From contig AP024096.1 of NCBI GenBank assembly GCA_015099395.1, positions 7,171,485 to 7,235,484 on the forward strand: a DNA stretch of 64,000 nt, written 5' to 3'. Every line of letters begins with the position of its first letter. Position 1 is the stretch's first letter. Shown piece after piece: positions 1 to 64,000 of the stretch. The position numbers and the translations under genes were made by a program. The notes beneath the pieces are model-generated. The model saw only the letters and a list, made by a program, of their open reading frames with translations. It searched no databases and was not told the DNA's origin. Origin of the DNA: Ktedonobacteria bacterium brp13. Lineage in GTDB: Bacteria; Chloroflexota; Ktedonobacteria; Ktedonobacterales; Ktedonobacteraceae.

Positions 1-624
1 AATGGTCATAAGGTCAATACATTCCTGGACATGTCGACGCAGGTCACGAATGCATTGAAGGCAGACACTAGCAAGCGCGATCGTGTGCCTGTCCAATTGC
101 AGGTGCAGCATAAGGGGTCGCAGCAAGTCGTGCCAATTACCGTCGATGCGCGTGCACACCCAGGCCCTAATGAGGGGGCGATGGGCGTGACCGAGAAGGT
201 AACCATGGTCACATATCCACTCTGGCAGGCACCTTTCCAGGGTATCCATCAGACATTCTCATTTGTACACCAATATCTCATAGCTATTGGTCGCATGGTT
301 ACTGGCAGGGATAAGGTCCAGCTCTCTGGTCCGGTCGGGATTGCCCAGATGACGGGTACTGTAGCAGAAGCGACAACCTATGCTGGTTGGTGGCCAATAC
401 TCAGTCTTACTGCCGGCCTTAGTCTGAGTCTTGCCATTTTTAATATATTGCCCTTCCCCGCTCTGGATGGTGGACGCGTCTTCTTAATACTGGTCGAGCT
501 TTTACGTGGAGGTAAACGCTTGAAGCCGGAGCGTGAAGGTTTAATTAATCTTGTTGGTTTTGCTTTATTGTTTGTCCTCATGATTGCAGTCACAGTTAGT
601 GATATCATGCACTGGGGAAGCTAA
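1..624 (+). CDS. rseP: RseP/RasP-like site-2 protease, C-terminal part (5' end outside window)
   Basis: Intramembrane zinc metalloprotease (peptidase M50) that cleaves membrane-bound anti-sigma factors or signal-peptide remnants. The frame is open from base 1, so the N-terminal HExxH site lies upstream. What is visible is the end of a PDZ domain (residues about 1-70 of the fragment), then the conserved SGPVGIAQ segment, a membrane helix, and the second catalytic motif NILPFPALDGGR, whose Asp is the third zinc ligand. A final hydrophobic helix precedes the stop. It sits 29 bp before ispG; a dxr-rseP-ispG order is common in bacteria, so dxr may lie just upstream of the window (inference). Confidence 0.9.
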   Translation, partial: NGHKVNTFLDMSTQVTNALKADTSKRDRVPVQLQVQHKGSQQVVPITVDARAHPGPNEGAMGVTEKVTMVTYPLWQAPFQGIHQTFSFVHQYLIAIGRMVTGRDKVQLSGPVGIAQMTGTVAEATTYAGWWPILSLTAGLSLSLAIFNILPFPALDGGRVFLILVELLRGGKRLKPEREGLINLVGFALLFVLMIAVTVSDIMHWGS

Positions 625-653
625 TTAAGCTAATCGGAGTCAAATACAAAGTT

Positions 654-1892
654 ATGCGAAGAAAAACACGACAGATACATGTAGGTAATGTGTTAGTTGG
701 TGGTGATGCACCGATCGCTGTGCAGTCGATGACCACGACCTATACCCGTGATGTTGAAGCGACGGTGGCACAAATTCATCGTTTACAGGATGTTGGCTGC
801 GAGATTGCCCGCGTGGCTGTTCCAGAGATGGAAGATGCAATTGTTCTAAGCGAAATCAAGAAGCGTATTAATATTCCGCTGGTGGCTGATATCCACTATA
901 ATCCTGAACTCGCCCTGGAAGCGATTCGTCAGGGTATCGACAAGGTTCGTATCAACCCGGGCAATCTGCTGCAAGGCCGCAAGTCGATGGACAAGATCGT
1001 GCGTGCCGCGCGTGAGCATGATATCGCAATGCGTATTGGCGTCAACTCTGGCTCGATCGATGCACTTGATAAGGTGGCGCAGATGCAGCGCGTGCAGGTA
1101 CGCCTGCGTGATGATGGTACGCTGGAGCGTAGCGATCCGGCTGAGACACGCCGCAAAGAGCGTGAGGAACTGGCAGAGCGCATGGTTGTGCGTGCGTTAG
1201 AGTATGTGAGTTGGTGTGAAGAGTTGGATTATCATAATCTAACGGTCTCGCTCAAGTCCTCGACTGTACTGACCGCTATCGAAGCCTATCAGCGCTTCTC
1301 GCAGCGGTCAGACTATCCGTTGCATCTGGGTATTACCGAGGCTGGAACACTCGTAACGGGTGCTGTCAAGTCTTCGGTCGGCATGGGTCTCTTGTTGGCG
1401 CAGGGGATCGGTGACACAATCCGCGTTAGCCTGAGTGCCGAGCCAGAGGAAGAGATTCCGGTTGCCTATGAGATCTTGCGCTCGCTGGAGTTGCGTAATC
1501 GTGGTGTAACCTTCGTCTCGTGCCCATCCTGTGGACGTGTCGAGATCGACGTCGTGAGTGTTGCTAACGAAGTAGAGAAGCGCCTCTCCAAAGTACAGAC
1601 GCCTATTCAGGTCGCTGTGATGGGTTGTGTGGTAAATGGTCCTGGTGAGTCGCGGGATGCCGATGTCGGTCTGGCTGGCGGTAAAGGTAAGGGGATTATC
1701 TTCCGTAAAGGTCAGGTAATCCGTACGGTGCCTGAGGATCAATTCCTGGATGCGGTCCTGAAAGAAGTTGCTAGCTTGCTGCCAGCAGCAGAGGCGAAAC
1801 TGGTCTATCCAGAGGGTGGTATTACAGATGTTGCTGGTACACACCGTACTCGTAATGAGGGCATGAACCTGCCGATCTTGCCACACGCATAA
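654..1892 (+). CDS. ispG: 4-hydroxy-3-methylbut-2-en-1-yl diphosphate synthase (IspG/GcpE)
   Basis: Penultimate enzyme of the MEP isoprenoid pathway; reduces MEcPP to HMBPP with a 4Fe-4S cluster. At 412 residues it is of the usual bacterial size. The TIM-barrel part starts with RKTRQIHVGNVLVGG and contains VADIHYNPELA and RINPGN. The cluster ligands are visible as CPSCGR (Cys290, Cys293) and CVVNGPGE (Cys325, Glu332), with the spacing of the E. coli enzyme. The ATG at 654 gives the conserved N-terminus. It follows rseP by 29 bp, probably in one operon, and ends at a strong terminator. Confidence 0.97.
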   Translation: MRRKTRQIHVGNVLVGGDAPIAVQSMTTTYTRDVEATVAQIHRLQDVGCEIARVAVPEMEDAIVLSEIKKRINIPLVADIHYNPELALEAIRQGIDKVRINPGNLLQGRKSMDKIVRAAREHDIAMRIGVNSGSIDALDKVAQMQRVQVRLRDDGTLERSDPAETRRKEREELAERMVVRALEYVSWCEELDYHNLTVSLKSSTVLTAIEAYQRFSQRSDYPLHLGITEAGTLVTGAVKSSVGMGLLLAQGIGDTIRVSLSAEPEEEIPVAYEILRSLELRNRGVTFVSCPSCGRVEIDVVSVANEVEKRLSKVQTPIQVAVMGCVVNGPGESRDADVGLAGGKGKGIIFRKGQVIRTVPEDQFLDAVLKEVASLLPAAEAKLVYPEGGITDVAGTHRTRNEGMNLPILPHA

Positions 1893-1925
1893 GACCATAC
1901 TACGCATAACACCATACGTCATTGG

Positions 1926-1955
1926 CGGGAGGGCTTCAGCTCTCCCGTTTTTTTA
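1926..1955 (+). terminator. Rho-independent terminator of ispG
   Basis: A GC-rich hairpin (CGGGAG at 1926-1931 pairing with CTCCCG at 1942-1947) is followed directly by an uninterrupted run of T to 1954. Confidence 0.85.
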
Positions 1956-1980
1956 TGTGATCGACACTTGCAGAGAACAC

Positions 1981-2008
1981 AAAAAAAGACCATCAATCTG
2001 ATGGTCTT
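1981..2008 (-). terminator. Terminator of the tRNA-Val pair
   Basis: On the minus strand a 10-bp perfect stem (2008-1999 with 1995-1986, 3-nt loop) ends in seven T (1987-1981). It lies just after the 3' end of the first tRNA and faces the ispG terminator. Confidence 0.85.
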
Positions 2009-2012
2009 CCGG

Positions 2013-2086
2013 TGGGCGATACAGAACTCGAATCTGTGACCTCCACGATGTCAACGTGGCGCTCTAACCAACTGAGCTAATCGCCC
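2013..2086 (-). tRNA. tRNA-Val (anticodon GAC), copy 1
   Basis: The minus strand folds as a full cloverleaf of 74 nt: acceptor GGGCGAT/ATCGCCC, D-stem GCTC/GAGC, anticodon stem CCACG/CGTGG with loop TTGACAT (anticodon GAC, reads GTC/GTT), T-arm ACAGA-TTCGAGT-TCTGT, discriminator A. The 3' CCA is not encoded; the genome reads CCG after the discriminator. It is probably co-transcribed with the identical copy 66 bp upstream. Confidence 0.95.
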
Positions 2087-2152
2087 ATATGCAATTTAAT
2101 GTTGGGGGATGTCTTATCTTGAAAGAGTCTTCATACAAAAGAGGTCTTTCGG

Positions 2153-2226
2153 TGGGCGATACAGAACTCGAATCTGTGACCTCCACGATGTCAACGTGGC
2201 GCTCTAACCAACTGAGCTAATCGCCC
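2153..2226 (-). tRNA. tRNA-Val (anticodon GAC), copy 2
   Basis: Identical in all 74 positions to the copy at 2013-2086, same strand, 66 bp apart. This indicates a recent tandem duplication or gene conversion. The flanks beyond a few bases differ. CCA is not encoded. Confidence 0.95.
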
Positions 2227-2395
2227 TCAACGCCGATAATGATAGCATTCTTCTAGCATGTTGTCAAGCATTTTATGTGGCCGGGCTTTTCGCTTTGTCT
2301 AACCCCATCATTTCATAAAAGCTCTACTTTTCGACAAGAAGATAGAGACTGATAGGAAATAATATCTATAAATACATGAAAAGTTTTTCGTACTA

Positions 2396-2424
2396 TTGAT
2401 TCTGCAGTGACAGAATGCTATACT
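2396..2424 (+). promoter_or_regulatory. Sigma70-type promoter of the CHAP protein gene
   Basis: TTGATT (2396-2401) and TATACT (2419-2424) are separated by exactly 17 bp, with a TGC extended -10 directly before the -10 box. It lies 40 bp upstream of the chosen ATG at 2465. Confidence 0.7.
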
Positions 2425-2464
2425 TCCTCTCGTGGTTCCCTTAAGCCAGGAAGGTACAGATCAT

Positions 2465-5173
2465 ATGTTATTTTCAGCTCAAGGACGAGTGCGGGGGAGT
2501 GGTAATAAGAGTCGTACTCGTGTTGCTCTTCATAGACAAGATCGTAAAGCTCGTCATTTAAAAGTACTTTTGTGTGGAGTCCTGTTTCTTTTTCTGATTG
2601 TGTTTGCCGAGTTCGCGCCATTTTTCGTTGCGCAAGCGAGCGCACATGAAGGACAGGCTGCAGCGAGCACGCAAGTCTTGAATCATACCCAGGTCTCTTC
2701 GGTCAACTATTCCTGCGATTTTTCGCAGTTCTCGCCAGATGGCAATCCCTTCGCACTCTGCCCAGGCCCCTATCCTACCGGTGGTAACTGTGTGTGGTGG
2801 GCATGGGAGCAGTGGCATCTGCTCGGTTTAAACCTTCCTCTCAACTGGGGTAACGCGGCTGATTGGGCCGTAGACGCCTCTCAGTCGGGCTTTGAGTTGG
2901 GTACTACACCACGGGTTGGTTCTATTGCCGTCTTCCCGATTGGTGATGGCACGTGGGCTGCTGGACCAGCGGGTCATGTGGCCTTTGTCACCGATGTCAG
3001 TGCTGATGGTAATTTATTTAACGTGACCTATCAAAATTTTGGTGATCCAACCTTCATGCATATCGGGACCAATTATAATGTCTCGACCATCAACCAGCCC
3101 TGGTATCAGGATGGTCAATTGAAGTTTATTTATTTCCCGCATGACATCGATCCTCACTTATTTGACCAACTACCCGGTATTGCTAGTGATAACGCTGCTG
3201 CATTGGTTAGCTCGGCGAATCAAGCGTTGACCACACAGAGTGCGACGGGTGCCAATAGTCAACAACAACAAGCAAAAACGTATACCAGCGATCGTATTGC
3301 GCTTGGACTCTCGCCTGCTTCAACGGATCAGGAGTTCAATGCAGATTTTACGGGGACCGGACATAGTGATCTATTGCTTTATAATCGTCAGCAGGGTGAT
3401 ATCCAGATCTTGAAGTTGGATCAACAACCGGTTGAGAGGCATAGGGCCTGGACAACACAAGCAGATGGAACGCTAACAAGTTCATTTTATCCACCACTGG
3501 CTGCATCTTCACCACTGGTCGAGTTAAGTGATAAGCAGACACCGGCAGGAGGTTGGGGATCGAATCTGGATATCCATGTCGGAAACTTCTCCGGCGGCAA
3601 GGCCTCAGAGATCTTGCTGTATGATCGTAGCGCAGGAACGATCCAATTGATCAGTTTAAATCCAGATTACACGATCAATCGTCATGTCACGATCCCTGAT
3701 GTTGGTACGAATTGGGAGATCTCGGTTGGACGTTTCGATGGGACGCGCAGCGGGCTCTTTATGTATAAACGTTTCGCGTTGCCTGACGCATCGACGCCTG
3801 CTCCTACCCCCAATCCTGGCACACTGAACCCTGGTAGCGTAGATAATCAGCCGACTCCTGGCGGACCAGTGACATCGCAGCCTACCACTGTACCAGTGCC
3901 GGTCGTGAAGCCGAAATCACCACAGCCGACACCGACGCCAAAGGTGACGCCAACACCAGTAGTCAAGCCGACATCAACGCCAGTCGTGACGCCGACGCCA
4001 AAGGTGACACCAACGCCAGCCGTGACGCCGACACCAGTAGTGACACCAACCCCGGTGGTTACGCCGACGCCCGTACCCACAATAGCGCCGACGCCAACGC
4101 CAGTGATACCAACTGTCACCGCGACAGTTCCTGCTCCGCCAGCACCGACGCCCGTGTCCACTGTGCCGACCGGGTCTACTCTGACGCCAACACCGAGTGG
4201 AACGGCAACGATCAAAGACTCATACACTGTGAACTCGCATACCGATACCTACACCGCTTTGACCACAATGCTGCCACAGACGAATGCTGTGGTGCTTAAT
4301 CCCAATAGCAATAGTGATCTCAGTGGGAGTACATTGCAGACCTGGGAGAAGCAGGATCGCACTGCCAACATTATGTTGATGGATTTTAACGCGGACTTCA
4401 GCATACGCCAGCAGCAGCAGTACACACTCTGGCATGATAGCTGGGAGGTTTACGTTGGTCATTTTGACTCAACGCAGCAAGACGGCATCTTCCTGTATGA
4501 TCGCGTCGCTGGTGAGGGACGGATCATGGATTTCACCAATCATCTGCTGGTGAACAACTATCAGGAGCTGCATAATCTTAACAGTAACTATGTTATCTAT
4601 AGCGGTGACTTTGCGGATAGTGGACGTTCACAGCTCTTGATGTATGATCCCAACGTCGGCAATATCCAGATCTTGCGCTTTGATAAAAATCTGGCTTTGA
4701 GTGGACAGGTAGAGCAAAGTAACCTTGGCACGCACGAGGTGCTCTATGCCGGACATTTTGGTATGCCAACGCTCAGCATCATGCTTTATGACGCGTCCAG
4801 TGCGCAGAGCACATTTATAGGGTTTGACAATAAGCTGAATATTGCCCACCAGTATCTAGTAAAGACCTGGGATCAGCAGTGGCAGATCTTGATCGGGGAC
4901 TTTGCGAGCCCACAACAGTGTGTAACCACATGTACAACGACTGCATCTGCGAGTGCGGGCTCAGACTCTATTCTTGTGCTGAATCGGAGCAGTGGTCAGC
5001 TTGAACGCTACGTCTTCTCATTTGGTCGTCAGTATTCTGTGTATGACAATCGCATCGAGTCTTTTGCACGCCAGGGTATTCCAGTGCAAGACAGTATGAG
5101 CTCAGTTGACACGACTAGTTATAGCATGGTAGAGAGCCTGAGTACCAGTATCAGGAACGAAGAACTCTATTGA
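2465..5173 (+). CDS. Secreted CHAP-domain peptidoglycan hydrolase with FG-GAP/VCBS-like repeats
   Basis: Predicted exported cell-wall amidase/endopeptidase of 902 residues. The ATG at 2465 is chosen because AGGAAGG lies 10 bases upstream; a GTG at 2432 is in frame but lacks a site. A basic N-terminus and hydrophobic segment (residues about 38-58) form the signal or anchor. The CHAP domain follows at about 80-200, with nucleophile Cys109 in GGNCVWWAWE and His171 in GPAGHVAFV. Then come beta-propeller-type repeats with the recurring pattern VGxF...LYDR...I..., interrupted at about residues 445-580 by a linker of Pro-Thr-Pro repeats, and further repeats to the end. The repeats may bind wall polymers or surfaces (inference). 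It has its own promoter. Confidence 0.8.
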   Translation: MLFSAQGRVRGSGNKSRTRVALHRQDRKARHLKVLLCGVLFLFLIVFAEFAPFFVAQASAHEGQAAASTQVLNHTQVSSVNYSCDFSQFSPDGNPFALCPGPYPTGGNCVWWAWEQWHLLGLNLPLNWGNAADWAVDASQSGFELGTTPRVGSIAVFPIGDGTWAAGPAGHVAFVTDVSADGNLFNVTYQNFGDPTFMHIGTNYNVSTINQPWYQDGQLKFIYFPHDIDPHLFDQLPGIASDNAAALVSSANQALTTQSATGANSQQQQAKTYTSDRIALGLSPASTDQEFNADFTGTGHSDLLLYNRQQGDIQILKLDQQPVERHRAWTTQADGTLTSSFYPPLAASSPLVELSDKQTPAGGWGSNLDIHVGNFSGGKASEILLYDRSAGTIQLISLNPDYTINRHVTIPDVGTNWEISVGRFDGTRSGLFMYKRFALPDASTPAPTPNPGTLNPGSVDNQPTPGGPVTSQPTTVPVPVVKPKSPQPTPTPKVTPTPVVKPTSTPVVTPTPKVTPTPAVTPTPVVTPTPVVTPTPVPTIAPTPTPVIPTVTATVPAPPAPTPVSTVPTGSTLTPTPSGTATIKDSYTVNSHTDTYTALTTMLPQTNAVVLNPNSNSDLSGSTLQTWEKQDRTANIMLMDFNADFSIRQQQQYTLWHDSWEVYVGHFDSTQQDGIFLYDRVAGEGRIMDFTNHLLVNNYQELHNLNSNYVIYSGDFADSGRSQLLMYDPNVGNIQILRFDKNLALSGQVEQSNLGTHEVLYAGHFGMPTLSIMLYDASSAQSTFIGFDNKLNIAHQYLVKTWDQQWQILIGDFASPQQCVTTCTTTASASAGSDSILVLNRSSGQLERYVFSFGRQYSVYDNRIESFARQGIPVQDSMSSVDTTSYSMVESLSTSIRNEELY
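3925..4125 (+). repeat. Degenerate Pro-Thr-Pro/Val coding repeat
   Basis: Low-complexity tandem array of near-identical short units such as GTGACGCCGACACCA inside the CHAP protein gene, encoding a flexible TPTP/VTPTP linker. Such arrays change length easily by slippage. A long minus-strand open frame over it is a by-product of this bias. Confidence 0.8.
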
Positions 5174-5184
5174 GTTTGAAATCG

Positions 5185-5193
5185 TGGTACAAT
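5185..5193 (+). promoter_or_regulatory. Extended -10 promoter placing the start of aroKB mRNA at its ATG
   Basis: TGGTACAAT is an extended -10 box ending 7 bases before the ATG at 5201, and no ribosome-binding site lies between. Transcription would start at about 5200, giving a leaderless or nearly leaderless message. No good -35 box is seen. Confidence 0.5.
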
Positions 5194-5200
5194 AACGGTT

Positions 5201-6937
5201 ATGCAGCATATTTTTTTGACCGGGCTTTCCGGGAGTGGGAAAAGCACTGCTGGCCGCCTATTGGCACAACGCTTAGGTCGACCACTATTCGATATTGACG
5301 TGCTTATCGAGCAACATTACGGAGAGCGTATCCCAACCATCTTTGCGCACCACGGTGAAGAGTACTTTCGTGACCTTGAAAGCCGGATTCTGGAGCGTAC
5401 TATCCAGCAAACAGATTCTGCCATCATCGTCACCGGTGGTGGCATTGTTATACGTTCTGAGAATCGCCAGCTGATGGCTACGCATGGTGTGCGCATCTAT
5501 ATGCAGGTTGACCCGCAGATTTCGCTAGAGCGGCTCCGTGCACAAATTGCAAGTGAAGAGCAGCAGGGCAAGAGGCCTGAACTGCGCCCCATGCTGGCTG
5601 GACCCGATCCGTTGGCGAATTTACTCACGATGCAGGCAACGCGTGAATCCTGGTATCAAGAGGCGGAATACCTGTGCGTAACAAATGGTAGACCGGTTGA
5701 GCATGTAGTCCAGGAGATAATCGACATGATCGAACCAACGCGTAATGAAAACGAGCATGCTGCGTCTCTGATAGGGACGCCAGAACTGTCCGAGCCGAGC
5801 ACCTCCGATCCTGTCATCCCACCCATTATTCGTCATGTGCATATCGGGGATGGCTATGATACGATCGTTGAGTGGGGTGGCCTCAGTCACATTGCTGAGC
5901 ACCTCCAGCGGCTCTCCCTACCACCACGGGTCTTTCTGATCACTGATAGTAATATCCATGATTTTTATGCACCCATGCTGGTAGCGCGCCTGCGGGCTGC
6001 ACAGTTTGAACCCCACGTTTATACTATACCTGCCGGTGAAGCCAGTAAATCCCAGCGTCAGCTTAATGCCATCTATGATTGGCTAGTCGACCAGCATGCT
6101 GAACGCCGTGAAGCGCTCATCGCTCTGGGTGGTGGCGTTGTTGGTGACCTGGTAGGGTTTGCCGCTGCAACCTACCTGCGTGGTGTGCCGCTGATCCAGA
6201 TTCCCACATCGTTATTAGCGCAAGTCGACTCCGCTATTGGGGGCAAGACTGGTATCAATCATGCGAAGGGCAAGAATCTGATCGGCGCTTTTTATCATCC
6301 ACGTCTGGTGCTGGCCGATCCCTTAGTGCTATTGAGCTTACAAACGCGTTCAAGAACGGAGGGATGGGCAGAAATTGTAAAGTATGGTATCATACTCGAC
6401 GCTGAATTGTTTGCCTTATTGGAGGCGCACGCGGAAGCATTGCGAGAGTTCTCTCCCGCTTCAAAGGCGTTGTTCTGCCAGATAATCGCCCGTTGTATCG
6501 ATTTGAAAGTGACTATAATTGAAGAGGATGAACGGGAGCAAGGACGTCGTGCAATTCTCAACTATGGTCACACGGCTGGTCACGCACTGGAGAATGCATC
6601 CGGTTATGGTGAATGGCTGCACGGAGAGGCTGTCTCCCTGGGTATGGTTGTTGCAGCGCGCCTGGCTCAGAAGGCCGGTCTTTATGCGAGCGAGGATGTC
6701 GAGCGGCAGAATAACTTATTGACGGCCCTGGGATTGCCTACAACCTATCATGGGACCGTGAGTGCGCAAGATATCCTGTCGAGGATGCAACTGGATAAAA
6801 AAGTAGTAGGAAAACGAGTGCACTGGATCATGCCTGAGCGGATCGGTCAGGTCAGAAGCATGACCCTGCCTGATGAGCTTGTCACACAGGTTGTGACTGA
6901 GTTCTTTGGCGCAGAGGAGGATCACTCCCATGCATGA
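5201..6937 (+). CDS. aroKB: Bifunctional shikimate kinase / 3-dehydroquinate synthase
   Basis: Fusion of two shikimate-pathway enzymes in one 578-residue chain. Residues 1-175 are a shikimate kinase with P-loop GLSGSGKST, the DID substrate motif (FDIDVLIE) and the GGGIV segment. After a linker of about 30 residues, residues 205-578 are an NAD-dependent, metal-dependent 3-dehydroquinate synthase with [32 protein letters not shown] and the metal-ligand region [11 protein letters not shown]. It carries out steps 2 and 5 of chorismate synthesis, while the next gene (aroQ) does step 3. No Shine-Dalgarno sequence precedes the ATG. The stop overlaps the aroQ start by 8 bp, indicating coupling. Confidence 0.95.
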
Positions 6938-7430
6938 GCCATCCTCTGCGCTCGACAAGCCAGCTACGCCTAACGCGCATATCCTGGTTATCAGTGGTCC
7001 TAATCTAAACACGTTGGGCACGCGTGAACCTGCTATCTATGGTGTCATGACGCTGGAACAGATCCATGAGGAGGTGCGCCAGCGTGCGATGGCAACGGGT
7101 GTAACGATTGAGTGCTATCAGTCCAATTATGAAGGTGGCTTGATTGACTTTATCCAACAGCACACAGCAACCGCTGATGGTATCATTATAAATCCAGGTG
7201 CATTTACTCATTATTCGATTGCTCTGCGTGACGCCCTGGCAGCCGCTCATCTACCAGCCATTGAAGTTCACCTGAGCAATATTTATACTCGTGAGGAGTT
7301 TCGTCATCACTCAGTAACTGCGGCAGTCTGTCGTGGACAGATTACCGGCCTTGGTTGGCGTGGTTATGTGCTGGCGCTAGAGGCTCTGACGGCTATAATA
7401 CATGCGTTAAAAGAGGGAGAAAAGCAATGA
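6930..7430 (+). CDS. aroQ: Type II 3-dehydroquinate dehydratase
   Basis: Converts 3-dehydroquinate to 3-dehydroshikimate. The ATG at 6930 is preceded by GGAGG 9 bases upstream and overlaps the end of aroKB. The 166-residue product carries the family motifs: [16 protein letters not shown] with the catalytic Tyr, the active-site lid, [16 protein letters not shown], and [17 protein letters not shown] with the catalytic His. It has about 15 extra N-terminal residues compared with short homologues. Its TGA overlaps the next ATG (ATGA). Confidence 0.97.
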
Positions 7431-8527
7431 GTCAAGAAAGTATACAGCTATTTCGGAATTGGATCGCCGAGCAGGGTCTGGACGCGTTCTATGTGACACA
7501 ACCCCAGAACGCCTCGTATTTGAGTGGCTGGCTGAATGATGAAGCAGGGGCGATCGCCGTACTGGTCAGTGCTGAGCAGCAAGTTGTATTCACCAACCTG
7601 CTCTATGCTGAGGTGGCACGGAAGACCGCTATTGGCTGGGAAGTGCAGACGCCCTCCGCTCGTGATTATAGCGTCGCGATCGCAGACCTGGCTCGTCAGC
7701 ATGGTTGGCAGAAGATTGGCTTTGAGAGTAGCGAGATCAGCTATAGCGATTATGAGAAGCTGAGTAGCGCAGGTGATGGTCTCTTCACTTTGCGACCCTA
7801 CGCATCAAGCATCGTTGAAACCTTGCGTTATGTCAAGCAGCCCTATGAGCTTGAACTGTTGCGCAAGGCTTTTGAGATTACCGATGCTACCTTTGCCCAT
7901 ATCCGTGAGTGGATACAGCCTGGCATGACCGAGAAAGAGGTGGCCTGGGAGATTCATCGCAAGATGGTTGAACTGGGTGCCGAGAGTCCCTCATTTGACT
8001 CTATTGTCGCTTCCGGTCCTAACGGCTCTATGCCACATGCCGTGCCAGGCGAGCGCCGTATTCAGCGAGGTGAACTGATCACGATCGACATGGGAGCTCG
8101 TTACCATGGCTATTGTGCTGATATGACGCGTACCATCTGTTTAGGCGAGCCTGCCGAGCCACGTATGCGTGAAGTCTATGAGACTGTCTTGCGCTCTGCA
8201 AAGACGTGCGAGCAGGGATTGCATGCAGGTATCAACGGACGCGAGGGGGATGCTCTGGCACGTAACGTGCTAGAGGAGGCTGGACTGGCTCAGTATTATA
8301 TTCATTCGACCGGTCATGGCGTTGGTTTACAGATTCATGAGGGACCGAATCTATCGCAGCGGGCCTCTGAAGAGATCAAAATACCTGCCGGCTCTATTGT
8401 CACCGTCGAGCCAGGAGTCTATATTCCTGGTTGGACTGGTACCCGTTTTGAGGATAGTGTCCTGATTAAAGAAGATGGTGTTGAAGTATTAACGCAATCA
8501 CCGACCGAACTGGTGATTCCGCGCTAG
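7427..8527 (+). CDS. M24 family aminopeptidase (Xaa-Pro peptidase type)
   Basis: Dinuclear-metal peptidase that removes N-terminal residues before proline. It has 366 residues: a creatinase-like N-terminal domain (1-135) and a pita-bread catalytic domain. Metal ligands are visible in [18 protein letters not shown] (two Asp), [13 protein letters not shown] (His), and [18 protein letters not shown] (two Glu). The ATG at 7427 overlaps the aroQ stop as ATGA. The position between aroQ and efp is the same as yqhT in Bacillus, which suggests a role linked to proline-rich peptides or simply a conserved operon. Confidence 0.93.
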
Positions 8528-8542
8528 AGGAGAAAGATTTTC

Positions 8543-9100
8543 ATGGTTTCTACTGGTGATCTGAAAAAAGGTTTGACAATTGAGTTTGAGGGACAGCTCT
8601 GTACTATCCTCGACTGGCAGCATATCAAGATTGGTCGCGGTGGTGCGATTGTACGTCTGAAAGTACGTAACCTGCGCACCGGCGCAATCTTTGAGCGCAC
8701 CTGTGACGCAGGTGATAAGTTCAAGCGTATCTACCTGGATCGTGCGACTGTAAACTATCAATACGAAGCCGACGATCAGTATCATTTCATGGATACAAGC
8801 ACCTATGATGATATCGTTTTGTCTGTTGCGCAGTTGGGGGATGCAAAGAACTATCTGATCGATAACCTGGAACTGGATATCATCAGCTATGAAGGTGAGC
8901 CTCTCTCTGTCGACCTGCCTGAGAAACTTGTTTTGCGTGTAACCTATACCGAGCCCGGTTATAAAGGTGATACTGCCACTGGTGGCAACAAACCAGCTAC
9001 CACCGAAACCGGCCTGGTCGTACAGGTACCGCTCTTTATTAGCATCGATGATATGATTCGTGTCAACACCACGACCGGCTCATACGTCGAGCGTGCATAA
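8543..9100 (+). CDS. efp: Translation elongation factor P, arginine-tip type
   Basis: Rescues ribosomes stalled on polyproline. It has 185 residues with the three-domain EF-P layout; the C-terminal signature is DTATGGNKPATTETG. The loop that reaches the peptidyl-transferase centre reads IKIGRGGA, so the tip residue is Arg32, not the lysine modified by EpmA or YmfI-type systems. Thermus EF-P has the same kind of tip, and in Pseudomonas Arg32 is rhamnosylated by EarP. No modification enzyme is encoded in this window. GGAGAAAG lies upstream of the ATG. Confidence 0.96.
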   Translation: MVSTGDLKKGLTIEFEGQLCTILDWQHIKIGRGGAIVRLKVRNLRTGAIFERTCDAGDKFKRIYLDRATVNYQYEADDQYHFMDTSTYDDIVLSVAQLGDAKNYLIDNLELDIISYEGEPLSVDLPEKLVLRVTYTEPGYKGDTATGGNKPATTETGLVVQVPLFISIDDMIRVNTTTGSYVERA

Positions 9101-9240
9101 TTGTTCAGTATACCAGGAACCTGTAGTTTGCAAGATAGTTTGCGGTGGTTCTTGCAGAGATAGCTCTCTGGTGCTCTCTGTCAACGTATGGTGGGAGTAT
9201 CAGACTAGCTATCTCTCTATTGAATGGGAGGTGTGTGTAC

Positions 9241-9783
9241 ATGAAAAGAAACGGACAATATCCCCATAGTTCTAATGCGAACGGTAAAGTGAGTATTGAT
9301 GAGGAGAACAAGACCGTGGAGCGTGTAAGCATTGAGCAATTGCGCCGCCTGGTCCGTATGCTTGATGAGAGTGATGTATCAGAGATCAGCGTCGAGCGTG
9401 CGGACGAGGGGATGCGCCTGGTGATGCGCAAAGCGCAAGCGCAAGATGGTGGCATCCAGGGAACCGCTGCCTATCAATGGGCCGAAGGCTCGGAAGAAGA
9501 GCTATCGTCGAGCGAGATTGAGGCTGGCGAGACCCGGCATACAATTACCGCCTCGCTGGTTGGTATATTTCATAGCTGGGCAAAGCCTAAAGGCAAATCC
9601 CTGGTAGCCGTTGGTGATCTTGTGAAGATTGGCCAGCGCGTCGGTACGTTGCAATCTTTGAACGTTATGAATGAGATCGAAACAACTATTGCCGGTCGTA
9701 TCGTCGAAATTCTGGTGGAAGAGGGTCAGGCCGTTGAATATGGGCAGCAATTGATGGTCATCGACAGCTCAGAGGAGGCGTAG
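9241..9783 (+). CDS. BCCP-like protein (AccB family) lacking the biotinyl lysine
   Basis: Homologue of the biotin carboxyl carrier protein of acetyl-CoA carboxylase, 180 residues. The ATG at 9241 has GGGAGG 9 bases upstream. The N-terminal helix region reads IEQLRRLVRMLDESDVSEI, as in true AccB. The C-terminal biotinyl/lipoyl hammerhead domain (about 105-180) has the usual fold pattern, with VGDLVKIGQRVG, GRIVEILVEEGQ and VEYGQQLMVID. The hairpin turn that normally reads EAMKMMNEI reads QSLNVMNEI, so Asn141 (codon AAC at 9661) occupies the biotinylation site. It lies in the accB position of a conserved operon but accC is absent. It cannot be a biotin carrier as read; a structural or regulatory role is inference. 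Confidence 0.85.
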   Translation: MKRNGQYPHSSNANGKVSIDEENKTVERVSIEQLRRLVRMLDESDVSEISVERADEGMRLVMRKAQAQDGGIQGTAAYQWAEGSEEELSSSEIEAGETRHTITASLVGIFHSWAKPKGKSLVAVGDLVKIGQRVGTLQSLNVMNEIETTIAGRIVEILVEEGQAVEYGQQLMVIDSSEEA

Positions 9784-9788
9784 ACCGC

Positions 9789-11018
9789 ATGTATTCGCTG
9801 GACTCGCAAGGCACACAAGGCACTCCCACCGCAATCAGCGTCTCAGCTCTCTCTTTGTATCTCAAAGAGCTGCTGGAGGCCAATGATATCTTACAGAATA
9901 TCTGGATACATGGTGAGGTCTCGAACTGCAAAACCTATCCATCGGGCCATTGTTATTTTACCCTGAAGGAGGGCGAGGCACAGATCATGTGCGTGTTCTT
10001 TAAGCATGCACGCTTGCGCACTTCTGCTCCGACTTTGCGAGATGGTATGGCGCTTGCAGTAAATGGTCGTATCTCGTTTTATGAGCGCGATGGGAAGCTT
10101 CAATGTTATGTGGATGCGGTCCTGCCCCTGGGCGAAGGTGCGTTGTTCCAGCGGTTTGAGCAGTTAAAGCATCAACTTGCGGCTGAAGGTCTTTTTGCTG
10201 AAGAGCGTAAGCGGCCATTGCCAGCACAACCAGAGGTTATCGGTATTGTCACCTCATTACAAGCTGCGGCGCTCCGTGATATGTTGCGTGTCTTACGCAA
10301 CCGCTATCCATTGGTGCGCGTTATACTCTCGCCTGCGTTGGTCCAGGGTGCTGATGCCCCGGCTTCGATTGCCGCGGCTCTGGATCTCTTAAACGAGCAT
10401 GGAGAGGCTGATGTCATCATTGTTGGTCGTGGTGGTGGCTCAATAGAGGAGCTGTGGGCTTTTAATGAAGAGAGTGTAGCGCGTGCCATCGCTCGTTCGC
10501 GGATCCCCGTGATCAGTGGTGTTGGACATGAAACCGATTTTACCATTGCAGACTTCGTCGCTGATCACCGTGCCTCGACACCAACTGCCGCCGCCACTGC
10601 TGCTGTACCCGATATCGCAGAATGGCGTGAAGACCTTCTCTACAGACAACAGTTATTGACAGACCTGATCCAGGCGTATATTGTTAATGCCAGCGAACAG
10701 GTAGAGGACGCTGTACAGGATCTTCGGCGTGTAAGTCCACTCAGCATGATAGCGCAACGTCGTCAGCAGCTGGACGAATACACGGATCGTATGCAGGTTA
10801 GCATGCAGCACACACTTTCACTACAGACTGAACGCCTGCGTAGCCTGGCATTGCAACTGCATTCATTGAGTCCTCTGCTGACAATCGCTCGTGGCTATGC
10901 CGTTGTGCGCCGCGATAGCGATCAGGCCGTGGTCTCCAGTGTGCAACAGGTCAGCCCTGGCGAGGCCTTAACTGTGCAGGTACAGGACGGAGATATCCTG
11001 GTAAACGTACGTTCTTAA
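9789..11018 (+). CDS. xseA: Exodeoxyribonuclease VII large subunit
   Basis: Catalytic subunit of the ssDNA exonuclease ExoVII. It has 409 residues: an N-terminal OB-fold (about 13-115; VSNCKTYPSGHCYFTLKE), a catalytic core with the family signature VGRGGGSIEELWAFNEE and SGVGHETDFTIADFVADHRA, then a helical region and a C-terminal beta tail (LTVQVQDGDILVNV). GAGGAGG lies upstream of the ATG, only 5 bp after the BCCP-like gene stop. The partner xseB follows. Confidence 0.97.
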   Translation: MYSLDSQGTQGTPTAISVSALSLYLKELLEANDILQNIWIHGEVSNCKTYPSGHCYFTLKEGEAQIMCVFFKHARLRTSAPTLRDGMALAVNGRISFYERDGKLQCYVDAVLPLGEGALFQRFEQLKHQLAAEGLFAEERKRPLPAQPEVIGIVTSLQAAALRDMLRVLRNRYPLVRVILSPALVQGADAPASIAAALDLLNEHGEADVIIVGRGGGSIEELWAFNEESVARAIARSRIPVISGVGHETDFTIADFVADHRASTPTAAATAAVPDIAEWREDLLYRQQLLTDLIQAYIVNASEQVEDAVQDLRRVSPLSMIAQRRQQLDEYTDRMQVSMQHTLSLQTERLRSLALQLHSLSPLLTIARGYAVVRRDSDQAVVSSVQQVSPGEALTVQVQDGDILVNVRS

Positions 11019-11043
11019 TACACATGCTGTGGGAAGAAGAGAA

Positions 11044-11268
11044 ATGGACGAATTAAGCTTTGAAGAAGCCTTTGAGCAGCTTGAAAAGACGATTGCTGCA
11101 TTAAAAGATGGAAAGATGCCGCTGGATCAGGCGCTACAGCAATATCAAGGTGGTATGCAGCTTGCTCAGTATTGCAACCAACTGTTGCAGAAGGCAGAAT
11201 TGACCGTACAGCAGCTCAGCAGCTCGGAGAGTGAAGATGAACTCACTATTTCGCCTCTTGATATGTAG
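11044..11268 (+). CDS. xseB: Exodeoxyribonuclease VII small subunit
   Basis: Helical partner of XseA, 74 residues, the usual length. It contains LSFEEAFEQLEKTIAALKDG and MPLDQALQQYQGGMQL, the two-helix hallmark. The ATG at 11044 is preferred over a GTG at 11029, because a purine-rich GGGAAGAAGAG stretch sits just before it. It follows xseA by 25 bp. Confidence 0.95.
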   Translation: MDELSFEEAFEQLEKTIAALKDGKMPLDQALQQYQGGMQLAQYCNQLLQKAELTVQQLSSSESEDELTISPLDM

Positions 11269-11292
11269 AGAGGTAGATTTTAGGTTCGCATA

Positions 11293-11730
11293 ATGAATAC
11301 CTCTATATTGGATAATCATGTTCTGGTTGCAGCGTTTTTAGCCTGGTTTGTCGCTCAGGTAAGTAAAGCGCTACTCGATTTTATAACACAACGCAAACTT
11401 ATATTGAGTCGCCTTGTCTCTTCGGGTGGTATGCCGAGCTCGCATTCAGCGTTAGTCACTGGATTGGCGACTGCTGCTGGTCGTCAATATGGTGTGACCT
11501 CGCCGGTTTTTGCTATCGCGGTCGTGCTGGCTTCTATTGTTATGTACGATGCAGCCGGTGTGCGGCGTGCAGTAAGTATCCAGGCACGTATTTTAAATCA
11601 AATGATTGAAGAGGCTTTTCAGGGGAGCCCGATGGCAGAGAAGCGCTTGCGCGAACTCATTGGTCATACGCCTGTGCAAGTCTTTGTCGGTGGGATACTA
11701 GGGATTGTCATTGGTTTCCTTCTGACGTAG
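11293..11730 (+). CDS. Divergent PAP2-family membrane protein (DUF212, YuiD-like)
   Basis: Small integral membrane protein of 145 residues related to PAP2 acid phosphatases. Motifs seen are SGGMPSSHSALVTGLATA (phosphatase-like SxxxH motif) and YDAAGVRRAVSIQARILN, both typical of DUF212. There are about four membrane segments. It may act on a lipid phosphate, but the substrate of this family is not established. It follows xseB by 24 bp and is the last gene before a terminator, so it is probably co-transcribed. Confidence 0.85.
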   Translation: MNTSILDNHVLVAAFLAWFVAQVSKALLDFITQRKLILSRLVSSGGMPSSHSALVTGLATAAGRQYGVTSPVFAIAVVLASIVMYDAAGVRRAVSIQARILNQMIEEAFQGSPMAEKRLRELIGHTPVQVFVGGILGIVIGFLLT

Positions 11731-11792
11731 CTATCGCCACATGGCCGCATGTCTTGCTTTGTGTATTGATAGCTTTCTTTTGCCGTTTCTTC

Positions 11793-11826
11793 ATAAGTCT
11801 TCGCTCTACGAAGGCTTATTTTTTTT
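11793..11826 (+). terminator. Terminator of the aroKB-to-DUF212 operon
   Basis: An 11-bp stem with one G-T pair (11793-11803 with 11809-11819, 5-nt loop) ends in eight T. Confidence 0.9.
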
Positions 11827-12574
11827 ATGACTTCATTTGCAGCCTTCTCTTTAATTGACCACTACTACGTATACCAATTTAGAAACAGCAGTGGCGTCGC
11901 TAGAAATATTTAGAAACACATTTATCTGCTGAAAAATAGTTTTCATGTAGCATAGCACACTGTAATATATGAATTTGTCAATTCAGGTTAAAAGGAAATT
12001 ATTATTTTTAACGTATATTATGGCTTATATAGCAGATAGTCTTTTTATTCTAGTGAATAGATTTTACATGCACGGGAAATTTGAGTATAGGGAGTATATA
12101 TATATGGATATTGAGTGAGAAGAAGGCTTCCTTAGTAAATACATTAGAGATGGTTGATCAACATGTAAGGAATTAAAGTAATGTATGAAATTACCACATT
12201 GACACATTGCAATTTAAAAAGTCATACTGTATAGTGTTTATCAGACGATAAGCAAATAGTGATATAAGGATATGCTTTCATAGGCTGGATGTAGCTGGGC
12301 CAATATATGAGTGAATAGCTATGATAGGATATTCTTTATCATATTCTATGTTTTCAATCCTTTTGAGAATAGAATACAGGTAGGTGCAATAATAAAGACT
12401 TGTGCACCACTTTTTTATTGTTGACGTGTTGTATGTAGTCGCCCACTCCTGTCTGACCGATTGTATATGTGTATGTATATGCTTCTTCACAGGTTCATTC
12501 TCATCTCTTGTCCATGTATTGTGGTAAAGAAGTTCTGAAAAAATGCGCTTCTTAATGAAGTTGGAGGAGACAAG
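11827..12574. other. AT-rich intergenic region, no gene seen
   Basis: About 750 bp of AT-rich sequence with no convincing coding frame, tRNA or clear repeat. A 70-codon minus-strand frame at 12278-12490 has no recognisable motif. The last 50 bp hold the ribosome site TTGGAGGAG of the next gene. Promoters for the response regulator probably lie here, but none stands out. Confidence 0.6.
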
Positions 12575-13303
12575 ATGAAATTACTGGTCATCGATAGTGA
12601 CCGTGATTTGGTCGAGATGCTCACTAGTTGGCTAAAGACGTTAGGATACGAAGTGTATCGTGCGTATACTGCGGACCGAGCCAGGACAGAATGGCTGGAG
12701 CAGAGGCCTGACCTGGTGATTATGGATACTGCATTAAAAGATGTTGATATGCTTGCTCTCTGCCGGGAATTGCGTACAAAGCATGATGCTTTGACGCTGG
12801 TTGTGACTGATGGGAAAGATGTGCAGGATGAGGTGCGTTGTCTTGAGTCTGGTGCTGATGATTATCTGCGCAAGCCCTTCTTCCCATCACAATTGCTAGC
12901 TCGTATCCGCGCCGTAAGCCGACGTTCGCGCAATACATTGGAGAGACGTCCCTCCTCGTTAATTCATGTCGGCCCTATCTGTGTAGATTCCCTCCATAAC
13001 GAGGTCACCGTAAGCGGGAAGACGGCGCGACTCACGCCTACTGAGAGCAAGATGTTACATCTGCTCGCCATTAATGCCAACGATGTCTGTACTGCTAGCC
13101 AGATCGTGACCCATGTTTGGGGCTATGATGGAGATGGCGACGCCTGCCTCATTAAGGCTCATATCCGTCACCTGCGTCAGAAGGTCGAGCCAGACCCCAG
13201 TAGCCCACGTTTTATCTTGACGGTCCCTGGTGTTGGCTATACCTTGATTCGTCGTTCGTTAGAAGATGAGTCGGCCCATGCTTTACATGTCGTCTCAGTT
13301 TAA
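12575..13303 (+). CDS. OmpR/PhoB-family response regulator
   Basis: DNA-binding response regulator of 242 residues. The receiver domain (1-115) has acidic residue Asp7, phospho-acceptor Asp51 (VIMDTALKD), Thr78 and Lys100 (LRKPF). The second pocket acid is Ser8 instead of Asp. A winged-helix domain (about 130-232) follows, with LTPTESKMLHLLAINAND and the recognition helix region KAHIRHLRQKVEPDP. GGAGGAG precedes the ATG. No histidine kinase is adjacent, so it is an orphan. Its place at the edge of the EPS locus suggests, but does not prove, control of that locus. Confidence 0.92.
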   Translation: MKLLVIDSDRDLVEMLTSWLKTLGYEVYRAYTADRARTEWLEQRPDLVIMDTALKDVDMLALCRELRTKHDALTLVVTDGKDVQDEVRCLESGADDYLRKPFFPSQLLARIRAVSRRSRNTLERRPSSLIHVGPICVDSLHNEVTVSGKTARLTPTESKMLHLLAINANDVCTASQIVTHVWGYDGDGDACLIKAHIRHLRQKVEPDPSSPRFILTVPGVGYTLIRRSLEDESAHALHVVSV

Positions 13304-13678
13304 TTGATTATTGCCAATACTATTCTCTATAAAGAGTGTGTGCAGCCTGTTCTCGTATGTGAACCGTACTTTGGCCTTCATCTTACAGTGATTTTTATTG
13401 ATTACTATTGTGTGTATGGTCGTTTTCCATTACATGCGAGAAGTGTCAACAGATATGCCCACACTCACCTTTTTGCTATTCACACAAACATTTAGCAATT
13501 TCTTTATATATTAAATAGATGTATCTATGTAGGAAGTAGACATATCTCTAGAAGAAGTGTACTCGATTCTCTACCTCCTATTCCTCATGATCACCGCATT
13601 GTGTTAGCTCCTGGCATGCTCTGTAAACCTCCATCGTCTATGCTGGTAAAGAAATAAAAATCGGATTGCGAGGTTGTT
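13304..13678. other. Intergenic, no gene seen
   Basis: 375 bp of AT-rich sequence without a supportable coding frame, RNA gene or repeat. Confidence 0.5.
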
Positions 13679-14140
13679 GTGAGTAATCAGCGAAGAGAAG
13701 TCCAGCAGGAAATGGAGCATACACAAAAGATCGCAGACGAGGTGTCTGCAATTCCTGTTCCCTGTCTATCATTGATACGCCGGGTTTCAAAGAGACACTA
13801 TCGGCTATTACCTTTATGGTTTATGCAGCGCTATCGCTGCATCGTTATTGGAAAAGCCAGTGATGCTTTAACGCTAGCCGTGACGGATCTCCATAACACG
13901 GAGAGGCTCACGATTGTGCAGGAGTTAACTGGCTGTCATGCTCTTTTTCCTGTGATGGTGAGTGAGCGGCAGATGAAGCTCCTGTTACGGCGCATTGAGC
14001 GAGCTATCAAGCGCGAGCAGCCACAGGAGTTGGAGCCCTGGCGTGTAAGGGAGAAGCCAGAATTGTATCCCTCTGTACAAACGATGATACAGTTCCTTAC
14101 TTATAATAGCGGGGAACTGTATCGAAAGGAAGATAGGTAA
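13679..14140 (+). CDS. Small protein with a GspE-N/MshEN-like domain
   Basis: Uncharacterised protein of up to 153 residues. Residues about 40-115 resemble the N-terminal domain of type II secretion/type IV pilus ATPases (GspE/PilB): LPLWFMQRYRCIVIGK, LTLAVTDLHN, and LTGCHALFPVMVSERQMK match its pattern. The ATPase part is absent, so it is a free-standing domain. Such domains can mediate partner or cyclic-di-GMP binding, but the MshEN binding motif is not evident. The start is uncertain: GTG at 13679 or ATG at 13712. It sits between a response regulator and the EPS genes. Confidence 0.6.
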   Translation: MSNQRREVQQEMEHTQKIADEVSAIPVPCLSLIRRVSKRHYRLLPLWFMQRYRCIVIGKASDALTLAVTDLHNTERLTIVQELTGCHALFPVMVSERQMKLLLRRIERAIKREQPQELEPWRVREKPELYPSVQTMIQFLTYNSGELYRKEDR

Positions 14141-14170
14141 ATTTTTATGTGTCTATATATCATGCACGTC

Positions 14171-14845
14171 TTATGCACCACCGCGAGCAAAGATCATAAC
14201 TGGAACGGTTAAGACGACTAATTGAAAGTCTTTCCAAAGCGATTGATGTTCAAGATATTCGATATCCATTTCAACCATATTTTGAAATGTCACGCGCGAG
14301 CGCCCATAGACCTGCCAGGTACCAGTAATACCAGGTTTGCCTACCATACGCAGCCACTCATAGGACGTATACAGTTCAACCTCATAGGGGAGCGGTGGGC
14401 GTGGCCCAACGAGCGACATCTTACCCCGCAATACATTCCAGAATTGAGGTAGCTCATCCAGGCTTGTCTTGCGAATAAAGCGGCCGACACGTGTGATACG
14501 TGGGTCATTTACATCTTTGTATGCTAATTTGCCGCTGGAATCATCATGAAGTTTTGCGCCATTCATATATTGAATAATTTTTTCCTGGTGAGCTTTTTGA
14601 TCGCTATTCGTATACATTGAGCGAAATTTAAGCATGCCAAATTCGACGCCATCCTGACCAATACGCTTTTGACGAAAGAAGACAGGACCTTTAGAGTCGA
14701 GCTTGATACAGAGCGCGATGACAATACCCGCCAGGATAACAAGTGGTGCAATAAGAAGCGTGAGCGCGATATCGAAGACGCGCTTGGCTCGTATATAGCC
14801 CGTATTTATGCTGATCGTTCGGACTGGTGCCGATTGAACAACCAT
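14171..14845 (-). CDS. Initiating sugar-1-phosphate transferase of EPS synthesis (bacterial sugar transferase family)
   Basis: Transfers a sugar phosphate from a nucleotide sugar to undecaprenyl phosphate, the first step of Wzx/Wzy-type polymer assembly. The ATG at 14845 is chosen because GGGAGGG lies 6 bases upstream; an upstream ATG at 14902 has no such site. The 224-residue product has one N-terminal hydrophobic segment (KRVFDIALTLLIAPLVIL) and then the catalytic core: FRQKRIG, KFRSMYTNSD, KTSLDELPQFWNVLRGKMS, LVGPRPPLPYE, KPGITGTWQV. It is the short, PglC-like form without the polytopic N-terminal half of WbaP. It is transcribed away from the aminotransferase gene. Confidence 0.93.
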   Translation of the reverse strand: MVVQSAPVRTISINTGYIRAKRVFDIALTLLIAPLVILAGIVIALCIKLDSKGPVFFRQKRIGQDGVEFGMLKFRSMYTNSDQKAHQEKIIQYMNGAKLHDDSSGKLAYKDVNDPRITRVGRFIRKTSLDELPQFWNVLRGKMSLVGPRPPLPYEVELYTSYEWLRMVGKPGITGTWQVYGRSRVTFQNMVEMDIEYLEHQSLWKDFQLVVLTVPVMIFARGGA

Positions 14846-15227
14846 TGTTGCCCTCCCAAATGTCAGACGCAGAGAAAAAACATTCAGTGTTCTCTCCTTC
14901 ATTCTTCTACACTCAATATTACTTTATGCAGGTGTACAAATGGTGAGGATTATAATGGAGATATGGTAAAGAGTTTTAAATTGGGTGGTAAAAACGCAAG
15001 AATAGCTTAGATGTATCAAATTATTTTGAGCATGATATACTACATACAATTTTATAGTATAGGTGACGTTATCTTTACTAAGAATCAGCAGTTTAACCTA
15101 TACTACACCATAAGGACCATCACATTGCTACTTTTATTTGCTACTATGATGAGTATAAGCGCTTATTGTAAGTTATGTTTTATATCTGTTTGAACTATGT
15201 AAAATAATTCAAGGAGTATTAGAGATA
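14846..15227. other. Divergent intergenic region
   Basis: About 380 bp between the sugar transferase (minus) and the aminotransferase (plus). It is AT-rich and presumably holds both promoters. A 60-codon frame at 15011-15193 is hydrophobic and biased, with no ribosome site, and is not supported. Confidence 0.5.
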
Positions 15228-16361
15228 GTGCCTTCATTACGTGTACCTCTTGTTGATTTACGCGCACAATACCTCACATTGAAGCCAGAGTTTCTTGCTG
15301 CTTTTGAGGATGTGCTGGACTCTATGCATCTGTTTCTAGGACCACGCCAGCAAGAGTTTGAGCAGGCGTTTGCGGCGTATAGTGAGAGCCACTATGGTGT
15401 TGGTGTCTCTAATGGCACCGATGCTCTTATCCTGGCGTTACGAGCCTGTGAGATTGGCCCTGGTGATGAGGTGATTACCGTCTCCAATACATTTATTGCG
15501 ACGGTCGAGGCGATTGCGGCAGTAGGTGCGACGCCGGTCTTTGTCGATGTCGATCCTGAGACCTACCTGATGGATTGGCGACAGATAGAGTCGGTACTGA
15601 CCGCGCAGACTCGCGCGCTTCTCCCGGTGCATCTTTATGGCCATGTTGCGGAGATGCAGCCGATACTCGATATCGCTCGTGCTCATGATCTGCGGGTGAT
15701 TGAAGATGCTTCGCAAGCGCATGGTGCTATGTACCTGGGACGTCGTGTCGGTTCGCTGGGCGATATCGCTTGTTTTAGTCTGTATTTTAGCAAGAACCTT
15801 GGAGCCTTTGGGGAAGCAGGTATCTGTACCACCAATGACGATGCGCTGGCGGTACGCATGCGTATGATCCGTGACCATGGTTCGCGGGTACGGTATGAGC
15901 ACGAGGTTATGGGGCAGAACTTCCGTATGGATGAGCTACAGGCGGCGGTCCTGGCGATCAAGCTACCGTATCTGGAGCGCTGGAATGCGGCGCGTCAGGA
16001 GCATGCTCGCTACTATAGTGAGCAGTTGCGTGATGTTGTGGATGCCGTTCCGGTAGTACGCCCCTGGGGGACGCATGTCTATTGCTACTATGTCATTCGG
16101 GTTGCTGAACGTGCGCAATTCCAACAAGCGTTACTCGCCGATGGTATCGGAACAAGCATCCACTATCCTACCCCTATCCATATGCAAGCGGCCTGTGCCT
16201 CTTATGGCTACCAGCCTGGTAGCCTGCCCATCACGGAGAGATTGGCAGCCGATATTGTCTCCTTACCAATGTATCCCGAGCTGACCGCAGAACAGTTGCA
16301 GCTAGTCGTTGATAGTGTCAAAAAACATGTAAAAAGCTCTACTTCTCAAGGTCTGGTATAA
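15228..16361 (+). CDS. DegT/DnrJ/EryC1 sugar aminotransferase
   Basis: PLP-dependent aminotransferase acting on keto-sugar nucleotides, 377 residues. Motifs are VSNGTDALILALRA (phosphate-binding), EDASQAHGA, and SLYFSKNLGAFGEAG with the Schiff-base Lys189. The C-terminal part has HVYCYYVIR and SIHYPTPIHMQ. The start is GTG at 15228 with AAGGAG 11 bases upstream. With the oxidoreductase downstream, the 6-dehydrogenase at 36681 and the acetyltransferase at 46537 it makes a set like WbpE/B/A/D, which would place it as the 3-keto-uronate aminotransferase (inference). Confidence 0.93.
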   Translation: MPSLRVPLVDLRAQYLTLKPEFLAAFEDVLDSMHLFLGPRQQEFEQAFAAYSESHYGVGVSNGTDALILALRACEIGPGDEVITVSNTFIATVEAIAAVGATPVFVDVDPETYLMDWRQIESVLTAQTRALLPVHLYGHVAEMQPILDIARAHDLRVIEDASQAHGAMYLGRRVGSLGDIACFSLYFSKNLGAFGEAGICTTNDDALAVRMRMIRDHGSRVRYEHEVMGQNFRMDELQAAVLAIKLPYLERWNAARQEHARYYSEQLRDVVDAVPVVRPWGTHVYCYYVIRVAERAQFQQALLADGIGTSIHYPTPIHMQAACASYGYQPGSLPITERLAADIVSLPMYPELTAEQLQLVVDSVKKHVKSSTSQGLV

Positions 16362-16449
16362 GCCTGGGCACGCGGATATGAGCGCAGCCGTATGGTGTTC
16401 ATTGTAGCGTATGTAAGAACGTAATAGCGTATGACGAAGGATTGTCTGT

Positions 16450-17481
16450 ATGAGAACCGATCTACGATTTGGTGTTATAGGCTGGGGATATTGGGGACCG
16501 AAGATTGCGCGCAATTTAGATGGTCTCTCGAATGCGTCTGTCGTAATGGTTGCTGATCTGGATCAGCGGCGTCTTGCATCGATTGTTGCCAATCAACCCT
16601 GGATCAAGACGACGACAAGTATACAAGATGTGTTGGCCTCCGATGTCGATGGTGTTGTCATTGCTACCCCTGTGCGTACACACTATGCGTTGGCGAAAGA
16701 GGCATTGTTACAGGGGAAGCACGTATTGGTTGAGAAACCGTTGACAGCCAGTGTCGCCGAGGCCGAAGAGTTGGTCGCATTGGCCCACGACATGAAGCTT
16801 ACATTGATGGTGGGCCATACCTTTGAATATAGCCCGGCCGTCAATGAACTGCGCAAGTTGGTGCAGAGCGGTGACCTGGGCAAGATCTACTGTGTAGAGG
16901 CTGAACGGGTTAATCTGGGTCTCTTCCGTAGCGATATCAATGTCATCTGGGATCTTGCCCCTCATGATGTCTCCATCCTTCTCTATCTCTTTGGTAAGAC
17001 CCCTAAACATATCAAAGTCCAGGCTCACGCCCATATTCAACCTAATATCTGCGATGTCGCTCATCTCGACCTGGAGTTTGAGGGTGACATGAGTGCGCAT
17101 ATCCACGTGAGTTGGCTCCATCCTTGCAAAATTCGTCGTGTCACCGTTATTGGTGATGAGCGCATGGTTGTCTATGATGATACCAATCCCTCTGAAATGA
17201 TCAAAGTCTACAATAAAGGTGCTGACGTCCATGCCGATCCTGTCGTCTCCTATCGTTACGGTGCAATTACTATCCCACATATTGACTGGATGGAGCCGTT
17301 ACGTCTGGAGTGTGAAGACTTTGCCAATGCCATTATCACTGGCGAGAAGCCGCGTGCCAATGGCGAAGTCGGACTGGCCGTTGTACGTGTGCTAGAGCGT
17401 GCTCAAGAGGCCTTACAGCAGCAGGAGCGGTCGATACCTATGGCTACTACTGCTGAAGAGAGTACCGTCTCCTCGCGCTGA
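16450..17481 (+). CDS. Gfo/Idh/MocA family oxidoreductase
   Basis: NAD(P)-dependent sugar dehydrogenase of 343 residues. It has a Rossmann fold with GVIGWGYWGPKIARNL, the conserved EKP motif (HVLVEKPLT), and the substrate domain with HTFEYSPAVNEL and WDLAPHDVSILLYL. It directly follows the aminotransferase and ends at a terminator, so the two probably form a unit. By context it could supply the 3-keto sugar for the aminotransferase, as WbpB does, but sequence resemblance to WbpB proper was not tested. Confidence 0.9.
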   Translation: MRTDLRFGVIGWGYWGPKIARNLDGLSNASVVMVADLDQRRLASIVANQPWIKTTTSIQDVLASDVDGVVIATPVRTHYALAKEALLQGKHVLVEKPLTASVAEAEELVALAHDMKLTLMVGHTFEYSPAVNELRKLVQSGDLGKIYCVEAERVNLGLFRSDINVIWDLAPHDVSILLYLFGKTPKHIKVQAHAHIQPNICDVAHLDLEFEGDMSAHIHVSWLHPCKIRRVTVIGDERMVVYDDTNPSEMIKVYNKGADVHADPVVSYRYGAITIPHIDWMEPLRLECEDFANAIITGEKPRANGEVGLAVVRVLERAQEALQQQERSIPMATTAEESTVSSR

Positions 17482-17506
17482 TGTTATTTTGCGCTTATAG
17501 AAAATG

Positions 17507-17554
17507 AAGGACTGGTAGCCGAGGAGAGAGATATTCCTGGTTACCAGTCCTTTT
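17507..17554 (+). terminator. Terminator after the oxidoreductase gene
   Basis: A 14-bp near-perfect stem (17507-17520 with 17539-17552) is followed by TTTT. Confidence 0.75.
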
Positions 17555-17608
17555 GTGGGTCTTTAATGTTTGGCAGCAGGTTGTGGGTCTTTAAAGCCTA
17601 ACAGCAGG
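17553..17608 (+). repeat. Tandem duplication of a 28-bp unit
   Basis: Two 28-bp copies (17553-17580 and 17581-17608) share TTGTGGGTCTTTAA at their start and CAGCAGG at their end, and differ only in the middle. Confidence 0.8.
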
Positions 17609-17810
17609 ATGGCTAGCCGGTATCGATCAAGCTTACAATAGCGCCCAGCGTCAGGACTGTATCAGGGGTCTGTGGTGCAATGGAACAGAAAAGTGGTTTA
17701 GGAGAAAGGGGTACAAAGAGCAGAAAGGATGAAGTTTCCCTCATTTCCCCTTGATGAAACCTGCTCTATCCTGTACAATCCTCTCCAAATATTCGAGAGG
17801 AATAACTCGT

Positions 17811-18761
17811 ATGCTTCAAGCTCTCCCACCTGTTCATTGGTTTATCAATCCTTTCCAGATCGAAGATCTGCTCGTTTTTGATCAACAAACGCTTCAACTC
17901 ATCCTTGTTCAGCAACGATTTGGGGTTACTCTTCACCTTCTTGCCCAAAGCTGTCACCATGTTTCGGAAACCCTTGTCCAACAGATCGCCTTATGCCTTT
18001 CTCCTGTTCAACAGCAACAGTTTTGGGGAGAGGTTCGCGTTCCCTGTACCCTCCACGACGCTCAACGTGCACAGTGTACCCTCTTAAATGCCTTGTTTTG
18101 GGAACTCATCTACTGGAAAATGCCTGAGCGGTATGAAGAATTAACGGAGGGAGAGGCGCTTCATCCTGCTCTTTTTCCTTCTCTGGAGCCCCTCTTACGC
18201 GGGAAGACCGTGGTCGATATTGGGGCAGGAAGCGGTCGGGCCACCTTTGGCTGTGTTGGAGTACAAGCGGCACACATCTATGCGATTGAGCCTTCTCCTG
18301 GCCTCTTACAGCTATTACGTCAGAAAATCACCATGGAACATGTTCAAGACACCATTACAGCTTCTCAGGGGTGCTTTGAACAGCTTCCCCTTGCTGACGC
18401 AAGCGTCGACTGCTCACTGGCCTGTTCGGCTTTTACCGCATTGGAGGAACAAGGTGGAGAGGTGGGCCTATCTGAAATGAAGCGGGTCATCAAGCCAGGA
18501 GGACACATTCTCATTCTTTGGCCGCGAACCTGTGATCATACCTGGTTCCGTGACCATGGATTTCACTATGTCTCCTTTTCTCAATCTCCCCCCATGGCTA
18601 TTCGTTTTCGTTCCCTATCTGTTGCATTGCAGTGCGCCGATCTCTTTTATGGAAACCTTCCCCACGTCAAAGCATATTTACAAACGGTGCAGGTACCGCT
18701 CTTACCCTTTTCCCTCATTGGCCTCAATCCACCTTGTGACTACTTTTGGCTTCAGGTCTAG
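17811..18761 (+). CDS. Class I SAM-dependent methyltransferase
   Basis: A methyltransferase of 316 residues; the target is unknown. The SAM-binding motif is VVDIGAGSGRATFG (motif I) with the acidic residue in IYAIEPSP; later motifs include LPLADASVDCSLACSAF and LSEMKRVIKPGGHILILWPR. The ATG at 17811 is chosen because GAGAGG lies 10 bases upstream; TTG/ATG codons at 17751-17754 are alternatives. Codon use (many CTC, CCC, TTT) differs from neighbours, and the gene stands alone between a terminator and inverted repeats. This suggests an insertion into the locus. Confidence 0.85.
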   Translation: MLQALPPVHWFINPFQIEDLLVFDQQTLQLILVQQRFGVTLHLLAQSCHHVSETLVQQIALCLSPVQQQQFWGEVRVPCTLHDAQRAQCTLLNALFWELIYWKMPERYEELTEGEALHPALFPSLEPLLRGKTVVDIGAGSGRATFGCVGVQAAHIYAIEPSPGLLQLLRQKITMEHVQDTITASQGCFEQLPLADASVDCSLACSAFTALEEQGGEVGLSEMKRVIKPGGHILILWPRTCDHTWFRDHGFHYVSFSQSPPMAIRFRSLSVALQCADLFYGNLPHVKAYLQTVQVPLLPFSLIGLNPPCDYFWLQV

Positions 18762-18814
18762 GTTGGTTTACTCTTGGCTGTGACGCCATTGAAAAATGTG
18801 TGTGGGACAATGCA

Positions 18815-18892
18815 GGAACCATGGAAGAAAGCAAGATTCGATGGTTCCCTTCGGCCTGTCAGTGCGAAACGTAAAAAAAACACTGACAGGCC
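18815..18892. repeat. Two inverted repeats after the methyltransferase gene
   Basis: The first is GGAACCAT/ATGGTTCC at 18815-18822 and 18841-18848. The second is a perfect 12-bp pair GGCCTGTCAGTG/CACTGACAGGCC at 18853-18864 and 18881-18892, with an A8 run in its loop. No T-run follows, so neither is a classical terminator. Confidence 0.75.
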
Positions 18893-19261
18893 CTTCATTA
18901 CTCGACCAGGATCCGGAAAAGAACAAAGCGGATTGTTAACGGTGCCCGATGGCATTTGTGTCGCAATGTAATATTTGTTGCCCAAATTTCATACTTTGTA
19001 TAGTATAGTAGATAATACTCAAATAATGTAGCTATAAGGAGAATATTCCTACCCTTACTTATGTTTCTTATAGTTTGTTCATGAGATCGTTAAATCTTAA
19101 TTCATAGATTTCTCCACACTTTTACAGGATGATTCACTGATTCTCCACCAATATAAACATCTCTTTATTACAATATCTATGGTATTCTTGTAAGGGGTAA
19201 CATGTTATTCATTGCTCCATCATTTTATGATGCTATATTCTAATGGAGAATATTCTCTTAC
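18893..19261. other. AT-rich intergenic region before the octamer repeat
   Basis: Nothing supportable is seen here apart from general AT-richness. Confidence 0.5.
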
Positions 19262-19266
19262 TTGTA

Positions 19267-19391
19267 TTGTATTATTGTATTATTGTATTATTGTATTATT
19301 GTATTATTGTATTATTGTATTATTGTATTATTGTATTATTGTATTATTGTATTATTGTATTATTGTATTATTGTATTATTGTATTATTGTA
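19267..19391 (+). repeat. Octanucleotide tandem repeat (TTGTATTA)15
   Basis: Fifteen perfect head-to-tail copies of TTGTATTA (19267-19386) plus a partial copy. The array ends one base before the ribosome site (AAGGA) of a leader peptide and 45 bp before the start of the 553-residue gene. Each unit contains TATTAT, one mismatch from the -10 consensus. Perfect copies imply active slippage. Confidence 0.95.
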
Positions 19392-19404
19392 AAGGAATAA
19401 ATCT

Positions 19405-19440
19405 ATGACGAAAAAAATGAATGCGGAGGATCCTGCATGA
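19405..19440 (+). CDS. Leader peptide, 11 residues
   Basis: A short open frame encoding MTKKMNAEDPA. AAGGA lies 8 bases before its ATG, and its TGA overlaps the ATG of the next gene as ATGA. The GGAGG ribosome site of the next gene is inside it. This arrangement is typical of translational coupling; whether the peptide itself matters is unknown. Confidence 0.45.
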   Translation: MTKKMNAEDPA

Positions 19441-21098
19441 AATTTAAGTCTGTTGTCACGATTGTGACCATTTTTATTATTGCAGGAGCTCTGATCAGTT
19501 TTTATTTCTTGTCCCCATCTCTATTGTCTGGTACAAATAACCAGCAATATAAGATCGATAATGGTATGAATAATGGCTCTTCTGAAGCAAATAATGCGAT
19601 AACGCGTGAAAATGCATTGCCTGGCACAACATCATGGAAGATTCCGCCAGGAAATGAGTCATCTACACAAATCCAGGGATATGTAAGTTCGGCTTCTGTA
19701 AAACCGGGGAAGTCACTGACTTTCTATATCAGCACGCAGGTGGCTCAGACCTCTTATCGTATTGATATTTTTCGATTGGGATGGTATAGCGGCCTGGGTG
19801 GGCGCTTGATGACCTCAATTCCCAATCTATCCGGACAGGCTCAGGGATACTACGATAGCGTTGGTAGTCACCTCGTGAATTGTACTACCTGTACATTGAT
19901 AAAGGATAGCGGCCTGATTGAGACGCATTGGAAGCCATCCTATACCTTGCAGATTCCCACGGATTGGACCACAGGGATTTATCTGGCAAAATTTACTGAT
20001 GCCAATAGCAAGCAGTCCTATGCACCCTTTGATGTATTGGGATCGACAACCTCGCCATATATAGCTGTAACACCTGATACTACCTACGCTGCCTATAATG
20101 ATTGGGGTGGTTCCAGCCTTTACAGTGCCGATGATGCATTCCAGGGTACGGCCGTGGCTAAAATGGCCGTCAAAGTCTCAATGGATAAACCCTATGATGT
20201 GGAGAATGGTGCCAGCCAGGTACTGGTCTTTATTGTCCAGACGGTGCGTTGGATGGAACAGCATGGCTATGATGTTTCATATGCGAGTGACCTTGATATG
20301 CAAACCAATACCCATCTACTGGATAATCACAAGGCCTATATTTCTCTTGGTCATGATGAATATTGGACGAAGAGTATGCGCGCAACGGTGGAGAATGCTC
20401 GCAATAAAGGGATCGGGTTAGCTTTTATGGGGGCAGACGCCATCTACTGGCAAATGCGTTTTGAGCCCGATTCGGCTGGAGTTTCCAATAGAACAATTGT
20501 ATCGTATAAGGTTCAGACCGCTAACCAGGACCTGACGCGCGATCCAATGTATGGCAAAGATAATTCAGTCGTAACCAGTATGTGGCGTGACCCTGTTGTA
20601 GGCCAACCCGAGAATGCATTGGTTGGCATTTTATTTTCTAATCTCACCCATGATCAAAATGGTTTTCCCTGGCGTGTAGCCCCCCAGGCTGCCTCGTTGC
20701 CACTGCTCAAAGGTACTGATCTACAGGCTAACCAGGAGTACGGCTGTGGGGTGGTTGGTTATGAATGGGATCGAGCTTACGTCAGTCCTAATGGTACACC
20801 CAATAACCCATCCTATAGTAGTGCCACTCCGAAAAATTTACATATTATTAGTTCATCGCCTACTGTCAGTAGTGAAACCAAGCAGGCTGATGTCAGCAAC
20901 TCCGCGTATTACATTGCCCCCTCGGGTGCACTGGTCTTTGCAACTGGTTCGATATATTGGGAGACAACGCTGGACAACTATCGGGCGCATGTCGATCCAA
21001 AGTGTGGTAACAAAAGTACAGCGGTACCTGGGATGCAAGCATTAATGGCAAATGTTATGGCCGCGCTGATAGTAAAGCATGATCCTAAGAGTTTTTAA
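19437..21098 (+). CDS. Secreted or membrane-anchored protein with N,N-dimethylformamidase beta-subunit-like domain
   Basis: Exported protein of 553 residues whose true substrate is unknown. Residues 1-30 are a signal anchor (VVTIVTIFIIAGALISFYFL). A beta-rich region (about 65-200) has RIDIFRLGWYSGLGGR, and the large C-terminal domain has the dimethylformamidase beta-type motifs TYAAYNDWGGSSLY, VRWMEQHGYDVSYASD, and YISLGHDEYWTKSMR. In such proteins the domain occurs without the small alpha subunit, so amidase activity on dimethylformamide is not implied. GGAGG precedes the ATG. The octamer repeat upstream may vary its expression. It lies in the EPS locus, so a role in polymer modification is possible. 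Confidence 0.75.
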   Translation: MKFKSVVTIVTIFIIAGALISFYFLSPSLLSGTNNQQYKIDNGMNNGSSEANNAITRENALPGTTSWKIPPGNESSTQIQGYVSSASVKPGKSLTFYISTQVAQTSYRIDIFRLGWYSGLGGRLMTSIPNLSGQAQGYYDSVGSHLVNCTTCTLIKDSGLIETHWKPSYTLQIPTDWTTGIYLAKFTDANSKQSYAPFDVLGSTTSPYIAVTPDTTYAAYNDWGGSSLYSADDAFQGTAVAKMAVKVSMDKPYDVENGASQVLVFIVQTVRWMEQHGYDVSYASDLDMQTNTHLLDNHKAYISLGHDEYWTKSMRATVENARNKGIGLAFMGADAIYWQMRFEPDSAGVSNRTIVSYKVQTANQDLTRDPMYGKDNSVVTSMWRDPVVGQPENALVGILFSNLTHDQNGFPWRVAPQAASLPLLKGTDLQANQEYGCGVVGYEWDRAYVSPNGTPNNPSYSSATPKNLHIISSSPTVSSETKQADVSNSAYYIAPSGALVFATGSIYWETTLDNYRAHVDPKCGNKSTAVPGMQALMANVMAALIVKHDPKSF

Positions 21099-21113
21099 CG
21101 ATGGGAGCGGGAA

Positions 21114-21140
21114 GTCCCACCCCGTTTGAGGGGGTGGGAT
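21114..21140. repeat. GC-rich hairpin like the end hairpins of IS200/IS605-type elements
   Basis: TCCCACCCC (21115-21123) pairs perfectly with GGGGTGGGA (21131-21139) around a 7-nt loop. No T-run follows. It resembles the subterminal hairpins of IS200/IS605 elements. It may instead stop transcription from the gene ending at 21098. Confidence 0.5.
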
Positions 21141-21177
21141 GAAAGCGATCCGCTTCCTTTTCTTTTTCCTTGTTCTG

Positions 21178-21186
21178 TGCTATACT
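21178..21186 (+). promoter_or_regulatory. Extended -10 promoter for the structured RNA
   Basis: TGCTATACT is a consensus-like extended -10 box. Transcription would start near 21193, just before the first long-range stem. No clear -35 is seen. Confidence 0.5.
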
Positions 21187-21192
21187 ACCCGA

Positions 21193-21564
21193 AAGATCTA
21201 GAAACGAATAACCGTCTTGGTCGCGCTCGTAGGTACGGTACAAGCCCGTTGGCCTGCTCCTTCCAGAGAGACGGCATTGGAGTATTTCGTTTGCTCACCT
21301 ATTGCCTCTTGTGTTGGCGCAGGATCAAGGCAGAGACTTGTTGCACCAACGTATCTACGTCACCTGGCTTGTCCAGGGAAGTAGTAGTAGGGCAGACACG
21401 CCTCCCTGTTGTCTCAGTCAGTCAGGGCTTCAACCACACGTTGCAGACGTGGTTTCTTCGGAAACAGGCTACCGCCCGGATGATGCTGAGAAGCCTGTCA
21501 CCCTTTAGGGGACAGGAGTGTCACGCAAGGAGCTGCCTTGATACACGAAGAGAGACAGCTTTTT
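21193..21564 (+). ncRNA. Candidate structured RNA, possibly a solitary IscB/TnpB-type omega RNA (HEARO-like)
   Basis: A multi-stem RNA can be folded from this 370-nt non-coding stretch. CCGTCTTGG (from about 21212) pairs with CCA...AGACGG near 21266. GTTGGCGCA pairs with TGCACCAAC around an inner CAAG/CTTG hairpin (about 21315-21353). CCAC/GTGG is stacked beside GTTTC-TTCG-GAAAC, a UUCG tetraloop (about 21433-21468). CCTGTC-CCC pairs with GGG-GACAGG (about 21494-21516). A weak AGCTG/CAGCT stem with T5 ends it at 21564. No protein frame is convincing. IscB loci with omega RNAs are known to be abundant in Ktedonobacter racemifer, but assignment here is by shape and context only, and no nuclease gene follows. 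Confidence 0.4.
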
Positions 21565-21722
21565 CTGCGAACTAGATGAAGAAGCATCCGAATGTAAATT
21601 TGATAATTAAATGGGTGAATTGTCAAAAATTCCGCTCACAGAATTCCAAAATTTACGCCCTGCCCGTACTCTTTTTGAGTAACAGACAGGGATCGTTGCG
21701 CTTATGCTTAGAAGCGATGGGA

Positions 21723-22676
21723 TTATTCGATGCCGGAGCGAAGTGCTGCGAGTGTGGCCGCAAGACCCTCCTGGAACTTGATGGTTGGCTCATAGTGGAG
21801 AAGGTGCTGTGCTTTACTGATATCGGCCAGGCTATCGCGTACATCGCCTGTACGTGGCTCGCGATAGTCGATGCCGGTGTTTACGCCAATCAGATCGAAG
21901 GCAATGCGCAGAACCTCGTTGAGTGAGATCCGTTCGCCGCAACCGATATTCATCGCCTCGCCATTGGCGGCTTCAGCGGCAGCTGCGAGCAGATTGGCCT
22001 GTACGACGTTATCGATATAGGTAAAGTCGCGTGTCTGCTCCCCATCGCCAAAGACGATCGGGCGTTGTTGTTGGAGCAGGGCCGTCAGGAAACGGGGGAT
22101 AACAGCCGCATACTCTGACTTAGGATCCTGGCGTGGACCGAAGACATTGAAATAGCGCAGAGCGACCGTTTCAAGTCCGTAGATACGTGTGAAGACGCCA
22201 CAGAGTTGCTCAGAGGTGAGCTTATGAATGGCATAGGGTGACATCGGCGTGGGTGTCATATCTTCACGCTTTGGTAGCGTTGGTGTATCTCCATAGACTG
22301 ATGAAGAGCAGGCGAAGACGACGCGTCGGACTCCTGCATCTCGTGCAGCCACCAGTACATGTTGTGTCCCATTTACATTGACTTCTAGCGATTTGATGGG
22401 GTCGGCGACAGAGCGTGGAACCGAGGCGAGAGCACCTTCGTGGTAGACGACCTCGACGCCCTGTACCGCCTCTCTGACTGCCGCCAGATTGCGCAGATCC
22501 GCCTCAATAACCTCAACGTTGCCTGGCAGTCCCTCGAAGGCTTTGAGATTGCTACGGCGTCCTGTCTCGAAATTATCAAAGACGCGCACAGACTCACCTT
22601 TTTTCAGTAGTGCCACCGTAATATGTGAACCGATAAAACCGGCTCCACCGGTAACGAGATAGCGTGCTGTTGTCAT
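21723..22676 (-). CDS. NAD-dependent nucleotide-sugar epimerase/dehydratase (extended SDR)
   Basis: UDP-hexose 4-epimerase-like enzyme of 317 residues. It has the NAD-binding motif YLVTGGAGFIGSH, VFDNFETGRRSN, catalytic Ser and YAIHK (Tyr-x3-Lys), and VALRYFNVFGPRQDP, RDFTYIDNVVQA and GEAMNIGCGERIS typical of WbpP/GalE-like members. It would supply an epimerised sugar nucleotide to the EPS pathway. It is transcribed alone, towards the structured RNA element, which suggests that element inserted downstream of it. Confidence 0.93.
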   Translation of the reverse strand: MTTARYLVTGGAGFIGSHITVALLKKGESVRVFDNFETGRRSNLKAFEGLPGNVEVIEADLRNLAAVREAVQGVEVVYHEGALASVPRSVADPIKSLEVNVNGTQHVLVAARDAGVRRVVFACSSSVYGDTPTLPKREDMTPTPMSPYAIHKLTSEQLCGVFTRIYGLETVALRYFNVFGPRQDPKSEYAAVIPRFLTALLQQQRPIVFGDGEQTRDFTYIDNVVQANLLAAAAEAANGEAMNIGCGERISLNEVLRIAFDLIGVNTGIDYREPRTGDVRDSLADISKAQHLLHYEPTIKFQEGLAATLAALRSGIE

Positions 22677-22900
22677 AAATTTCGCTAAAACACTAGTACT
22701 TTCTACTTAATAAAGAAAGCAAGTGTTTTCTCCTTTCTTCAATTGCAAGATACGTTAATAATGCTTACACCAACATTCGCTGTATCAGATTGTACTCTGT
22801 TTGCATAGTTATCTATTTCTATGCCTGTGCTATACTGGCATGGGTTAAAACAAAAATTTGCGAATATGATCTTATAGAGTATATTGTGCGAGGTAATTCA

Positions 22901-24253
22901 GTGTTTGGGCATTCACATAATAAACGAGCGAGGTGTCTATTTTTCTCGCTTTCAATGCTTCCGATCTTTCTTATACTGAGCAGTTGTAGCGTGCCATCTC
23001 TCACCTCCTTTCATATAGGTGCAACTAAAACGCCGGCGCCTTTACCTGTGACATCGAGCTTAAATGTACCTATCTGTCATCTAGCCAGTTGTGTGAATTT
23101 CACGCCGATCAAAGGAGCGCTCCCTTTTGTGGATACTGGAAATAATACACATTCATTTCTCTCCTTTGATTTTGATATCAATAATCCTGGTGCGGTCGCG
23201 AATGACTATGATTTTGTCTGGAATGCGGGTCCGTATCAATATCAAACTTTTCGTAATGCGAAACCGTCACTATTGCTAAGCTATTACATAACGGCACAGC
23301 GCGATAATGGCCAATTCTACAGTCAGAATCAGATTAATAGCTTGAGCTACTGGCAGCAGGTGCATCCAGATTGGGTGTTATATAAATGTGATCGTCAGAC
23401 ACCGGCCTATGAATATGGTGATCCCAACGTTCCCTTTACCCTGACGAATCCGGCGGTGCTTGACTGGCAAGTTGCGAATTACGTCAAGCCTGCCGAAGAC
23501 TTTGGGTATGATGCGCTGGCAGTGGATAACGTCAATATGGAAAACCTTTTTAATGCCTGCGGCTATTATGATCGCCCGGGGCGCTGGGTACAGCGCTATA
23601 CTGGTAATGTTAGCGATCCGCAGTGGGAAAATGATATGGCGAACTGGGTTTCGCGTATGGCGAAAGTGGTGCATTCATTCCCACGACCTATGATGTTTAT
23701 CCCAAACTATAGCACCGGTGCAGCCATGAAGAGCGCAACTGCGGCACAAGAGGTGATAGCGAGTTCTGATGCGATCCTGGATGAAGGTAGCTTCACCCAT
23801 TACGGATCGTATCGTTTGTCAGGTAAGGCCTGGGTGGGCATGGTGTATTTTATCGATTCAATCCAGGAGCAGAATAAAGCCTTCTTTTCAGTTAACCAGT
23901 ATAAGCTCAAAGCCATGACCAGTGATGAGTTACAATGGATCCAGGGCTCGTACTTAATGTGTAATCAGCATCTGGAATACTTGAGTATCGCCGCAGCGCG
24001 TGGCTATGGTCATGCGATGACCCCCCAGGAGCGTATCGTTCCTATCGGTCATGCTTTAGGTGAGATGTATCAGCAGCAGTCGACCTATTGGCGTGATTTT
24101 AGCAATGGTGAAGTTATTGTTAATCCATCCAGTGCGACTGTTACTATCACATTACCAAAGGGATCATCCTATGTAGATCCCGCTGGAAAACCTGTTGGCC
24201 TGACATTGAGTTTACCAGCCACCACGGCGCGGATCCTCTTCAAGAAAGCTTGA
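22901..24253 (+). CDS. Lipoprotein with putative glycoside hydrolase domain (GHL15-like)
   Basis: Exported lipoprotein of about 450 residues. The GTG at 22901 is preferred: GAGGT lies 8 bases upstream and it places a basic stretch before the signal peptide. The TTG-initiated frame from 22790 adds 37 unlikely residues. The lipobox is FLILSSC, with Cys at about residue 29. The rest resembles putative glycosyl-hydrolase-like family GHL15/GH114-type TIM barrels: FLSFDFDINNPG, HPDWVLYKCD, DYGYDALAVDNVN-like (here FGYDALAVDNVN), LDEGSFTHYGS, and a C-terminal beta domain. It could trim or release the exopolysaccharide, as hydrolases in such loci often do (inference). Confidence 0.7.
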   Translation: MFGHSHNKRARCLFFSLSMLPIFLILSSCSVPSLTSFHIGATKTPAPLPVTSSLNVPICHLASCVNFTPIKGALPFVDTGNNTHSFLSFDFDINNPGAVANDYDFVWNAGPYQYQTFRNAKPSLLLSYYITAQRDNGQFYSQNQINSLSYWQQVHPDWVLYKCDRQTPAYEYGDPNVPFTLTNPAVLDWQVANYVKPAEDFGYDALAVDNVNMENLFNACGYYDRPGRWVQRYTGNVSDPQWENDMANWVSRMAKVVHSFPRPMMFIPNYSTGAAMKSATAAQEVIASSDAILDEGSFTHYGSYRLSGKAWVGMVYFIDSIQEQNKAFFSVNQYKLKAMTSDELQWIQGSYLMCNQHLEYLSIAAARGYGHAMTPQERIVPIGHALGEMYQQQSTYWRDFSNGEVIVNPSSATVTITLPKGSSYVDPAGKPVGLTLSLPATTARILFKKA

Positions 24254-24298
24254 TATATTCAAGATGTTAAAGAACTGACAACGTATCGACACGGAGAA

Positions 24299-24334
24299 GA
24301 GAGATGGTCAAGGAGACCTTCCTGATCGTCTCTC
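24299..24334. terminator. Hairpin between convergent genes
   Basis: A 12-bp stem with two G-T pairs (24299-24310 with 24323-24334) lies between the lipoprotein gene and the convergent glycosyltransferase. A short T-run follows on the plus strand after GTCCCC. Confidence 0.6.
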
Positions 24335-24341
24335 GTCCCCT

Positions 24342-25625
24342 TTAATCGCCGGTTACTGGTTGCAGCGATGATTTTAACGGCTGTGTTGAGTCTACAAGCG
24401 GTGCTGAACCAAAGAGTTTTTCGTATGCTCTAATCAGATGCTGCCTGGTCTGAAGCCAGCTTAACTCTTCTTCGACGCGTTGATGTCCATATGCACCCAT
24501 CTTCAGACGTAACTCGCTATCGGCCAGCAAGAGTTCGATATTGTTGGCATACTCCTCAATATTGTTTGAGGTCGCATAAAGCGCGGCCTCCTGTGCTGAG
24601 TAGCGGGTCTCTAGCAGATCAAAGGCGACAATAGGCAGGCCCATCGCCATATACTCCATAGTTTTGAGCATCGTGCTATGATCGTTCAGTTGGTTGCTCG
24701 GATCAGGTGAGAGACCGATATCAGAGACGCTCAAGTAACGCAATAGCTCCTGCTTGCCAATCCAACCTGCAAAGTGAACGTACTCGTTCAATAGAAGATC
24801 CTCTGTAAGTTGTTTTAAATGCGTCAGTTGGTCGCCATCGCCCATCAGGACCAGCCCGATATCCCGGCGTCCGCGTTTGTTGATCAGTTCATTGAGCGCA
24901 TAAAGCACGTAGTCGACACCGTCCTGTAGCCCCATCACGCCGATATATGCCAGCAGAAAGGGATGGCCCATCTTCAGCTCAAGATCGCGAGGAACAGTAT
25001 GGAGTTGAACGTGATCTGGCCCATTGCGTACAACCACCACCTTATCGGCAGCGCAACGTCCGCGATGAATGGCATTCAGCTTCTGTGACTCGTTGGTCGT
25101 AATGACGATATCAGCAGTGCGATATGAGAGATATTCAAAGAATTTCAGTGCGTGATAGAGCGGTTTCATACGATCGTTAAACTTGATATGGAACATTTCT
25201 GGTGCCAGGTCATGCTGATCAAAGATATATTTTTTGCCGAAGCATTGATAGAAGCGACCGATAAGAAAGAAGGTATCAGGAGGATTTGCAGCATGGATGA
25301 CATCGAAGCCATGCCGTCGCCAGACCGTGAAGGTCAGTCCTAGTGTACGCAGCATAGCTGTCAGATATTCTCTGAGATAGTCAGTTGCACGCGTAATCTC
25401 TGTATTGAGTGGATAGCGATAGATATGGACACCATCAAGATAGCTATAGGCTTCGAGATCACGTTTGTCACCACGTGGACAGATGACACTGACTTCGTAG
25501 TTATGCTGGATGAGGGTCTGAGCCTCACGCCAGACCCGCGGATCGGCAGGCACTGAGAGATTTTCAACGAGTAACAAAACTTTCTTACGAGCTGTCTTGT
25601 TAGCAGAGCGTTTACTTGTTGGCAT
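24342..25625 (-). CDS. Glycosyltransferase, GT4 family (WcaL/WbpH-like)
   Basis: Retaining glycosyltransferase of 427 residues. The ATG at 25625 is preferred over 25694 because AAGGAT sits 8 bases upstream; this start overlaps the end of the upstream gene by 14 bp. Motifs seen are LLLVENLSVPADPRVWREA (N-terminal domain), FDQHDLAPEMF, VVRNGPDHVQ, LAYIGVMGLQDGVDYVL, and the donor-site segment LNDHSTMLKTMEYMAMG. It lies at the 3' end of the minus-strand EPS operon. Confidence 0.92.
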   Translation of the reverse strand: MPTSKRSANKTARKKVLLLVENLSVPADPRVWREAQTLIQHNYEVSVICPRGDKRDLEAYSYLDGVHIYRYPLNTEITRATDYLREYLTAMLRTLGLTFTVWRRHGFDVIHAANPPDTFFLIGRFYQCFGKKYIFDQHDLAPEMFHIKFNDRMKPLYHALKFFEYLSYRTADIVITTNESQKLNAIHRGRCAADKVVVVRNGPDHVQLHTVPRDLELKMGHPFLLAYIGVMGLQDGVDYVLYALNELINKRGRRDIGLVLMGDGDQLTHLKQLTEDLLLNEYVHFAGWIGKQELLRYLSVSDIGLSPDPSNQLNDHSTMLKTMEYMAMGLPIVAFDLLETRYSAQEAALYATSNNIEEYANNIELLLADSELRLKMGAYGHQRVEEELSWLQTRQHLIRAYEKLFGSAPLVDSTQPLKSSLQPVTGD

Positions 25626-26703
25626 ACGTTGTATCCTTCTGAACTGCTCTTCCTGGTGCCGGTGGAAGTAGCTGACGCCCGGTGATCTGTTCATAGACGG
25701 CGAGGATCTGCTGTGCGATCACTGTGTTATCCAGGTACTGGATATCCTGGCGGCCTGTGGTACGCTCGGTATGTGCCAGCGCGACCTCGATACCCTGGGC
25801 CATCTCTGCAACACTGTTTGGTGTACAGACAGTGCAGCCCTCTGTGCGTCCGATGACAGCGGCTACATCACCGACATTCGTCGCAACAACCGGGACATTA
25901 CAGGCCATCGCCTCTTTCACAACGTTGGGCGAGCCTTCCGCATGTGAAGAGAGGAGCAGGGCATTGCTGGCATTCATATATTGCACAACCGTATCGTGCG
26001 GTAGACCGTTGGCAACGACCAGTTCGATATCTTTGCCACTGGCCCGTACCTGTTCAACTGCTGCCTGCGCCAGCGCAAAGTTTTTGACAGGGATGTCGGG
26101 ATTATTAGCGAAGAGGACATAATAGCGATCCTGTTGCCAACCTAATGTCGCACGCATTGTAGCGCGCGGAACTGGTTGGAACTGAGTGAAGTCGATGCCA
26201 GTTGGAATAATATGGACTTTGTGCTGCGGCCCTCCTGTGCGCTCTTTCATCTGTGCCGATTGTACAAAGACAGCCGCACAGAGATAGCAGAGCTTACGGC
26301 TGAGCGCGACTACGAAATTGCCTTTCGCACTATGATTGCCATCGCTGGTCACCGTCCCCAGGATATCGTCACCCCAGTAGGAGGCAACGACAGTTGTAGT
26401 CCATTGGAGACGGCTTACCAGACACCAGAGGCCATAGTTACCCTGGATGACATCGTACTTATTGCTTAAAGACGCAAAGAAGACCTCTATGGCAGCTGAG
26501 AGATAGCGCAAGGGAGAAGGGCCAGGTCGCGGTTGCAGAACATCGACTGTAAGTCCTGCCTCACGCAACGCGTTCACCTGACTCTTGCAGAAAGTTGCCC
26601 AGTGTGGGCGCTGCGGTGTTGGATAGGCCCCCGTAACCATCAGCACTCGAAATGGCTTGTGAGCGGCTTCACGCTTCTTTGTCGCAGGCGTCAAGAGTTG
26701 CAT
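25612..26703 (-). CDS. Glycosyltransferase, GT4 family
   Basis: Glycosyltransferase of 363 residues with the two-domain GT-B layout. It has VLMVTGAYPTPQRPHWATF at the start, VHIIPTGIDFTQFQP in the hinge region, and the EX7E-type motif SSHAEGSPNVVKEAMACNVP near the C-terminus. AAGAAGG precedes the ATG. It overlaps the next gene of the operon, indicating coupled expression. The acceptor and donor sugars cannot be told from the sequence. Confidence 0.92.
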   Translation of the reverse strand: MQLLTPATKKREAAHKPFRVLMVTGAYPTPQRPHWATFCKSQVNALREAGLTVDVLQPRPGPSPLRYLSAAIEVFFASLSNKYDVIQGNYGLWCLVSRLQWTTTVVASYWGDDILGTVTSDGNHSAKGNFVVALSRKLCYLCAAVFVQSAQMKERTGGPQHKVHIIPTGIDFTQFQPVPRATMRATLGWQQDRYYVLFANNPDIPVKNFALAQAAVEQVRASGKDIELVVANGLPHDTVVQYMNASNALLLSSHAEGSPNVVKEAMACNVPVVATNVGDVAAVIGRTEGCTVCTPNSVAEMAQGIEVALAHTERTTGRQDIQYLDNTVIAQQILAVYEQITGRQLLPPAPGRAVQKDTTYANK

Positions 26704-26755
26704 GCCTTCTTCTTATCCTTTCTGTTTATGGATCTCTATGGATAGTGTTCTCGTA

Positions 26756-28696
26756 TTAGTGTGACGCGACGGTAAGTTGCTCTGCATGGATCATCTCTTC
26801 CACTGACAACTGTGGCATCTCCAGCTCTGGTGTATCGATAAAGACGCGGAACCAGAGTTCCAGGCTGGCCAGTGTAAAGATCTGAGCCTGGTAGTTTGTC
26901 TTGCCGCTCAGATGGTCCTGCACGATGCGCTCTACATACTCTGCATTGAAGTAACCACGGCTACGGATGCGCTCTGAGAGTAACAGATTGGTAATGACTT
27001 CACGTTGATCGCTGCGGAACCAGGCCCCGGTCGGCACATTAAAGCCCATCTTCTTACGCGTCAGGATCGGCTCTGGCAAGAAGTCAGCAAAGGCCTGCTT
27101 CAACAGATATTTAGGCTTGAGAGATTTAATCTTGTCGCTAGAAGGGATGCTGGCCGCGTACGTGATCAGGCGGTCGTCGAGCATCGGTATTCGTGATTCT
27201 AGCGATGCAGCCATCGTCATCTTGTCGCCCTTCATCAGAAGGTTATCGGGCAACCAGATCTTGGTATCGAGGTAGAGCATCGACGAGAGGTCATCGCGCT
27301 GTGGATTATTCGTAATCCAGCGTTTGAACTCACGACTGGCGTCGAGATCGACGTTGGCTTGCAGGTCAGCTGATAAGAGCTGCTCTTTAAGCGGACTGTT
27401 GAAGATACCGAACCAGCTCATCCAACGCTGGGGCGTTGGTTGAGACAGATTACGAGCGGCGGTCTTCAGCTTGCGCATGCTGTATGGAAGCTGGTCAAGC
27501 AGCCGCTGGAGTACTTTATCGCGTATCATCGGCGGTAGAATATGATAGTAACGTGCGATCCAGTCGACAACGTATTTTGGATAGCCAGCAAAGAGTTCAT
27601 CGGCACCCTCACCAGAGAGTACGACCTTCACATGTTGGCGTGCCAGCTTTGAGATAAGATAGACACCGAGGTCTGATGGTTCACTGACAGGTTCGTCGCG
27701 ATGCCACGTCAGTAACGGCCAGTATTTTGTCATATCAGCCGAGTTAACAACCAGCTCGTGGTGATCAGTCCCAAAGTGATCGGCGACCATGCGTGCATAC
27801 GGGAGCTCGCTGAAGTCGGGCTGATCAAAGCCGACCGAGAAGGTTTTTACCTTATGATTGGTAAGCTGGCTCATAATCCCAGAGATGATACTGGAGTCGA
27901 CACCCCCACTCAGCATTGCTCCTACCGGAACATCAGCCATCATCCGCTCTTCGACAGCCTGACGTACGTGGTGGCGGATCCCCTCCAGGTAATCAGGGAT
28001 CGGACGATGCTCAGGCTTGCCAAAGGTGAAATCCCAGTAGCATTCATCGCGTACAGTATCGCCTTCAAAGAGGATCCAGTGGCCCGGCAGGACCTTATAG
28101 ATATCCTTAAAGAGCGTTGCCGGAGCGGGCACATAACGTATACTCAAGAAGTCTACCATCGCCTGCTCGTCGGCTTCGCGCTTAACTTCCGGGTGTCCAA
28201 GCAGTGCTTTAATCTCCGAGCCAAAGACAATCGAATGATTGGTGCGTGTGTAATATAATGGCTTCTTACCAGCACGATCGCGTGCAATGAGGAGTCGCTT
28301 GCGTGGTGCATCCCAGATAGCAAGGCCAAACATCCCATGCAGTTTTGCGACGCAATCCACGCCATACTCTTCATAAGCATGGACGATCGTCTCGGTATCA
28401 CTATGCGTAGTGAACTGGTGGCCCTTTTCAACCAGATCTTTCCGCAGTACTTGATAATTCCAGATCTCGCCGTTGAAGACGACCCAGATCTCGCCAGTCT
28501 CGTTGGTCATTGGTTGATGACCACCGCTCAGGTCGATAATACTGAGGCGTACAAAGCCCAGGCCTAGCGGACCATCGATATACTTACCAGTGTCATCTGG
28601 TCCGCGATGTGCAATGAGCCTGCTCATCGCATCGATCAGGTGTGGGGAGACTGGTTCACCGTTCCCAATGTTGTAGATTCCACAGATACCACACAT
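26756..28696 (-). CDS. AsnB-type glutamine amidotransferase (asparagine synthase family), copy 1
   Basis: Class II glutamine amidotransferase of 646 residues. The ATG at 28696 puts the catalytic Cys at position 2 (MCGICGIYN), as the family requires; the ATG at 28714 would not. The N-terminal glutaminase domain has AHRGPDDTG and NGEIWN, and the synthetase domain has the ATP pyrophosphatase loop LSGGVDSS and LSGEGADELFAGYPK. In EPS and O-antigen loci such proteins (WbpS type) amidate uronic acids rather than make asparagine; with a uronate dehydrogenase nearby that is the favoured role here (inference). Confidence 0.92.
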   Translation of the reverse strand: MCGICGIYNIGNGEPVSPHLIDAMSRLIAHRGPDDTGKYIDGPLGLGFVRLSIIDLSGGHQPMTNETGEIWVVFNGEIWNYQVLRKDLVEKGHQFTTHSDTETIVHAYEEYGVDCVAKLHGMFGLAIWDAPRKRLLIARDRAGKKPLYYTRTNHSIVFGSEIKALLGHPEVKREADEQAMVDFLSIRYVPAPATLFKDIYKVLPGHWILFEGDTVRDECYWDFTFGKPEHRPIPDYLEGIRHHVRQAVEERMMADVPVGAMLSGGVDSSIISGIMSQLTNHKVKTFSVGFDQPDFSELPYARMVADHFGTDHHELVVNSADMTKYWPLLTWHRDEPVSEPSDLGVYLISKLARQHVKVVLSGEGADELFAGYPKYVVDWIARYYHILPPMIRDKVLQRLLDQLPYSMRKLKTAARNLSQPTPQRWMSWFGIFNSPLKEQLLSADLQANVDLDASREFKRWITNNPQRDDLSSMLYLDTKIWLPDNLLMKGDKMTMAASLESRIPMLDDRLITYAASIPSSDKIKSLKPKYLLKQAFADFLPEPILTRKKMGFNVPTGAWFRSDQREVITNLLLSERIRSRGYFNAEYVERIVQDHLSGKTNYQAQIFTLASLELWFRVFIDTPELEMPQLSVEEMIHAEQLTVASH

Positions 28697-28772
28697 AAAA
28701 CATCTGCCTTTCAAAACGGAAGGACGTAAGGTCCTTTGCTACGAGGGTACAGCCCTCCTGAACGACCTTTTT

Positions 28773-30716
28773 TTATGGAAGAATACTTTTGACTGTCGGG
28801 CGTAAGGAGGACCCATCTGACGTGAGCGAGCGTCCTGGCGTATCTATATAGATCTGAAACCAGAGTTCCAGGCAGAGGAGCGACCAGAGTACATTGCTAT
28901 GATTGCGGAGTGTGCTGCTACCATCGGTAGCTAGCAGACGATCTAGAAAGGCAGGCGCAAAGATACCCCGCTCGCGTGCAGTCGATGATGACAGGATATC
29001 GTGTGCATAACTGGACATATCATTACGGAACCAGTGACTAAGGGGGACTGCAAAACCGCGTTTAGGGCGTTCAAGAATCGCTGGTGGGAGCAGTCCTGTG
29101 GCGACCTTTGTAAGTAAGTACTTGCCATGCCCTTCGTTAAAGTGTCCATTGTTGACGCGCAGGGATGGACGCAACGAAGCTACATATTCTGCCAGTTTAT
29201 GATCGAGTAGTGGGGCCCGCGTCTCTAGTGAATTGAACATACTGGCTTTATCGACCTTCACCAGGATATCGTCAGGCAGATAGGTCATAGCATCGACATA
29301 TTGCATCCTGGCCGTAGGATCCCAGTTTTTGACCGAGTTATAAATCTTCATATGGCGATCACGCGGATGATGCTGCCCCACCTGTCGCATGAAATCGCTG
29401 GTATACATGTCCTGGCGTGGCACATCCGGGAGGAGCATCAGAGCCTCCAGGCTGCGCGTGCCATAATCGCTCCGCCATGTTTGCAGGCGCTGCTTACCGC
29501 GTACATTGTTGGGAAGCAAACGGCCAGCCTGGGCTAACGCTATACGCACTGGCGCTGGCATATGATAGATCTGGTATTCGCGGCGGTACTGTTCATAGCC
29601 GCCAAAGACCTCATCACCACCATCGCCTGTGAGCGCTACTGTGACATGCTCACTGGCGAGCTTCGATACATAGTAGGTTGGCAGGAGTGAAGAGTCAGCA
29701 AATGGCTCATCGTAGTCCCAGACCAGTTGCGGCAGGATAGAGACGAGATCGTACTTGACGAAAAACTCATGATGATCGGTTCCAAAGTGTTGCGCAATCT
29801 TCCGAGCATGTGGTAACTCATTAAAGCTATCCTCCTCGAAACCAATTGAGAAGGTCTTTACTGGCTGCGACATCATCCGGCTCATCATTCCGACAATGAC
29901 ACTGGAGTCGAGCCCTCCACTGAGGAAGGCACCCAGCGGAACCTCACTCATCAGACGGATACGTACGGCCTCTTCAAGGAGCGCGGTGGCGCGCTCGATT
30001 GCCGTCGCCTCATCATCGTTGCAGCTCTCGACGAAGGGAAGATCCCAGTAGCGCTGCGTCCTGACCTGTCCTTGTTCGTAGACCAGACTATGAGCCGCTG
30101 GCAACTTCATAACATTCTTGAAGAGAGTGAGCGGCGTCGGGACATAACGGTAGACCAGGAACTCGTCTAGCGCGGTTGGCTCGATCTCGCGTGGGATCTC
30201 AGCCTCCAGGATTGACTTTATCTCAGAGCCAAAGATAAATTGCTTGCCGTCCCAATAATAGTTGAATGGCTTCTTGCCAAAGCGGTCGCGTGCTGCAAAG
30301 AGCCGCTGACGTTTGCGGTCCCAGATTGCAAACGTGAACATACCGCGCAGATGGTTTACACAATCGTCACCAAACTCCTCGTAGGCATGGAGAATAGTTT
30401 CCGTATCACCATCCGTACGGAACTGATGTCCGCGTGTCTTCAAGGTCAGCTGAAGCTCTTGATAGTTATAGATCTCGCCGTTAAAGACAATTAACATACT
30501 CTGATCTTCATTAAAGATCGGTTGGTGACTACCAGCGAGATCGATAATAGCGAGGCGGCGCATACCGAGAGCCGCATTACCATCTTCGCTGGACCCGAGC
30601 CAGGTTCCCTGGTCATCTGGTCCTCGGTGGCGAATGATCTGGCACATTGCATCGATACGTTGTTCAGCTTGCTCCTCGCTGCAGCGCATATTCACAAATC
30701 CTGCTATTCCACACAT
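28773..30716 (-). CDS. AsnB-type glutamine amidotransferase (asparagine synthase family), copy 2
   Basis: Paralogue of the next gene downstream, 647 residues. It begins MCGIAGFVNM with nucleophile Cys2, followed by RHRGPDDQG, NGEIYNYQEL, LSGGLDSSVIVG and LTGDGGDEVFGGYEQYRR. The two copies are clearly related but diverged along their length, so they may amidate different sugars or one may make asparagine. The 76 bp between them hold small hairpins (AAGGAC/GTCCTT and GAGGG/CCCTC) near 28721-28756. Confidence 0.92.
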   Translation of the reverse strand: MCGIAGFVNMRCSEEQAEQRIDAMCQIIRHRGPDDQGTWLGSSEDGNAALGMRRLAIIDLAGSHQPIFNEDQSMLIVFNGEIYNYQELQLTLKTRGHQFRTDGDTETILHAYEEFGDDCVNHLRGMFTFAIWDRKRQRLFAARDRFGKKPFNYYWDGKQFIFGSEIKSILEAEIPREIEPTALDEFLVYRYVPTPLTLFKNVMKLPAAHSLVYEQGQVRTQRYWDLPFVESCNDDEATAIERATALLEEAVRIRLMSEVPLGAFLSGGLDSSVIVGMMSRMMSQPVKTFSIGFEEDSFNELPHARKIAQHFGTDHHEFFVKYDLVSILPQLVWDYDEPFADSSLLPTYYVSKLASEHVTVALTGDGGDEVFGGYEQYRREYQIYHMPAPVRIALAQAGRLLPNNVRGKQRLQTWRSDYGTRSLEALMLLPDVPRQDMYTSDFMRQVGQHHPRDRHMKIYNSVKNWDPTARMQYVDAMTYLPDDILVKVDKASMFNSLETRAPLLDHKLAEYVASLRPSLRVNNGHFNEGHGKYLLTKVATGLLPPAILERPKRGFAVPLSHWFRNDMSSYAHDILSSSTARERGIFAPAFLDRLLATDGSSTLRNHSNVLWSLLCLELWFQIYIDTPGRSLTSDGSSLRPTVKSILP

Positions 30717-30797
30717 AAAATCATCCTCTTATACGTCTGGCTGTAGTGAAGCATTACATTTTTTTGAGTATTCTTATTGAGTTGTGATAGTTCTCTT

Positions 30798-32129
30798 CTA
30801 TATATGCGATCCAGGGGAGGTTGCCAGTGCAGTCGCTCCTGGATCGCGATCTGTTGGCCAGGAGAGCAGATCCTGATAGACATCTGTATACATATGTAAG
30901 ACATGATCGAGTGTATAGTGCTCCTCGATAGTAGCGCGTGCCGCCGCACCATAGCGCTCTACCAACGCCGGATCATTTAAAAGGGTCAGCAGGGCCTGAG
31001 CCATCGCCTCATAGTCATTGGTTGGAACAAGGAGACCATTCTCACCTGATTGGATCAGATCTTCACTGCCGCTGACACATGTCGCCACGCAGGCCAGCCC
31101 ACATGCCATCGCCTCGAGTAGCGCATTGGGCATCCCTTCCCAGCGTGAAGGCAGTACATCGATGACACCACGGTGAAGTTGAGCAGGAACGTCACTTTGC
31201 AGGCCAGCGAACTCGATACTCTCATAGATACCGAGCAATTGTGCCATCTTCTGTAGCTGTTCAAAGACCGGACCATTACCGACAATAATCAAGCGTGCAT
31301 CAGGGACCGATTGTTGAACGATATGCCACGCATGGATCAGCACATCCAGACCTTTCTCGTAGCGTGCCTTAGAGACACAGACGACAGTCTTTGCCTTCCT
31401 TGTATAGACATCTTCGGGTGTCAATGGCACCGGGTAGAAGCGCTCGACATCGACACCATTGGGGATAAGTCGGGTGCCTGGAATCTCGAAGTCATTGATC
31501 TTCATATAGCGATACATACGTGTGCTCAAAACGATCATCACAGCCCCAATCTTTTTGAGCAGAGTACGAGTAATGTTTACAACCAGGGGACCGGCGGCCT
31601 GCAGGCCGTAAAGATCGCCATCAATCCAGAAAGTATTATTAACTTCTAGCCAGGGCATAGTAGGATCGAGTGTCCCGGAGAGCAGGCGAATAGCCTCACC
31701 GGTCTTCGTCGCTTTGTCGGCACCCGCGCTAATGAGCACAATCGTCATTGGCTTATGGGCGAGCCAGCAGACAAAGGCGAGCGGCAATGCCAGAGAGCTA
31801 CACTGGATAACCTGAAGCACATCGAAGTTGTTGCGTTCGCGCCAGATCGTCCATGTTAATTGTATGATTGCCAGGAGATAGAGAAACTGCTGTACACGGC
31901 GTGGTAAGTTCTGTCTTCGGCTTAGTAATCTGCCAGCGATACGCTTTGTCGGAACACCCTGAATAATCTCGTAAGGAAGCCAATGATGTTTATGATGAAA
32001 GGTAAAAACACGGACCCGATGACCAGCTTCAATGAGACGCTGGCATTGGGCGAGTGTCTGGGTCTCGGCTCCTCCCACGTTTGGGATAAATGTCGAAATA
32101 ACGACTGCGATGCGTGGTTTGCGTTCCAT
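30798..32129 (-). CDS. Glycosyltransferase, GT4 family
   Basis: Glycosyltransferase of 443 residues. The N-terminal domain starts VVISTFIPNVGGAETQTL; the hinge has RLIPNGVDVERFYP; the donor domain has VVCVSKARYEKGLDVLIHAW, LIIVGNGPVFEQL and the EX7E-type motif SRWEGMPNALLEAMACGLA. It is a paralogue of the neighbouring gene at 32192, sharing VGGAET and SRWEGMPNALLEAM. It belongs to the minus-strand EPS operon. Confidence 0.94.
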   Translation of the reverse strand: MERKPRIAVVISTFIPNVGGAETQTLAQCQRLIEAGHRVRVFTFHHKHHWLPYEIIQGVPTKRIAGRLLSRRQNLPRRVQQFLYLLAIIQLTWTIWRERNNFDVLQVIQCSSLALPLAFVCWLAHKPMTIVLISAGADKATKTGEAIRLLSGTLDPTMPWLEVNNTFWIDGDLYGLQAAGPLVVNITRTLLKKIGAVMIVLSTRMYRYMKINDFEIPGTRLIPNGVDVERFYPVPLTPEDVYTRKAKTVVCVSKARYEKGLDVLIHAWHIVQQSVPDARLIIVGNGPVFEQLQKMAQLLGIYESIEFAGLQSDVPAQLHRGVIDVLPSRWEGMPNALLEAMACGLACVATCVSGSEDLIQSGENGLLVPTNDYEAMAQALLTLLNDPALVERYGAAARATIEEHYTLDHVLHMYTDVYQDLLSWPTDRDPGATALATSPGSHI

Positions 32130-32191
32130 CTGTTTATCGTTCTACCTTTTGCTAGTTAGTGACTGTATACGTCTCTTTATAATGAAATGTG

Positions 32192-33538
32192 TCAATATTC
32201 ACGTCCTCCTACGTTACCCAACAACGCAGGCTCTATTATTGATGGCGATGTCTGATCTTCCTGTTGTAAAACTTTGCGATAGAGGTCCTCAAATTGGTGT
32301 GCGATATGTGCGAGCTGGTAGTCGCGGACAACGGTTGCGCGTCCCTCCTTAGCCAGTCTGAGAGCCAGGGGCGTATCAGCCAGCAATCGATGGAGCGCTA
32401 CTGCCAGTTGTGCCGGTTGTTCTGGATCGACGAGCAGGCCATTGACGCCATCCTGCAGGATATCCTCGCTGCCACTGACGCGTGTCGCGATACAAGGGAT
32501 ACCGCAGCCCATCGCCTCTAAGAGCGCATTGGGCATCCCCTCCCAGCGCGAAGGGAGCACAAAGCCCCACGACTGTTGGAGTAAAGGGATTACATCGGTG
32601 CGCGATCCCAGGAACTCTACGCTCTCCTCAATACCGAGTTCGGATGCGATCCATTTCAACTGACCTTCCAGATCACCCGTCCCCGCTATCAGGAGACGTG
32701 GCTTGATCTTTGCTCGCCATTTATCCGGCTCACTCAACATGCGTTTCCAGGCATGGAGCAAAATATCGATGCCCTTAGGATATTGCAGACGTGCCACGCA
32801 CAGGATCGTGCGCTCAGGCTGTGCGGGATCTGGCCGCCGTTGAGAATCAGGAGTGTATTTGTCGATATCGATACCGTTTGGAATATGCACAACATTATCA
32901 GCGCGAAAGCCATGGGCTATCATATAGCCTCGAGTACGCTGACTGAGAATATGATAGATAGCCGGAGATTTTTGCAAGAATGAGAGAATCAGACTGCCGC
33001 CCAGAGCTGTCTTGCTCATATTCATCGTATCGCCAGCGTTGGTGTCATCGTAGTCGACTTTGAGGATAGTGTTATCCTGGATCTCTAATGTATCCGCCAT
33101 TAAGCGTGCCTCGTTACGGCCTAAAATTTTGGCGGGACCTGTGCTAGGGATACTAACAATATAGGGCTTTTTTGTGAGTTTCCCAATGAGCATAACTGCT
33201 GCTGAGAGTGGCGATGTTTGCATATTGTGTAAAATATCGTAATGCTGACGCATACGCCACAACTGCAGGAACATCAAGATATCGTTAGGAATGTGTGCCA
33301 GACGACCAACACGTAGCCGACCATCGCGAGTGAACGATCCTCCGACTCGAAAGATAGGAATGCCATCGATGATCTCTGTTTGTGGTAGCTCTTTAAAATG
33401 CCGGGCCGTCATAATGATAACCTCGTGTCCTAATGCTTGCAATTGCTGTGCTTGCTTCGCTGTACGCGTCTCAGCACCTCCGACAAAAGGATGGTAATGA
33501 AGACTGACCATACAGATACGTAACTGATTACTTTTCAT
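32192..33538 (-). CDS. Glycosyltransferase, GT4 family
   Basis: Glycosyltransferase of 448 residues. It has MVSLHYHPFVGGAETRT, VVHIPNGIDIDKYTP, ILCVARLQYPKGIDILLHAW, LLIAGTGDLEGQLK and SRWEGMPNALLEAMGCGIP. Its close likeness to the gene at 30798 suggests tandem duplication, and the two could add successive sugars. AAGGAG lies upstream of its ATG. Confidence 0.94.
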   Translation of the reverse strand: MKSNQLRICMVSLHYHPFVGGAETRTAKQAQQLQALGHEVIIMTARHFKELPQTEIIDGIPIFRVGGSFTRDGRLRVGRLAHIPNDILMFLQLWRMRQHYDILHNMQTSPLSAAVMLIGKLTKKPYIVSIPSTGPAKILGRNEARLMADTLEIQDNTILKVDYDDTNAGDTMNMSKTALGGSLILSFLQKSPAIYHILSQRTRGYMIAHGFRADNVVHIPNGIDIDKYTPDSQRRPDPAQPERTILCVARLQYPKGIDILLHAWKRMLSEPDKWRAKIKPRLLIAGTGDLEGQLKWIASELGIEESVEFLGSRTDVIPLLQQSWGFVLPSRWEGMPNALLEAMGCGIPCIATRVSGSEDILQDGVNGLLVDPEQPAQLAVALHRLLADTPLALRLAKEGRATVVRDYQLAHIAHQFEDLYRKVLQQEDQTSPSIIEPALLGNVGGREY

Positions 33539-33624
33539 AAATAAAACTCCTTGTTGTGCTATTGCAGGCCGTTTTCGCTATATTTCACTCATAAGATCAT
33601 ATATTATTGAGGAAGAGCGCTATT

Positions 33625-33669
33625 GCAGCTGAGAAGGAGCCATACTGTGCTCGTCTCCCTCTCAGTTGC
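33625..33669. terminator. Hairpin after the flippase-polymerase gene
   Basis: GCAGCTGAGA-GGAG (33625-33639) pairs with CTCC-TCTCAGTTGC (33655-33669) with one mismatch. No T-run follows; it may be an attenuator or an mRNA-stabilising hairpin within the operon. Confidence 0.45.
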
Positions 33670-33695
33670 TGATTGAGACACCGTCAATAGTGGAC

Positions 33696-36644
33696 TTATA
33701 CGCGATAAGGTGCGGCTGTTAATGGATCCTCTTTCTCTGGTAATATATCCACGTCTCTGGAATCCGTCACATGTAACTCCTCAGCTTGTAGTTTCGTCTG
33801 TCTGGCCTTTTGTTTTGTGGTATCCCAATAGCGGCAGAAGCCCAGTGCCAGAAGGATAAAGAAATACATACCGACCTCCTGGTTCCACATATCGTTGGAC
33901 TCGTAGCCCTGGATAAGAAAGCTCACAAAGGTTCCAATTGCAGCAGCCAGGAACAGACGCAACTCGAAATTGCCACTAGCATAGCGCCGGAGCAAGATCA
34001 GACCAGTGATCAGGAAAGCCAGAACCATCAGCGAGAGACCGATAACGCCAGTCTCATATAACGATTCCAGATAGATGTTATGTGCCGCAGCAGCGATAAC
34101 GTATCCGTTAAAGCCCACCTTCAGATTAGTCAGGAGCACGTCGGACGACTTCAATCCATTGCCCAGGAGTTGGCCAGGATCAAAATGTGAGAGTAGAGCT
34201 TGCCAGAGATAGGTGCGACCATTGAGTGACGAGATATCGCTATTCGCGAAGCGTGCCAGCACTGGAATGCCAGCAGCCGATGCACCTAGAATGACTAACC
34301 CGGCCAGTGCGATCCCACCGCCAATACCGATGCCGCGCATCTTCCAGGATGGTAGGAAGAGTATCGATATTGCCAGACCAGCACCTACCGCAATGAGCGT
34401 GCCACGGTTAAATGTCATAGCGAGAGCAAGCATAAAGATCAGCGTTAACACGACTCCAAGGCTGATTTTCCAGAAACCACGCAAGGTAAAGACGCGATAG
34501 ATAGCCAACGGAATAATGACCGACAGATAGAGACCCAGCGTCGGTGGCGTATCATAGAAGATCGAACTGATACGGAAGTAGCCGGTACTAGTATCAATCA
34601 CACCATGCTGCTTGATCACAAATCCATAGAAGCCATAGAATGCGATAAAGATTGCTGGTACGAGCATCATATCGATAAGGAGAAGCATCCTCTTGCGATC
34701 GGTGACCAGAATAATTACCAGCACAGAGACCCCGACAAAGTCCAGCAATTGCAACCAGATGATGATGAATTGTGAAATCGGAATCGGTGCGAATGCGATC
34801 CCCGGCAACATCCACAGGAAGTAGAGTAGCCAGAAGACCAGAGCAGGCATTCGCTTAAAGGCATCCTTAGTTGGCAGATAGAATAGCAATAGGAGTGTCG
34901 GTACAGTCAGGGCTGATAGCAGATTCGCGCCATTAAAAAGTGGGAGAGCAGAGCCAATAAAAACATTGATACATGCCCAACAGAGCAAAAGTATATATTG
35001 ATAACGCAACAGAGCTAGAATAATAATAGAGCCGAAAGCTACGCGAACAGTATAAGAAGCGTTAGATATAGAGCCAGCGACACCGCCAATAAAGACGATT
35101 AGTGCGAAAGCGATCTGCGAAAATTTCTTGCGGAAGGCATAGGTAAAGCCAAGATTATGGAGACTTGACCCACTCCCTCCCGTATGATTTGCGAAGTAGT
35201 CACCCATACTCACCTTCCGTAGAATATCCAGTAACTCTGGTGGTGGCGTCAACAAATGAAGTGGGCCAATGGTCCTGGTTAATACAATCAACAAGATGAA
35301 CATTGTACAGAAATAGTACAGAGAGGTAGCCAGTGCGATCCCTGCTCCACCCAGATAATGGCCGAAAACGGCATCGAAGAGAGCATTCGCAAAGAGCGTA
35401 AATGTACTGACCCACATCAGCACTCGTGTCCTACCCAGAGCACTAAACGCATGTGACGCAATAAAACCGATTGCCATAGGGAACATACCGACAGTAAAGC
35501 CAGCCAGGATTACTGCAGTGCTATCGGTATCGTGAGCAGTAAAGTTATGGCGTTGAAAAGCGAGTTGCACAATCAGGTGTGATCCTAGCGTCATTACAAC
35601 CGTCAGGATCAACGTTGCAATACCGACGACCCAGAGATAGAGTCGTAACGTTCCTTTGAAAGCCCTCATATCGTTGATTGATGCCTGATTGGCAAGGTAC
35701 GGGAGTGCCGCGCGTCCAACTGCCGCGAATAGCACGCCCGTCGGAACACTATTGAGCTTAAGCGCATTCGAGAGTGCCGAGATTGTTCCCGCAGGCTGGA
35801 ATGAGCCAAAGAAGTTATCGATGATCGGGCTCGCCATGCCAATCAGGCCTCCGCAAAACGCAGGCCACGCCGCAGCAAAGAGTGGCTTAAGTTCTGGCAT
35901 ACGTAGATCTATGACAGGCTTATATATCATCCTGGCTTTATGAGCACGATAGACAATTGCTCCAAATTGAACGAACTGCCCGACCAGTGTGCCCAGGCAT
36001 AGCATGACTGTGCCCAGACTATTCCCGCCGAAGTAGACAAAGACGACAGCTGTGAGCGGCACAAAGATACCAGCATATGCAGGCCAACCAAACTTGCCCT
36101 CAGTATTCAGCAAGCATTCCATAAAACTATTAAACGTCATCAGTGACAACAGCGGCATCGTCAGCGGTGCGAATGAGTTGGCGATCATGAGCGTCGATGG
36201 CTGTTCGCCAGGGGCTACCAGATAGAGTAGATAGTGGCTCCAGGCGATCGATCCTATTGTCAATAGAGCGCCTACGATCAGCAATAGATTTAAGAGAGTA
36301 CTGAAGAGTCTGGATGCCTGTGCACGCCCACGTCGCGTTCGTATGCCAGCGTAGATCGGAATAACAGACGACTCCATAGCACTGGCGATAAGAGGCGCAA
36401 CCGTAGTAGGGATCAGGACCGCAATATAGTAGGCATCCATATTTGCGCCCTGTCCGAACTTGGCTGTCACAATAATCTGATTGAGCAGGCCCATGAGGCG
36501 GATTAATAGATTCGCCGAGGCCAGACTGAGCAGTGCACGAAAGATATTTTTATTGGCAGACTTTATCTTTACCGCGACCAGTCGAGCACTTGTCGTGCTC
36601 AACGGCCGGCTATTAGAGTTTCCTTGATCTAGAGATTGAGACAT
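33696..36644 (-). CDS. Fusion of a MurJ-like lipid-linked oligosaccharide flippase with an O-antigen ligase/polymerase-like domain
   Basis: A single 982-residue membrane protein. Residues about 35-460 are a MurJ/MviN-type flippase (MOP superfamily): SANLLIRLMGLLNQIIVTAK, FGQGANMDAYYIAVLIP, ALPYLANQASI and many helices. A soluble linker (about 460-510; PPPELLDILRKVSMGDYF) follows. Residues about 510-945 are a second polytopic unit with Wzy_C/WaaL-type features: FNRGTLIAVGAGL, LNGRTYLWQALLSHF, and AAAHNIYLESLYETGVIGL with the conserved His-Asn. The reading frame is continuous and both halves are intact. It would combine flipping of the lipid-linked repeat unit with polymerisation or ligation at the outer face of the membrane. 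No separate wzx or wzy is seen in the window. Confidence 0.88.
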   Translation of the reverse strand: MSQSLDQGNSNSRPLSTTSARLVAVKIKSANKNIFRALLSLASANLLIRLMGLLNQIIVTAKFGQGANMDAYYIAVLIPTTVAPLIASAMESSVIPIYAGIRTRRGRAQASRLFSTLLNLLLIVGALLTIGSIAWSHYLLYLVAPGEQPSTLMIANSFAPLTMPLLSLMTFNSFMECLLNTEGKFGWPAYAGIFVPLTAVVFVYFGGNSLGTVMLCLGTLVGQFVQFGAIVYRAHKARMIYKPVIDLRMPELKPLFAAAWPAFCGGLIGMASPIIDNFFGSFQPAGTISALSNALKLNSVPTGVLFAAVGRAALPYLANQASINDMRAFKGTLRLYLWVVGIATLILTVVMTLGSHLIVQLAFQRHNFTAHDTDSTAVILAGFTVGMFPMAIGFIASHAFSALGRTRVLMWVSTFTLFANALFDAVFGHYLGGAGIALATSLYYFCTMFILLIVLTRTIGPLHLLTPPPELLDILRKVSMGDYFANHTGGSGSSLHNLGFTYAFRKKFSQIAFALIVFIGGVAGSISNASYTVRVAFGSIIILALLRYQYILLLCWACINVFIGSALPLFNGANLLSALTVPTLLLLFYLPTKDAFKRMPALVFWLLYFLWMLPGIAFAPIPISQFIIIWLQLLDFVGVSVLVIILVTDRKRMLLLIDMMLVPAIFIAFYGFYGFVIKQHGVIDTSTGYFRISSIFYDTPPTLGLYLSVIIPLAIYRVFTLRGFWKISLGVVLTLIFMLALAMTFNRGTLIAVGAGLAISILFLPSWKMRGIGIGGGIALAGLVILGASAAGIPVLARFANSDISSLNGRTYLWQALLSHFDPGQLLGNGLKSSDVLLTNLKVGFNGYVIAAAAHNIYLESLYETGVIGLSLMVLAFLITGLILLRRYASGNFELRLFLAAAIGTFVSFLIQGYESNDMWNQEVGMYFFILLALGFCRYWDTTKQKARQTKLQAEELHVTDSRDVDILPEKEDPLTAAPYRV

Positions 36645-36680
36645 TATTTTTTATTACCGTTCTATTGGAGCCTGCAAGGT

Positions 36681-37985
36681 CTAGAGCATGAATATTTTGG
36701 GATCCTGGAAGCCTTTGGTCATATTGCGCGTATCGACAATCGAGCGTGCTTCATCTACTATCCAGGCGGTGTCGTAGTAGTTGTGGTCGGTGACAACCAC
36801 CACACAATCCGCCGCCTGGAGCAGTCCGCTGCTTAGTTGCTGCGAATGCATTATGCGCCCACTTTGCAACGTCAGTGACGGCACAAAATCGTCATTGTAG
36901 AGCACCACACTTTTTCGTTCCAATAGCCCTCGTATGATATCGAGTGCAGGCGATTCACGTACATCGCTCACATTGCGCTTATAGGCTACGCCCAGTATCA
37001 GTACTGTCGCACCATTCAGACTGCGTCGTTGTTCATTAAGTGCATTGCTGATCTTGTTGATCACATAGTTAGGCATACTACTGTTGACATCAGCAGCCAA
37101 CTCGATAAAGCGTGCATTGTAGTCCATAGTACGCATCTTCCAGGAGAGATAGTGTGGATCAACCGGAATGCAGTGACCACCCAGGCCAGGGCCTGGTAGG
37201 AAGCGCATAAAGCCAAAGGGCTTGGTCGCTGCTGCATCAATTACTTCCCATACATTAATATTGAGTTTTTCGCAGATGATAGCAATCTCATTCACCAGGC
37301 CAATATTGACTGCGCGGAACGTATTTTCCAGCAACTTGGTCATCTCTGCGACACGAACAGAAGAGACCGGTATAACCTGTTCGATTGCTGAAGCATAGAA
37401 GGCGTGGGCCAGTTCGGTGCAGTCTGCCGTAATGCCACCAACGATCTTTGGTGTATTTTTAGCACCAAAGTGTGGGTTACCCGGATCGATCCGTTCAGGA
37501 GAGAAGGCCAGGAAGAAGTCCTGCCCGACATGGAGTCCAGTGCTCTCAAGCTCTGGCAGTAGAACCTCATCCGTCGTACCTGGATAGGTTGTACTCTCTA
37601 AAACGATGATCTGGCCGGGATGCAGATGTGCACGAATGTCGCGTGTTGCAGACAGAATGTACGAGATATCTGGGTCACGCGTCTTGCGGAGCGGAGTAGG
37701 GACGCAGATACTGATTGCGTCGATATCTCGCAGAGCAGCAAAATCAGTAGTGAAGGTGAGCCGACCTTTATCGATATAACTCTGTAGGTTGCTACTATCG
37801 ACATCTGGAATATAGCTATGGCCAGCGTTCGCCTGGTCAACACGCTGCTGATTGATGTCCAGGCCAGTGACATTGAATCCTGCTTCAGCGAAGGTGAGTG
37901 CCAATGGGAAGCCGACATATCCAAGCCCAATAACGCCGACACGCAGCGAGTGCTGAGCGATCTTCTCGATAAGTTGCTGTTTCAT
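36681..37985 (-). CDS. UDP-N-acetylhexosamine 6-dehydrogenase (nucleotide-sugar dehydrogenase, WbpA/WecC type)
   Basis: Oxidises C6 of a UDP-N-acetylhexosamine to a uronic acid using NAD. It has 434 residues: Rossmann motif RVGVIGLGYVGFPLALTF, CVPTPLRKTRDPD, LESTTYPGTTDEVLLPELE, FSPERIDPGN, and GLGGHCIPVDPHYLSW with the catalytic Cys at about 270. The C-terminal UDP-binding domain contains GVAYKRNVSDVRESPALD. It is the source of the uronic acid predicted for the polymer. It lies between the kinase/chain-length gene and the flippase fusion. Confidence 0.94.
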   Translation of the reverse strand: MKQQLIEKIAQHSLRVGVIGLGYVGFPLALTFAEAGFNVTGLDINQQRVDQANAGHSYIPDVDSSNLQSYIDKGRLTFTTDFAALRDIDAISICVPTPLRKTRDPDISYILSATRDIRAHLHPGQIIVLESTTYPGTTDEVLLPELESTGLHVGQDFFLAFSPERIDPGNPHFGAKNTPKIVGGITADCTELAHAFYASAIEQVIPVSSVRVAEMTKLLENTFRAVNIGLVNEIAIICEKLNINVWEVIDAAATKPFGFMRFLPGPGLGGHCIPVDPHYLSWKMRTMDYNARFIELAADVNSSMPNYVINKISNALNEQRRSLNGATVLILGVAYKRNVSDVRESPALDIIRGLLERKSVVLYNDDFVPSLTLQSGRIMHSQQLSSGLLQAADCVVVVTDHNYYDTAWIVDEARSIVDTRNMTKGFQDPKIFML

Positions 37986-38019
37986 CCCTGTTGTGCTTCC
38001 TTGTTTTATGCGCGAGCGC

Positions 38020-38040
38020 AGGAGGGCATCAGGCCCTCCT
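38020..38040 (-). other. Intercistronic hairpin after the Wzc-like gene
   Basis: An 8-bp perfect GC-rich stem AGGAGGGC/GCCCTCCT with a 5-nt loop starts 3 bases beyond the stop codon at 38043. It has no T-run, so it is more likely an mRNA processing or stability element than a terminator. Confidence 0.5.
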
Positions 38041-38042
38041 CT

Positions 38043-39476
38043 TTAACGTTTATTATTCGTCGAAGGTATTATCACAGTATTTGCTGCGTCGATAGCATGA
38101 TTGATAGGTGGAGTATGTGGCGGAAGCGCTGCATTGATATCCGCGCGTGGGCGAGACTGAATATTGCTGAGATAGTCATGGACTCCACCAAACTCGCTCC
38201 ACTTACTTTTATTAAGAGCAACGCCCAGTAACCGTGTGCTGGTACGCGCCAGGGCCTCTTTAGCGCGCACAATAGCTTTACGAGATGTATTCGAAGCATC
38301 GACAACCAGAATTGTCACCTGCATATAAGTAGCGATAATCTGCGCATCGGCGATTGGAAGTAGCGGTGGTGCGTCGAAGATCACATAATCAAACTTGGGT
38401 GTTGTACGGAAATGATTGAATAGTTGTGAGGCAAGTTGGGACTGCAAAAGCTCTGACGGGTTTGAAGGGAGCAGTCCGGCTGGTAGCACACGCAACGATG
38501 GGATTTCGGTTGACTGACCATCGAGTTCAGACTCGGTCTGCTTCCAGGACTCAAGAAAGGCGTTGGAGAGGCCGTTCTGCGATTTGAGTTGGAAATGTTG
38601 ATCCAGGACCGGGTGACGCAGATCCGCGTCTACCAACAGGACACGTTTCCCCGACATCGCCAAAAATGACGCCATATTGGCGGCAATCGTGCTTTTGCCT
38701 TCACTCGCGAGCGCGCTGGTAACCATCACTAACTTGAAAGGGCGTATAACCTGCGCCATGCCCAGGTTCGCACAAAGCATGCGGCAACCTTCAGCCAGTT
38801 CTGGTGTATCCTCAGCATTTTTGGTGCGCTGTTTGCGTGAAAGCTCAGGAATGATCGTCAAAACATCAGCACCGAGCAATTTATTAATCTCTTCGGGTGC
38901 CGTCAGACGGTCATCAACCCATTCAAAGATAACGATGATGGCCAGCGCCAGACCGAGACCAACCAGAGCACCAAAGACTGCGTCCGTACTGGGCTTTGGG
39001 CGGATCGGGGTTGTTGGTACAACCGCAGGGATGATGCCAAAATTCGCCTGACTGTTCAGATTCGTATTTGCATAGCTCTCAAAATTACGTGCGACATCAT
39101 TAGAGATCTGTGCCGCCACATTTGGATCACTGTTGTCCACAGCGACTTCAATGATCGGTGTATTTGATTGTGGCTTTGTACTGACCATACTCTGCAACTG
39201 CTGCAGCGTCATATTATGCTCAGTCGCTACACTCTCAAGTACCTTTGGATCAGTGATCAGCTGGTTATACGTCGTCTGCATCGATAGCGCAGCCTGAGCA
39301 CTATCAAACTGTGAAGACCCTGGGAGCGAAATAACAAGGCTAGTTGTAGCCTCATAGACCGGTTTCATCAACTTTGTTACCAAATAAGTTGCGCCGCCGC
39401 AAATCACTACACCCAGGATAATGACCCATGCCCAGCGTTTGATAAGTAGTATATAACGACTCAACGACATTCGCAT
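38043..39476 (-). CDS. Wzc-like chain-length determinant / BY-kinase-type ATPase
   Basis: Controls polymer length and export in Wzx/Wzy systems. It has 477 residues. The Wzz domain has two membrane segments (about 14-35 and 165-185) around an extracytoplasmic part, with VYEATTSLVIS and the Pro-rich PTTPIRPKPS before TM2. The C-terminal cytoplasmic ATPase has Walker A SALASEGKST, A' VLLVDADLRHP and B VIFDAPPLL. The usual tail of clustered tyrosines is missing: only one Tyr occurs in the last 60 residues (HDYLSN). AAGGACGG precedes the ATG. It is the first gene of the minus-strand EPS operon. Confidence 0.9.
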   Translation of the reverse strand: MRMSLSRYILLIKRWAWVIILGVVICGGATYLVTKLMKPVYEATTSLVISLPGSSQFDSAQAALSMQTTYNQLITDPKVLESVATEHNMTLQQLQSMVSTKPQSNTPIIEVAVDNSDPNVAAQISNDVARNFESYANTNLNSQANFGIIPAVVPTTPIRPKPSTDAVFGALVGLGLALAIIVIFEWVDDRLTAPEEINKLLGADVLTIIPELSRKQRTKNAEDTPELAEGCRMLCANLGMAQVIRPFKLVMVTSALASEGKSTIAANMASFLAMSGKRVLLVDADLRHPVLDQHFQLKSQNGLSNAFLESWKQTESELDGQSTEIPSLRVLPAGLLPSNPSELLQSQLASQLFNHFRTTPKFDYVIFDAPPLLPIADAQIIATYMQVTILVVDASNTSRKAIVRAKEALARTSTRLLGVALNKSKWSEFGGVHDYLSNIQSRPRADINAALPPHTPPINHAIDAANTVIIPSTNNKR

Positions 39477-40391
39477 GTGGATACCGTCCTTACCAATAAA
39501 ATTTTGATCTTGTGAAATGTTTCTAAGATTTTAGACAAACAGCTATACATTGGATTGGTACATTTTTATCAACCGTGAGGAAGAGGAGCAGCCTCGTCCT
39601 GTCAGCTGTATTTATAAGTAAAAAACCTTTGATGCTGCAGCAGTCAGCTGGCTCATTATTCCCCCATTCGTTTAGAAGATACAATCTGTAGCCTCGTATT
39701 CAGGTTGCAGCAGGTGTTGAGAATGCGTTGAAAATAGAACACCTATGTTTAGATAGGAACTCTTCTTTACCTCCTATCGTATCACTTTATCTTTTATTGT
39801 TAATTATGTACGTCCTCCATCGTCTATTCTGCTAGTTTCAATATAGCGTAGCAGATATATTTCCTCTTATTGATTGCTTGTTGATACAAAATTATCTGTA
39901 TCTGCTTATGTATCACGAGCCATCTTCTTCTTGAATGTATTTCGTTCAATGTTCGTAGTATAATATATAATAAGCTACTCGTGTGGATAAGGGGAGTAAT
40001 TTCCTAGAATGCATCTTTTATTGTTTGCTTCCTGATATTTTATCATGATATGCATGGGGACTTTATCTTATGCTTGGCATGTAGATAATAATTTCTCTAC
40101 AACACTTTGTTATACTTCACTGTTTCTCTACCTGCATATACATCTTTTTATCACAGCCATTATGGTAATTTAGTAGGGGTGCATTGGAATACTAGTTGCA
40201 TTGTGTTGAGTCACCATGTATGCTAGTAGAGCACATGCTTATAATAGATTAATGTATGCCATTATACAGTTTAACCCTTAAGCAAGTAGTATATACGAAG
40301 CTACTAACAAATGCTCATTTCTACTTTCATACTCATTTTAAATGTAAAAGTGACGTGTCAGGGATCTTTCTTGTAGCAGAAGAGGATATCT
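39477..40391. other. Long divergent intergenic region of the EPS locus
   Basis: About 915 bp of AT-rich sequence between the divergent Wzc-like and deacetylase operons. It must contain both promoters. No coding frame is convincing. A small inverted repeat GATACA/TGTATC (39883-39888, 39897-39902) is the only symmetrical site noticed and could bind a regulator. Confidence 0.45.
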
Positions 40392-41441
40392 ATGCGAAAA
40401 ATTGTACGCCTGATAGTGGCAGCGTTGTTTTATTACAGTGGTCTGGTGGGCCTGTGGAGTCGCAAGATGCAGAAACAGGGCCCACAGCTTATTATCTTGA
40501 ACTATCATCGGGCCAGTCGTGGCGATCTACGACGTCAAATGCTCTATCTGAGCCGATATTATCGGGTGATGCATCTGGATGAAGCACTCGAAGAGTTGTA
40601 CGCCCCTCCTGGGCAACAGTCTCAGTCTCATGATCCCCGTACCGCTGTTGTATTGACCTTCGATGATGGCTATTGTGACAACTATACACATGCCTTCAAG
40701 TATGCATGTGAGCTGCATATTCCGATCACCCTGTTCCTCATTCCCAGCTATCTGGACAGCGGCGATTACTTCTGGTGGGGTGAGGGTAAACGCCTGGTCA
40801 AACATGCGACGGTTGCGACGATCTCTCTGGATGGTCGCACTTATCAGGTACAGGGAACACAGAAAGAGCAAAAGGCGTTAACAACCAGTATCGATGCTCA
40901 TTTACGCTATGCGCATTCAATCGCTGAGCGTGATACTTTTCTGGTTCGTATACGCCAGGAGTTGGCGGTAGAGCCAACACGGGGTGTGATCGCTGATGAT
41001 GAGGATATCACTGTTCCATTAACCTGGGCGCAAGTTCGTGAGATGCAGGAAAGTGGTTGGGTCTCTTATGGTGCGCATACTATGCATCATCCGGTCTTAT
41101 CCTACATATCTGATCCAGGCGAGGTGTATGCAGAGATCTCAAACAGTCGTGAAGTGCTTGAGGAGCGCCTGGGCAAAAAAATCCGTTCCTTTGCTTACCC
41201 TATTGGTCGGGCAGAGCATATAGGGGATGAAGCCATAAAGGCCGTCAAGAAGGCGGGTTTTTCATGGGCAGTCACGACGCATAGTGGATTTGCAACTCCC
41301 CAGAATGATCCCTATCTACTGGAGCGTACGTTAACGGATGCCTCGCGACACTGGTTGCTGTTAGCGGCTGAGCTCTCCGGTATCTGGAGCGCCTTTAGAT
41401 TTTTGTGGAAACCTTTTGTCCACGAGGAAGAAAATCTATAG
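40392..41441 (+). CDS. Polysaccharide deacetylase (NodB-like, CE4), copy 1
   Basis: Metal-dependent N- or O-deacetylase of 349 residues. The N-terminus has a hydrophobic stretch (LIVAALFYYSGLVGLWS) that may anchor it. The catalytic motifs are VVLTFDDGYCDN (Asp pair), GAHTMHHPVLS (metal His) and RSFAYPIGRAEH. Between them is an insertion with YFWWGEGK. GAGGATAT precedes the ATG. It starts a plus-strand operon whose last deacetylase (45366) is its paralogue. Confidence 0.92.
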   Translation: MRKIVRLIVAALFYYSGLVGLWSRKMQKQGPQLIILNYHRASRGDLRRQMLYLSRYYRVMHLDEALEELYAPPGQQSQSHDPRTAVVLTFDDGYCDNYTHAFKYACELHIPITLFLIPSYLDSGDYFWWGEGKRLVKHATVATISLDGRTYQVQGTQKEQKALTTSIDAHLRYAHSIAERDTFLVRIRQELAVEPTRGVIADDEDITVPLTWAQVREMQESGWVSYGAHTMHHPVLSYISDPGEVYAEISNSREVLEERLGKKIRSFAYPIGRAEHIGDEAIKAVKKAGFSWAVTTHSGFATPQNDPYLLERTLTDASRHWLLLAAELSGIWSAFRFLWKPFVHEEENL

Positions 41442-41506
41442 CTGGTTTTACCCCATGTGTCAATCAAAGTGAGTATTTATATATAAGAGTAAGGAGTTTT
41501 ATTCGA

Positions 41507-42733
41507 ATGAGCATTATCTCTAATGCACAAAAAGAGCAGCAAGAGAAAGCTGTTACTCAGTATGATGTAGTGATCGTTGGTGCTGGACCATATGGGCTCT
41601 CAATTGCTGCGCACCTGCTTGATAAAGGCCTCAATGTTGCGATCTTTGGTAAGCCCCTTGAACTCTGGCGCGAGCATATGCCCAGGGGTATGAATCTCCG
41701 TTCGCACTGGTGGGCGACTAATCTCTCTGATCCTAAGCAGCACTATACCTTCAAGCGTTTCTTAAAGCTGAAGGGTTACTCTCAAGAGCATCCAACGCCA
41801 ATAGAGCATTTTATAGAATATGCAACATGGTTTCAGCAGAATGTAGTCCCCAATGTCGACGAGACCTATGTAGCGTCGATTGAGCGTAACAACGGTCTCT
41901 ATACAGTGAATCTGGAAGACGGTCGGGTCGTGCGGACTCCGTCAGTCGTGATGGCGATTGGTGTCTACTATTTTGCAAATAAGCCGACCGAGTACGACGT
42001 ACTGCCACCCGAACTGGTCTCGCACTCATTTGAGTATGCTAACTTTGAGCGTTTCAAAGGCAAGCATATCTTGATTGTGGGCGCCGGACAAAGTGGTGTA
42101 GAGAATGCGGCTCTGGCCTATGAAGAGGGGGTTGAGGTATCACTGCTGGCACGCCGCCCAATCTTATGGCTAGCACCAGATCGCACTGATGAGCGTACGC
42201 TGAAGCAAAAGATCCAGGCTCCGAACGCAGGCATCGCCCCAGGCTGGGCAAACTGGGCTTTAGAGGCGTTCCCTTATCTCTTCTATCGTCTGTCTCAACC
42301 CGCCAAAGACAAGTATCTGCGCACACATTATAACGCAGCCGCCTCTGACTGGTTGTTTGATCGCACAAAAGATAAAGTGCATATCTATGAGCAGCGCACA
42401 GTGACGCAGCTTGAGCCGAAGGATGGTGGTTGTGATGTGACACTATCGGATGGAGAGAATCTTCATGTGGACCATATTATGCTGGCGACCGGCTATGTAG
42501 TTAACGTGAAGAAGATGACGATGCTTGCGCCGGCACTACTTGAGCAGTTACGCGCGGATAATGGTATCCCACAATTAAATCCCTGGTTTGAGACGAATAT
42601 GCCAGGCCTGTACTTTGTTGGTTTGAGCTCTATTCGCGGCTTTGGTCCTCTCTATCGTTTTGTGGTTGGTGCGAAGGCGGCGGCTCCACGTGTGGCAAGT
42701 GCAATCGCTCGCCGTGCAGAACGTCTTAAATAA
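41507..42733 (+). CDS. FAD-dependent oxidoreductase/monooxygenase-like, copy 1
   Basis: Two-dinucleotide-binding flavoprotein of 408 residues. The FAD motif is DVVIVGAGPYGLSIAAHL, the NAD(P) motif is ILIVGAGQSGVENAAL, and a C-terminal ATGY motif is present (LATGYVVNV). It resembles flavin monooxygenases and ornithine/lysine N-hydroxylases in layout, but the substrate is unknown. The ATG at 41507 has AAGGAG 10 bases upstream; the upstream frame from 41405 lies inside the deacetylase gene. It has a clear paralogue at 44028 with the shared stretch VPNVDETY. Confidence 0.88.
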   Translation: MSIISNAQKEQQEKAVTQYDVVIVGAGPYGLSIAAHLLDKGLNVAIFGKPLELWREHMPRGMNLRSHWWATNLSDPKQHYTFKRFLKLKGYSQEHPTPIEHFIEYATWFQQNVVPNVDETYVASIERNNGLYTVNLEDGRVVRTPSVVMAIGVYYFANKPTEYDVLPPELVSHSFEYANFERFKGKHILIVGAGQSGVENAALAYEEGVEVSLLARRPILWLAPDRTDERTLKQKIQAPNAGIAPGWANWALEAFPYLFYRLSQPAKDKYLRTHYNAAASDWLFDRTKDKVHIYEQRTVTQLEPKDGGCDVTLSDGENLHVDHIMLATGYVVNVKKMTMLAPALLEQLRADNGIPQLNPWFETNMPGLYFVGLSSIRGFGPLYRFVVGAKAAAPRVASAIARRAERLK

Positions 42734-42762
42734 TTCCCTGTTAAGAATAGGAAAAATACGTC

Positions 42763-44031
42763 GTGGCGATAAAACCTGCTCGGAATACTACTTCTGTAAC
42801 AACATCGTATGGTGAGCCATATGATGCTCTGGTGCTCGATGCAATTTTGCGTCAATCATTGGTGACCGTGCGGACGTTGGGGCAGCGTGGAATGCGTGTT
42901 GCAGCGCTGGAGACGTCGTCTTATAAGCTGATACCGACCTTCTCCTCGCGCTGGTGCCAACATTCGTTCATTGCGCCTAATTACAGTCAGTCAGATGCGC
43001 CTTTTGTTGAGTACCTCAAGTTGCTCTTACAAAATAATGCAGCGCGTATGCTCTTTACCTCTTCGGATGGAACACTTGAGATTCTACGCGCTCATCGCGC
43101 AGAGTTTGAGCCGTTGACGCGGCTGGCGATCGGCAATGAAGCAGCCCTCAAAATTGCCACCAATAAAGATCAGACGCTAGAGATTGCTCACCGTCTGGGC
43201 CTGGGTGTGCCAGAAGGTGTAACGCTCTCTTCTCGCGCTGAGGTTAAAGAGGCGCTGAAGATAATCGGCCTGCCAGCCGTTGTCAAGCCGAATGAGTCAT
43301 GGTTGTGGGGAGAGCAACATGGTGTTCGATTGACGTGCGCACTGGTGGCGACGCCGGATGAGGCGTATCAGGCCGTCGAACAATTAACGCTGGATGGTGG
43401 TTCTGTCCTCTTCCAGAAGTTCTTGACTGGCCGACGTGAGGCCATGAGTTTCTTGTATGCCAATGGTGAGATGTACGCGCGTTTTGCACAATGGGCGAAA
43501 CGGACACAGCCACAGTTGGGCGGGACCTCGGTCTATCGCAAAAGTATCGCGATTCCAGATGATATCGGATCTCAGGCAGAGCGCCTGATCCGTGAGATCA
43601 ATCTCGATGGCTACTCCGAGGTAGAGTTCCGGCGTGATGCAGCCGGAAAACCGTATCTGATGGAGATTAATCCACGTCTCTCTGCCTCCGTTGAGGTTGC
43701 CGTTCGCGCAGGTGTTGATTTCCCGTACCTCATCTATCAATGGGCGATGGGCGAGCGTATTGATCGTATCAGTAGCTACCGGACAGATAAGTGGATGCGT
43801 TTTCTAGAGGGCGATATGATGACTACATTGCAGGCTTTACGTGAGCAGGGACGTCCTGGCGTCACCGATGCACGTGAAGCCTTGTTGGGCTTCTGGGGTA
43901 GCTTCTTTGTGCCGTGTAATTATGACTATGTTGATATTCATGATCTTGTTCCGGCCTGGGTTGCTGCACAGAACCTGGCGTATCGTTGGCGTCTCAATAG
44001 GAAAGAAAAGTTAGCAAGGAGAGATAAGTGA
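42763..44031 (+). CDS. ATP-grasp carboxylate-amine ligase-like protein
   Basis: ATP-dependent ligase fold of 422 residues; it would join a carboxylate to an amine or similar group through an acyl phosphate. An N-terminal preATP-grasp domain (DALVLDAILRQSLVTVRTL) is followed by the ATP-grasp core with PAVVKPNESW, VLFQKFLTGRREAM and the Mg-binding end YLMEINPRLSASVEVAV. The start is GTG at 42763 with AGGAAA upstream. Its stop overlaps the GTG of the next gene (GTGA). It is flanked by two related flavoproteins. Confidence 0.88.
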   Translation: MAIKPARNTTSVTTSYGEPYDALVLDAILRQSLVTVRTLGQRGMRVAALETSSYKLIPTFSSRWCQHSFIAPNYSQSDAPFVEYLKLLLQNNAARMLFTSSDGTLEILRAHRAEFEPLTRLAIGNEAALKIATNKDQTLEIAHRLGLGVPEGVTLSSRAEVKEALKIIGLPAVVKPNESWLWGEQHGVRLTCALVATPDEAYQAVEQLTLDGGSVLFQKFLTGRREAMSFLYANGEMYARFAQWAKRTQPQLGGTSVYRKSIAIPDDIGSQAERLIREINLDGYSEVEFRRDAAGKPYLMEINPRLSASVEVAVRAGVDFPYLIYQWAMGERIDRISSYRTDKWMRFLEGDMMTTLQALREQGRPGVTDAREALLGFWGSFFVPCNYDYVDIHDLVPAWVAAQNLAYRWRLNRKEKLARRDK

Positions 44032-45284
44032 GTACAGCGCTGGATAAAAACAACGTGCAAGAGCAAAAACCTACCAGACATTATGATGTTGTCGTGTTGG
44101 GTGCAGGCCCTTACGGCCTGGCGGTCTCTGCTCATTTACATGGCCATGGCGTGAATGTGGCGACATTTGGGAAGCCGATCCACTTCTGGCAGAACCATAT
44201 GCCCGCAGGTATGCTTTTGCGCTCCTACTGGTGGGCGAGCAATCTCTCAGATCCTGAGGGAACCTATTCGATTACGCGTTACTTTCAGATGAAGGGGGTC
44301 GAGCCGCCTGATCCCTTGCCTATCGAGACCTTTATCGATTATGCTCTCTGGTTTCAAAAAAATGCTGTCCCCAATGTTGACGAGACCTATATTAAGGTGA
44401 TTGAGCGCACTGATGACTCGTCCTATCGTATTACGTTGGAGGATGATCGCGTGATCACGAGCGCGGCAGTCGTCATGGCTCCTGGACTCAACTATTATCA
44501 GTATACGCCAGAGTTCTATGCGCACCTGCCCCAATCGTTGATATCGCATACGAACGAATACAACGATCTGACCGGTTTCGCTGGAAAGCATGTGGCGATG
44601 ATCGGTGGTGGTCAGGCGGCCCTGGAGTGTTCCGCGCTGCTCAATGAGCAGGGGGCGCAGGTGACGGTCATTGTGCGTCGTCAACTGAAATGGCTCTCCA
44701 AGGCTGATGTCGGTACGCCTTTTACGTCGGCAATTCATGCGATCCGTGCCCCACAGGCCGGTATGGGTGAGGGTTGGTCGAATGTAATTCTTGAGAAGCT
44801 GCCCTATCTTCTTCATAGTACTGTAAAATCCTGGAAGAACTATGTATTGGGCAAGATGCATGGTCCTGCTGGCTCTGCATGGTTGGTGCCACGTATTATT
44901 GGGAAGGTGCAGGTTAAAGAGCATGCAAACGTCGTTAAAGCTGAGGCGATCAATGATGATACAGCGGTACGTCTGACTCTCAGTACTGGCGAAGTACTAG
45001 AGGTAGAGCATGTCATTCTGGGAACCGGCTTCCGTCCTGAAGTGAAGAGTTTGCCAATGTTGAGTCAGGATATTAAGGATGCGTTGCGCACTTATCGCGG
45101 TTCGCCGGTTCTTAGTAGCTGGTTTGAGAGTAGTGTACCGGGCATGTACTTTATCGGTTTCTCTGCGGCGCGTGGTTTTGGTCCTTTATATCGCTTTGTC
45201 ATTGGATCTGCGGCGGCGGCCAGACGTACGGCAGCGGCTGCCGTACGGTATGCAGCCTCCGTAAAAAGTGGAGCTCGTTCATAA
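44028..45284 (+). CDS. FAD-dependent oxidoreductase/monooxygenase-like, copy 2
   Basis: Paralogue of the protein at 41507, 418 residues. FAD motif DVVVLGAGPYGLAVSAHL, NAD(P)-type motif VAMIGGGQAALECSALL, and the terminal ILGTGFRPEV segment. Shared blocks with copy 1 include WWASNLSDP/WWATNLSDP and the C-terminal RGFGPLYRFV. Translation starts at GTG 44028 overlapping the ATP-grasp stop, with AAGGAG upstream. The two copies may oxidise different positions or work as a pair. Confidence 0.88.
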   Translation: MSTALDKNNVQEQKPTRHYDVVVLGAGPYGLAVSAHLHGHGVNVATFGKPIHFWQNHMPAGMLLRSYWWASNLSDPEGTYSITRYFQMKGVEPPDPLPIETFIDYALWFQKNAVPNVDETYIKVIERTDDSSYRITLEDDRVITSAAVVMAPGLNYYQYTPEFYAHLPQSLISHTNEYNDLTGFAGKHVAMIGGGQAALECSALLNEQGAQVTVIVRRQLKWLSKADVGTPFTSAIHAIRAPQAGMGEGWSNVILEKLPYLLHSTVKSWKNYVLGKMHGPAGSAWLVPRIIGKVQVKEHANVVKAEAINDDTAVRLTLSTGEVLEVEHVILGTGFRPEVKSLPMLSQDIKDALRTYRGSPVLSSWFESSVPGMYFIGFSAARGFGPLYRFVIGSAAAARRTAAAAVRYAASVKSGARS

Positions 45285-45365
45285 TGATCGATACCCATAT
45301 CGTCCCATAATATAAGCGTTTCTCAATCTGCTTAAAACATTTAATGACGCTCAATAAGGTAGAGG

Positions 45366-46457
45366 ATGCGTAAAAAAGTACTGATCTGGATTGCTGGCTG
45401 TTTCTACTATAGCGGGCTGGTAGCTCTGGCCCGCTGGTGGACACGCCGTTCTGGCCCACGTGTAGTTGTGTTGAATTATCATACAGCGCAAGGAGGGAAC
45501 CTGCTCCAGCATATTCTGTACTTGCGTCGCCATTATCGCATCATGCATGTTGAAGCCGCTCTGGCCGAACTGTATGCGCAAGAGGGGCCTTTAGCGCTTA
45601 CTACCAACGAAAGCAACGAAGCGAAGAAAGATCATCGGACACGGCTGGTTCTCACTTTCGATGATGGCTATATTGATAACTATCGGTATGCACGTGAACT
45701 TGCGCGTGACTACTGTGTTCCGATGACGGTCTACTTAATCCCTGGCTATCTGGAGAGCGGTCAGCGTTTCTGGTGGTTTGAAGGTGAGAGCATGGGTCAT
45801 CGTGCCCGTGTTCGGCAAGCTATCCTTGATGGTCGCTCGTTTAATCTGACCAACGATGAAGGGCGTTCCGCCGTTGCACAATTGATCGATGATCGAGTGC
45901 GTTTTGCGAAATCGGTAGCCAAGCGTGAAGACTTTCTGGCGCAGGCAAGTGCGCTATTGGACCTCTCACCCGACGCCGATGAGCGGGATCACGACGGGGA
46001 GCGCTTGCCGATGCGTTGGGAACATGTGCTGGAGATGGATGCAGAGGGTTGGGTCTCGTTTGGCGCGCATACAATGCATCATCCTATTCTCTCATATATT
46101 ACCGATGTAGCAGAGATGCGGCGTGAAGTGAGTCAATGTAAAGAGGTATTGGAGCAGCGATTGGGTCACCCGGTTCGCTCTTTTGCCTATCCACTGGGAC
46201 AGGCGCAGCATATTGATGCGGTGGTTATTCAGGCCGTGAAAGATGCTGGATACCGTTGGGCGCTGACGACAACGTATGGTGTCAATACGCCAGAGACCGA
46301 TCCATATCGTCTGAAGCGTGTCGAGGCTGATATCGATCAGCATTGGTTAGTGGTAGCCGCCGGGGCAGCGGGACTCTGGGGTTTTGTTGCGCGTCTGCGC
46401 TGGCTTCCATTTATTCGCAAGAACTTCACGAATTCCCAGCGCAGTAAGGCTTTATAG
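45366..46457 (+). CDS. Polysaccharide deacetylase (NodB-like, CE4), copy 2
   Basis: Paralogue of the deacetylase at 40392, 363 residues, same layout: N-terminal hydrophobic segment (LIWIAGCFYYSGLVALARWW), LVLTFDDGYIDN, the insertion RFWWFEGE, GAHTMHHPILS and RSFAYPLGQAQH. It closes a mirror-image set deacetylase-flavoprotein-ATP-grasp-flavoprotein-deacetylase. The catalytic residues are intact. Confidence 0.92.
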   Translation: MRKKVLIWIAGCFYYSGLVALARWWTRRSGPRVVVLNYHTAQGGNLLQHILYLRRHYRIMHVEAALAELYAQEGPLALTTNESNEAKKDHRTRLVLTFDDGYIDNYRYARELARDYCVPMTVYLIPGYLESGQRFWWFEGESMGHRARVRQAILDGRSFNLTNDEGRSAVAQLIDDRVRFAKSVAKREDFLAQASALLDLSPDADERDHDGERLPMRWEHVLEMDAEGWVSFGAHTMHHPILSYITDVAEMRREVSQCKEVLEQRLGHPVRSFAYPLGQAQHIDAVVIQAVKDAGYRWALTTTYGVNTPETDPYRLKRVEADIDQHWLVVAAGAAGLWGFVARLRWLPFIRKNFTNSQRSKAL

Positions 46458-46536
46458 CGCAGCGCTTGAAAGGACGCATGAATGCTCTGCTCTGTGCGTC
46501 TTGTTCGATTGGTACGGCAAAGAAGCAAGGAAGAGT

Positions 46537-47130
46537 ATGCAACCGCTAGAGTATTATGTTCATCCCACTGCGGAAGTTGAGCAGGATACGCAGATCGGAG
46601 CGGGGACGCGTATCTGGCGTCAGGCCCATGTGCGCTCACAGGCAATAATCGGTAGCCAATGCAATATCGGCAAAGGGGTCTATATAGAATCGCACGTGCG
46701 TATCGGTTCACGCGTCAAGATCCAGAACAATGTCTCTCTCTTTGAGGGGGTGACCATTGAGGACGGTGTCTTTATCGGTCCACACGTCTGTTTCTCGAAC
46801 GATATGTATCCACGTGCCATCACGTTGAATGGAGATCTCAAGACCGCTGATGATTGGATGATCACCCCGACGCTCGTAAAGTATGGAGCTTCGTTAGGAG
46901 CAGGCTCTGTCATTGTCTGTGGTGTGGTGATTGGCGAATTTGCTCTGGTTGGTGCAGGCTCGGTGGTTACAAAAGACGTAGCACCACATAGTCTGGTTTA
47001 TGGCAATCCTGCTCACTTTCATGGCTATGTCTGTCATTGTGCACAGCGCCTTGATAAAGTGAAAGAGGAAGATGGGCAGTGTATAGGGTGGTGTTCAAGC
47101 TGTGGATCATGGTGCAAATTTAAGCTCTAA
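46537..47130 (+). CDS. Left-handed beta-helix N-acetyltransferase (WbpD/WlbB-like) with a cysteine-rich tail
   Basis: Hexapeptide-repeat acyltransferase of 198 residues. The ATG at 46537 has AGGAAG just upstream; the frame extends back into the deacetylase gene. Repeats such as IGAGTRIWRQAHV and the block KIQNNVSLFEGVTIEDGVF match the family that acetylates UDP-2-acetamido-3-amino uronic acids (WbpD). The C-terminus carries six cysteines (VCHCAQRL...CIGWCSSCGSWC), likely a zinc site. Together with the 6-dehydrogenase, Gfo/Idh protein and aminotransferase it completes a plausible UDP-diacetamido-uronate pathway. Confidence 0.88.
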   Translation: MQPLEYYVHPTAEVEQDTQIGAGTRIWRQAHVRSQAIIGSQCNIGKGVYIESHVRIGSRVKIQNNVSLFEGVTIEDGVFIGPHVCFSNDMYPRAITLNGDLKTADDWMITPTLVKYGASLGAGSVIVCGVVIGEFALVGAGSVVTKDVAPHSLVYGNPAHFHGYVCHCAQRLDKVKEEDGQCIGWCSSCGSWCKFKL

Positions 47131-47152
47131 ATGCTTTCAAGTGTTTCTTGCT

Positions 47153-47182
47153 CGAGGTTAGGAGTAAAAACTCCTAGCCTCG
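47153..47182 (+). terminator. Terminator of the deacetylase-acetyltransferase operon
   Basis: A 13-bp stem with one G-T pair (47153-47165 with 47170-47182, loop AAAA) lies 22 bp after the acetyltransferase stop. A short T-rich stretch follows. Confidence 0.7.
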
Positions 47183-47467
47183 TTGATTACGTTTTCTCAA
47201 TAAATGAGAACCATTTCTGAAATTTACGCCATTTTTTGCCCTTCAGCGCATGGCACTTTTCTCAATGCCCCTATTCTTGTACCTCAGTAGTTTATTGTTA
47301 TGGTACTGCAATATGAAGGATATTTCACATGTAAAAGTATCTCAGCACATATATGTGATGTAATATAGGTCCTAAGTGTTGCAAATTATTTATAAAGTAT
47401 CATATAATTATATTTAGGAAATATGTGTATATCCGGTTTGTGGCCGGGTTAAGGTGGTATGGTGGGC

Positions 47468-48241
47468 ATGAGATATACGCTTGATACATTCCAGTCTTCG
47501 CACTTCCACTACTTTGTGCAGGTGACTACGATCCTTCTGCGCGTCTACGAGAGTGGTGGGTCTGGTCGTCTCTCCTTGCGCAACAAGAAGTGCTTTGGCA
47601 TCGCGCACCTCTACTTTCGCGGAGCTTTGCTGGTACATATTGCTGGAGATAAGCAAGGTGGTGGTGCGATTGTGCTGCGTGACCTGCTAACTTGGACACA
47701 AGCCCAGGTGCGTTTTGATTGGAATGTAATCGGTGAGCATCAATATGTAAGCTCGCAGGAGGCTGAGCTCTTCTCGCGCTGGCTCTCGTTATTGGAACTG
47801 CGTGCGATTGCATGTGGTGTTGCACCTGGGCTCGTGAATGGCCTGGAGGAACGTCTTGCCGCCCACTTACTGCGGCAGACTGCGCCACTCCCTGCTGTAA
47901 AGATGCCGCTGCAAGCTCATAAAACGATTCTCTCTCGTTCTTCCTCAGAATGGCCCACTGTGAGCGCGTCCTCTGCTATCCCTACAGTTACCAGGACTAT
48001 TGCTTCGGCTGGACCGTCGCTCCTGGCTGCAGATAGGAATAATAGTACGCGGAAACTGCAACATCTTCCTGCGACACCACCCCTGCCTGCAATGCAGGCG
48101 ATACCCATAGAGTTTGAAGATGATCTGGTGGAAGATGATATTTCGCCATCTGGCCTTCGTCAGGTGACAGGTGTGATACAGGCAGTAGGTCGCGCAGTCA
48201 CGCGTAAGATGGCGAGCATTAAGTTGCCGCATCGCTCATAG
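47468..48241 (+). CDS. DUF4388/PatA-N-like protein of unknown function
   Basis: A protein of 257 residues. Residues about 15-90 resemble the DUF4388 domain of PatA-type regulators: GSGRLSLRNK, IAHLYFRGALLVHIAGD, and an aromatic VRFDWNV end. The rest is a helical segment (LFSRWLSLLELRAIACGV) and a Pro/Ser-rich, probably disordered tail with an acidic patch (EFEDDLVEDD) and a basic end. The ATG at 47468 is preferred because AAGGTGG is 10 bases upstream; the ATG at 47459 is too close to it. It is monocistronic. Confidence 0.6.
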   Translation: MRYTLDTFQSSHFHYFVQVTTILLRVYESGGSGRLSLRNKKCFGIAHLYFRGALLVHIAGDKQGGGAIVLRDLLTWTQAQVRFDWNVIGEHQYVSSQEAELFSRWLSLLELRAIACGVAPGLVNGLEERLAAHLLRQTAPLPAVKMPLQAHKTILSRSSSEWPTVSASSAIPTVTRTIASAGPSLLAADRNNSTRKLQHLPATPPLPAMQAIPIEFEDDLVEDDISPSGLRQVTGVIQAVGRAVTRKMASIKLPHRS

Positions 48242-48259
48242 CGTAAGAGTATATTTGTC

Positions 48260-48302
48260 GAGAACGGTGATCGAAAGGAGAACACTTTTGGTCACCGTTC
48301 TC
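48260..48302. terminator. Inverted repeat between convergent genes
   Basis: A perfect 11-bp stem GAGAACGGTGA/TCACCGTTCTC (48260-48270, 48292-48302) lies between a plus-strand gene and a convergent minus-strand gene. No long T-run is present. Confidence 0.6.
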
Positions 48303-48336
48303 AACGATAGCTTGTAGCAAGCTAAATCAGAATATG

Positions 48337-49314
48337 TCAGACCAGTCGTTCGGGGTGCTGTTTTTGCCAGTAGCGAATGTAGCCCTGGACAGTCATCTTG
48401 TAGTTGGCTGTGAGATCATAGCGAATACTGACGTCAGGATCACCGCCTGCTCTTTGTTGAAGCTCAGGTTCGACATGACCAATCAGATCGGCAATGATTG
48501 TTGCCTCATCTTTGTGATCGCGTAGCCCCTGTAAAACGAGCTCTCCCCACTCAAAGAGGCGCAGGCGCAGTTCTTCAAGCAGGTGTGTCGTCTCTTTTTC
48601 GGCTCCAAAGTGCGCGAGATAGAGGACCGCAGGCTGGAGCGATGCGATGAGGTCGATGCTCCTGCTCCATCCTTCCAGATCAACATCGGGCGGCGGCGTT
48701 GGCGGGCGCACATAGTCGATGCCTTCGAGACGGACGCCGGCAACATCGCCGGCAAACAGTTCGCGTGTATCGTGATCGTAGAAAATAACATGGTGGCTGG
48801 CGTGTCCAGGTGTGTGATAGACCTGTAGCTCCCGTCCTGCGATAGGGAGTCGTGTACCATCGTTGATGACCTGAATATGGTCAGCGTGTATCGGTTCTAT
48901 CTTGCCCCAGAGTGTCTGCATACGCTCACCATAGATGCGCGCTGCACTTTGAATAAGTCGGGCAGGATCGCTCAGATGTGGAGCGCCCAGTGCGTGGACG
49001 AAGACGTTGGCGCGCGGCATACTATGCAAGAGTGTTCCCACACCACCTGAATGGTCCAGGTGAATATGGGTAATGAGAATATGGGTAACCTGAGCAGAAT
49101 CCCAGCCGCCTTCCCGTAATGCTGTAAGTAGCGCCTGTGCGGTGGTCTCCGGTCCGGGATCGATCAGTACCAGATCGGTCTGTCCTACGGCATTTTGCCC
49201 AGTCAGAACGTAGGCTCCAACAACACCCTGTTCGCCCTGGAATGGCAGTGAGATATGCCAGAGTCCAGGGCTCAATTGGTTGATTTCTGCCAAAACTTGC
49301 TCCTTTGTGTACAT
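48337..49314 (-). CDS. Metallo-beta-lactamase-fold hydrolase
   Basis: MBL-fold metalloenzyme of 325 residues, related to glyoxalase II-type and LACTB2-like hydrolases. The metal motif is ILITHIHLDHSGGVG (HxHxDH), followed by HTPGHASHHVIF and ELFAGDVAGV with the bridging Asp. A helical C-terminal region follows. It is encoded 30 bp downstream of the P5C dehydrogenase gene and is probably co-transcribed with it. The substrate is not known. Confidence 0.9.
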   Translation of the reverse strand: MYTKEQVLAEINQLSPGLWHISLPFQGEQGVVGAYVLTGQNAVGQTDLVLIDPGPETTAQALLTALREGGWDSAQVTHILITHIHLDHSGGVGTLLHSMPRANVFVHALGAPHLSDPARLIQSAARIYGERMQTLWGKIEPIHADHIQVINDGTRLPIAGRELQVYHTPGHASHHVIFYDHDTRELFAGDVAGVRLEGIDYVRPPTPPPDVDLEGWSRSIDLIASLQPAVLYLAHFGAEKETTHLLEELRLRLFEWGELVLQGLRDHKDEATIIADLIGHVEPELQQRAGGDPDVSIRYDLTANYKMTVQGYIRYWQKQHPERLV

Positions 49315-49344
49315 CTGTGTACAACAAGCTCTTGGAATAAGGAT

Positions 49345-50922
49345 TTAGTGTTTGACGGTAATGGCTTTACCTTGCGTGAAGAGCAACAGATAGTCGCGTC
49401 CTCCAGCCTTTGAGTCTGTACCAGACATATTAAAGCCGCCAAAGGGATGCGCACCAACCAGCGCTCCGGTACACTTGCGATTGATGTAGAGGTTACCGAC
49501 GTGGAAATCTTCTCTGGCCTGTTTGATATTTTGCGGATCGGTTGAGTAAAGTGAACCTGTCAGGCCATATTCGGTATTGTTGGCAATACGCAACGCGTCC
49601 TCATAGTCCTCAGCCTTGATAATGGCCAGTACTGGTCCAAAGATCTCTTCTTGCGCAATGCGTGCATCTGCAGCGACATCGGTGAAGATGGTGGGCTCAA
49701 TAAAGTAGCCAGGGCCGTGATGTTCACCGCCTAGCGCCAGTTTAGCCTCGCCCTTGCCAATCTCGATATACTCAATAATCTTCTTGAATGCATTCTCATC
49801 GATAACCGCACCCATATACGTTCCTGGCTGCGTCACATCCCCGGTGGCGAGAGGTTGTGCTTTCTGGATGACTTGCTGGACTACTGTATCGTAGACATCT
49901 TTTACAATGATGGCGCGTGAGCCTGCAGAGCACTTCTGGCCCTGGAAGCCAAAGGCGGAAGTGACAATCGCAGTAGATGCAGCATCGAGATCAGCCGTCT
50001 CATCGACAACGATGGCATCTTTACCGCCCATTTCCAGGATAGAGCGTTTGAGCCAGATCTGGCCGGTATGCGGCTTTGAGGCACGCTCATAGATACGCAG
50101 ACCGACATCACGGGAGCCAGTAAAAGAGATATAACGGATCTGTGGATGCTCAACCAGCGTATCGCCGATCACCGCACCGGACCCTGTCAGATAGTTGACA
50201 ACTCCGGCTGGCAACCCTACCTCTTCCAGGATACGTATGAACTGGTAGGCGATAGCGGCTGCAGTACTGGCAGGTTTTAAGATGACGGTATTGCCAGCGA
50301 CGAACGATGCACTGGTCATACCAACCATAATCGCACATGGAAAGTTCCACGGCGGAATGACTGCGCCAACTCCCAGTGGGATATAGGCCAGATCATTCTC
50401 TTCTCCTGGGGCCTGAATTACCGGTTGCTTGTCAGAAAGGCGTACCATCTCACGGGCATAGAACTCCAGGAAATCGATGGCTTCAGCGGTATCGGCATCT
50501 GCCTCTACCCAACTTTTGCCGACTTCGTAGATCATCCAGGCGTTCATCAGGAAACGGCGATGGCGCAGGATATCCGCAGCCGCGAAAAGATAGCTGGCGC
50601 GTTCAACTGCTGGGACACGTTTCCAATCATCAAAGGTTGTATTGGCGACACGTATCGCCTCGTTGGTTTGCTCTATGGTAGCCGCTGAAAAGTACCCGAT
50701 CACCTGTTCAGGTTGAGCGGGGTTCACTGAAGCAAATGTCTGCTGATTCGTAATCTTTTGACCACCTATCAACAGCGGATACGTCTGACCCAGTTCACTT
50801 TTTACTTGCTCCAGCGCGTTCAACTGCGCTTGTTGCTTATCTTCTTGTTTGAAATCAACAACTGGCTCATTTTTAAATGGAGCCTGGGCACGTGCGATGA
50901 TACTGTCAAATACTGTTGTCAT
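49345..50922 (-). CDS. 1-pyrroline-5-carboxylate (glutamate semialdehyde) dehydrogenase
   Basis: NAD-dependent aldehyde dehydrogenase of 525 residues that makes glutamate in proline and arginine breakdown (RocA/PruA type). The ATG at 50922 has AAGGAG upstream. Motifs are VIPPWNFPCAIMVG (cofactor), LEMGGKDAIVV with the catalytic Glu, GFQGQKCSAGSRAI with the catalytic Cys at about 330, and EEIFGPVLAI. The N-terminal region ANTTFDDWKRVPAVERA and the C-terminal end PFGGFNMSGTDSKAGG fit the P5C subgroup. No proline dehydrogenase is in the window. Confidence 0.92.
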   Translation of the reverse strand: MTTVFDSIIARAQAPFKNEPVVDFKQEDKQQAQLNALEQVKSELGQTYPLLIGGQKITNQQTFASVNPAQPEQVIGYFSAATIEQTNEAIRVANTTFDDWKRVPAVERASYLFAAADILRHRRFLMNAWMIYEVGKSWVEADADTAEAIDFLEFYAREMVRLSDKQPVIQAPGEENDLAYIPLGVGAVIPPWNFPCAIMVGMTSASFVAGNTVILKPASTAAAIAYQFIRILEEVGLPAGVVNYLTGSGAVIGDTLVEHPQIRYISFTGSRDVGLRIYERASKPHTGQIWLKRSILEMGGKDAIVVDETADLDAASTAIVTSAFGFQGQKCSAGSRAIIVKDVYDTVVQQVIQKAQPLATGDVTQPGTYMGAVIDENAFKKIIEYIEIGKGEAKLALGGEHHGPGYFIEPTIFTDVAADARIAQEEIFGPVLAIIKAEDYEDALRIANNTEYGLTGSLYSTDPQNIKQAREDFHVGNLYINRKCTGALVGAHPFGGFNMSGTDSKAGGRDYLLLFTQGKAITVKH

Positions 50923-51214
50923 AGTGAAACTCCTTGCCACACTGCCTTGCCTTTTCGTGCTCTATGAATGCTAGCATGTTCCATTGTATCGCAAAGAGGA
51001 CTTCATTGGAAAGTGCTCGTGAATAGCGAACGCTTGTTAAAATATTTCGTTAGTCAATCCTAATGACGATTGTCTATGCCGCTGCTCGCTCAGCTTCTAC
51101 AATTGAGAAGTATACTGTTTTTTCCTGAAAATAAGTGTATACTGGTGGAAGAACATTTGTTATTCGTCAAGTAGGGAAGGGTCCTGTGCTCTTCTCGTGT
51201 AGGGAGAAGGTTCG

Positions 51215-51694
51215 ATGGCAGCAGCACGGCAAGATTTTGCAATTGAGATACAGTTGAAGCAGGATATGAAGGAAGCTATGCGTAGCCGCGACCAGCTTCG
51301 TCTGGATACCATACGCATGGCGTTGGGCGCGATCCATAATCTCGAGGTCGCGCGAACAGACGCAAAGAATGCCGATTATAATAAGCCACTGACGGAGCAG
51401 GATTGCGTAACTGTACTGGAGCAAGAGGCCAAGAAACGGAAACAGGCTATTCCATTGTACAAGCAAGGTGGGCGTGACGAACTTGCGGATCGCGAGCAGC
51501 GCGAGTTAGATATCTTGCAGTCCTACCTGCAAGCGTCGCAGATGAGTGACGAGGATCTGCAGGCGATTATACAACGCCTGGTTGCTGAGAATGGTAAAGA
51601 GTTTCGGCGCGTGATGCCACTGGCGGCTAAGGAGACGAAGGGACGTGCCGATGGCGCTCGTGTTCAGCGCTTTGTTAAAGAGGCAGTCCAATAA
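51215..51694 (+). CDS. GatB/YqeY domain protein
   Basis: Small helical protein of 159 residues related to the tail domain of GatB and to YqeY, thought to bind tRNA or affect tRNA-dependent amidation. It has LKQDMKEAMRSRDQLRLDTIRM, EQEAKKRKQAI, and QSYLQASQMSDEDLQ, all typical. GGGAGAAGG precedes the ATG. It is monocistronic with its own terminator. Confidence 0.92.
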   Translation: MAAARQDFAIEIQLKQDMKEAMRSRDQLRLDTIRMALGAIHNLEVARTDAKNADYNKPLTEQDCVTVLEQEAKKRKQAIPLYKQGGRDELADREQRELDILQSYLQASQMSDEDLQAIIQRLVAENGKEFRRVMPLAAKETKGRADGARVQRFVKEAVQ

Positions 51695-51759
51695 CGCACG
51701 ATATCTGACCTGAACCGGTAGTGGGTCTATAAAATATCACAGCAGTATGGCAAGATCTG

Positions 51760-51804
51760 GTTCGTAGAGCAGGAGATGGAAACCTCTCTCTACGAACTTT
51801 TTTT
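51760..51804 (+). terminator. Terminator after yqeY-like gene
   Basis: A 10-bp perfect stem GTTCGTAGAG/CTCTACGAAC (51760-51769, 51788-51797) is followed by seven T. Confidence 0.9.
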
Positions 51805-51916
51805 ATGCTAATATTATATTCTGTGCAGGTGCACATGTGATATGCTTGTAAGTAGTGTCATAGTAGTTTCATCATATTTGGGACGTGCTATTGTAGCGAT
51901 ATGTTTAGCGGTCGTA

Positions 51917-51965
51917 GCTGTCCCCTGGCGGGCTTTTTGATTGCCCCCTAACTGCTGTGGACAGC
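51917..51965 (+). other. Two-part hairpin in the leader of the LON-domain gene
   Basis: GCTGTCC/GGACAGC (51917-51923, 51959-51965) encloses a smaller GGGC/GCCC pair. It lies 68 bp before the next start codon and may be part of its 5' untranslated region. No known riboswitch was recognised. Confidence 0.45.
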
Positions 51966-52032
51966 GTCTCTACGTACAAGTGGTCTTGTACAAATAACTT
52001 GTGAATCTCATGATCATGGAAGGGTTCTCGCT

Positions 52033-52683
52033 ATGATATCCGAAATTGAACTGCCGTTGTTTCCACTGAATGTAGTGCTTTTTCCGGGAACAGTCTTGCC
52101 ACTTCATATCTTTGAGTCACGCTATCGACAGATGATCGTCGATTGCCAGGAAGAGGAGAAGCCCTTTGGTGTGGTTCTCGCGAAGGCCGGTAGTCAGCTA
52201 TTGCTTGAAGAGACGCATCCTGTAGGGACCGTAGCCGAGATACACAATTTGCAGGAACTGGAGGACGGCTGTTATAACCTGATGGGTGTGGGGACGCAAC
52301 GTTTTCGTATCCAGCGTACGCATCGCGGTCGACCGTATCTATCAGGCGTGGTAACATTGTTTGATGATGTTGTCGAGCCAGAGGATGAACTGAGCACTTC
52401 CGTACAGCAGGTGCGTAGCCTCTTTGGCGCGTATCTCAATATGTTACTGGATGCCCCTGATGAGCGCGAGGTCCATACGAACCTGCCTGAGGAGCCAGAG
52501 GACCTCTCACATTTCATTGCCTACTTTATGGAGGTTGACGATACCAGGAAACAAAGCTTTCTTGAATTGACCTCGACTGGACAACGCCTGCAAGAAGAGA
52601 TCAACATCTTACGTCGTGAGGTCCCTTTTATGCGTCAGCTTCTTTTCAAAAAGCCGAATGATGATCTCTCGATGCTCAATTAG
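52033..52683 (+). CDS. LON substrate-binding (N-terminal) domain protein
   Basis: Stand-alone homologue of the N-terminal domain of Lon protease, 216 residues, without ATPase or protease parts. It starts IELPLFPLNVVLFPGTVLPLHIFE and continues RYRQMIVDC and FGVVLAKAG, the classic pattern. A helical C-terminal half follows. Such proteins are common but their function is poorly known. GGAAGGG lies upstream of the ATG. Confidence 0.92.
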   Translation: MISEIELPLFPLNVVLFPGTVLPLHIFESRYRQMIVDCQEEEKPFGVVLAKAGSQLLLEETHPVGTVAEIHNLQELEDGCYNLMGVGTQRFRIQRTHRGRPYLSGVVTLFDDVVEPEDELSTSVQQVRSLFGAYLNMLLDAPDEREVHTNLPEEPEDLSHFIAYFMEVDDTRKQSFLELTSTGQRLQEEINILRREVPFMRQLLFKKPNDDLSMLN

Positions 52684-52908
52684 CATAAGCTTACCGTTCA
52701 TCTTCTTTGCGTCGTTCGTATTTCATTCTGCTGTCTTGAGTTCTTTTTTTATGCCTCCTCCGTGCTTTAAATACCTCTGTGCATGCTAAGTATCTTTTAA
52801 AAAAGCTTTGTTTGCTGTCCTTCACGCTTGCTGTACCTTATTGATGTTTCACTCGTCTCAATATTAGAGCTTTAAAACAAAGCTGTTTATATGTAGCTAG
52901 TTAAAAGA

Positions 52909-52969
52909 TTGCACGAAAGACAAGAAGAATTCTGGCGTATAGTCGGGATTCTTCTTGTCTTTCGTGCAA
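52909..52969. repeat. Long near-perfect hairpin (24-bp stem)
   Basis: 52909-52930 is the exact reverse complement of 52948-52969 (22 bp), extended inward by a T-G and a C-G pair, with a 13-nt loop. The surrounding 52684-53109 region holds no gene. There is no T-run on either side, so it is not a typical terminator. Confidence 0.9.
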
Positions 52970-53109
52970 ATACAATCACCACGAAGTATTTTCCCCTCTG
53001 CATCATGCAATAGAAACGTGTGTCATCGGTGTTATAGTAGGAAGAAGCTTTATTGATGATAGTAAATATATCCATTCAACGTAGTGTATGGTAGGGAGGT
53101 TTTTTCTTT

Positions 53110-54411
53110 GTGAATGAAGAAATAGTAAATACACATATTGATACACATGCATCTAAGGATCTATCGCAACAGGGTTTGAATGAGCAATCTACTTCAATCA
53201 ATCGAGGTCTGGTTTTATTACTGTCCGTTGCTTGTGCGTTCACTGTTGCGAACCTGTACTATATTCAGCCATTGCTGGCAAGTATTGGACATGAGTTTGC
53301 CGTCTCGGCTGGTGAGATTGGTTTTGTGGCGACGACAGGCCAGATCGGGTATGCCTGTGGTCTTTTGCTGATTATCCCATTAGGCGATACCATTAATCAA
53401 CGCAAATTAATCATGATTACCTTGATTGCCGTGACCATTGCGTTGGGTATAATGGCACTTGCCCCATCCTTATTTATCCTTACTATCGCTAGTTTTCTGC
53501 TTGGTTTGACGACGGTCGTCCCTCAATTGATCATTCCCTATGCTGCGAATCTGGCTCCGGAGCGTTCTCGTGGCCAGGTGGTGGGTACTGTGATGAGTGG
53601 TCTGCTGATTGGTATTCTGCTGGCACGGACGATCAGCGGTGTGGTGGGACAGTACCTGGGCTGGCGGGTTATGTACTGGATCGCTGCAGGTTTAATGATC
53701 GTGTTAGCAATCGTCTTACGCACGCTCCTACCAAATGATATAGGTACGAAGAGAAGCATAAGTTATCCGCGTCTGTTGCGCTCGCTGTGGGACTTACTGA
53801 AGAGTGAGCCAATTTTGCAGGAGACCAGTGTCTTTGGTGCGCTGGTCTTTGGTGCATTTAGCGCATTCTGGGTGACACTCTCGTTCTTACTGGAGACTCC
53901 TCCCTATCATTTGGGGAGTGAGGTGGCTGGTCTCTTTGGCCTTGTTGGTGTTGCGGGCGCGTTGGCTGCATCGTTTGTGGGTCGGTTTGCCGATCGTAGG
54001 GATGCGCGTCTCACCAATGGGTTGAGCATTCTTATCGTCGTTGTCTCGTTTGTGCTGATGTGGTTGACGGGGCAGTGGATCATTGGATTAGTGGTTGGTG
54101 TAGTCCTGCTAGATCTGGGAACGCAGGCAAATCAGGTCTCCAGTCAGACGCGGATCTATAGCTTAGATCCAATGTCTAGAAATCGTCTGAATACTGTGTA
54201 CATGGTTTGTTACTTTATCGGTGGTTCGCTTGGTTCTTTGCTGGGCACCTATGGTTGGAGCGTGGGTAAGTGGAATGGGGTCTGCATCGTCTCTATTGGG
54301 ATGCTGTTGATCGCTTTTGCCTTTTATCTGTTGCACTCAAGGAGGGCGCGAGCGGCGCGCGAGCACGCTGTGCAGATGTCGATAGAGCGCTTACAGCAGG
54401 CTGGTCAGTAA
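53110..54411 (+). CDS. Major facilitator superfamily transporter
   Basis: Twelve-helix transporter of 433 residues with an extended soluble N-terminus of about 35 residues. After TM1 (VACAFTVANLYYIQPLLASI) comes the loop 2-3 motif LIIPLGDTINQRKLIM, and the mirror loop between TM8 and TM9 reads GRFADRRDAR. It resembles YdhP/YnfM-like sugar or drug efflux proteins (AANLYYxQPLL type). The start is GTG with GGGAGG about 10 bases upstream. The substrate is unknown. Confidence 0.9.
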   Translation: MNEEIVNTHIDTHASKDLSQQGLNEQSTSINRGLVLLLSVACAFTVANLYYIQPLLASIGHEFAVSAGEIGFVATTGQIGYACGLLLIIPLGDTINQRKLIMITLIAVTIALGIMALAPSLFILTIASFLLGLTTVVPQLIIPYAANLAPERSRGQVVGTVMSGLLIGILLARTISGVVGQYLGWRVMYWIAAGLMIVLAIVLRTLLPNDIGTKRSISYPRLLRSLWDLLKSEPILQETSVFGALVFGAFSAFWVTLSFLLETPPYHLGSEVAGLFGLVGVAGALAASFVGRFADRRDARLTNGLSILIVVVSFVLMWLTGQWIIGLVVGVVLLDLGTQANQVSSQTRIYSLDPMSRNRLNTVYMVCYFIGGSLGSLLGTYGWSVGKWNGVCIVSIGMLLIAFAFYLLHSRRARAAREHAVQMSIERLQQAGQ

Positions 54412-54448
54412 ACAAATAAGAGCTTTGAGTTTTTTGCATTGAAATAGG

Positions 54449-54500
54449 ATGAGAAGGGCAGCAGGGGTCCGGGTTCATACACGGCTCCTGCTGCCCTCAT
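54449..54500. terminator. Bidirectional terminator hairpin
   Basis: GGGCAGCAGG/CCTGCTGCCC (54456-54465, 54487-54496) with flanking ATGAG/CTCAT pairing stands between convergent MFS and EF-G-like genes. Confidence 0.7.
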
Positions 54501-54501
54501 G

Positions 54502-56559
54502 CTATTTATGCGCGACTTCCTCGTGTTTCTTTACCTTATCGACCAACTCTTGCTGAATGTTGGCTGGCACCTCAGCATAGTGTGAGTACTCCATAGTAAA
54601 ACCACCACGTCCCTGGGTGATCGAACGGAGATCGGTTGCATAGTGTAACATCTCGGCCTGTGGGACCGCTGCGGTGATACGTTGCATACCATTATCTAAT
54701 GTATCCATACCGAGTACATGACCGCGCTTGGTATTGATATCACTCATCACATCGCCCATATTGCTTTCAGGGATATCGATGACGACGTTCATGATCGGTT
54801 CCATGATTACAGGATTCGCGAGCGGTATCGCTTCTTGCATGCCCAATGAGGCCGCAACCTCGAAGGATTGTGCAGACGAGTCGACTGGATGATATTTACC
54901 ATCGACGAGGGCGACCTTCACAAAGACCATTGGGTGCCCTGAGATGAAACCATGTTTTAGGGATTCACGGATACCTTTCTCTACGCCTGGGATAAACTGT
55001 CCCGGTACCACACCACCAACGATCTTATCCTCAAAGACAAAGGTCTCCGCACTGTCATGTGGTAGTGGCTCAAGTTCCAACCAGACGTCTCCGAACTGTC
55101 CGTGTCCACCACTCTGCCGTTTGTGGCGACCATTGGCGCGGGCTTTTTTACGGATTGTTTCGCGATAGGCGATCCGCTGATCATGGGTTAATAGATCGAC
55201 GCCATATTTGCGTTTGATGTTCTCAACAACGATCTGTACATGTGACTCACCCATGCCCGAGAGGAGGGTCTCGGCGCTCTCTGGATCACGAGTAACACGC
55301 AGCGTGGGATCCTCTTCAAGCACGCGGGACAGTGCACTGCCCATCTTATCCAGGTCACCCTGGCTGTGCGCGGTGATCGCGACGGTATAGCAGGGCTGTG
55401 GAAATGCAATTGGCTCGAGGATGGCCGTTGTATCTTTATTACTGGTCAGGGTATTATTTGTATGTGAAGCGGTGAGCTTTGCGATAGCTCCGAAATCTCC
55501 AGTTGGAATCTCATTGGTCGGTTCTTGCGTCTTGCCATGCTGGATAGTGAGCTGACTCATGCGTTCGTCGACCTTTGTCTGCACGTTATACAGATGGCTA
55601 TCCGCTTTGAGTGTCCCATTGAAGACTCGGAAGGCGGAAATAGTACCAACTTGCGAACTGACAGTCTTGAAGATAAAGACTGCGACATTGTCTTTGAACG
55701 GCTGTACATCTTCCGGGATGGCGTCGACCGGACTGGGCAGGTAGTCTATGATGGTATCGAGGAGTGTCTGTACTCCGATGTTCTTCGAGGCTGAACCACA
55801 GAGGACCGGGATTAACTGACCAGTGCAGGTTCCTTTCTTGACGACTGTCTGGATCTCCTCGTCGTTCAGTGCTTGCCCATCGAGGAACTTCTCCATAATG
55901 GTATCGTCACTCTCAACCGCTGACTCAATCAACTCATCGCGATAGCGACTGATCTGCTCTTGCATCTCTGGGGGGATAGGGATCTCCTGTGGCTTGCCAC
56001 TCTCAAATGTATAGGCCTTCTGCTCTACCAGGTCTATGACGCCTCTAAAGGTGGCCTGTTCGCCGATGGGGATCTGTAAAGGGACGACCTGATGACCAAA
56101 CTGATTACGTAGTGCTTCGAGGGTTTGATCAAAGGATGTATTTTCGCGATCGAGCTTGTTGATCAGGACAACGCGTGGCAAGGAACGCTCATCGGCGTAT
56201 TGCCAGGTCAGTTCCGTACCGACCTCTACACTCTTTTCAGCCGAGACAACCACCAGGGCTGCATCTGCTACACGTAATCCTGCTTTAACTTCGCCGAAGA
56301 GGTCGGCATAACCAGGTGTGTCGATAAAATTGATCTTGTGATCATTCCACTCGATTGGTAGGACTTTCACCTGTAGTGTCATGCGACGTTTGATCTCTTC
56401 AGGATCAAAGTCTGCAATAGAGGTGCCTTCGTCAACCTTACCCTGCCGGGTTACGGCACCGCTGTCAAACAAAGCGCTATCAATAAGAGAGGTTTTACCT
56501 GCACTCACATGAGAAATTAACGCTACATTACGAATTTGTTCCGCTCTATAAACTTTCAT
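54502..56559 (-). CDS. Elongation factor G-like GTPase (FusA2 type)
   Basis: Paralogue of EF-G, 685 residues, with the five-domain layout. The ATG at 56559 is chosen because GGAGG lies 11 bases upstream; the frame from 56649 adds 30 unrelated residues. GTPase motifs: P-loop SHVSAGKTS (Ser instead of the first Gly/Ala), switch I RRMTLQ region, DTPGYADLF, NKLDRE, GSASK. Domain IV contains RKKARANGRHKRQSGGHGQFGD, typical of the FusA2 group. These second EF-G forms are common in Chloroflexota and Actinobacteria; their exact step (translocation or recycling) is not settled. It is divergently transcribed from the SHMT-like gene, 366 bp away, with no gene between. Confidence 0.9.
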   Translation of the reverse strand: MKVYRAEQIRNVALISHVSAGKTSLIDSALFDSGAVTRQGKVDEGTSIADFDPEEIKRRMTLQVKVLPIEWNDHKINFIDTPGYADLFGEVKAGLRVADAALVVVSAEKSVEVGTELTWQYADERSLPRVVLINKLDRENTSFDQTLEALRNQFGHQVVPLQIPIGEQATFRGVIDLVEQKAYTFESGKPQEIPIPPEMQEQISRYRDELIESAVESDDTIMEKFLDGQALNDEEIQTVVKKGTCTGQLIPVLCGSASKNIGVQTLLDTIIDYLPSPVDAIPEDVQPFKDNVAVFIFKTVSSQVGTISAFRVFNGTLKADSHLYNVQTKVDERMSQLTIQHGKTQEPTNEIPTGDFGAIAKLTASHTNNTLTSNKDTTAILEPIAFPQPCYTVAITAHSQGDLDKMGSALSRVLEEDPTLRVTRDPESAETLLSGMGESHVQIVVENIKRKYGVDLLTHDQRIAYRETIRKKARANGRHKRQSGGHGQFGDVWLELEPLPHDSAETFVFEDKIVGGVVPGQFIPGVEKGIRESLKHGFISGHPMVFVKVALVDGKYHPVDSSAQSFEVAASLGMQEAIPLANPVIMEPIMNVVIDIPESNMGDVMSDINTKRGHVLGMDTLDNGMQRITAAVPQAEMLHYATDLRSITQGRGGFTMEYSHYAEVPANIQQELVDKVKKHEEVAHK

Positions 56560-56924
56560 AGACTCAATGTCCTCCTGAGTTACTAGCAAAAGTGTTCGGC
56601 TAGACCCAGCGTTGGTGTCTACCTTAGAGCACCTTTGCAACGCGGCCATGTACGTAAATGGCTATGTTTTTACAGCGAATGATAACTTGAAATTCGCTCC
56701 TTTCTTTTATCGTAGGTGTATGACGTAAGTATATCAGCATTGAGCAATACGTTTCAACTGATCGTCTTTATCCAACAGCGAGAAGTTACTTGCGTGTTGT
56801 AATGGTAGCATATGAGTAGAGGTTGATTGTTTTTTCATACAGTACTACATGTGGCATGATATACTAACAGCTTATTCATTCATTCATTATTTGTTTGTTG
56901 TGGTTCGCGAGAAGGGAGAGACCA
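56560..56924. other. Divergent intergenic region
   Basis: 365 bp between the EF-G-like and SHMT-like genes, presumably with both promoters. A short CATT run (56877-56888) is the only simple repeat seen; no gene is supported. Confidence 0.45.
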
Positions 56925-58220
56925 GTGACGATAGACATTCATGACATAGAAGAGATTATTCGGCAACAGAACACATGGCGACAAACGCAGACGATTAACC
57001 TGATCGCCAGTGAGAATACGCCGAGTGATGCGGTACGCCGTGTACAGACATCCGACTTTATGGGTCGTTATGCTGAGGGACATCCGAATAAGGGCGAGCA
57101 AGTGAATCGCTATTATCAGGGGACGCGTTATATCGATGAGATCGAGAACATGGCCGAGCATGAGTTGTTGGATTTATTCGAGGCTCGGCAGGCAGATGTG
57201 CGCCCGATTAGCGGAAACGCGGCTAATACGGCGATTGCGCTGAGCGTGTTGCGTGGTGGCGACACCATCATTGCCAATTCAACGGATGCTGGAGGACATA
57301 TCAGCCATGGAGCGGTCGGTGTCTTTGGACGGCGCATCCAGAATCGAGGGCAATCGCTCAAGCTCGGCAGTGAGCATGCCATCAATCTCCATTATCTGCC
57401 ATTGACCGCTGATAACTATCATGTCGACGCAGAGAAGACGATTGCATTGATCGATCAACAGAATCCTCAACTGGTCATTCTGGGCAAGAGCCTTTTTCTC
57501 TTCCCCGAACCGGTGAGCGCTATTGCTGGCTTCTGTAATACAAAAAATATCCCGGTTTTGTATGATGGCGCACATGTGTTGGGCCTGATCGCAGGTGGAC
57601 AGTTCCAATCGCCATTAAAAGAAGGGGCGACCTGGATGACAGGTAGCACGCATAAGACCTTTCCGGGTCCGCAACGTGGTGTGATCTTGAGCAACCTTAG
57701 CGATCCTGCAGCAATCAAGAAGTACTGGCAACCAGCCGACCGTGGTGTCTTCCCTGGCTCATCCAGTAACCACCATCTAAATACGCTCCCAGCATTGCTC
57801 GTCGCTGTTCGTGAAATGAAGCGTTATGGACATGCGTATGCGGAGCAGATTGTACGCAATGCACAGGCGCTCGGACGCAGTCTGGACGAACTGGGAACGC
57901 CAGTCGAGGCACGTGAGTTTGGCTATACTCGTAGCCATATGATTGCGGTGAATGTTGCACATGCGGGAGGGGGCGTTGAGGTGGCGAAACGCCTGGAGAG
58001 CAATGATATCATCGTCAATTATAATATGCTGCCGGGTGACAGCGACCCACGCAATCCTTCTGGTCTACGCATCGGCGTCTCCGAGATGACGCGTTTTGGT
58101 ATGGACGAAGCAGCGATGGGAGAACTGGCTCAGTTATTACATGACATCGTCGGGGGCGAGAACGTGCGACAACAGGTCAATGCGTTACGTAGTCGTTATA
58201 CTGAGATGCAATATGTATAA
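56925..58220 (+). CDS. Serine hydroxymethyltransferase-like PLP enzyme
   Basis: Fold type I PLP enzyme of 431 residues in the SHMT family. The GTG at 56925 has GGGAGAG 5 bases upstream. SHMT landmarks are present: LIASENTPS, RYAEGHPN, RYYQGTRYIDEIE, AGGHISHGAVG, DGAHVLGLIAGG (Asp and His), STHKTFPGPQRG with the Schiff-base Lys244, and SGLRIGVSEMTRFGM with the carboxylate-binding Arg. However the region after YAEG has an insertion (NKGEQVN) and several folate-pocket stretches differ from GlyA. It may be a specialised SHMT/aldolase or transaldolase rather than the housekeeping enzyme (inference). Confidence 0.8.
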   Translation: MTIDIHDIEEIIRQQNTWRQTQTINLIASENTPSDAVRRVQTSDFMGRYAEGHPNKGEQVNRYYQGTRYIDEIENMAEHELLDLFEARQADVRPISGNAANTAIALSVLRGGDTIIANSTDAGGHISHGAVGVFGRRIQNRGQSLKLGSEHAINLHYLPLTADNYHVDAEKTIALIDQQNPQLVILGKSLFLFPEPVSAIAGFCNTKNIPVLYDGAHVLGLIAGGQFQSPLKEGATWMTGSTHKTFPGPQRGVILSNLSDPAAIKKYWQPADRGVFPGSSSNHHLNTLPALLVAVREMKRYGHAYAEQIVRNAQALGRSLDELGTPVEAREFGYTRSHMIAVNVAHAGGGVEVAKRLESNDIIVNYNMLPGDSDPRNPSGLRIGVSEMTRFGMDEAAMGELAQLLHDIVGGENVRQQVNALRSRYTEMQYV

Positions 58221-58530
58221 GTTGTAGAGGATAGAGACTTGTTGATCGTTAGTGCGTCACTAGCTTGTTTGGTATGTATAGTACAAGATGCGTACTAGCT
58301 TGTTTAGCTATGTGGTTTGTACTATGCTATGTTAATGGAAATGCCTCCATCTGTCATCAGTAACAGTCAACCTAATGTATGTAATATTTTGGCGCTTTAT
58401 TACGTTTATATGAATGACTGTGCTCTTCCATGAGGATGTACTTATGTTGAATTTGAGCAACCAGAGATGAGAGGCAAGCGCGTTTATCTCTTGTATTGAA
58501 CTTAGAACTTATAGCATACATTTAGAAGAA
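58221..58530. other. Intergenic, with a 12-bp direct repeat
   Basis: ACTAGCTTGTTT occurs twice, near 58259 and 58293, within 310 bp of otherwise unremarkable sequence before the kinase gene. It might be a pair of regulator sites. No gene is seen. Confidence 0.4.
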
Positions 58531-60414
58531 GTGAGTGAGTACCTTTTCATGGATAGCAATGATCAGAGCCTCGTAGGAGAACAGGTGAGTACCTGTGTGC
58601 TTGAAAGGATGATCGGTGCCGGGGGCATGGGGGTAGTCTATCTGGCCCGGCAGACTCGTCCATCACGTCATGTTGCGGTCAAATTGCTAAAACCCTCCGT
58701 GGGGCTGCATACAGAGGCGTACCAGGAGTTCCTGACACGTTTTCGGCGCGAGGCAGATGTAATTGCTCAGCTTGATCATATCAATATTTTACCGATCTAC
58801 GAATACGGCGAGGCTAACAATCTGGCATATCTTATTATGCCGTACCTCAATGGTGGGAGTCTGCGGACCTTACTCTCCGAGCGGGGGACCTTTTCGCCTA
58901 AAGAGGCGCTGGTTTATATAGAGCAAGCTGCATCAGCATTGCAATACGCGCATGATCATAAGATTGTCCATCGCGACATTAAACCTGCGAATATGCTCTT
59001 CCATTCCGATGGACGGCTTGTGCTGGTTGATTTTGGTATCGCACGTATTCTCCATGACAGCACAGAGGAGTCGGCTGAGTCAATTACACGGACTGGCAAC
59101 TTTATGGGGTCTGTCGAATATATGGCTCCTGAGATGGTCCAGGGTAGGCCAGTCGATTACCGAGCGGATATCTATGAACTGGGGATTGTACTCTATCAGT
59201 TATTGAGCGGGCGCGTACCGTTTCGCGGGTCTTCGCCTTTTGCGCTGGCTGCTATGCATATTCAAGATCTTCCGCAGCCTTTGATGGAACTGAAGCCAAC
59301 GATCTCGCCAGAGATCAATGCCGTCGTGCAGAAGGCGCTTGCCAAATCACCTGATGAGCGTTACCAATCGGTGCTCGAGTTCGCTGAAGCGTATCGGCTT
59401 GTTGTTTCTCCATCGATGGCTCTGTTGCATGAACAGATGCAGCTTGCTGGTGATTTAGCGTATAAGCCCTGGCCAAACACACACAGTATTAATGACAATC
59501 AGACGCAACCAACAAGCAATCCTGATTTACCATTCAGTAGCCCTGGCAACGCTGGTACCCCAAGTAATCCTGGCATCTCTAACAGTATAGATGCAGGAAC
59601 AGCGGATAACGCTGTTCGTCCAAACACAATGTACCCACCGGAGCACTATACACCTACGGTTGTGCCACCCCCCTCACCTGCGCAAAACTATCTATCGCAA
59701 CAGCAGCAACAATCGCAATACCAGGCATATCCTTATCCACCTGTGATTATGAATACGCCTCAATCTTATCAGACCCTTGCTCAGGGCCGTGGTACACAAC
59801 ATGTCTTGCCTGAAGCAGGTACTACGTATTCTCATAGTGCTTCGAATCAGCCATTACCACGGAACAGGCGACCTGAACAGCGTCATACTGCTCTTCCATG
59901 GTTAATAAGCCTGCTCGCTTTATGTGTGATTGGTCTGGTAGCCTTTATTGCGTACACCGCTTTGCCGCAATTGTCAGGTCATACAATTCAGCTTACACCC
60001 ACCGCTATTGTGCAGTCAACACCGACACCGGCTACACAACCAACGCCAACGCCGACGCCGACACCAACTTCCAATCCATCACAACTGGCCGCTGCAGCCG
60101 TACAGACGTATTTTTCAGATATCAATCAGCAGGATTACGAGAGTGCTTATCAGCAATGGGATCCAAACAGCAGCTATCGGAAGGCGACCCCGTATACTCA
60201 GTTCTCAAGCGGCTTTGCCAATACCATTCATGATGATGCCACTATCACTGGAACTTCCCAAAACGCTGATGGCTCTTATACTGTAGCGTTTATACTGGAC
60301 TCGACTGAGAGTACGAACAGTGGTAATATCGTTAAACATTTTCGTGGCTCTTATAATGTCGCAGACAGTAGTGGGCAGTGGGAATTTGAGAGTGCACAAG
60401 TTGTACAGGCGTAA
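58531..60414 (+). CDS. Membrane serine/threonine protein kinase with an extracytoplasmic NTF2-like domain
   Basis: Hanks-type (PknB-like) kinase of 627 residues. The kinase domain (about 18-290) has the Gly loop GAGGMGVVYLARQ, VAVKLLKP, IVHRDIKPANMLF, LVDFGIARI and SVEYMAPEMVQG, all needed for activity. A long Pro/Gln/Asn-rich juxtamembrane stretch (about 305-450) leads to one membrane helix (about 455-478), a TPTPTPTP linker and an outer domain of about 110 residues resembling NTF2/DUF4878-like folds (QTYFSDINQQDYESAYQQW). It likely senses an external signal. The start is GTG 58531 or ATG 58549; neither has a strong ribosome site. Confidence 0.92.
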   Translation: MSEYLFMDSNDQSLVGEQVSTCVLERMIGAGGMGVVYLARQTRPSRHVAVKLLKPSVGLHTEAYQEFLTRFRREADVIAQLDHINILPIYEYGEANNLAYLIMPYLNGGSLRTLLSERGTFSPKEALVYIEQAASALQYAHDHKIVHRDIKPANMLFHSDGRLVLVDFGIARILHDSTEESAESITRTGNFMGSVEYMAPEMVQGRPVDYRADIYELGIVLYQLLSGRVPFRGSSPFALAAMHIQDLPQPLMELKPTISPEINAVVQKALAKSPDERYQSVLEFAEAYRLVVSPSMALLHEQMQLAGDLAYKPWPNTHSINDNQTQPTSNPDLPFSSPGNAGTPSNPGISNSIDAGTADNAVRPNTMYPPEHYTPTVVPPPSPAQNYLSQQQQQSQYQAYPYPPVIMNTPQSYQTLAQGRGTQHVLPEAGTTYSHSASNQPLPRNRRPEQRHTALPWLISLLALCVIGLVAFIAYTALPQLSGHTIQLTPTAIVQSTPTPATQPTPTPTPTPTSNPSQLAAAAVQTYFSDINQQDYESAYQQWDPNSSYRKATPYTQFSSGFANTIHDDATITGTSQNADGSYTVAFILDSTESTNSGNIVKHFRGSYNVADSSGQWEFESAQVVQA

Positions 60415-60475
60415 TAGCATACATTTCACAAGACGCTACACTGCGCTGATGTAAGATAGCATTGCGGAAGAAGAC

Positions 60476-60515
60476 AAGGAGGGAGACCTGAAAACGGTTT
60501 TATCCTCCCTCCCTT
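60476..60515. terminator. Hairpin between convergent kinase and ligA genes
   Basis: AAGGAGGGAG (60476-60485) pairs with CTCCCTCCCTT (60505-60515) with one bulge; it serves both directions. Confidence 0.6.
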
Positions 60516-60524
60516 ACTCCTAGT

Positions 60525-62636
60525 TCACTGGTTGAGTTCCTGCTGGTTGAGTTCCTGAAGAAGGTCAATCAGCCATTGTTCGTCGTGAATAGCGACGCCG
60601 GCTTTCTGTGCTTTGGCAAGCTTTGAACCGGGATCTTCGCCGACGACAAGGTGGCTGAGCGTTTTGCTGACACCGGTTGCGATCTTGCCACCCAGACGCT
60701 TAATATCTTCTTCGGCTGAGCTGCGCGTCATGCTGGTGAGACGTCCTGTGAGCAGGAAGGATTGACCGGTTAAGGGTCCTGTCTGTTCGGTGACGATCTC
60801 TTCCATATTCAGGCCAGCCTGGCGCAGGCGTTCGATCAATGCCAGATTGTCGGCATCCTGGAACCAGTTATATACGCTCTGCCCGATCTCTGGACCGATG
60901 CCTGGGACGGCGGTGATCTCCTCGGCGCTTGCCTGCTCTAAACGATCGATACTAAGGAAGGCAGAGGCAATGATCTGGGCCGATTTTTCGCCGATATAGC
61001 GGATATTTAAGCCGAAGAGGAGTCGCCATAACGCGCGGTGCTTGCTGGTTTCGATCGACTTAAGCATAGTATCTGCGCTTCTCTTCTTCACCCCTTCCAG
61101 TGCTAACAACTGTTCTTCGGTCAGTTGATAGAAATCGGAAAGGGTCTTGATATAGCCCGCTTTGACGAGCTGTTCGCTCATCTTTTCCCCAATGGTCTCC
61201 ATATCCATTGCGCCTTTGGATACGAAGTGGATGACGCCCTGTAGAATGCGTTCGGGGCATTGTTTGTTGGGACAGTAGGCCATTGCTTGATCTTCGAGGC
61301 GCTCGATTGCTGTGCCACAGTAGGGGCAGTGATCGGGGAGATGATAGATCTCTTCGTTGCCAGTACGTCGCTCAAGGACCGGTTTGACGACCTGAGGAAT
61401 GACCTCGCCAGCGCGTTGTACCAGAACCCAGTCGCCGATACGCAGGTCTTTGCGTTGGATATCGCCCTCATTATGTAGAGCTGCGCGCGAGACCGTGACG
61501 CCACGAATCGTAATCGGGTCGAGTACCGCATAAGGGTTGACCGAGCCGGTGCGGCCGATATTGATACGGATATCTTGTAATCTGGTAGCGACCTGGATAG
61601 GTGGATATTTAAATGCGATCGCCCAGCGTGGGTCACGCGCGACGGTCCCTAGCTCTTCCTGGTGCGCGAGATCGTTGATTTTGATGACGACACCATCAAT
61701 CTCATAGGGGAGATTGAAGCGCTCTTTTTCCCATTTCTGGCAATAGTCCATCACTTCGTCCAGGTTGTGGGCCATCTGAATATGGGGATTGACGGGAAAG
61801 CCCCATGCGCGAATCAGTTGTAAGGTATCCCAATGACTGGTGATACGCATGCCATCCACGTAGCCGATCTGGTAGCCAAAGAATGAGAGGCGGCGCGTAG
61901 CGGTGACACGCGAGTCTTTCTGGCGTAGTGAACCTGCGGCTGCGTTGCGGGGATTCGCAAACAGGTGGCTTGTATCGGTCATCTCTGCATTGATACGCTC
62001 GAAGTCTCTAATAGGCATATAAATCTCGCCGCGTACCTCAACCTTAGGAGGGATCTGGTCACCACGCAGTTTTTGTGGGATAGTGCGGATCGTACGTATA
62101 TTCTGCGTCCAGTTTTCGCCGACCAGACCATCGCCACGGGTCGCTCCGATCATGAGTCGCCCCTCGTCGTACGTGAGAGCCATTGCCAGACCATCGATCT
62201 TCAATTCACATACATAGCTAAAGGTGGCATTCGGTAGGATGTTTTGAGCTCTACGCTGCCAGTCTTGTAGCTCCTGTTCACTACGGGCATTTGCCAGACT
62301 TAACATAGGCAAAGGATGTCGCTGTTGGGGAACATCCTGTATCGGTTGTGCCCCTACACGCTGAGTGGGCGAATCTGGAGTCTGTAACTCTGGATGCTCT
62401 TGTTCGATACGTTGCAGTTCGATCATATACTGATCGTATTCTGCGTCGGTTAGCACTGGATTGTCCTGGACGTAATAGTGATAATTCGCCTCTTCAATCT
62501 GGTGTCTGAGCTCGGCTACACGTATCTCAAGACGCTCTTCATCGTTGCCCTCATCGCTTGTAACCTGCTCTAGCAGGTCGTTTGCTGTATGCTTTGACTT
62601 GCTTTGCTCGGTTTGCCCACTCTGTACATCTGACAT
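60525..62636 (-). CDS. ligA: NAD-dependent DNA ligase LigA
   Basis: Seals nicks in replication and repair. It has 703 residues. Domain Ia (NYHYYVQDNPVLTDAEYD) is followed by the adenylation domain with the nucleophile Lys146 in CELKIDGLA, an OB domain (GRTGSVNPYAVLDPI), the zinc finger CPYCGT...CPNKQCP, helix-hairpin-helix repeats (ITAVPGIGPEIGQSVYNWF) and a C-terminal BRCT domain (LTGQSFLLTGRLTSMTR). It carries about 30 extra acidic residues at the N-terminus and a short Gln/Asn-rich tail. AAGGAG precedes the ATG. Confidence 0.97.
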   Translation of the reverse strand: MSDVQSGQTEQSKSKHTANDLLEQVTSDEGNDEERLEIRVAELRHQIEEANYHYYVQDNPVLTDAEYDQYMIELQRIEQEHPELQTPDSPTQRVGAQPIQDVPQQRHPLPMLSLANARSEQELQDWQRRAQNILPNATFSYVCELKIDGLAMALTYDEGRLMIGATRGDGLVGENWTQNIRTIRTIPQKLRGDQIPPKVEVRGEIYMPIRDFERINAEMTDTSHLFANPRNAAAGSLRQKDSRVTATRRLSFFGYQIGYVDGMRITSHWDTLQLIRAWGFPVNPHIQMAHNLDEVMDYCQKWEKERFNLPYEIDGVVIKINDLAHQEELGTVARDPRWAIAFKYPPIQVATRLQDIRINIGRTGSVNPYAVLDPITIRGVTVSRAALHNEGDIQRKDLRIGDWVLVQRAGEVIPQVVKPVLERRTGNEEIYHLPDHCPYCGTAIERLEDQAMAYCPNKQCPERILQGVIHFVSKGAMDMETIGEKMSEQLVKAGYIKTLSDFYQLTEEQLLALEGVKKRSADTMLKSIETSKHRALWRLLFGLNIRYIGEKSAQIIASAFLSIDRLEQASAEEITAVPGIGPEIGQSVYNWFQDADNLALIERLRQAGLNMEEIVTEQTGPLTGQSFLLTGRLTSMTRSSAEEDIKRLGGKIATGVSKTLSHLVVGEDPGSKLAKAQKAGVAIHDEQWLIDLLQELNQQELNQ

Positions 62637-62707
62637 TCTTTACACTCCTTGTCGGATTGTTACTGGCGTATAGTGTTATCCTGGTTAATCTTAATGTTCT
62701 ATTCTTT

Positions 62708-62995
62708 TTAGAACGCCTGATAGTGGAAAAGTTCTGGTTGACCCTCGAAACGTCCGTTGACATGGCTGCGCCACTCGGCGAAATTGGGGCTGTTGCGGAA
62801 ATCATTCATGTGCGCTTCAAGTGATGACCAGACCGCTGTCAACATAAAGCGTCCAGGTTGCTCGACACAACGTGTCGCATTTGCTGAGATACAGCCTGGA
62901 TGCTGGCGGATGGCTTCGATTCCTTTGATAATACCATGCCCAAGTTCTTCTTCTTTGCCAGGAATAGCAGTAAAAACGGCAATCTCTGTGACCAT
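62708..62995 (-). CDS. Antibiotic biosynthesis monooxygenase (ABM) domain protein
   Basis: Small dimeric alpha-beta barrel protein of 95 residues. It begins VTEIAVFTAIPGKEEEL and contains HPGCISANATRCVEQPGRF and the later SSLEAHMNDFRNSPNFAEW block, a pattern typical of ABM/YgiN-like proteins. Members act as monooxygenases or heme-degrading enzymes; the reaction here is unknown. AAGGAG lies upstream of the ATG. Confidence 0.85.
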   Translation of the reverse strand: MVTEIAVFTAIPGKEEELGHGIIKGIEAIRQHPGCISANATRCVEQPGRFMLTAVWSSLEAHMNDFRNSPNFAEWRSHVNGRFEGQPELFHYQAF

Positions 62996-63084
62996 TGTGA
63001 AAAACTCCTTCTTATAACGACGCGTGATGGGAGCTATATCGAGTGTGTGAACTGGCTATAGTCCCCCGTGTATCCCTGTGTATC

Positions 63085-63116
63085 CTACCATGGACATGCT
63101 AGCATGTCCATGGTAG
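63085..63116. repeat. Perfect 32-bp palindrome
   Basis: CTACCATGGACATGCT followed at once by its exact reverse complement, with no loop. It lies between the ABM gene and the phospholipase-D-like gene. Candidate operator for a dimeric regulator or a cruciform site; no T-run follows. Confidence 0.95.
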
Positions 63117-63173
63117 AGCCCTCTATGAAATAGTCCGTATTGCTTGTAGTAACGTTGCCTGGCACATTGCTAT

Positions 63174-64000
63174 TCACGCTGCCATTGATATGTTCCAGTC
63201 TTGTTGGAATGTTTGTTGGAGCTTACTGATTGCTGTACTGTCAGCGAGGATGATGCCTAATTCGCGATTCTTTTCTAGTGAAGCGATTGAGATGTTTTCA
63301 GAGCCGACGAAGGCTGTCTTACCATCTACAACAAAGATTTTGGCATGCATATAGAGCTTTGCGTCTTCCTTGACCTGCACTCCACCACTGCTAATGGCCT
63401 GAATGCCGCTGGAATTGCTATCATTGCCGCCTTCCTGGATCTGACCTTTGGGTAGGATAACCTCAACCTGAACGCCGCGCTTCTCTGCTGAGATGAGTGC
63501 TTGTTCAATGCTGTTATCCTGCATCTCTTCAGCCTCGACAAGTAGTGTCTTATGCGCACTATTGATGAGGCTGGTAAGGCTTGAGCGCGAGTTGATAGGG
63601 CTAACAACCAGGTTGCTATCGTTGATAGTTGGCGTCTGCCGGTTCCAGTCGGCCTGGAAGATATTCTGGACAGCCTGGACGTCTTTCATGTTACTATCGA
63701 TGATGCCATACTCACGATTACTTGTTGATTTGCTACCACCGAGCGCCGACAGCGTAAAGTTGCTGGTCATGATATATGCCGTCTGTCCATCGATGACCAT
63801 GCCTTTTTCATGCGTCAAGGCGAATTGAGGGTTAGTTGTCATGGTCTTCACTCCTGCATATTGGAGCTTCTGGAGTGTCTCCTTTGGTGAGAGCGAGCCA
63901 CCACCATAGGGATGGTCTTCGAGCATGACACGCACATCTATATTGCGGTGCGCCGCATCTTCGAGTGCGCTAATCACATTGCGGTCTGTGAGTAAGTACA
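63174..64000 (-). CDS. Phospholipase D-like family protein (N-terminus outside window)
   Basis: PLD-superfamily phosphodiesterase; the frame is open to the last base of the window, so the start lies beyond it. Visible are two HxKxxxxD catalytic motifs: HEKGMVID...SNFT and HAKIFVVD...SENIS, spaced by a linker. The stretch YLLTDRNVISALEDAA just inside the window edge is the usual start of the first PLD repeat. Both sites appear intact. Cardiolipin synthase-like or nuclease activity is possible; it cannot be decided from this part. Confidence 0.85.
   Translation of the reverse strand, partial: YLLTDRNVISALEDAAHRNIDVRVMLEDHPYGGGSLSPKETLQKLQYAGVKTMTTNPQFALTHEKGMVIDGQTAYIMTSNFTLSALGGSKSTSNREYGIIDSNMKDVQAVQNIFQADWNRQTPTINDSNLVVSPINSRSSLTSLINSAHKTLLVEAEEMQDNSIEQALISAEKRGVQVEVILPKGQIQEGGNDSNSSGIQAISSGGVQVKEDAKLYMHAKIFVVDGKTAFVGSENISIASLEKNRELGIILADSTAISKLQQTFQQDWNISMAA

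Follow-up and report, generated by a model that had tools for sequence, protein, structure and literature searches.

Acetyl-CoA carboxylase (ACC) is the gateway to fatty-acid synthesis, of which it catalyzes the committed step. In bacteria it is commonly presented as an enzyme of four subunit types. The AccB protein of Escherichia coli is said to autoregulate the acc genes. To our knowledge, the known BCCP-like dummy subunits are the BADC proteins of plants, and the AccE-type subunits are not homologues of AccB.

According to passages of a 2025 paper, BADC, which is without the AMKL motif, acts as an assembly 'glue' of BC and BCCP and is unique to the plant enzyme; the same passages mention bacterial non-catalytic 'glue' subunits, which are left unnamed there (PMC11926652). 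Part of a review records disagreement on whether the BADCs inhibit or assemble ACC (PMC7212373). For the fused BC-BCCP protein of Chloroflexus aurantiacus (BC1), a section of the relevant paper describes a BC tetramer held together by the hairpin of BCCP and not by the core that bears the biotin (PMC11077971). The accE product of the actinobacterial acyl-CoA carboxylases is named, in one passage, as a supplementary subunit that takes part in subunit interaction (PMC3199775).

The gene studied here, designated accN in this work, lies in a window (the whole stretch of DNA analyzed, 64,000 nucleotides) of an 8.88 Mb genome in a single contig, and encodes an AccB homologue without the biotinyl lysine. 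Like plant BADC of the plastid heteromeric ACC, it is a selected, non-catalytic BCCP homologue that lacks the biotinylation motif and exists beside a BCCP predicted to be biotinylatable; unlike BADC, it is bacterial, is located in an efp-xseA operon or beside acc and fab genes, and is predicted rather than known to bind AccC and AccB. The likeness to BADC is drawn by analogy, and the origin was probably independent. With the AccB of E. coli (4hr7) the protein shares homology from the N-terminal region to the hammerhead core and a C-terminus of the VEYGQ/VEF type, but the biotinyl lysine is missing and the turn is relaxed. BC1 belongs to the same phylum and, in the section cited above, does not need its core for the hairpin to form the BC tetramer, which makes it a model for the usefulness of a Lys-less AccB (PMC11077971); in contrast to accN, BC1 is a Lys-bearing fusion and not a stand-alone subunit. 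AccE would resemble the accN product in being a supplementary subunit, as far as the cited passage goes (PMC3199775).

We consider it fairly probable that accN encodes a conserved, non-biotinylated subunit of ACC, with a role in assembly or in the number of biotin arms like that of plant BADC; the binding and the mechanism are what we infer. The presence of a second, Lys-less AccB suggests an extra structural or regulatory subunit, as in plants. A Lys-less AccB subunit in bacteria came up in none of the matches listed from the open-licence literature, which mostly leaves out subscription papers.

The window gene and its operon

The features of the gene and its slot markers are summarized in Table 1.

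Table 1. Features of accN and of the neighboring slot markers (positions in the window).
Feature	Position	Strand	Basis or remark
efp, elongation factor P, upstream slot marker	8543..9100	+	TIGR00038, 229.7 bits
Putative Shine-Dalgarno-like GGGAGGTG	9226..9233	+	7 bases before the ATG; read from the sequence
accN, Lys-less AccB homologue	9241..9783	+	intact ORF, 180 aa plus stop, ATG start
N-terminal helix and beta-hairpin region, residues 29-65	9325..9435	+	predicted secondary structure; the part of AccB-type proteins that is associated with oligomerization of biotin carboxylase
Biotinyl (hammerhead) core domain without lysine, residues 100-176	9538..9768	+	PF00364; alignment of profile A3
Biotinylation turn QSLNVMNEI, residues 138-146	9652..9678	+	translated sequence
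Asn141 codon AAC, position of the biotinyl Lys	9661..9663	+	read from the sequence
VEYGQ motif, residues 165-169	9733..9747	+	most conserved among six stretches scored in the Lys-less proteins
xseA, exodeoxyribonuclease VII large subunit, downstream slot marker	9789..11018	+	TIGR00237, 475 bits
xseB, exodeoxyribonuclease VII small subunit	11029..11268	+	TIGR01280, 66.9 bits

The original prediction, an AccB homologue at 9241..9783 with Asn at the place of the biotinyl lysine and AAC at 9661, was correct on all these points. The turn reads Q138-S-L-N141-V-M-N-E-I146, and the biotinyl lysine of the E-x-M-K-M motif is absent. The product of accN is not a catalytic AccB, since the defining lysine is absent; at the level of sequence, the loss means that the protein cannot carry carboxybiotin. 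It scored 40.5 bits against PF00364 (Biotin_lipoyl; cut-off 22.1) over residues 118-174. The score against TIGR00531 (BCCP), 91.6 bits, is below the cut-off of 115.2, a shortfall that is uninformative because a Lys-bearing AccB of the same genome reaches just 94.4 bits and is likewise under 115.2. Profile A3, in which Lys-bearing and Lys-less rows are mixed, aligns with the E. coli AccB of 4hr7 from chain residue 23 to 176. E48 and R63 are invariant across 29 Lys-less rows, and the loop at the thumb position is equal in length to that of relatives with a Lys-bearing AccB in the same slot.

The gene was said to occupy the accB slot of an aroQ-peptidase-efp-accB-xseA-xseB operon, and the families named by profile scores agree with this. 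Besides efp, xseA and xseB, the neighbors are a shikimate kinase/3-dehydroquinate synthase fusion, a type II dehydroquinase, an M24 peptidase and a DUF212 protein. The fusion is encoded by a single ORF of 578 aa at 5201-6937 of the window. At 2432-5173 lies a gene for a CHAP-domain protein of 913 aa with a long Pro/Thr-rich stretch.

The absence of accC after the gene had been pointed out; it says nothing of activity, because relatives that keep the lysine in the slot, among them Chloroflexus and a genome of the Herpetosiphonaceae, also have accB followed by xseA with no accC; a missing accC was thus rejected as evidence of inactivity. In Chloroflexus islandicus the gene before xseA-xseB carries EAMKMMNEI, exactly the turn that had been expected at this place. 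Six loci outside the phylum (L166, L175, L178, L185, L204, L222) have the order efp-accB-accC, so that the efp neighborhood of accB looks old. The window's lineage has the gene in the company of efp and xseA rather than of acc genes. The slot address alone is no proof that a link to ACC persists, because the same slot elsewhere holds a Lys-bearing AccB.

In many families the gene is linked to efp, a gene of translation, and to xseA, a gene of DNA repair. This linkage would also fit a moonlighting protein that senses the state of AccB or BirA and autoregulates the acc genes at the transcriptional or translational level, for which a biotin-free AccB could serve as a decoy. We regard this as improbable: searches of Pfam and NCBIfam recognized no DNA-binding domain and no further domain of any kind in accN, and the accB-xseA linkage is not tied to the loss of the lysine, as it is also found where AccB is Lys-bearing.

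Distribution and descent

All 47 genomes of the window's class match the window protein at E <= 0.001. The original prediction had proposed an alignment of Ktedonobacteria orthologues, and a Lys-less gene could be read through the turn in 44 of the 47, with 46 proteins (40 Asn, 5 Arg, 1 His). In none of the 44 was Lys, or the EAMKM turn of a conventional AccB, found in the efp slot. No such slot gene was found in two class genomes (G004 and G029), and the copy of a third (G045) is broken before the turn. Given a Lys-less copy in 44 of the 47 genomes and no case of Lys read in the slot, chance, sequencing error and loss in a single strain were rejected. Much of the class has the order aroB-aroQ-peptidase-efp-[Lys-less]-xseA-xseB-DUF212, but some loci depart from it: for five genomes of family f3, no slot marker and no acc gene could be recognized next to the Lys-less gene. 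Genome G027 also has accC-[Lys-less]-accB(Lys). In the class genomes where it was fetched, a Lys-bearing AccB stands with fabF at most loci, often also with accC.

In the phylum Chloroflexota, 251 genomes were searched with the profiles; 139 matched at E <= 1e-12 and 112 had no match at that threshold. Fourteen of the 112 (G061 included) were searched again, which yielded a Lys-less and a Lys-bearing gene in one (G054) and weak matches or none in the others. The AccB loci of 107 genomes, picked to cover families and not drawn at random, were fetched and read; a protein that stayed below 60 bits with each of the two profiles did not enter the counts. On this basis a Lys-less AccB is present in 85 of the 107 genomes and 23 of the 34 families, with 87 proteins. 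Their genes lie by efp, xseA, xseB or the peptidase gene (67), beside acc genes (14) or with none of these recognized (6).

The residue at the lysine position is N in 44 of the 87 proteins, G in 25, R in 8, Q in 6, D in 3 and H in 1. Within lineages the turn is fairly conserved (QSLNV, EALNV). The turn may therefore have a function of its own that the subunit reading does not account for. A different group or ligand bound at the Asn, Gly, Arg or Gln turn, or service to a carboxylase or other enzyme than ACC, would account for such conservation; we hold this to be very improbable, because the residue differs between lineages, at odds with a single chemistry of attachment for all of them, and because the metabolic neighbors, where present, are genes of ACC and of fatty-acid synthesis.

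A second, lysine-containing accB had been sought in the same genome, and was found elsewhere, beside fabF. Counting as fabF-type those Lys-bearing AccB that lie beside fabF or have F or Y two places after the Lys, such a protein was also read in 81 of the 85 genomes with a Lys-less gene. The four without a counted one are three incomplete or fragmented assemblies (G017, G019, G099) and G217, in which a short, fabF-linked gene with EAMKVFNEI fell under the score cut (L336). Naming an 'AccB' by position and fold alone would pick the wrong biotin carrier in many Chloroflexota genomes.

A lysine in the slot was read in 13 of the 107 genomes, from 9 families, Chloroflexus among them. All 13 were searched with the fabF-type profile and none showed a fabF-type AccB, a count that leaves out weaker second fabF-type matches of 45-69 bits in four of them (G106, G155, G190, G197). 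The slot-Lys form and a Lys-less AccB were found together in none of the 107 genomes read. Nine genomes have neither form; in three of these (G140, G202, G236) the fabF-type locus alone was fetched. Two of the 13, G155 (L237) and G197 (L235), have an additional AccB-like gene that keeps the Lys, in the odd turn EVMKLMHSV, at a distance of about 18 kb from the accB of the efp slot.

The phylogeny was built from 133 rows out of 220 proteins, none of plant origin, after thinning at 60% identity and exclusion of rows shorter than 110 aa. The nine turn columns were removed, 159 columns out of 437 were used, and the tree is unrooted. The 63 Lys-less rows form one side of a single branch with a support of 95/79 (SH-aLRT 79), just short of a star, and the grouping recurs in 92% of 200 bootstrap trees. 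The 37 fabF-type Lys rows are a clade (98/92), and the Lys-less AccB rows from the additional ACC sets of the window genome and of G027 are sisters (99/97). The Lys-less rows require one change of state on the tree, and multiple independent losses are not favored. A single loss of the lysine is thus the best reading, and not proof, because the support is just under the star, the tree has no root and several of its terminal branches are long.

Outside Chloroflexota, the best AccB match had Lys in 30 of 30 named genomes; these hold 18 further, weaker matches (42-82 bits), one of which was read. Phylum samples of 101, 79, 80 and 100 genomes (360 in all) were reached from one Thermincola, one cyanobacterial, one acidobacterial and one betaproteobacterial record. 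Of these, 296 matched at E <= 1e-15, a threshold under which a strongly drifted Lys-less gene could fall, and seven had two or more matches. Sixteen matches were fetched, 15 from genomes with multiple matches plus the second match in G279, and had Lys in 15 cases and Ser in one; together with a few single-match genomes that belong to the 30 above, they make up the turns read in the samples. A restriction of Lys-less AccB to Chloroflexota is suggested by these counts and not shown, because most turns of single-match genomes were unread and drifted genes could escape the threshold. The protein with Ser at the biotinyl position (L386, G626:C114:14199-15045; turn DVLSKLMPV) is encoded about 5 kb from a Lys-bearing one in the betaproteobacterial sample and, by its sequence, is a possible separate case of a Lys-less AccB.

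Selection and conservation

Values of dN/dS were calculated with our own Nei-Gojobori script. For the Lys-less gene, omega ranged over 0.054-0.236 among 19 close pairs, which come from three class genera; for the Lys gene it was 0.063-0.212 in 16 pairs from two genera; pairs within a genus are not independent of each other and none is from the genus of the window. Within these three genera, and with the same reservation on independence, the values disfavor a pseudogene.

Conservation was expressed as bits per column in 72 thinned Lys-less rows against three Lys groups of 14, 34 and 15 rows, which differ from each other and from the Lys-less set in size and depth. The turn has 2.64 bits in the Lys-less rows versus 3.88-3.99 in the Lys groups, the first half of the core 2.18 versus 2.81-3.31, the N-terminal helix 1.88 versus 2.11-2.69, the hairpin 2.16 versus 2.39-2.71 and the C-terminal half 2.56 versus 2.41-3.32. 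For VEYGQ the value is 4.08, versus 4.32, 2.68 and 4.32 in the three Lys groups. The Lys-less proteins are looser overall, most of all in the turn, and VEYGQ is almost fixed. The fold had been described as retained with loss of the active turn only. The loss of the lysine stands, but the change is not confined to a single residue or to the turn, as the N-terminal region and the first half of the core are also looser. Retention of the binding surfaces is not clear-cut either, because the N-terminal region and the core of the Lys-less proteins are less conserved than in the Lys rows.

Such loosening of the turn and, to a lesser degree, of the core relative to the Lys rows is what would be seen in a relic, an old efp-slot AccB in slow decay after the fabF-linked AccB took over. 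The broken copy in G045 points the same way, and a replacement would also explain why none of the 13 genomes with Lys in the slot showed the fabF type. We nevertheless judge this history highly improbable: the pairs compared show purifying selection as strong as on the Lys gene, with omega below 0.24, not near 1, in 19 of 19, and Lys-less copies are kept in 23 families and also alongside a second ACC set.

Association with acetyl-CoA carboxylase genes and proposed role

The window genome has 13 places that match PF00364. Four of these are AccB-type at E <= 1e-12 (the other nine were left out), two of them Lys-less and two Lys-bearing. One Lys-bearing AccB, with the turn EAMKVFNEI, adjoins fabF. 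The other belongs to a second complete ACC set at 8.18 Mb (L075, G000:C1:8180469-8190918) with the order fabD-accD-accA-accC-[Lys-less]-accB(Lys), where the Lys-less copy (QSLNILNEV) lies directly between accC and the Lys-bearing accB (EAMKVFNEI).

Twelve genomes from five families (f12, f22, f32, f34, f46) have the Lys-less gene beside accA, accD or accC. At one such locus (L315) the order, from NCBIfam assignments, is accD-accA-[Lys-less]-fabD-accC-fabZ-fabF-accB(Lys)-fabH, and the Lys-less frame (2501-2962) shares 4 bases with accA at its end and 4 with fabD at its start. Together with the second set of the window genome and the arrangement in G027, the acc-adjacent loci are contextual evidence that links the Lys-less protein with ACC. 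The selected non-catalytic role that the original prediction had argued for is supported by this placement beside acc genes, by purifying selection and by the lack of EAMKM in the slot of the class genomes read.

In the mechanism that we propose, accN would be transcribed from the efp operon, or in other lineages beside acc and fab genes, and its product would escape biotinylation by BirA. The N-terminal helix-hairpin and the hammerhead core, through which proteins of the AccB type bind biotin carboxylase (BC, AccC) and one another, appear from the sequence to be kept and would allow binding to AccC and AccB, so that the Lys-less chain may bind AccC dimers, the Lys-bearing AccB, or both. Most likely it would stand in for part of the AccB chains of the AccC-AccB complex, where it could supply hairpins without biotin arms and thereby may promote formation of the AccC oligomer and of the holoenzyme. 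The fabF-side, Lys-bearing AccB would perform carboxyl transfer in the same cells, and the Lys-less chain would build or hold the complex and set the number of biotin arms, as reported for plant BADC.

The same anatomy and the same partners would suit a negative regulator that competes with biotinylated AccB for AccC (or BirA) and throttles malonyl-CoA, its dose being set through the efp or fab operon. Plant BADCs are reported, in the portions of the two papers that bear on this, both as inhibitors that displace BCCP and as activators of assembly (PMC7212373, PMC11926652). We think a regulator unlikely, since adjacency to acc genes in 12 genomes and the 4-base overlaps in L315 are expected more of a stoichiometric subunit and the protein has no further domain recognized by Pfam or NCBIfam. 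Assembly is favored over inhibition because the gene stands among the other subunit genes in five families, although the data are not decisive. A bacterial counterpart that is encoded beside all of its partners would offer a compact reconstitution system for the question whether a Lys-less BCCP is a glue or a brake.

A broader form of the subunit reading, to which we give an even chance, is that ACC in the 23 of 34 families has five subunits, with a stoichiometric Lys-less AccB that arose by an old duplication, lost its lysine once and is an independent counterpart of BADC.

Directly after the second ACC set of the window genome lies a phosphoketolase gene, which could, as a guess, link the supply of acetyl-phosphate to malonyl-CoA.
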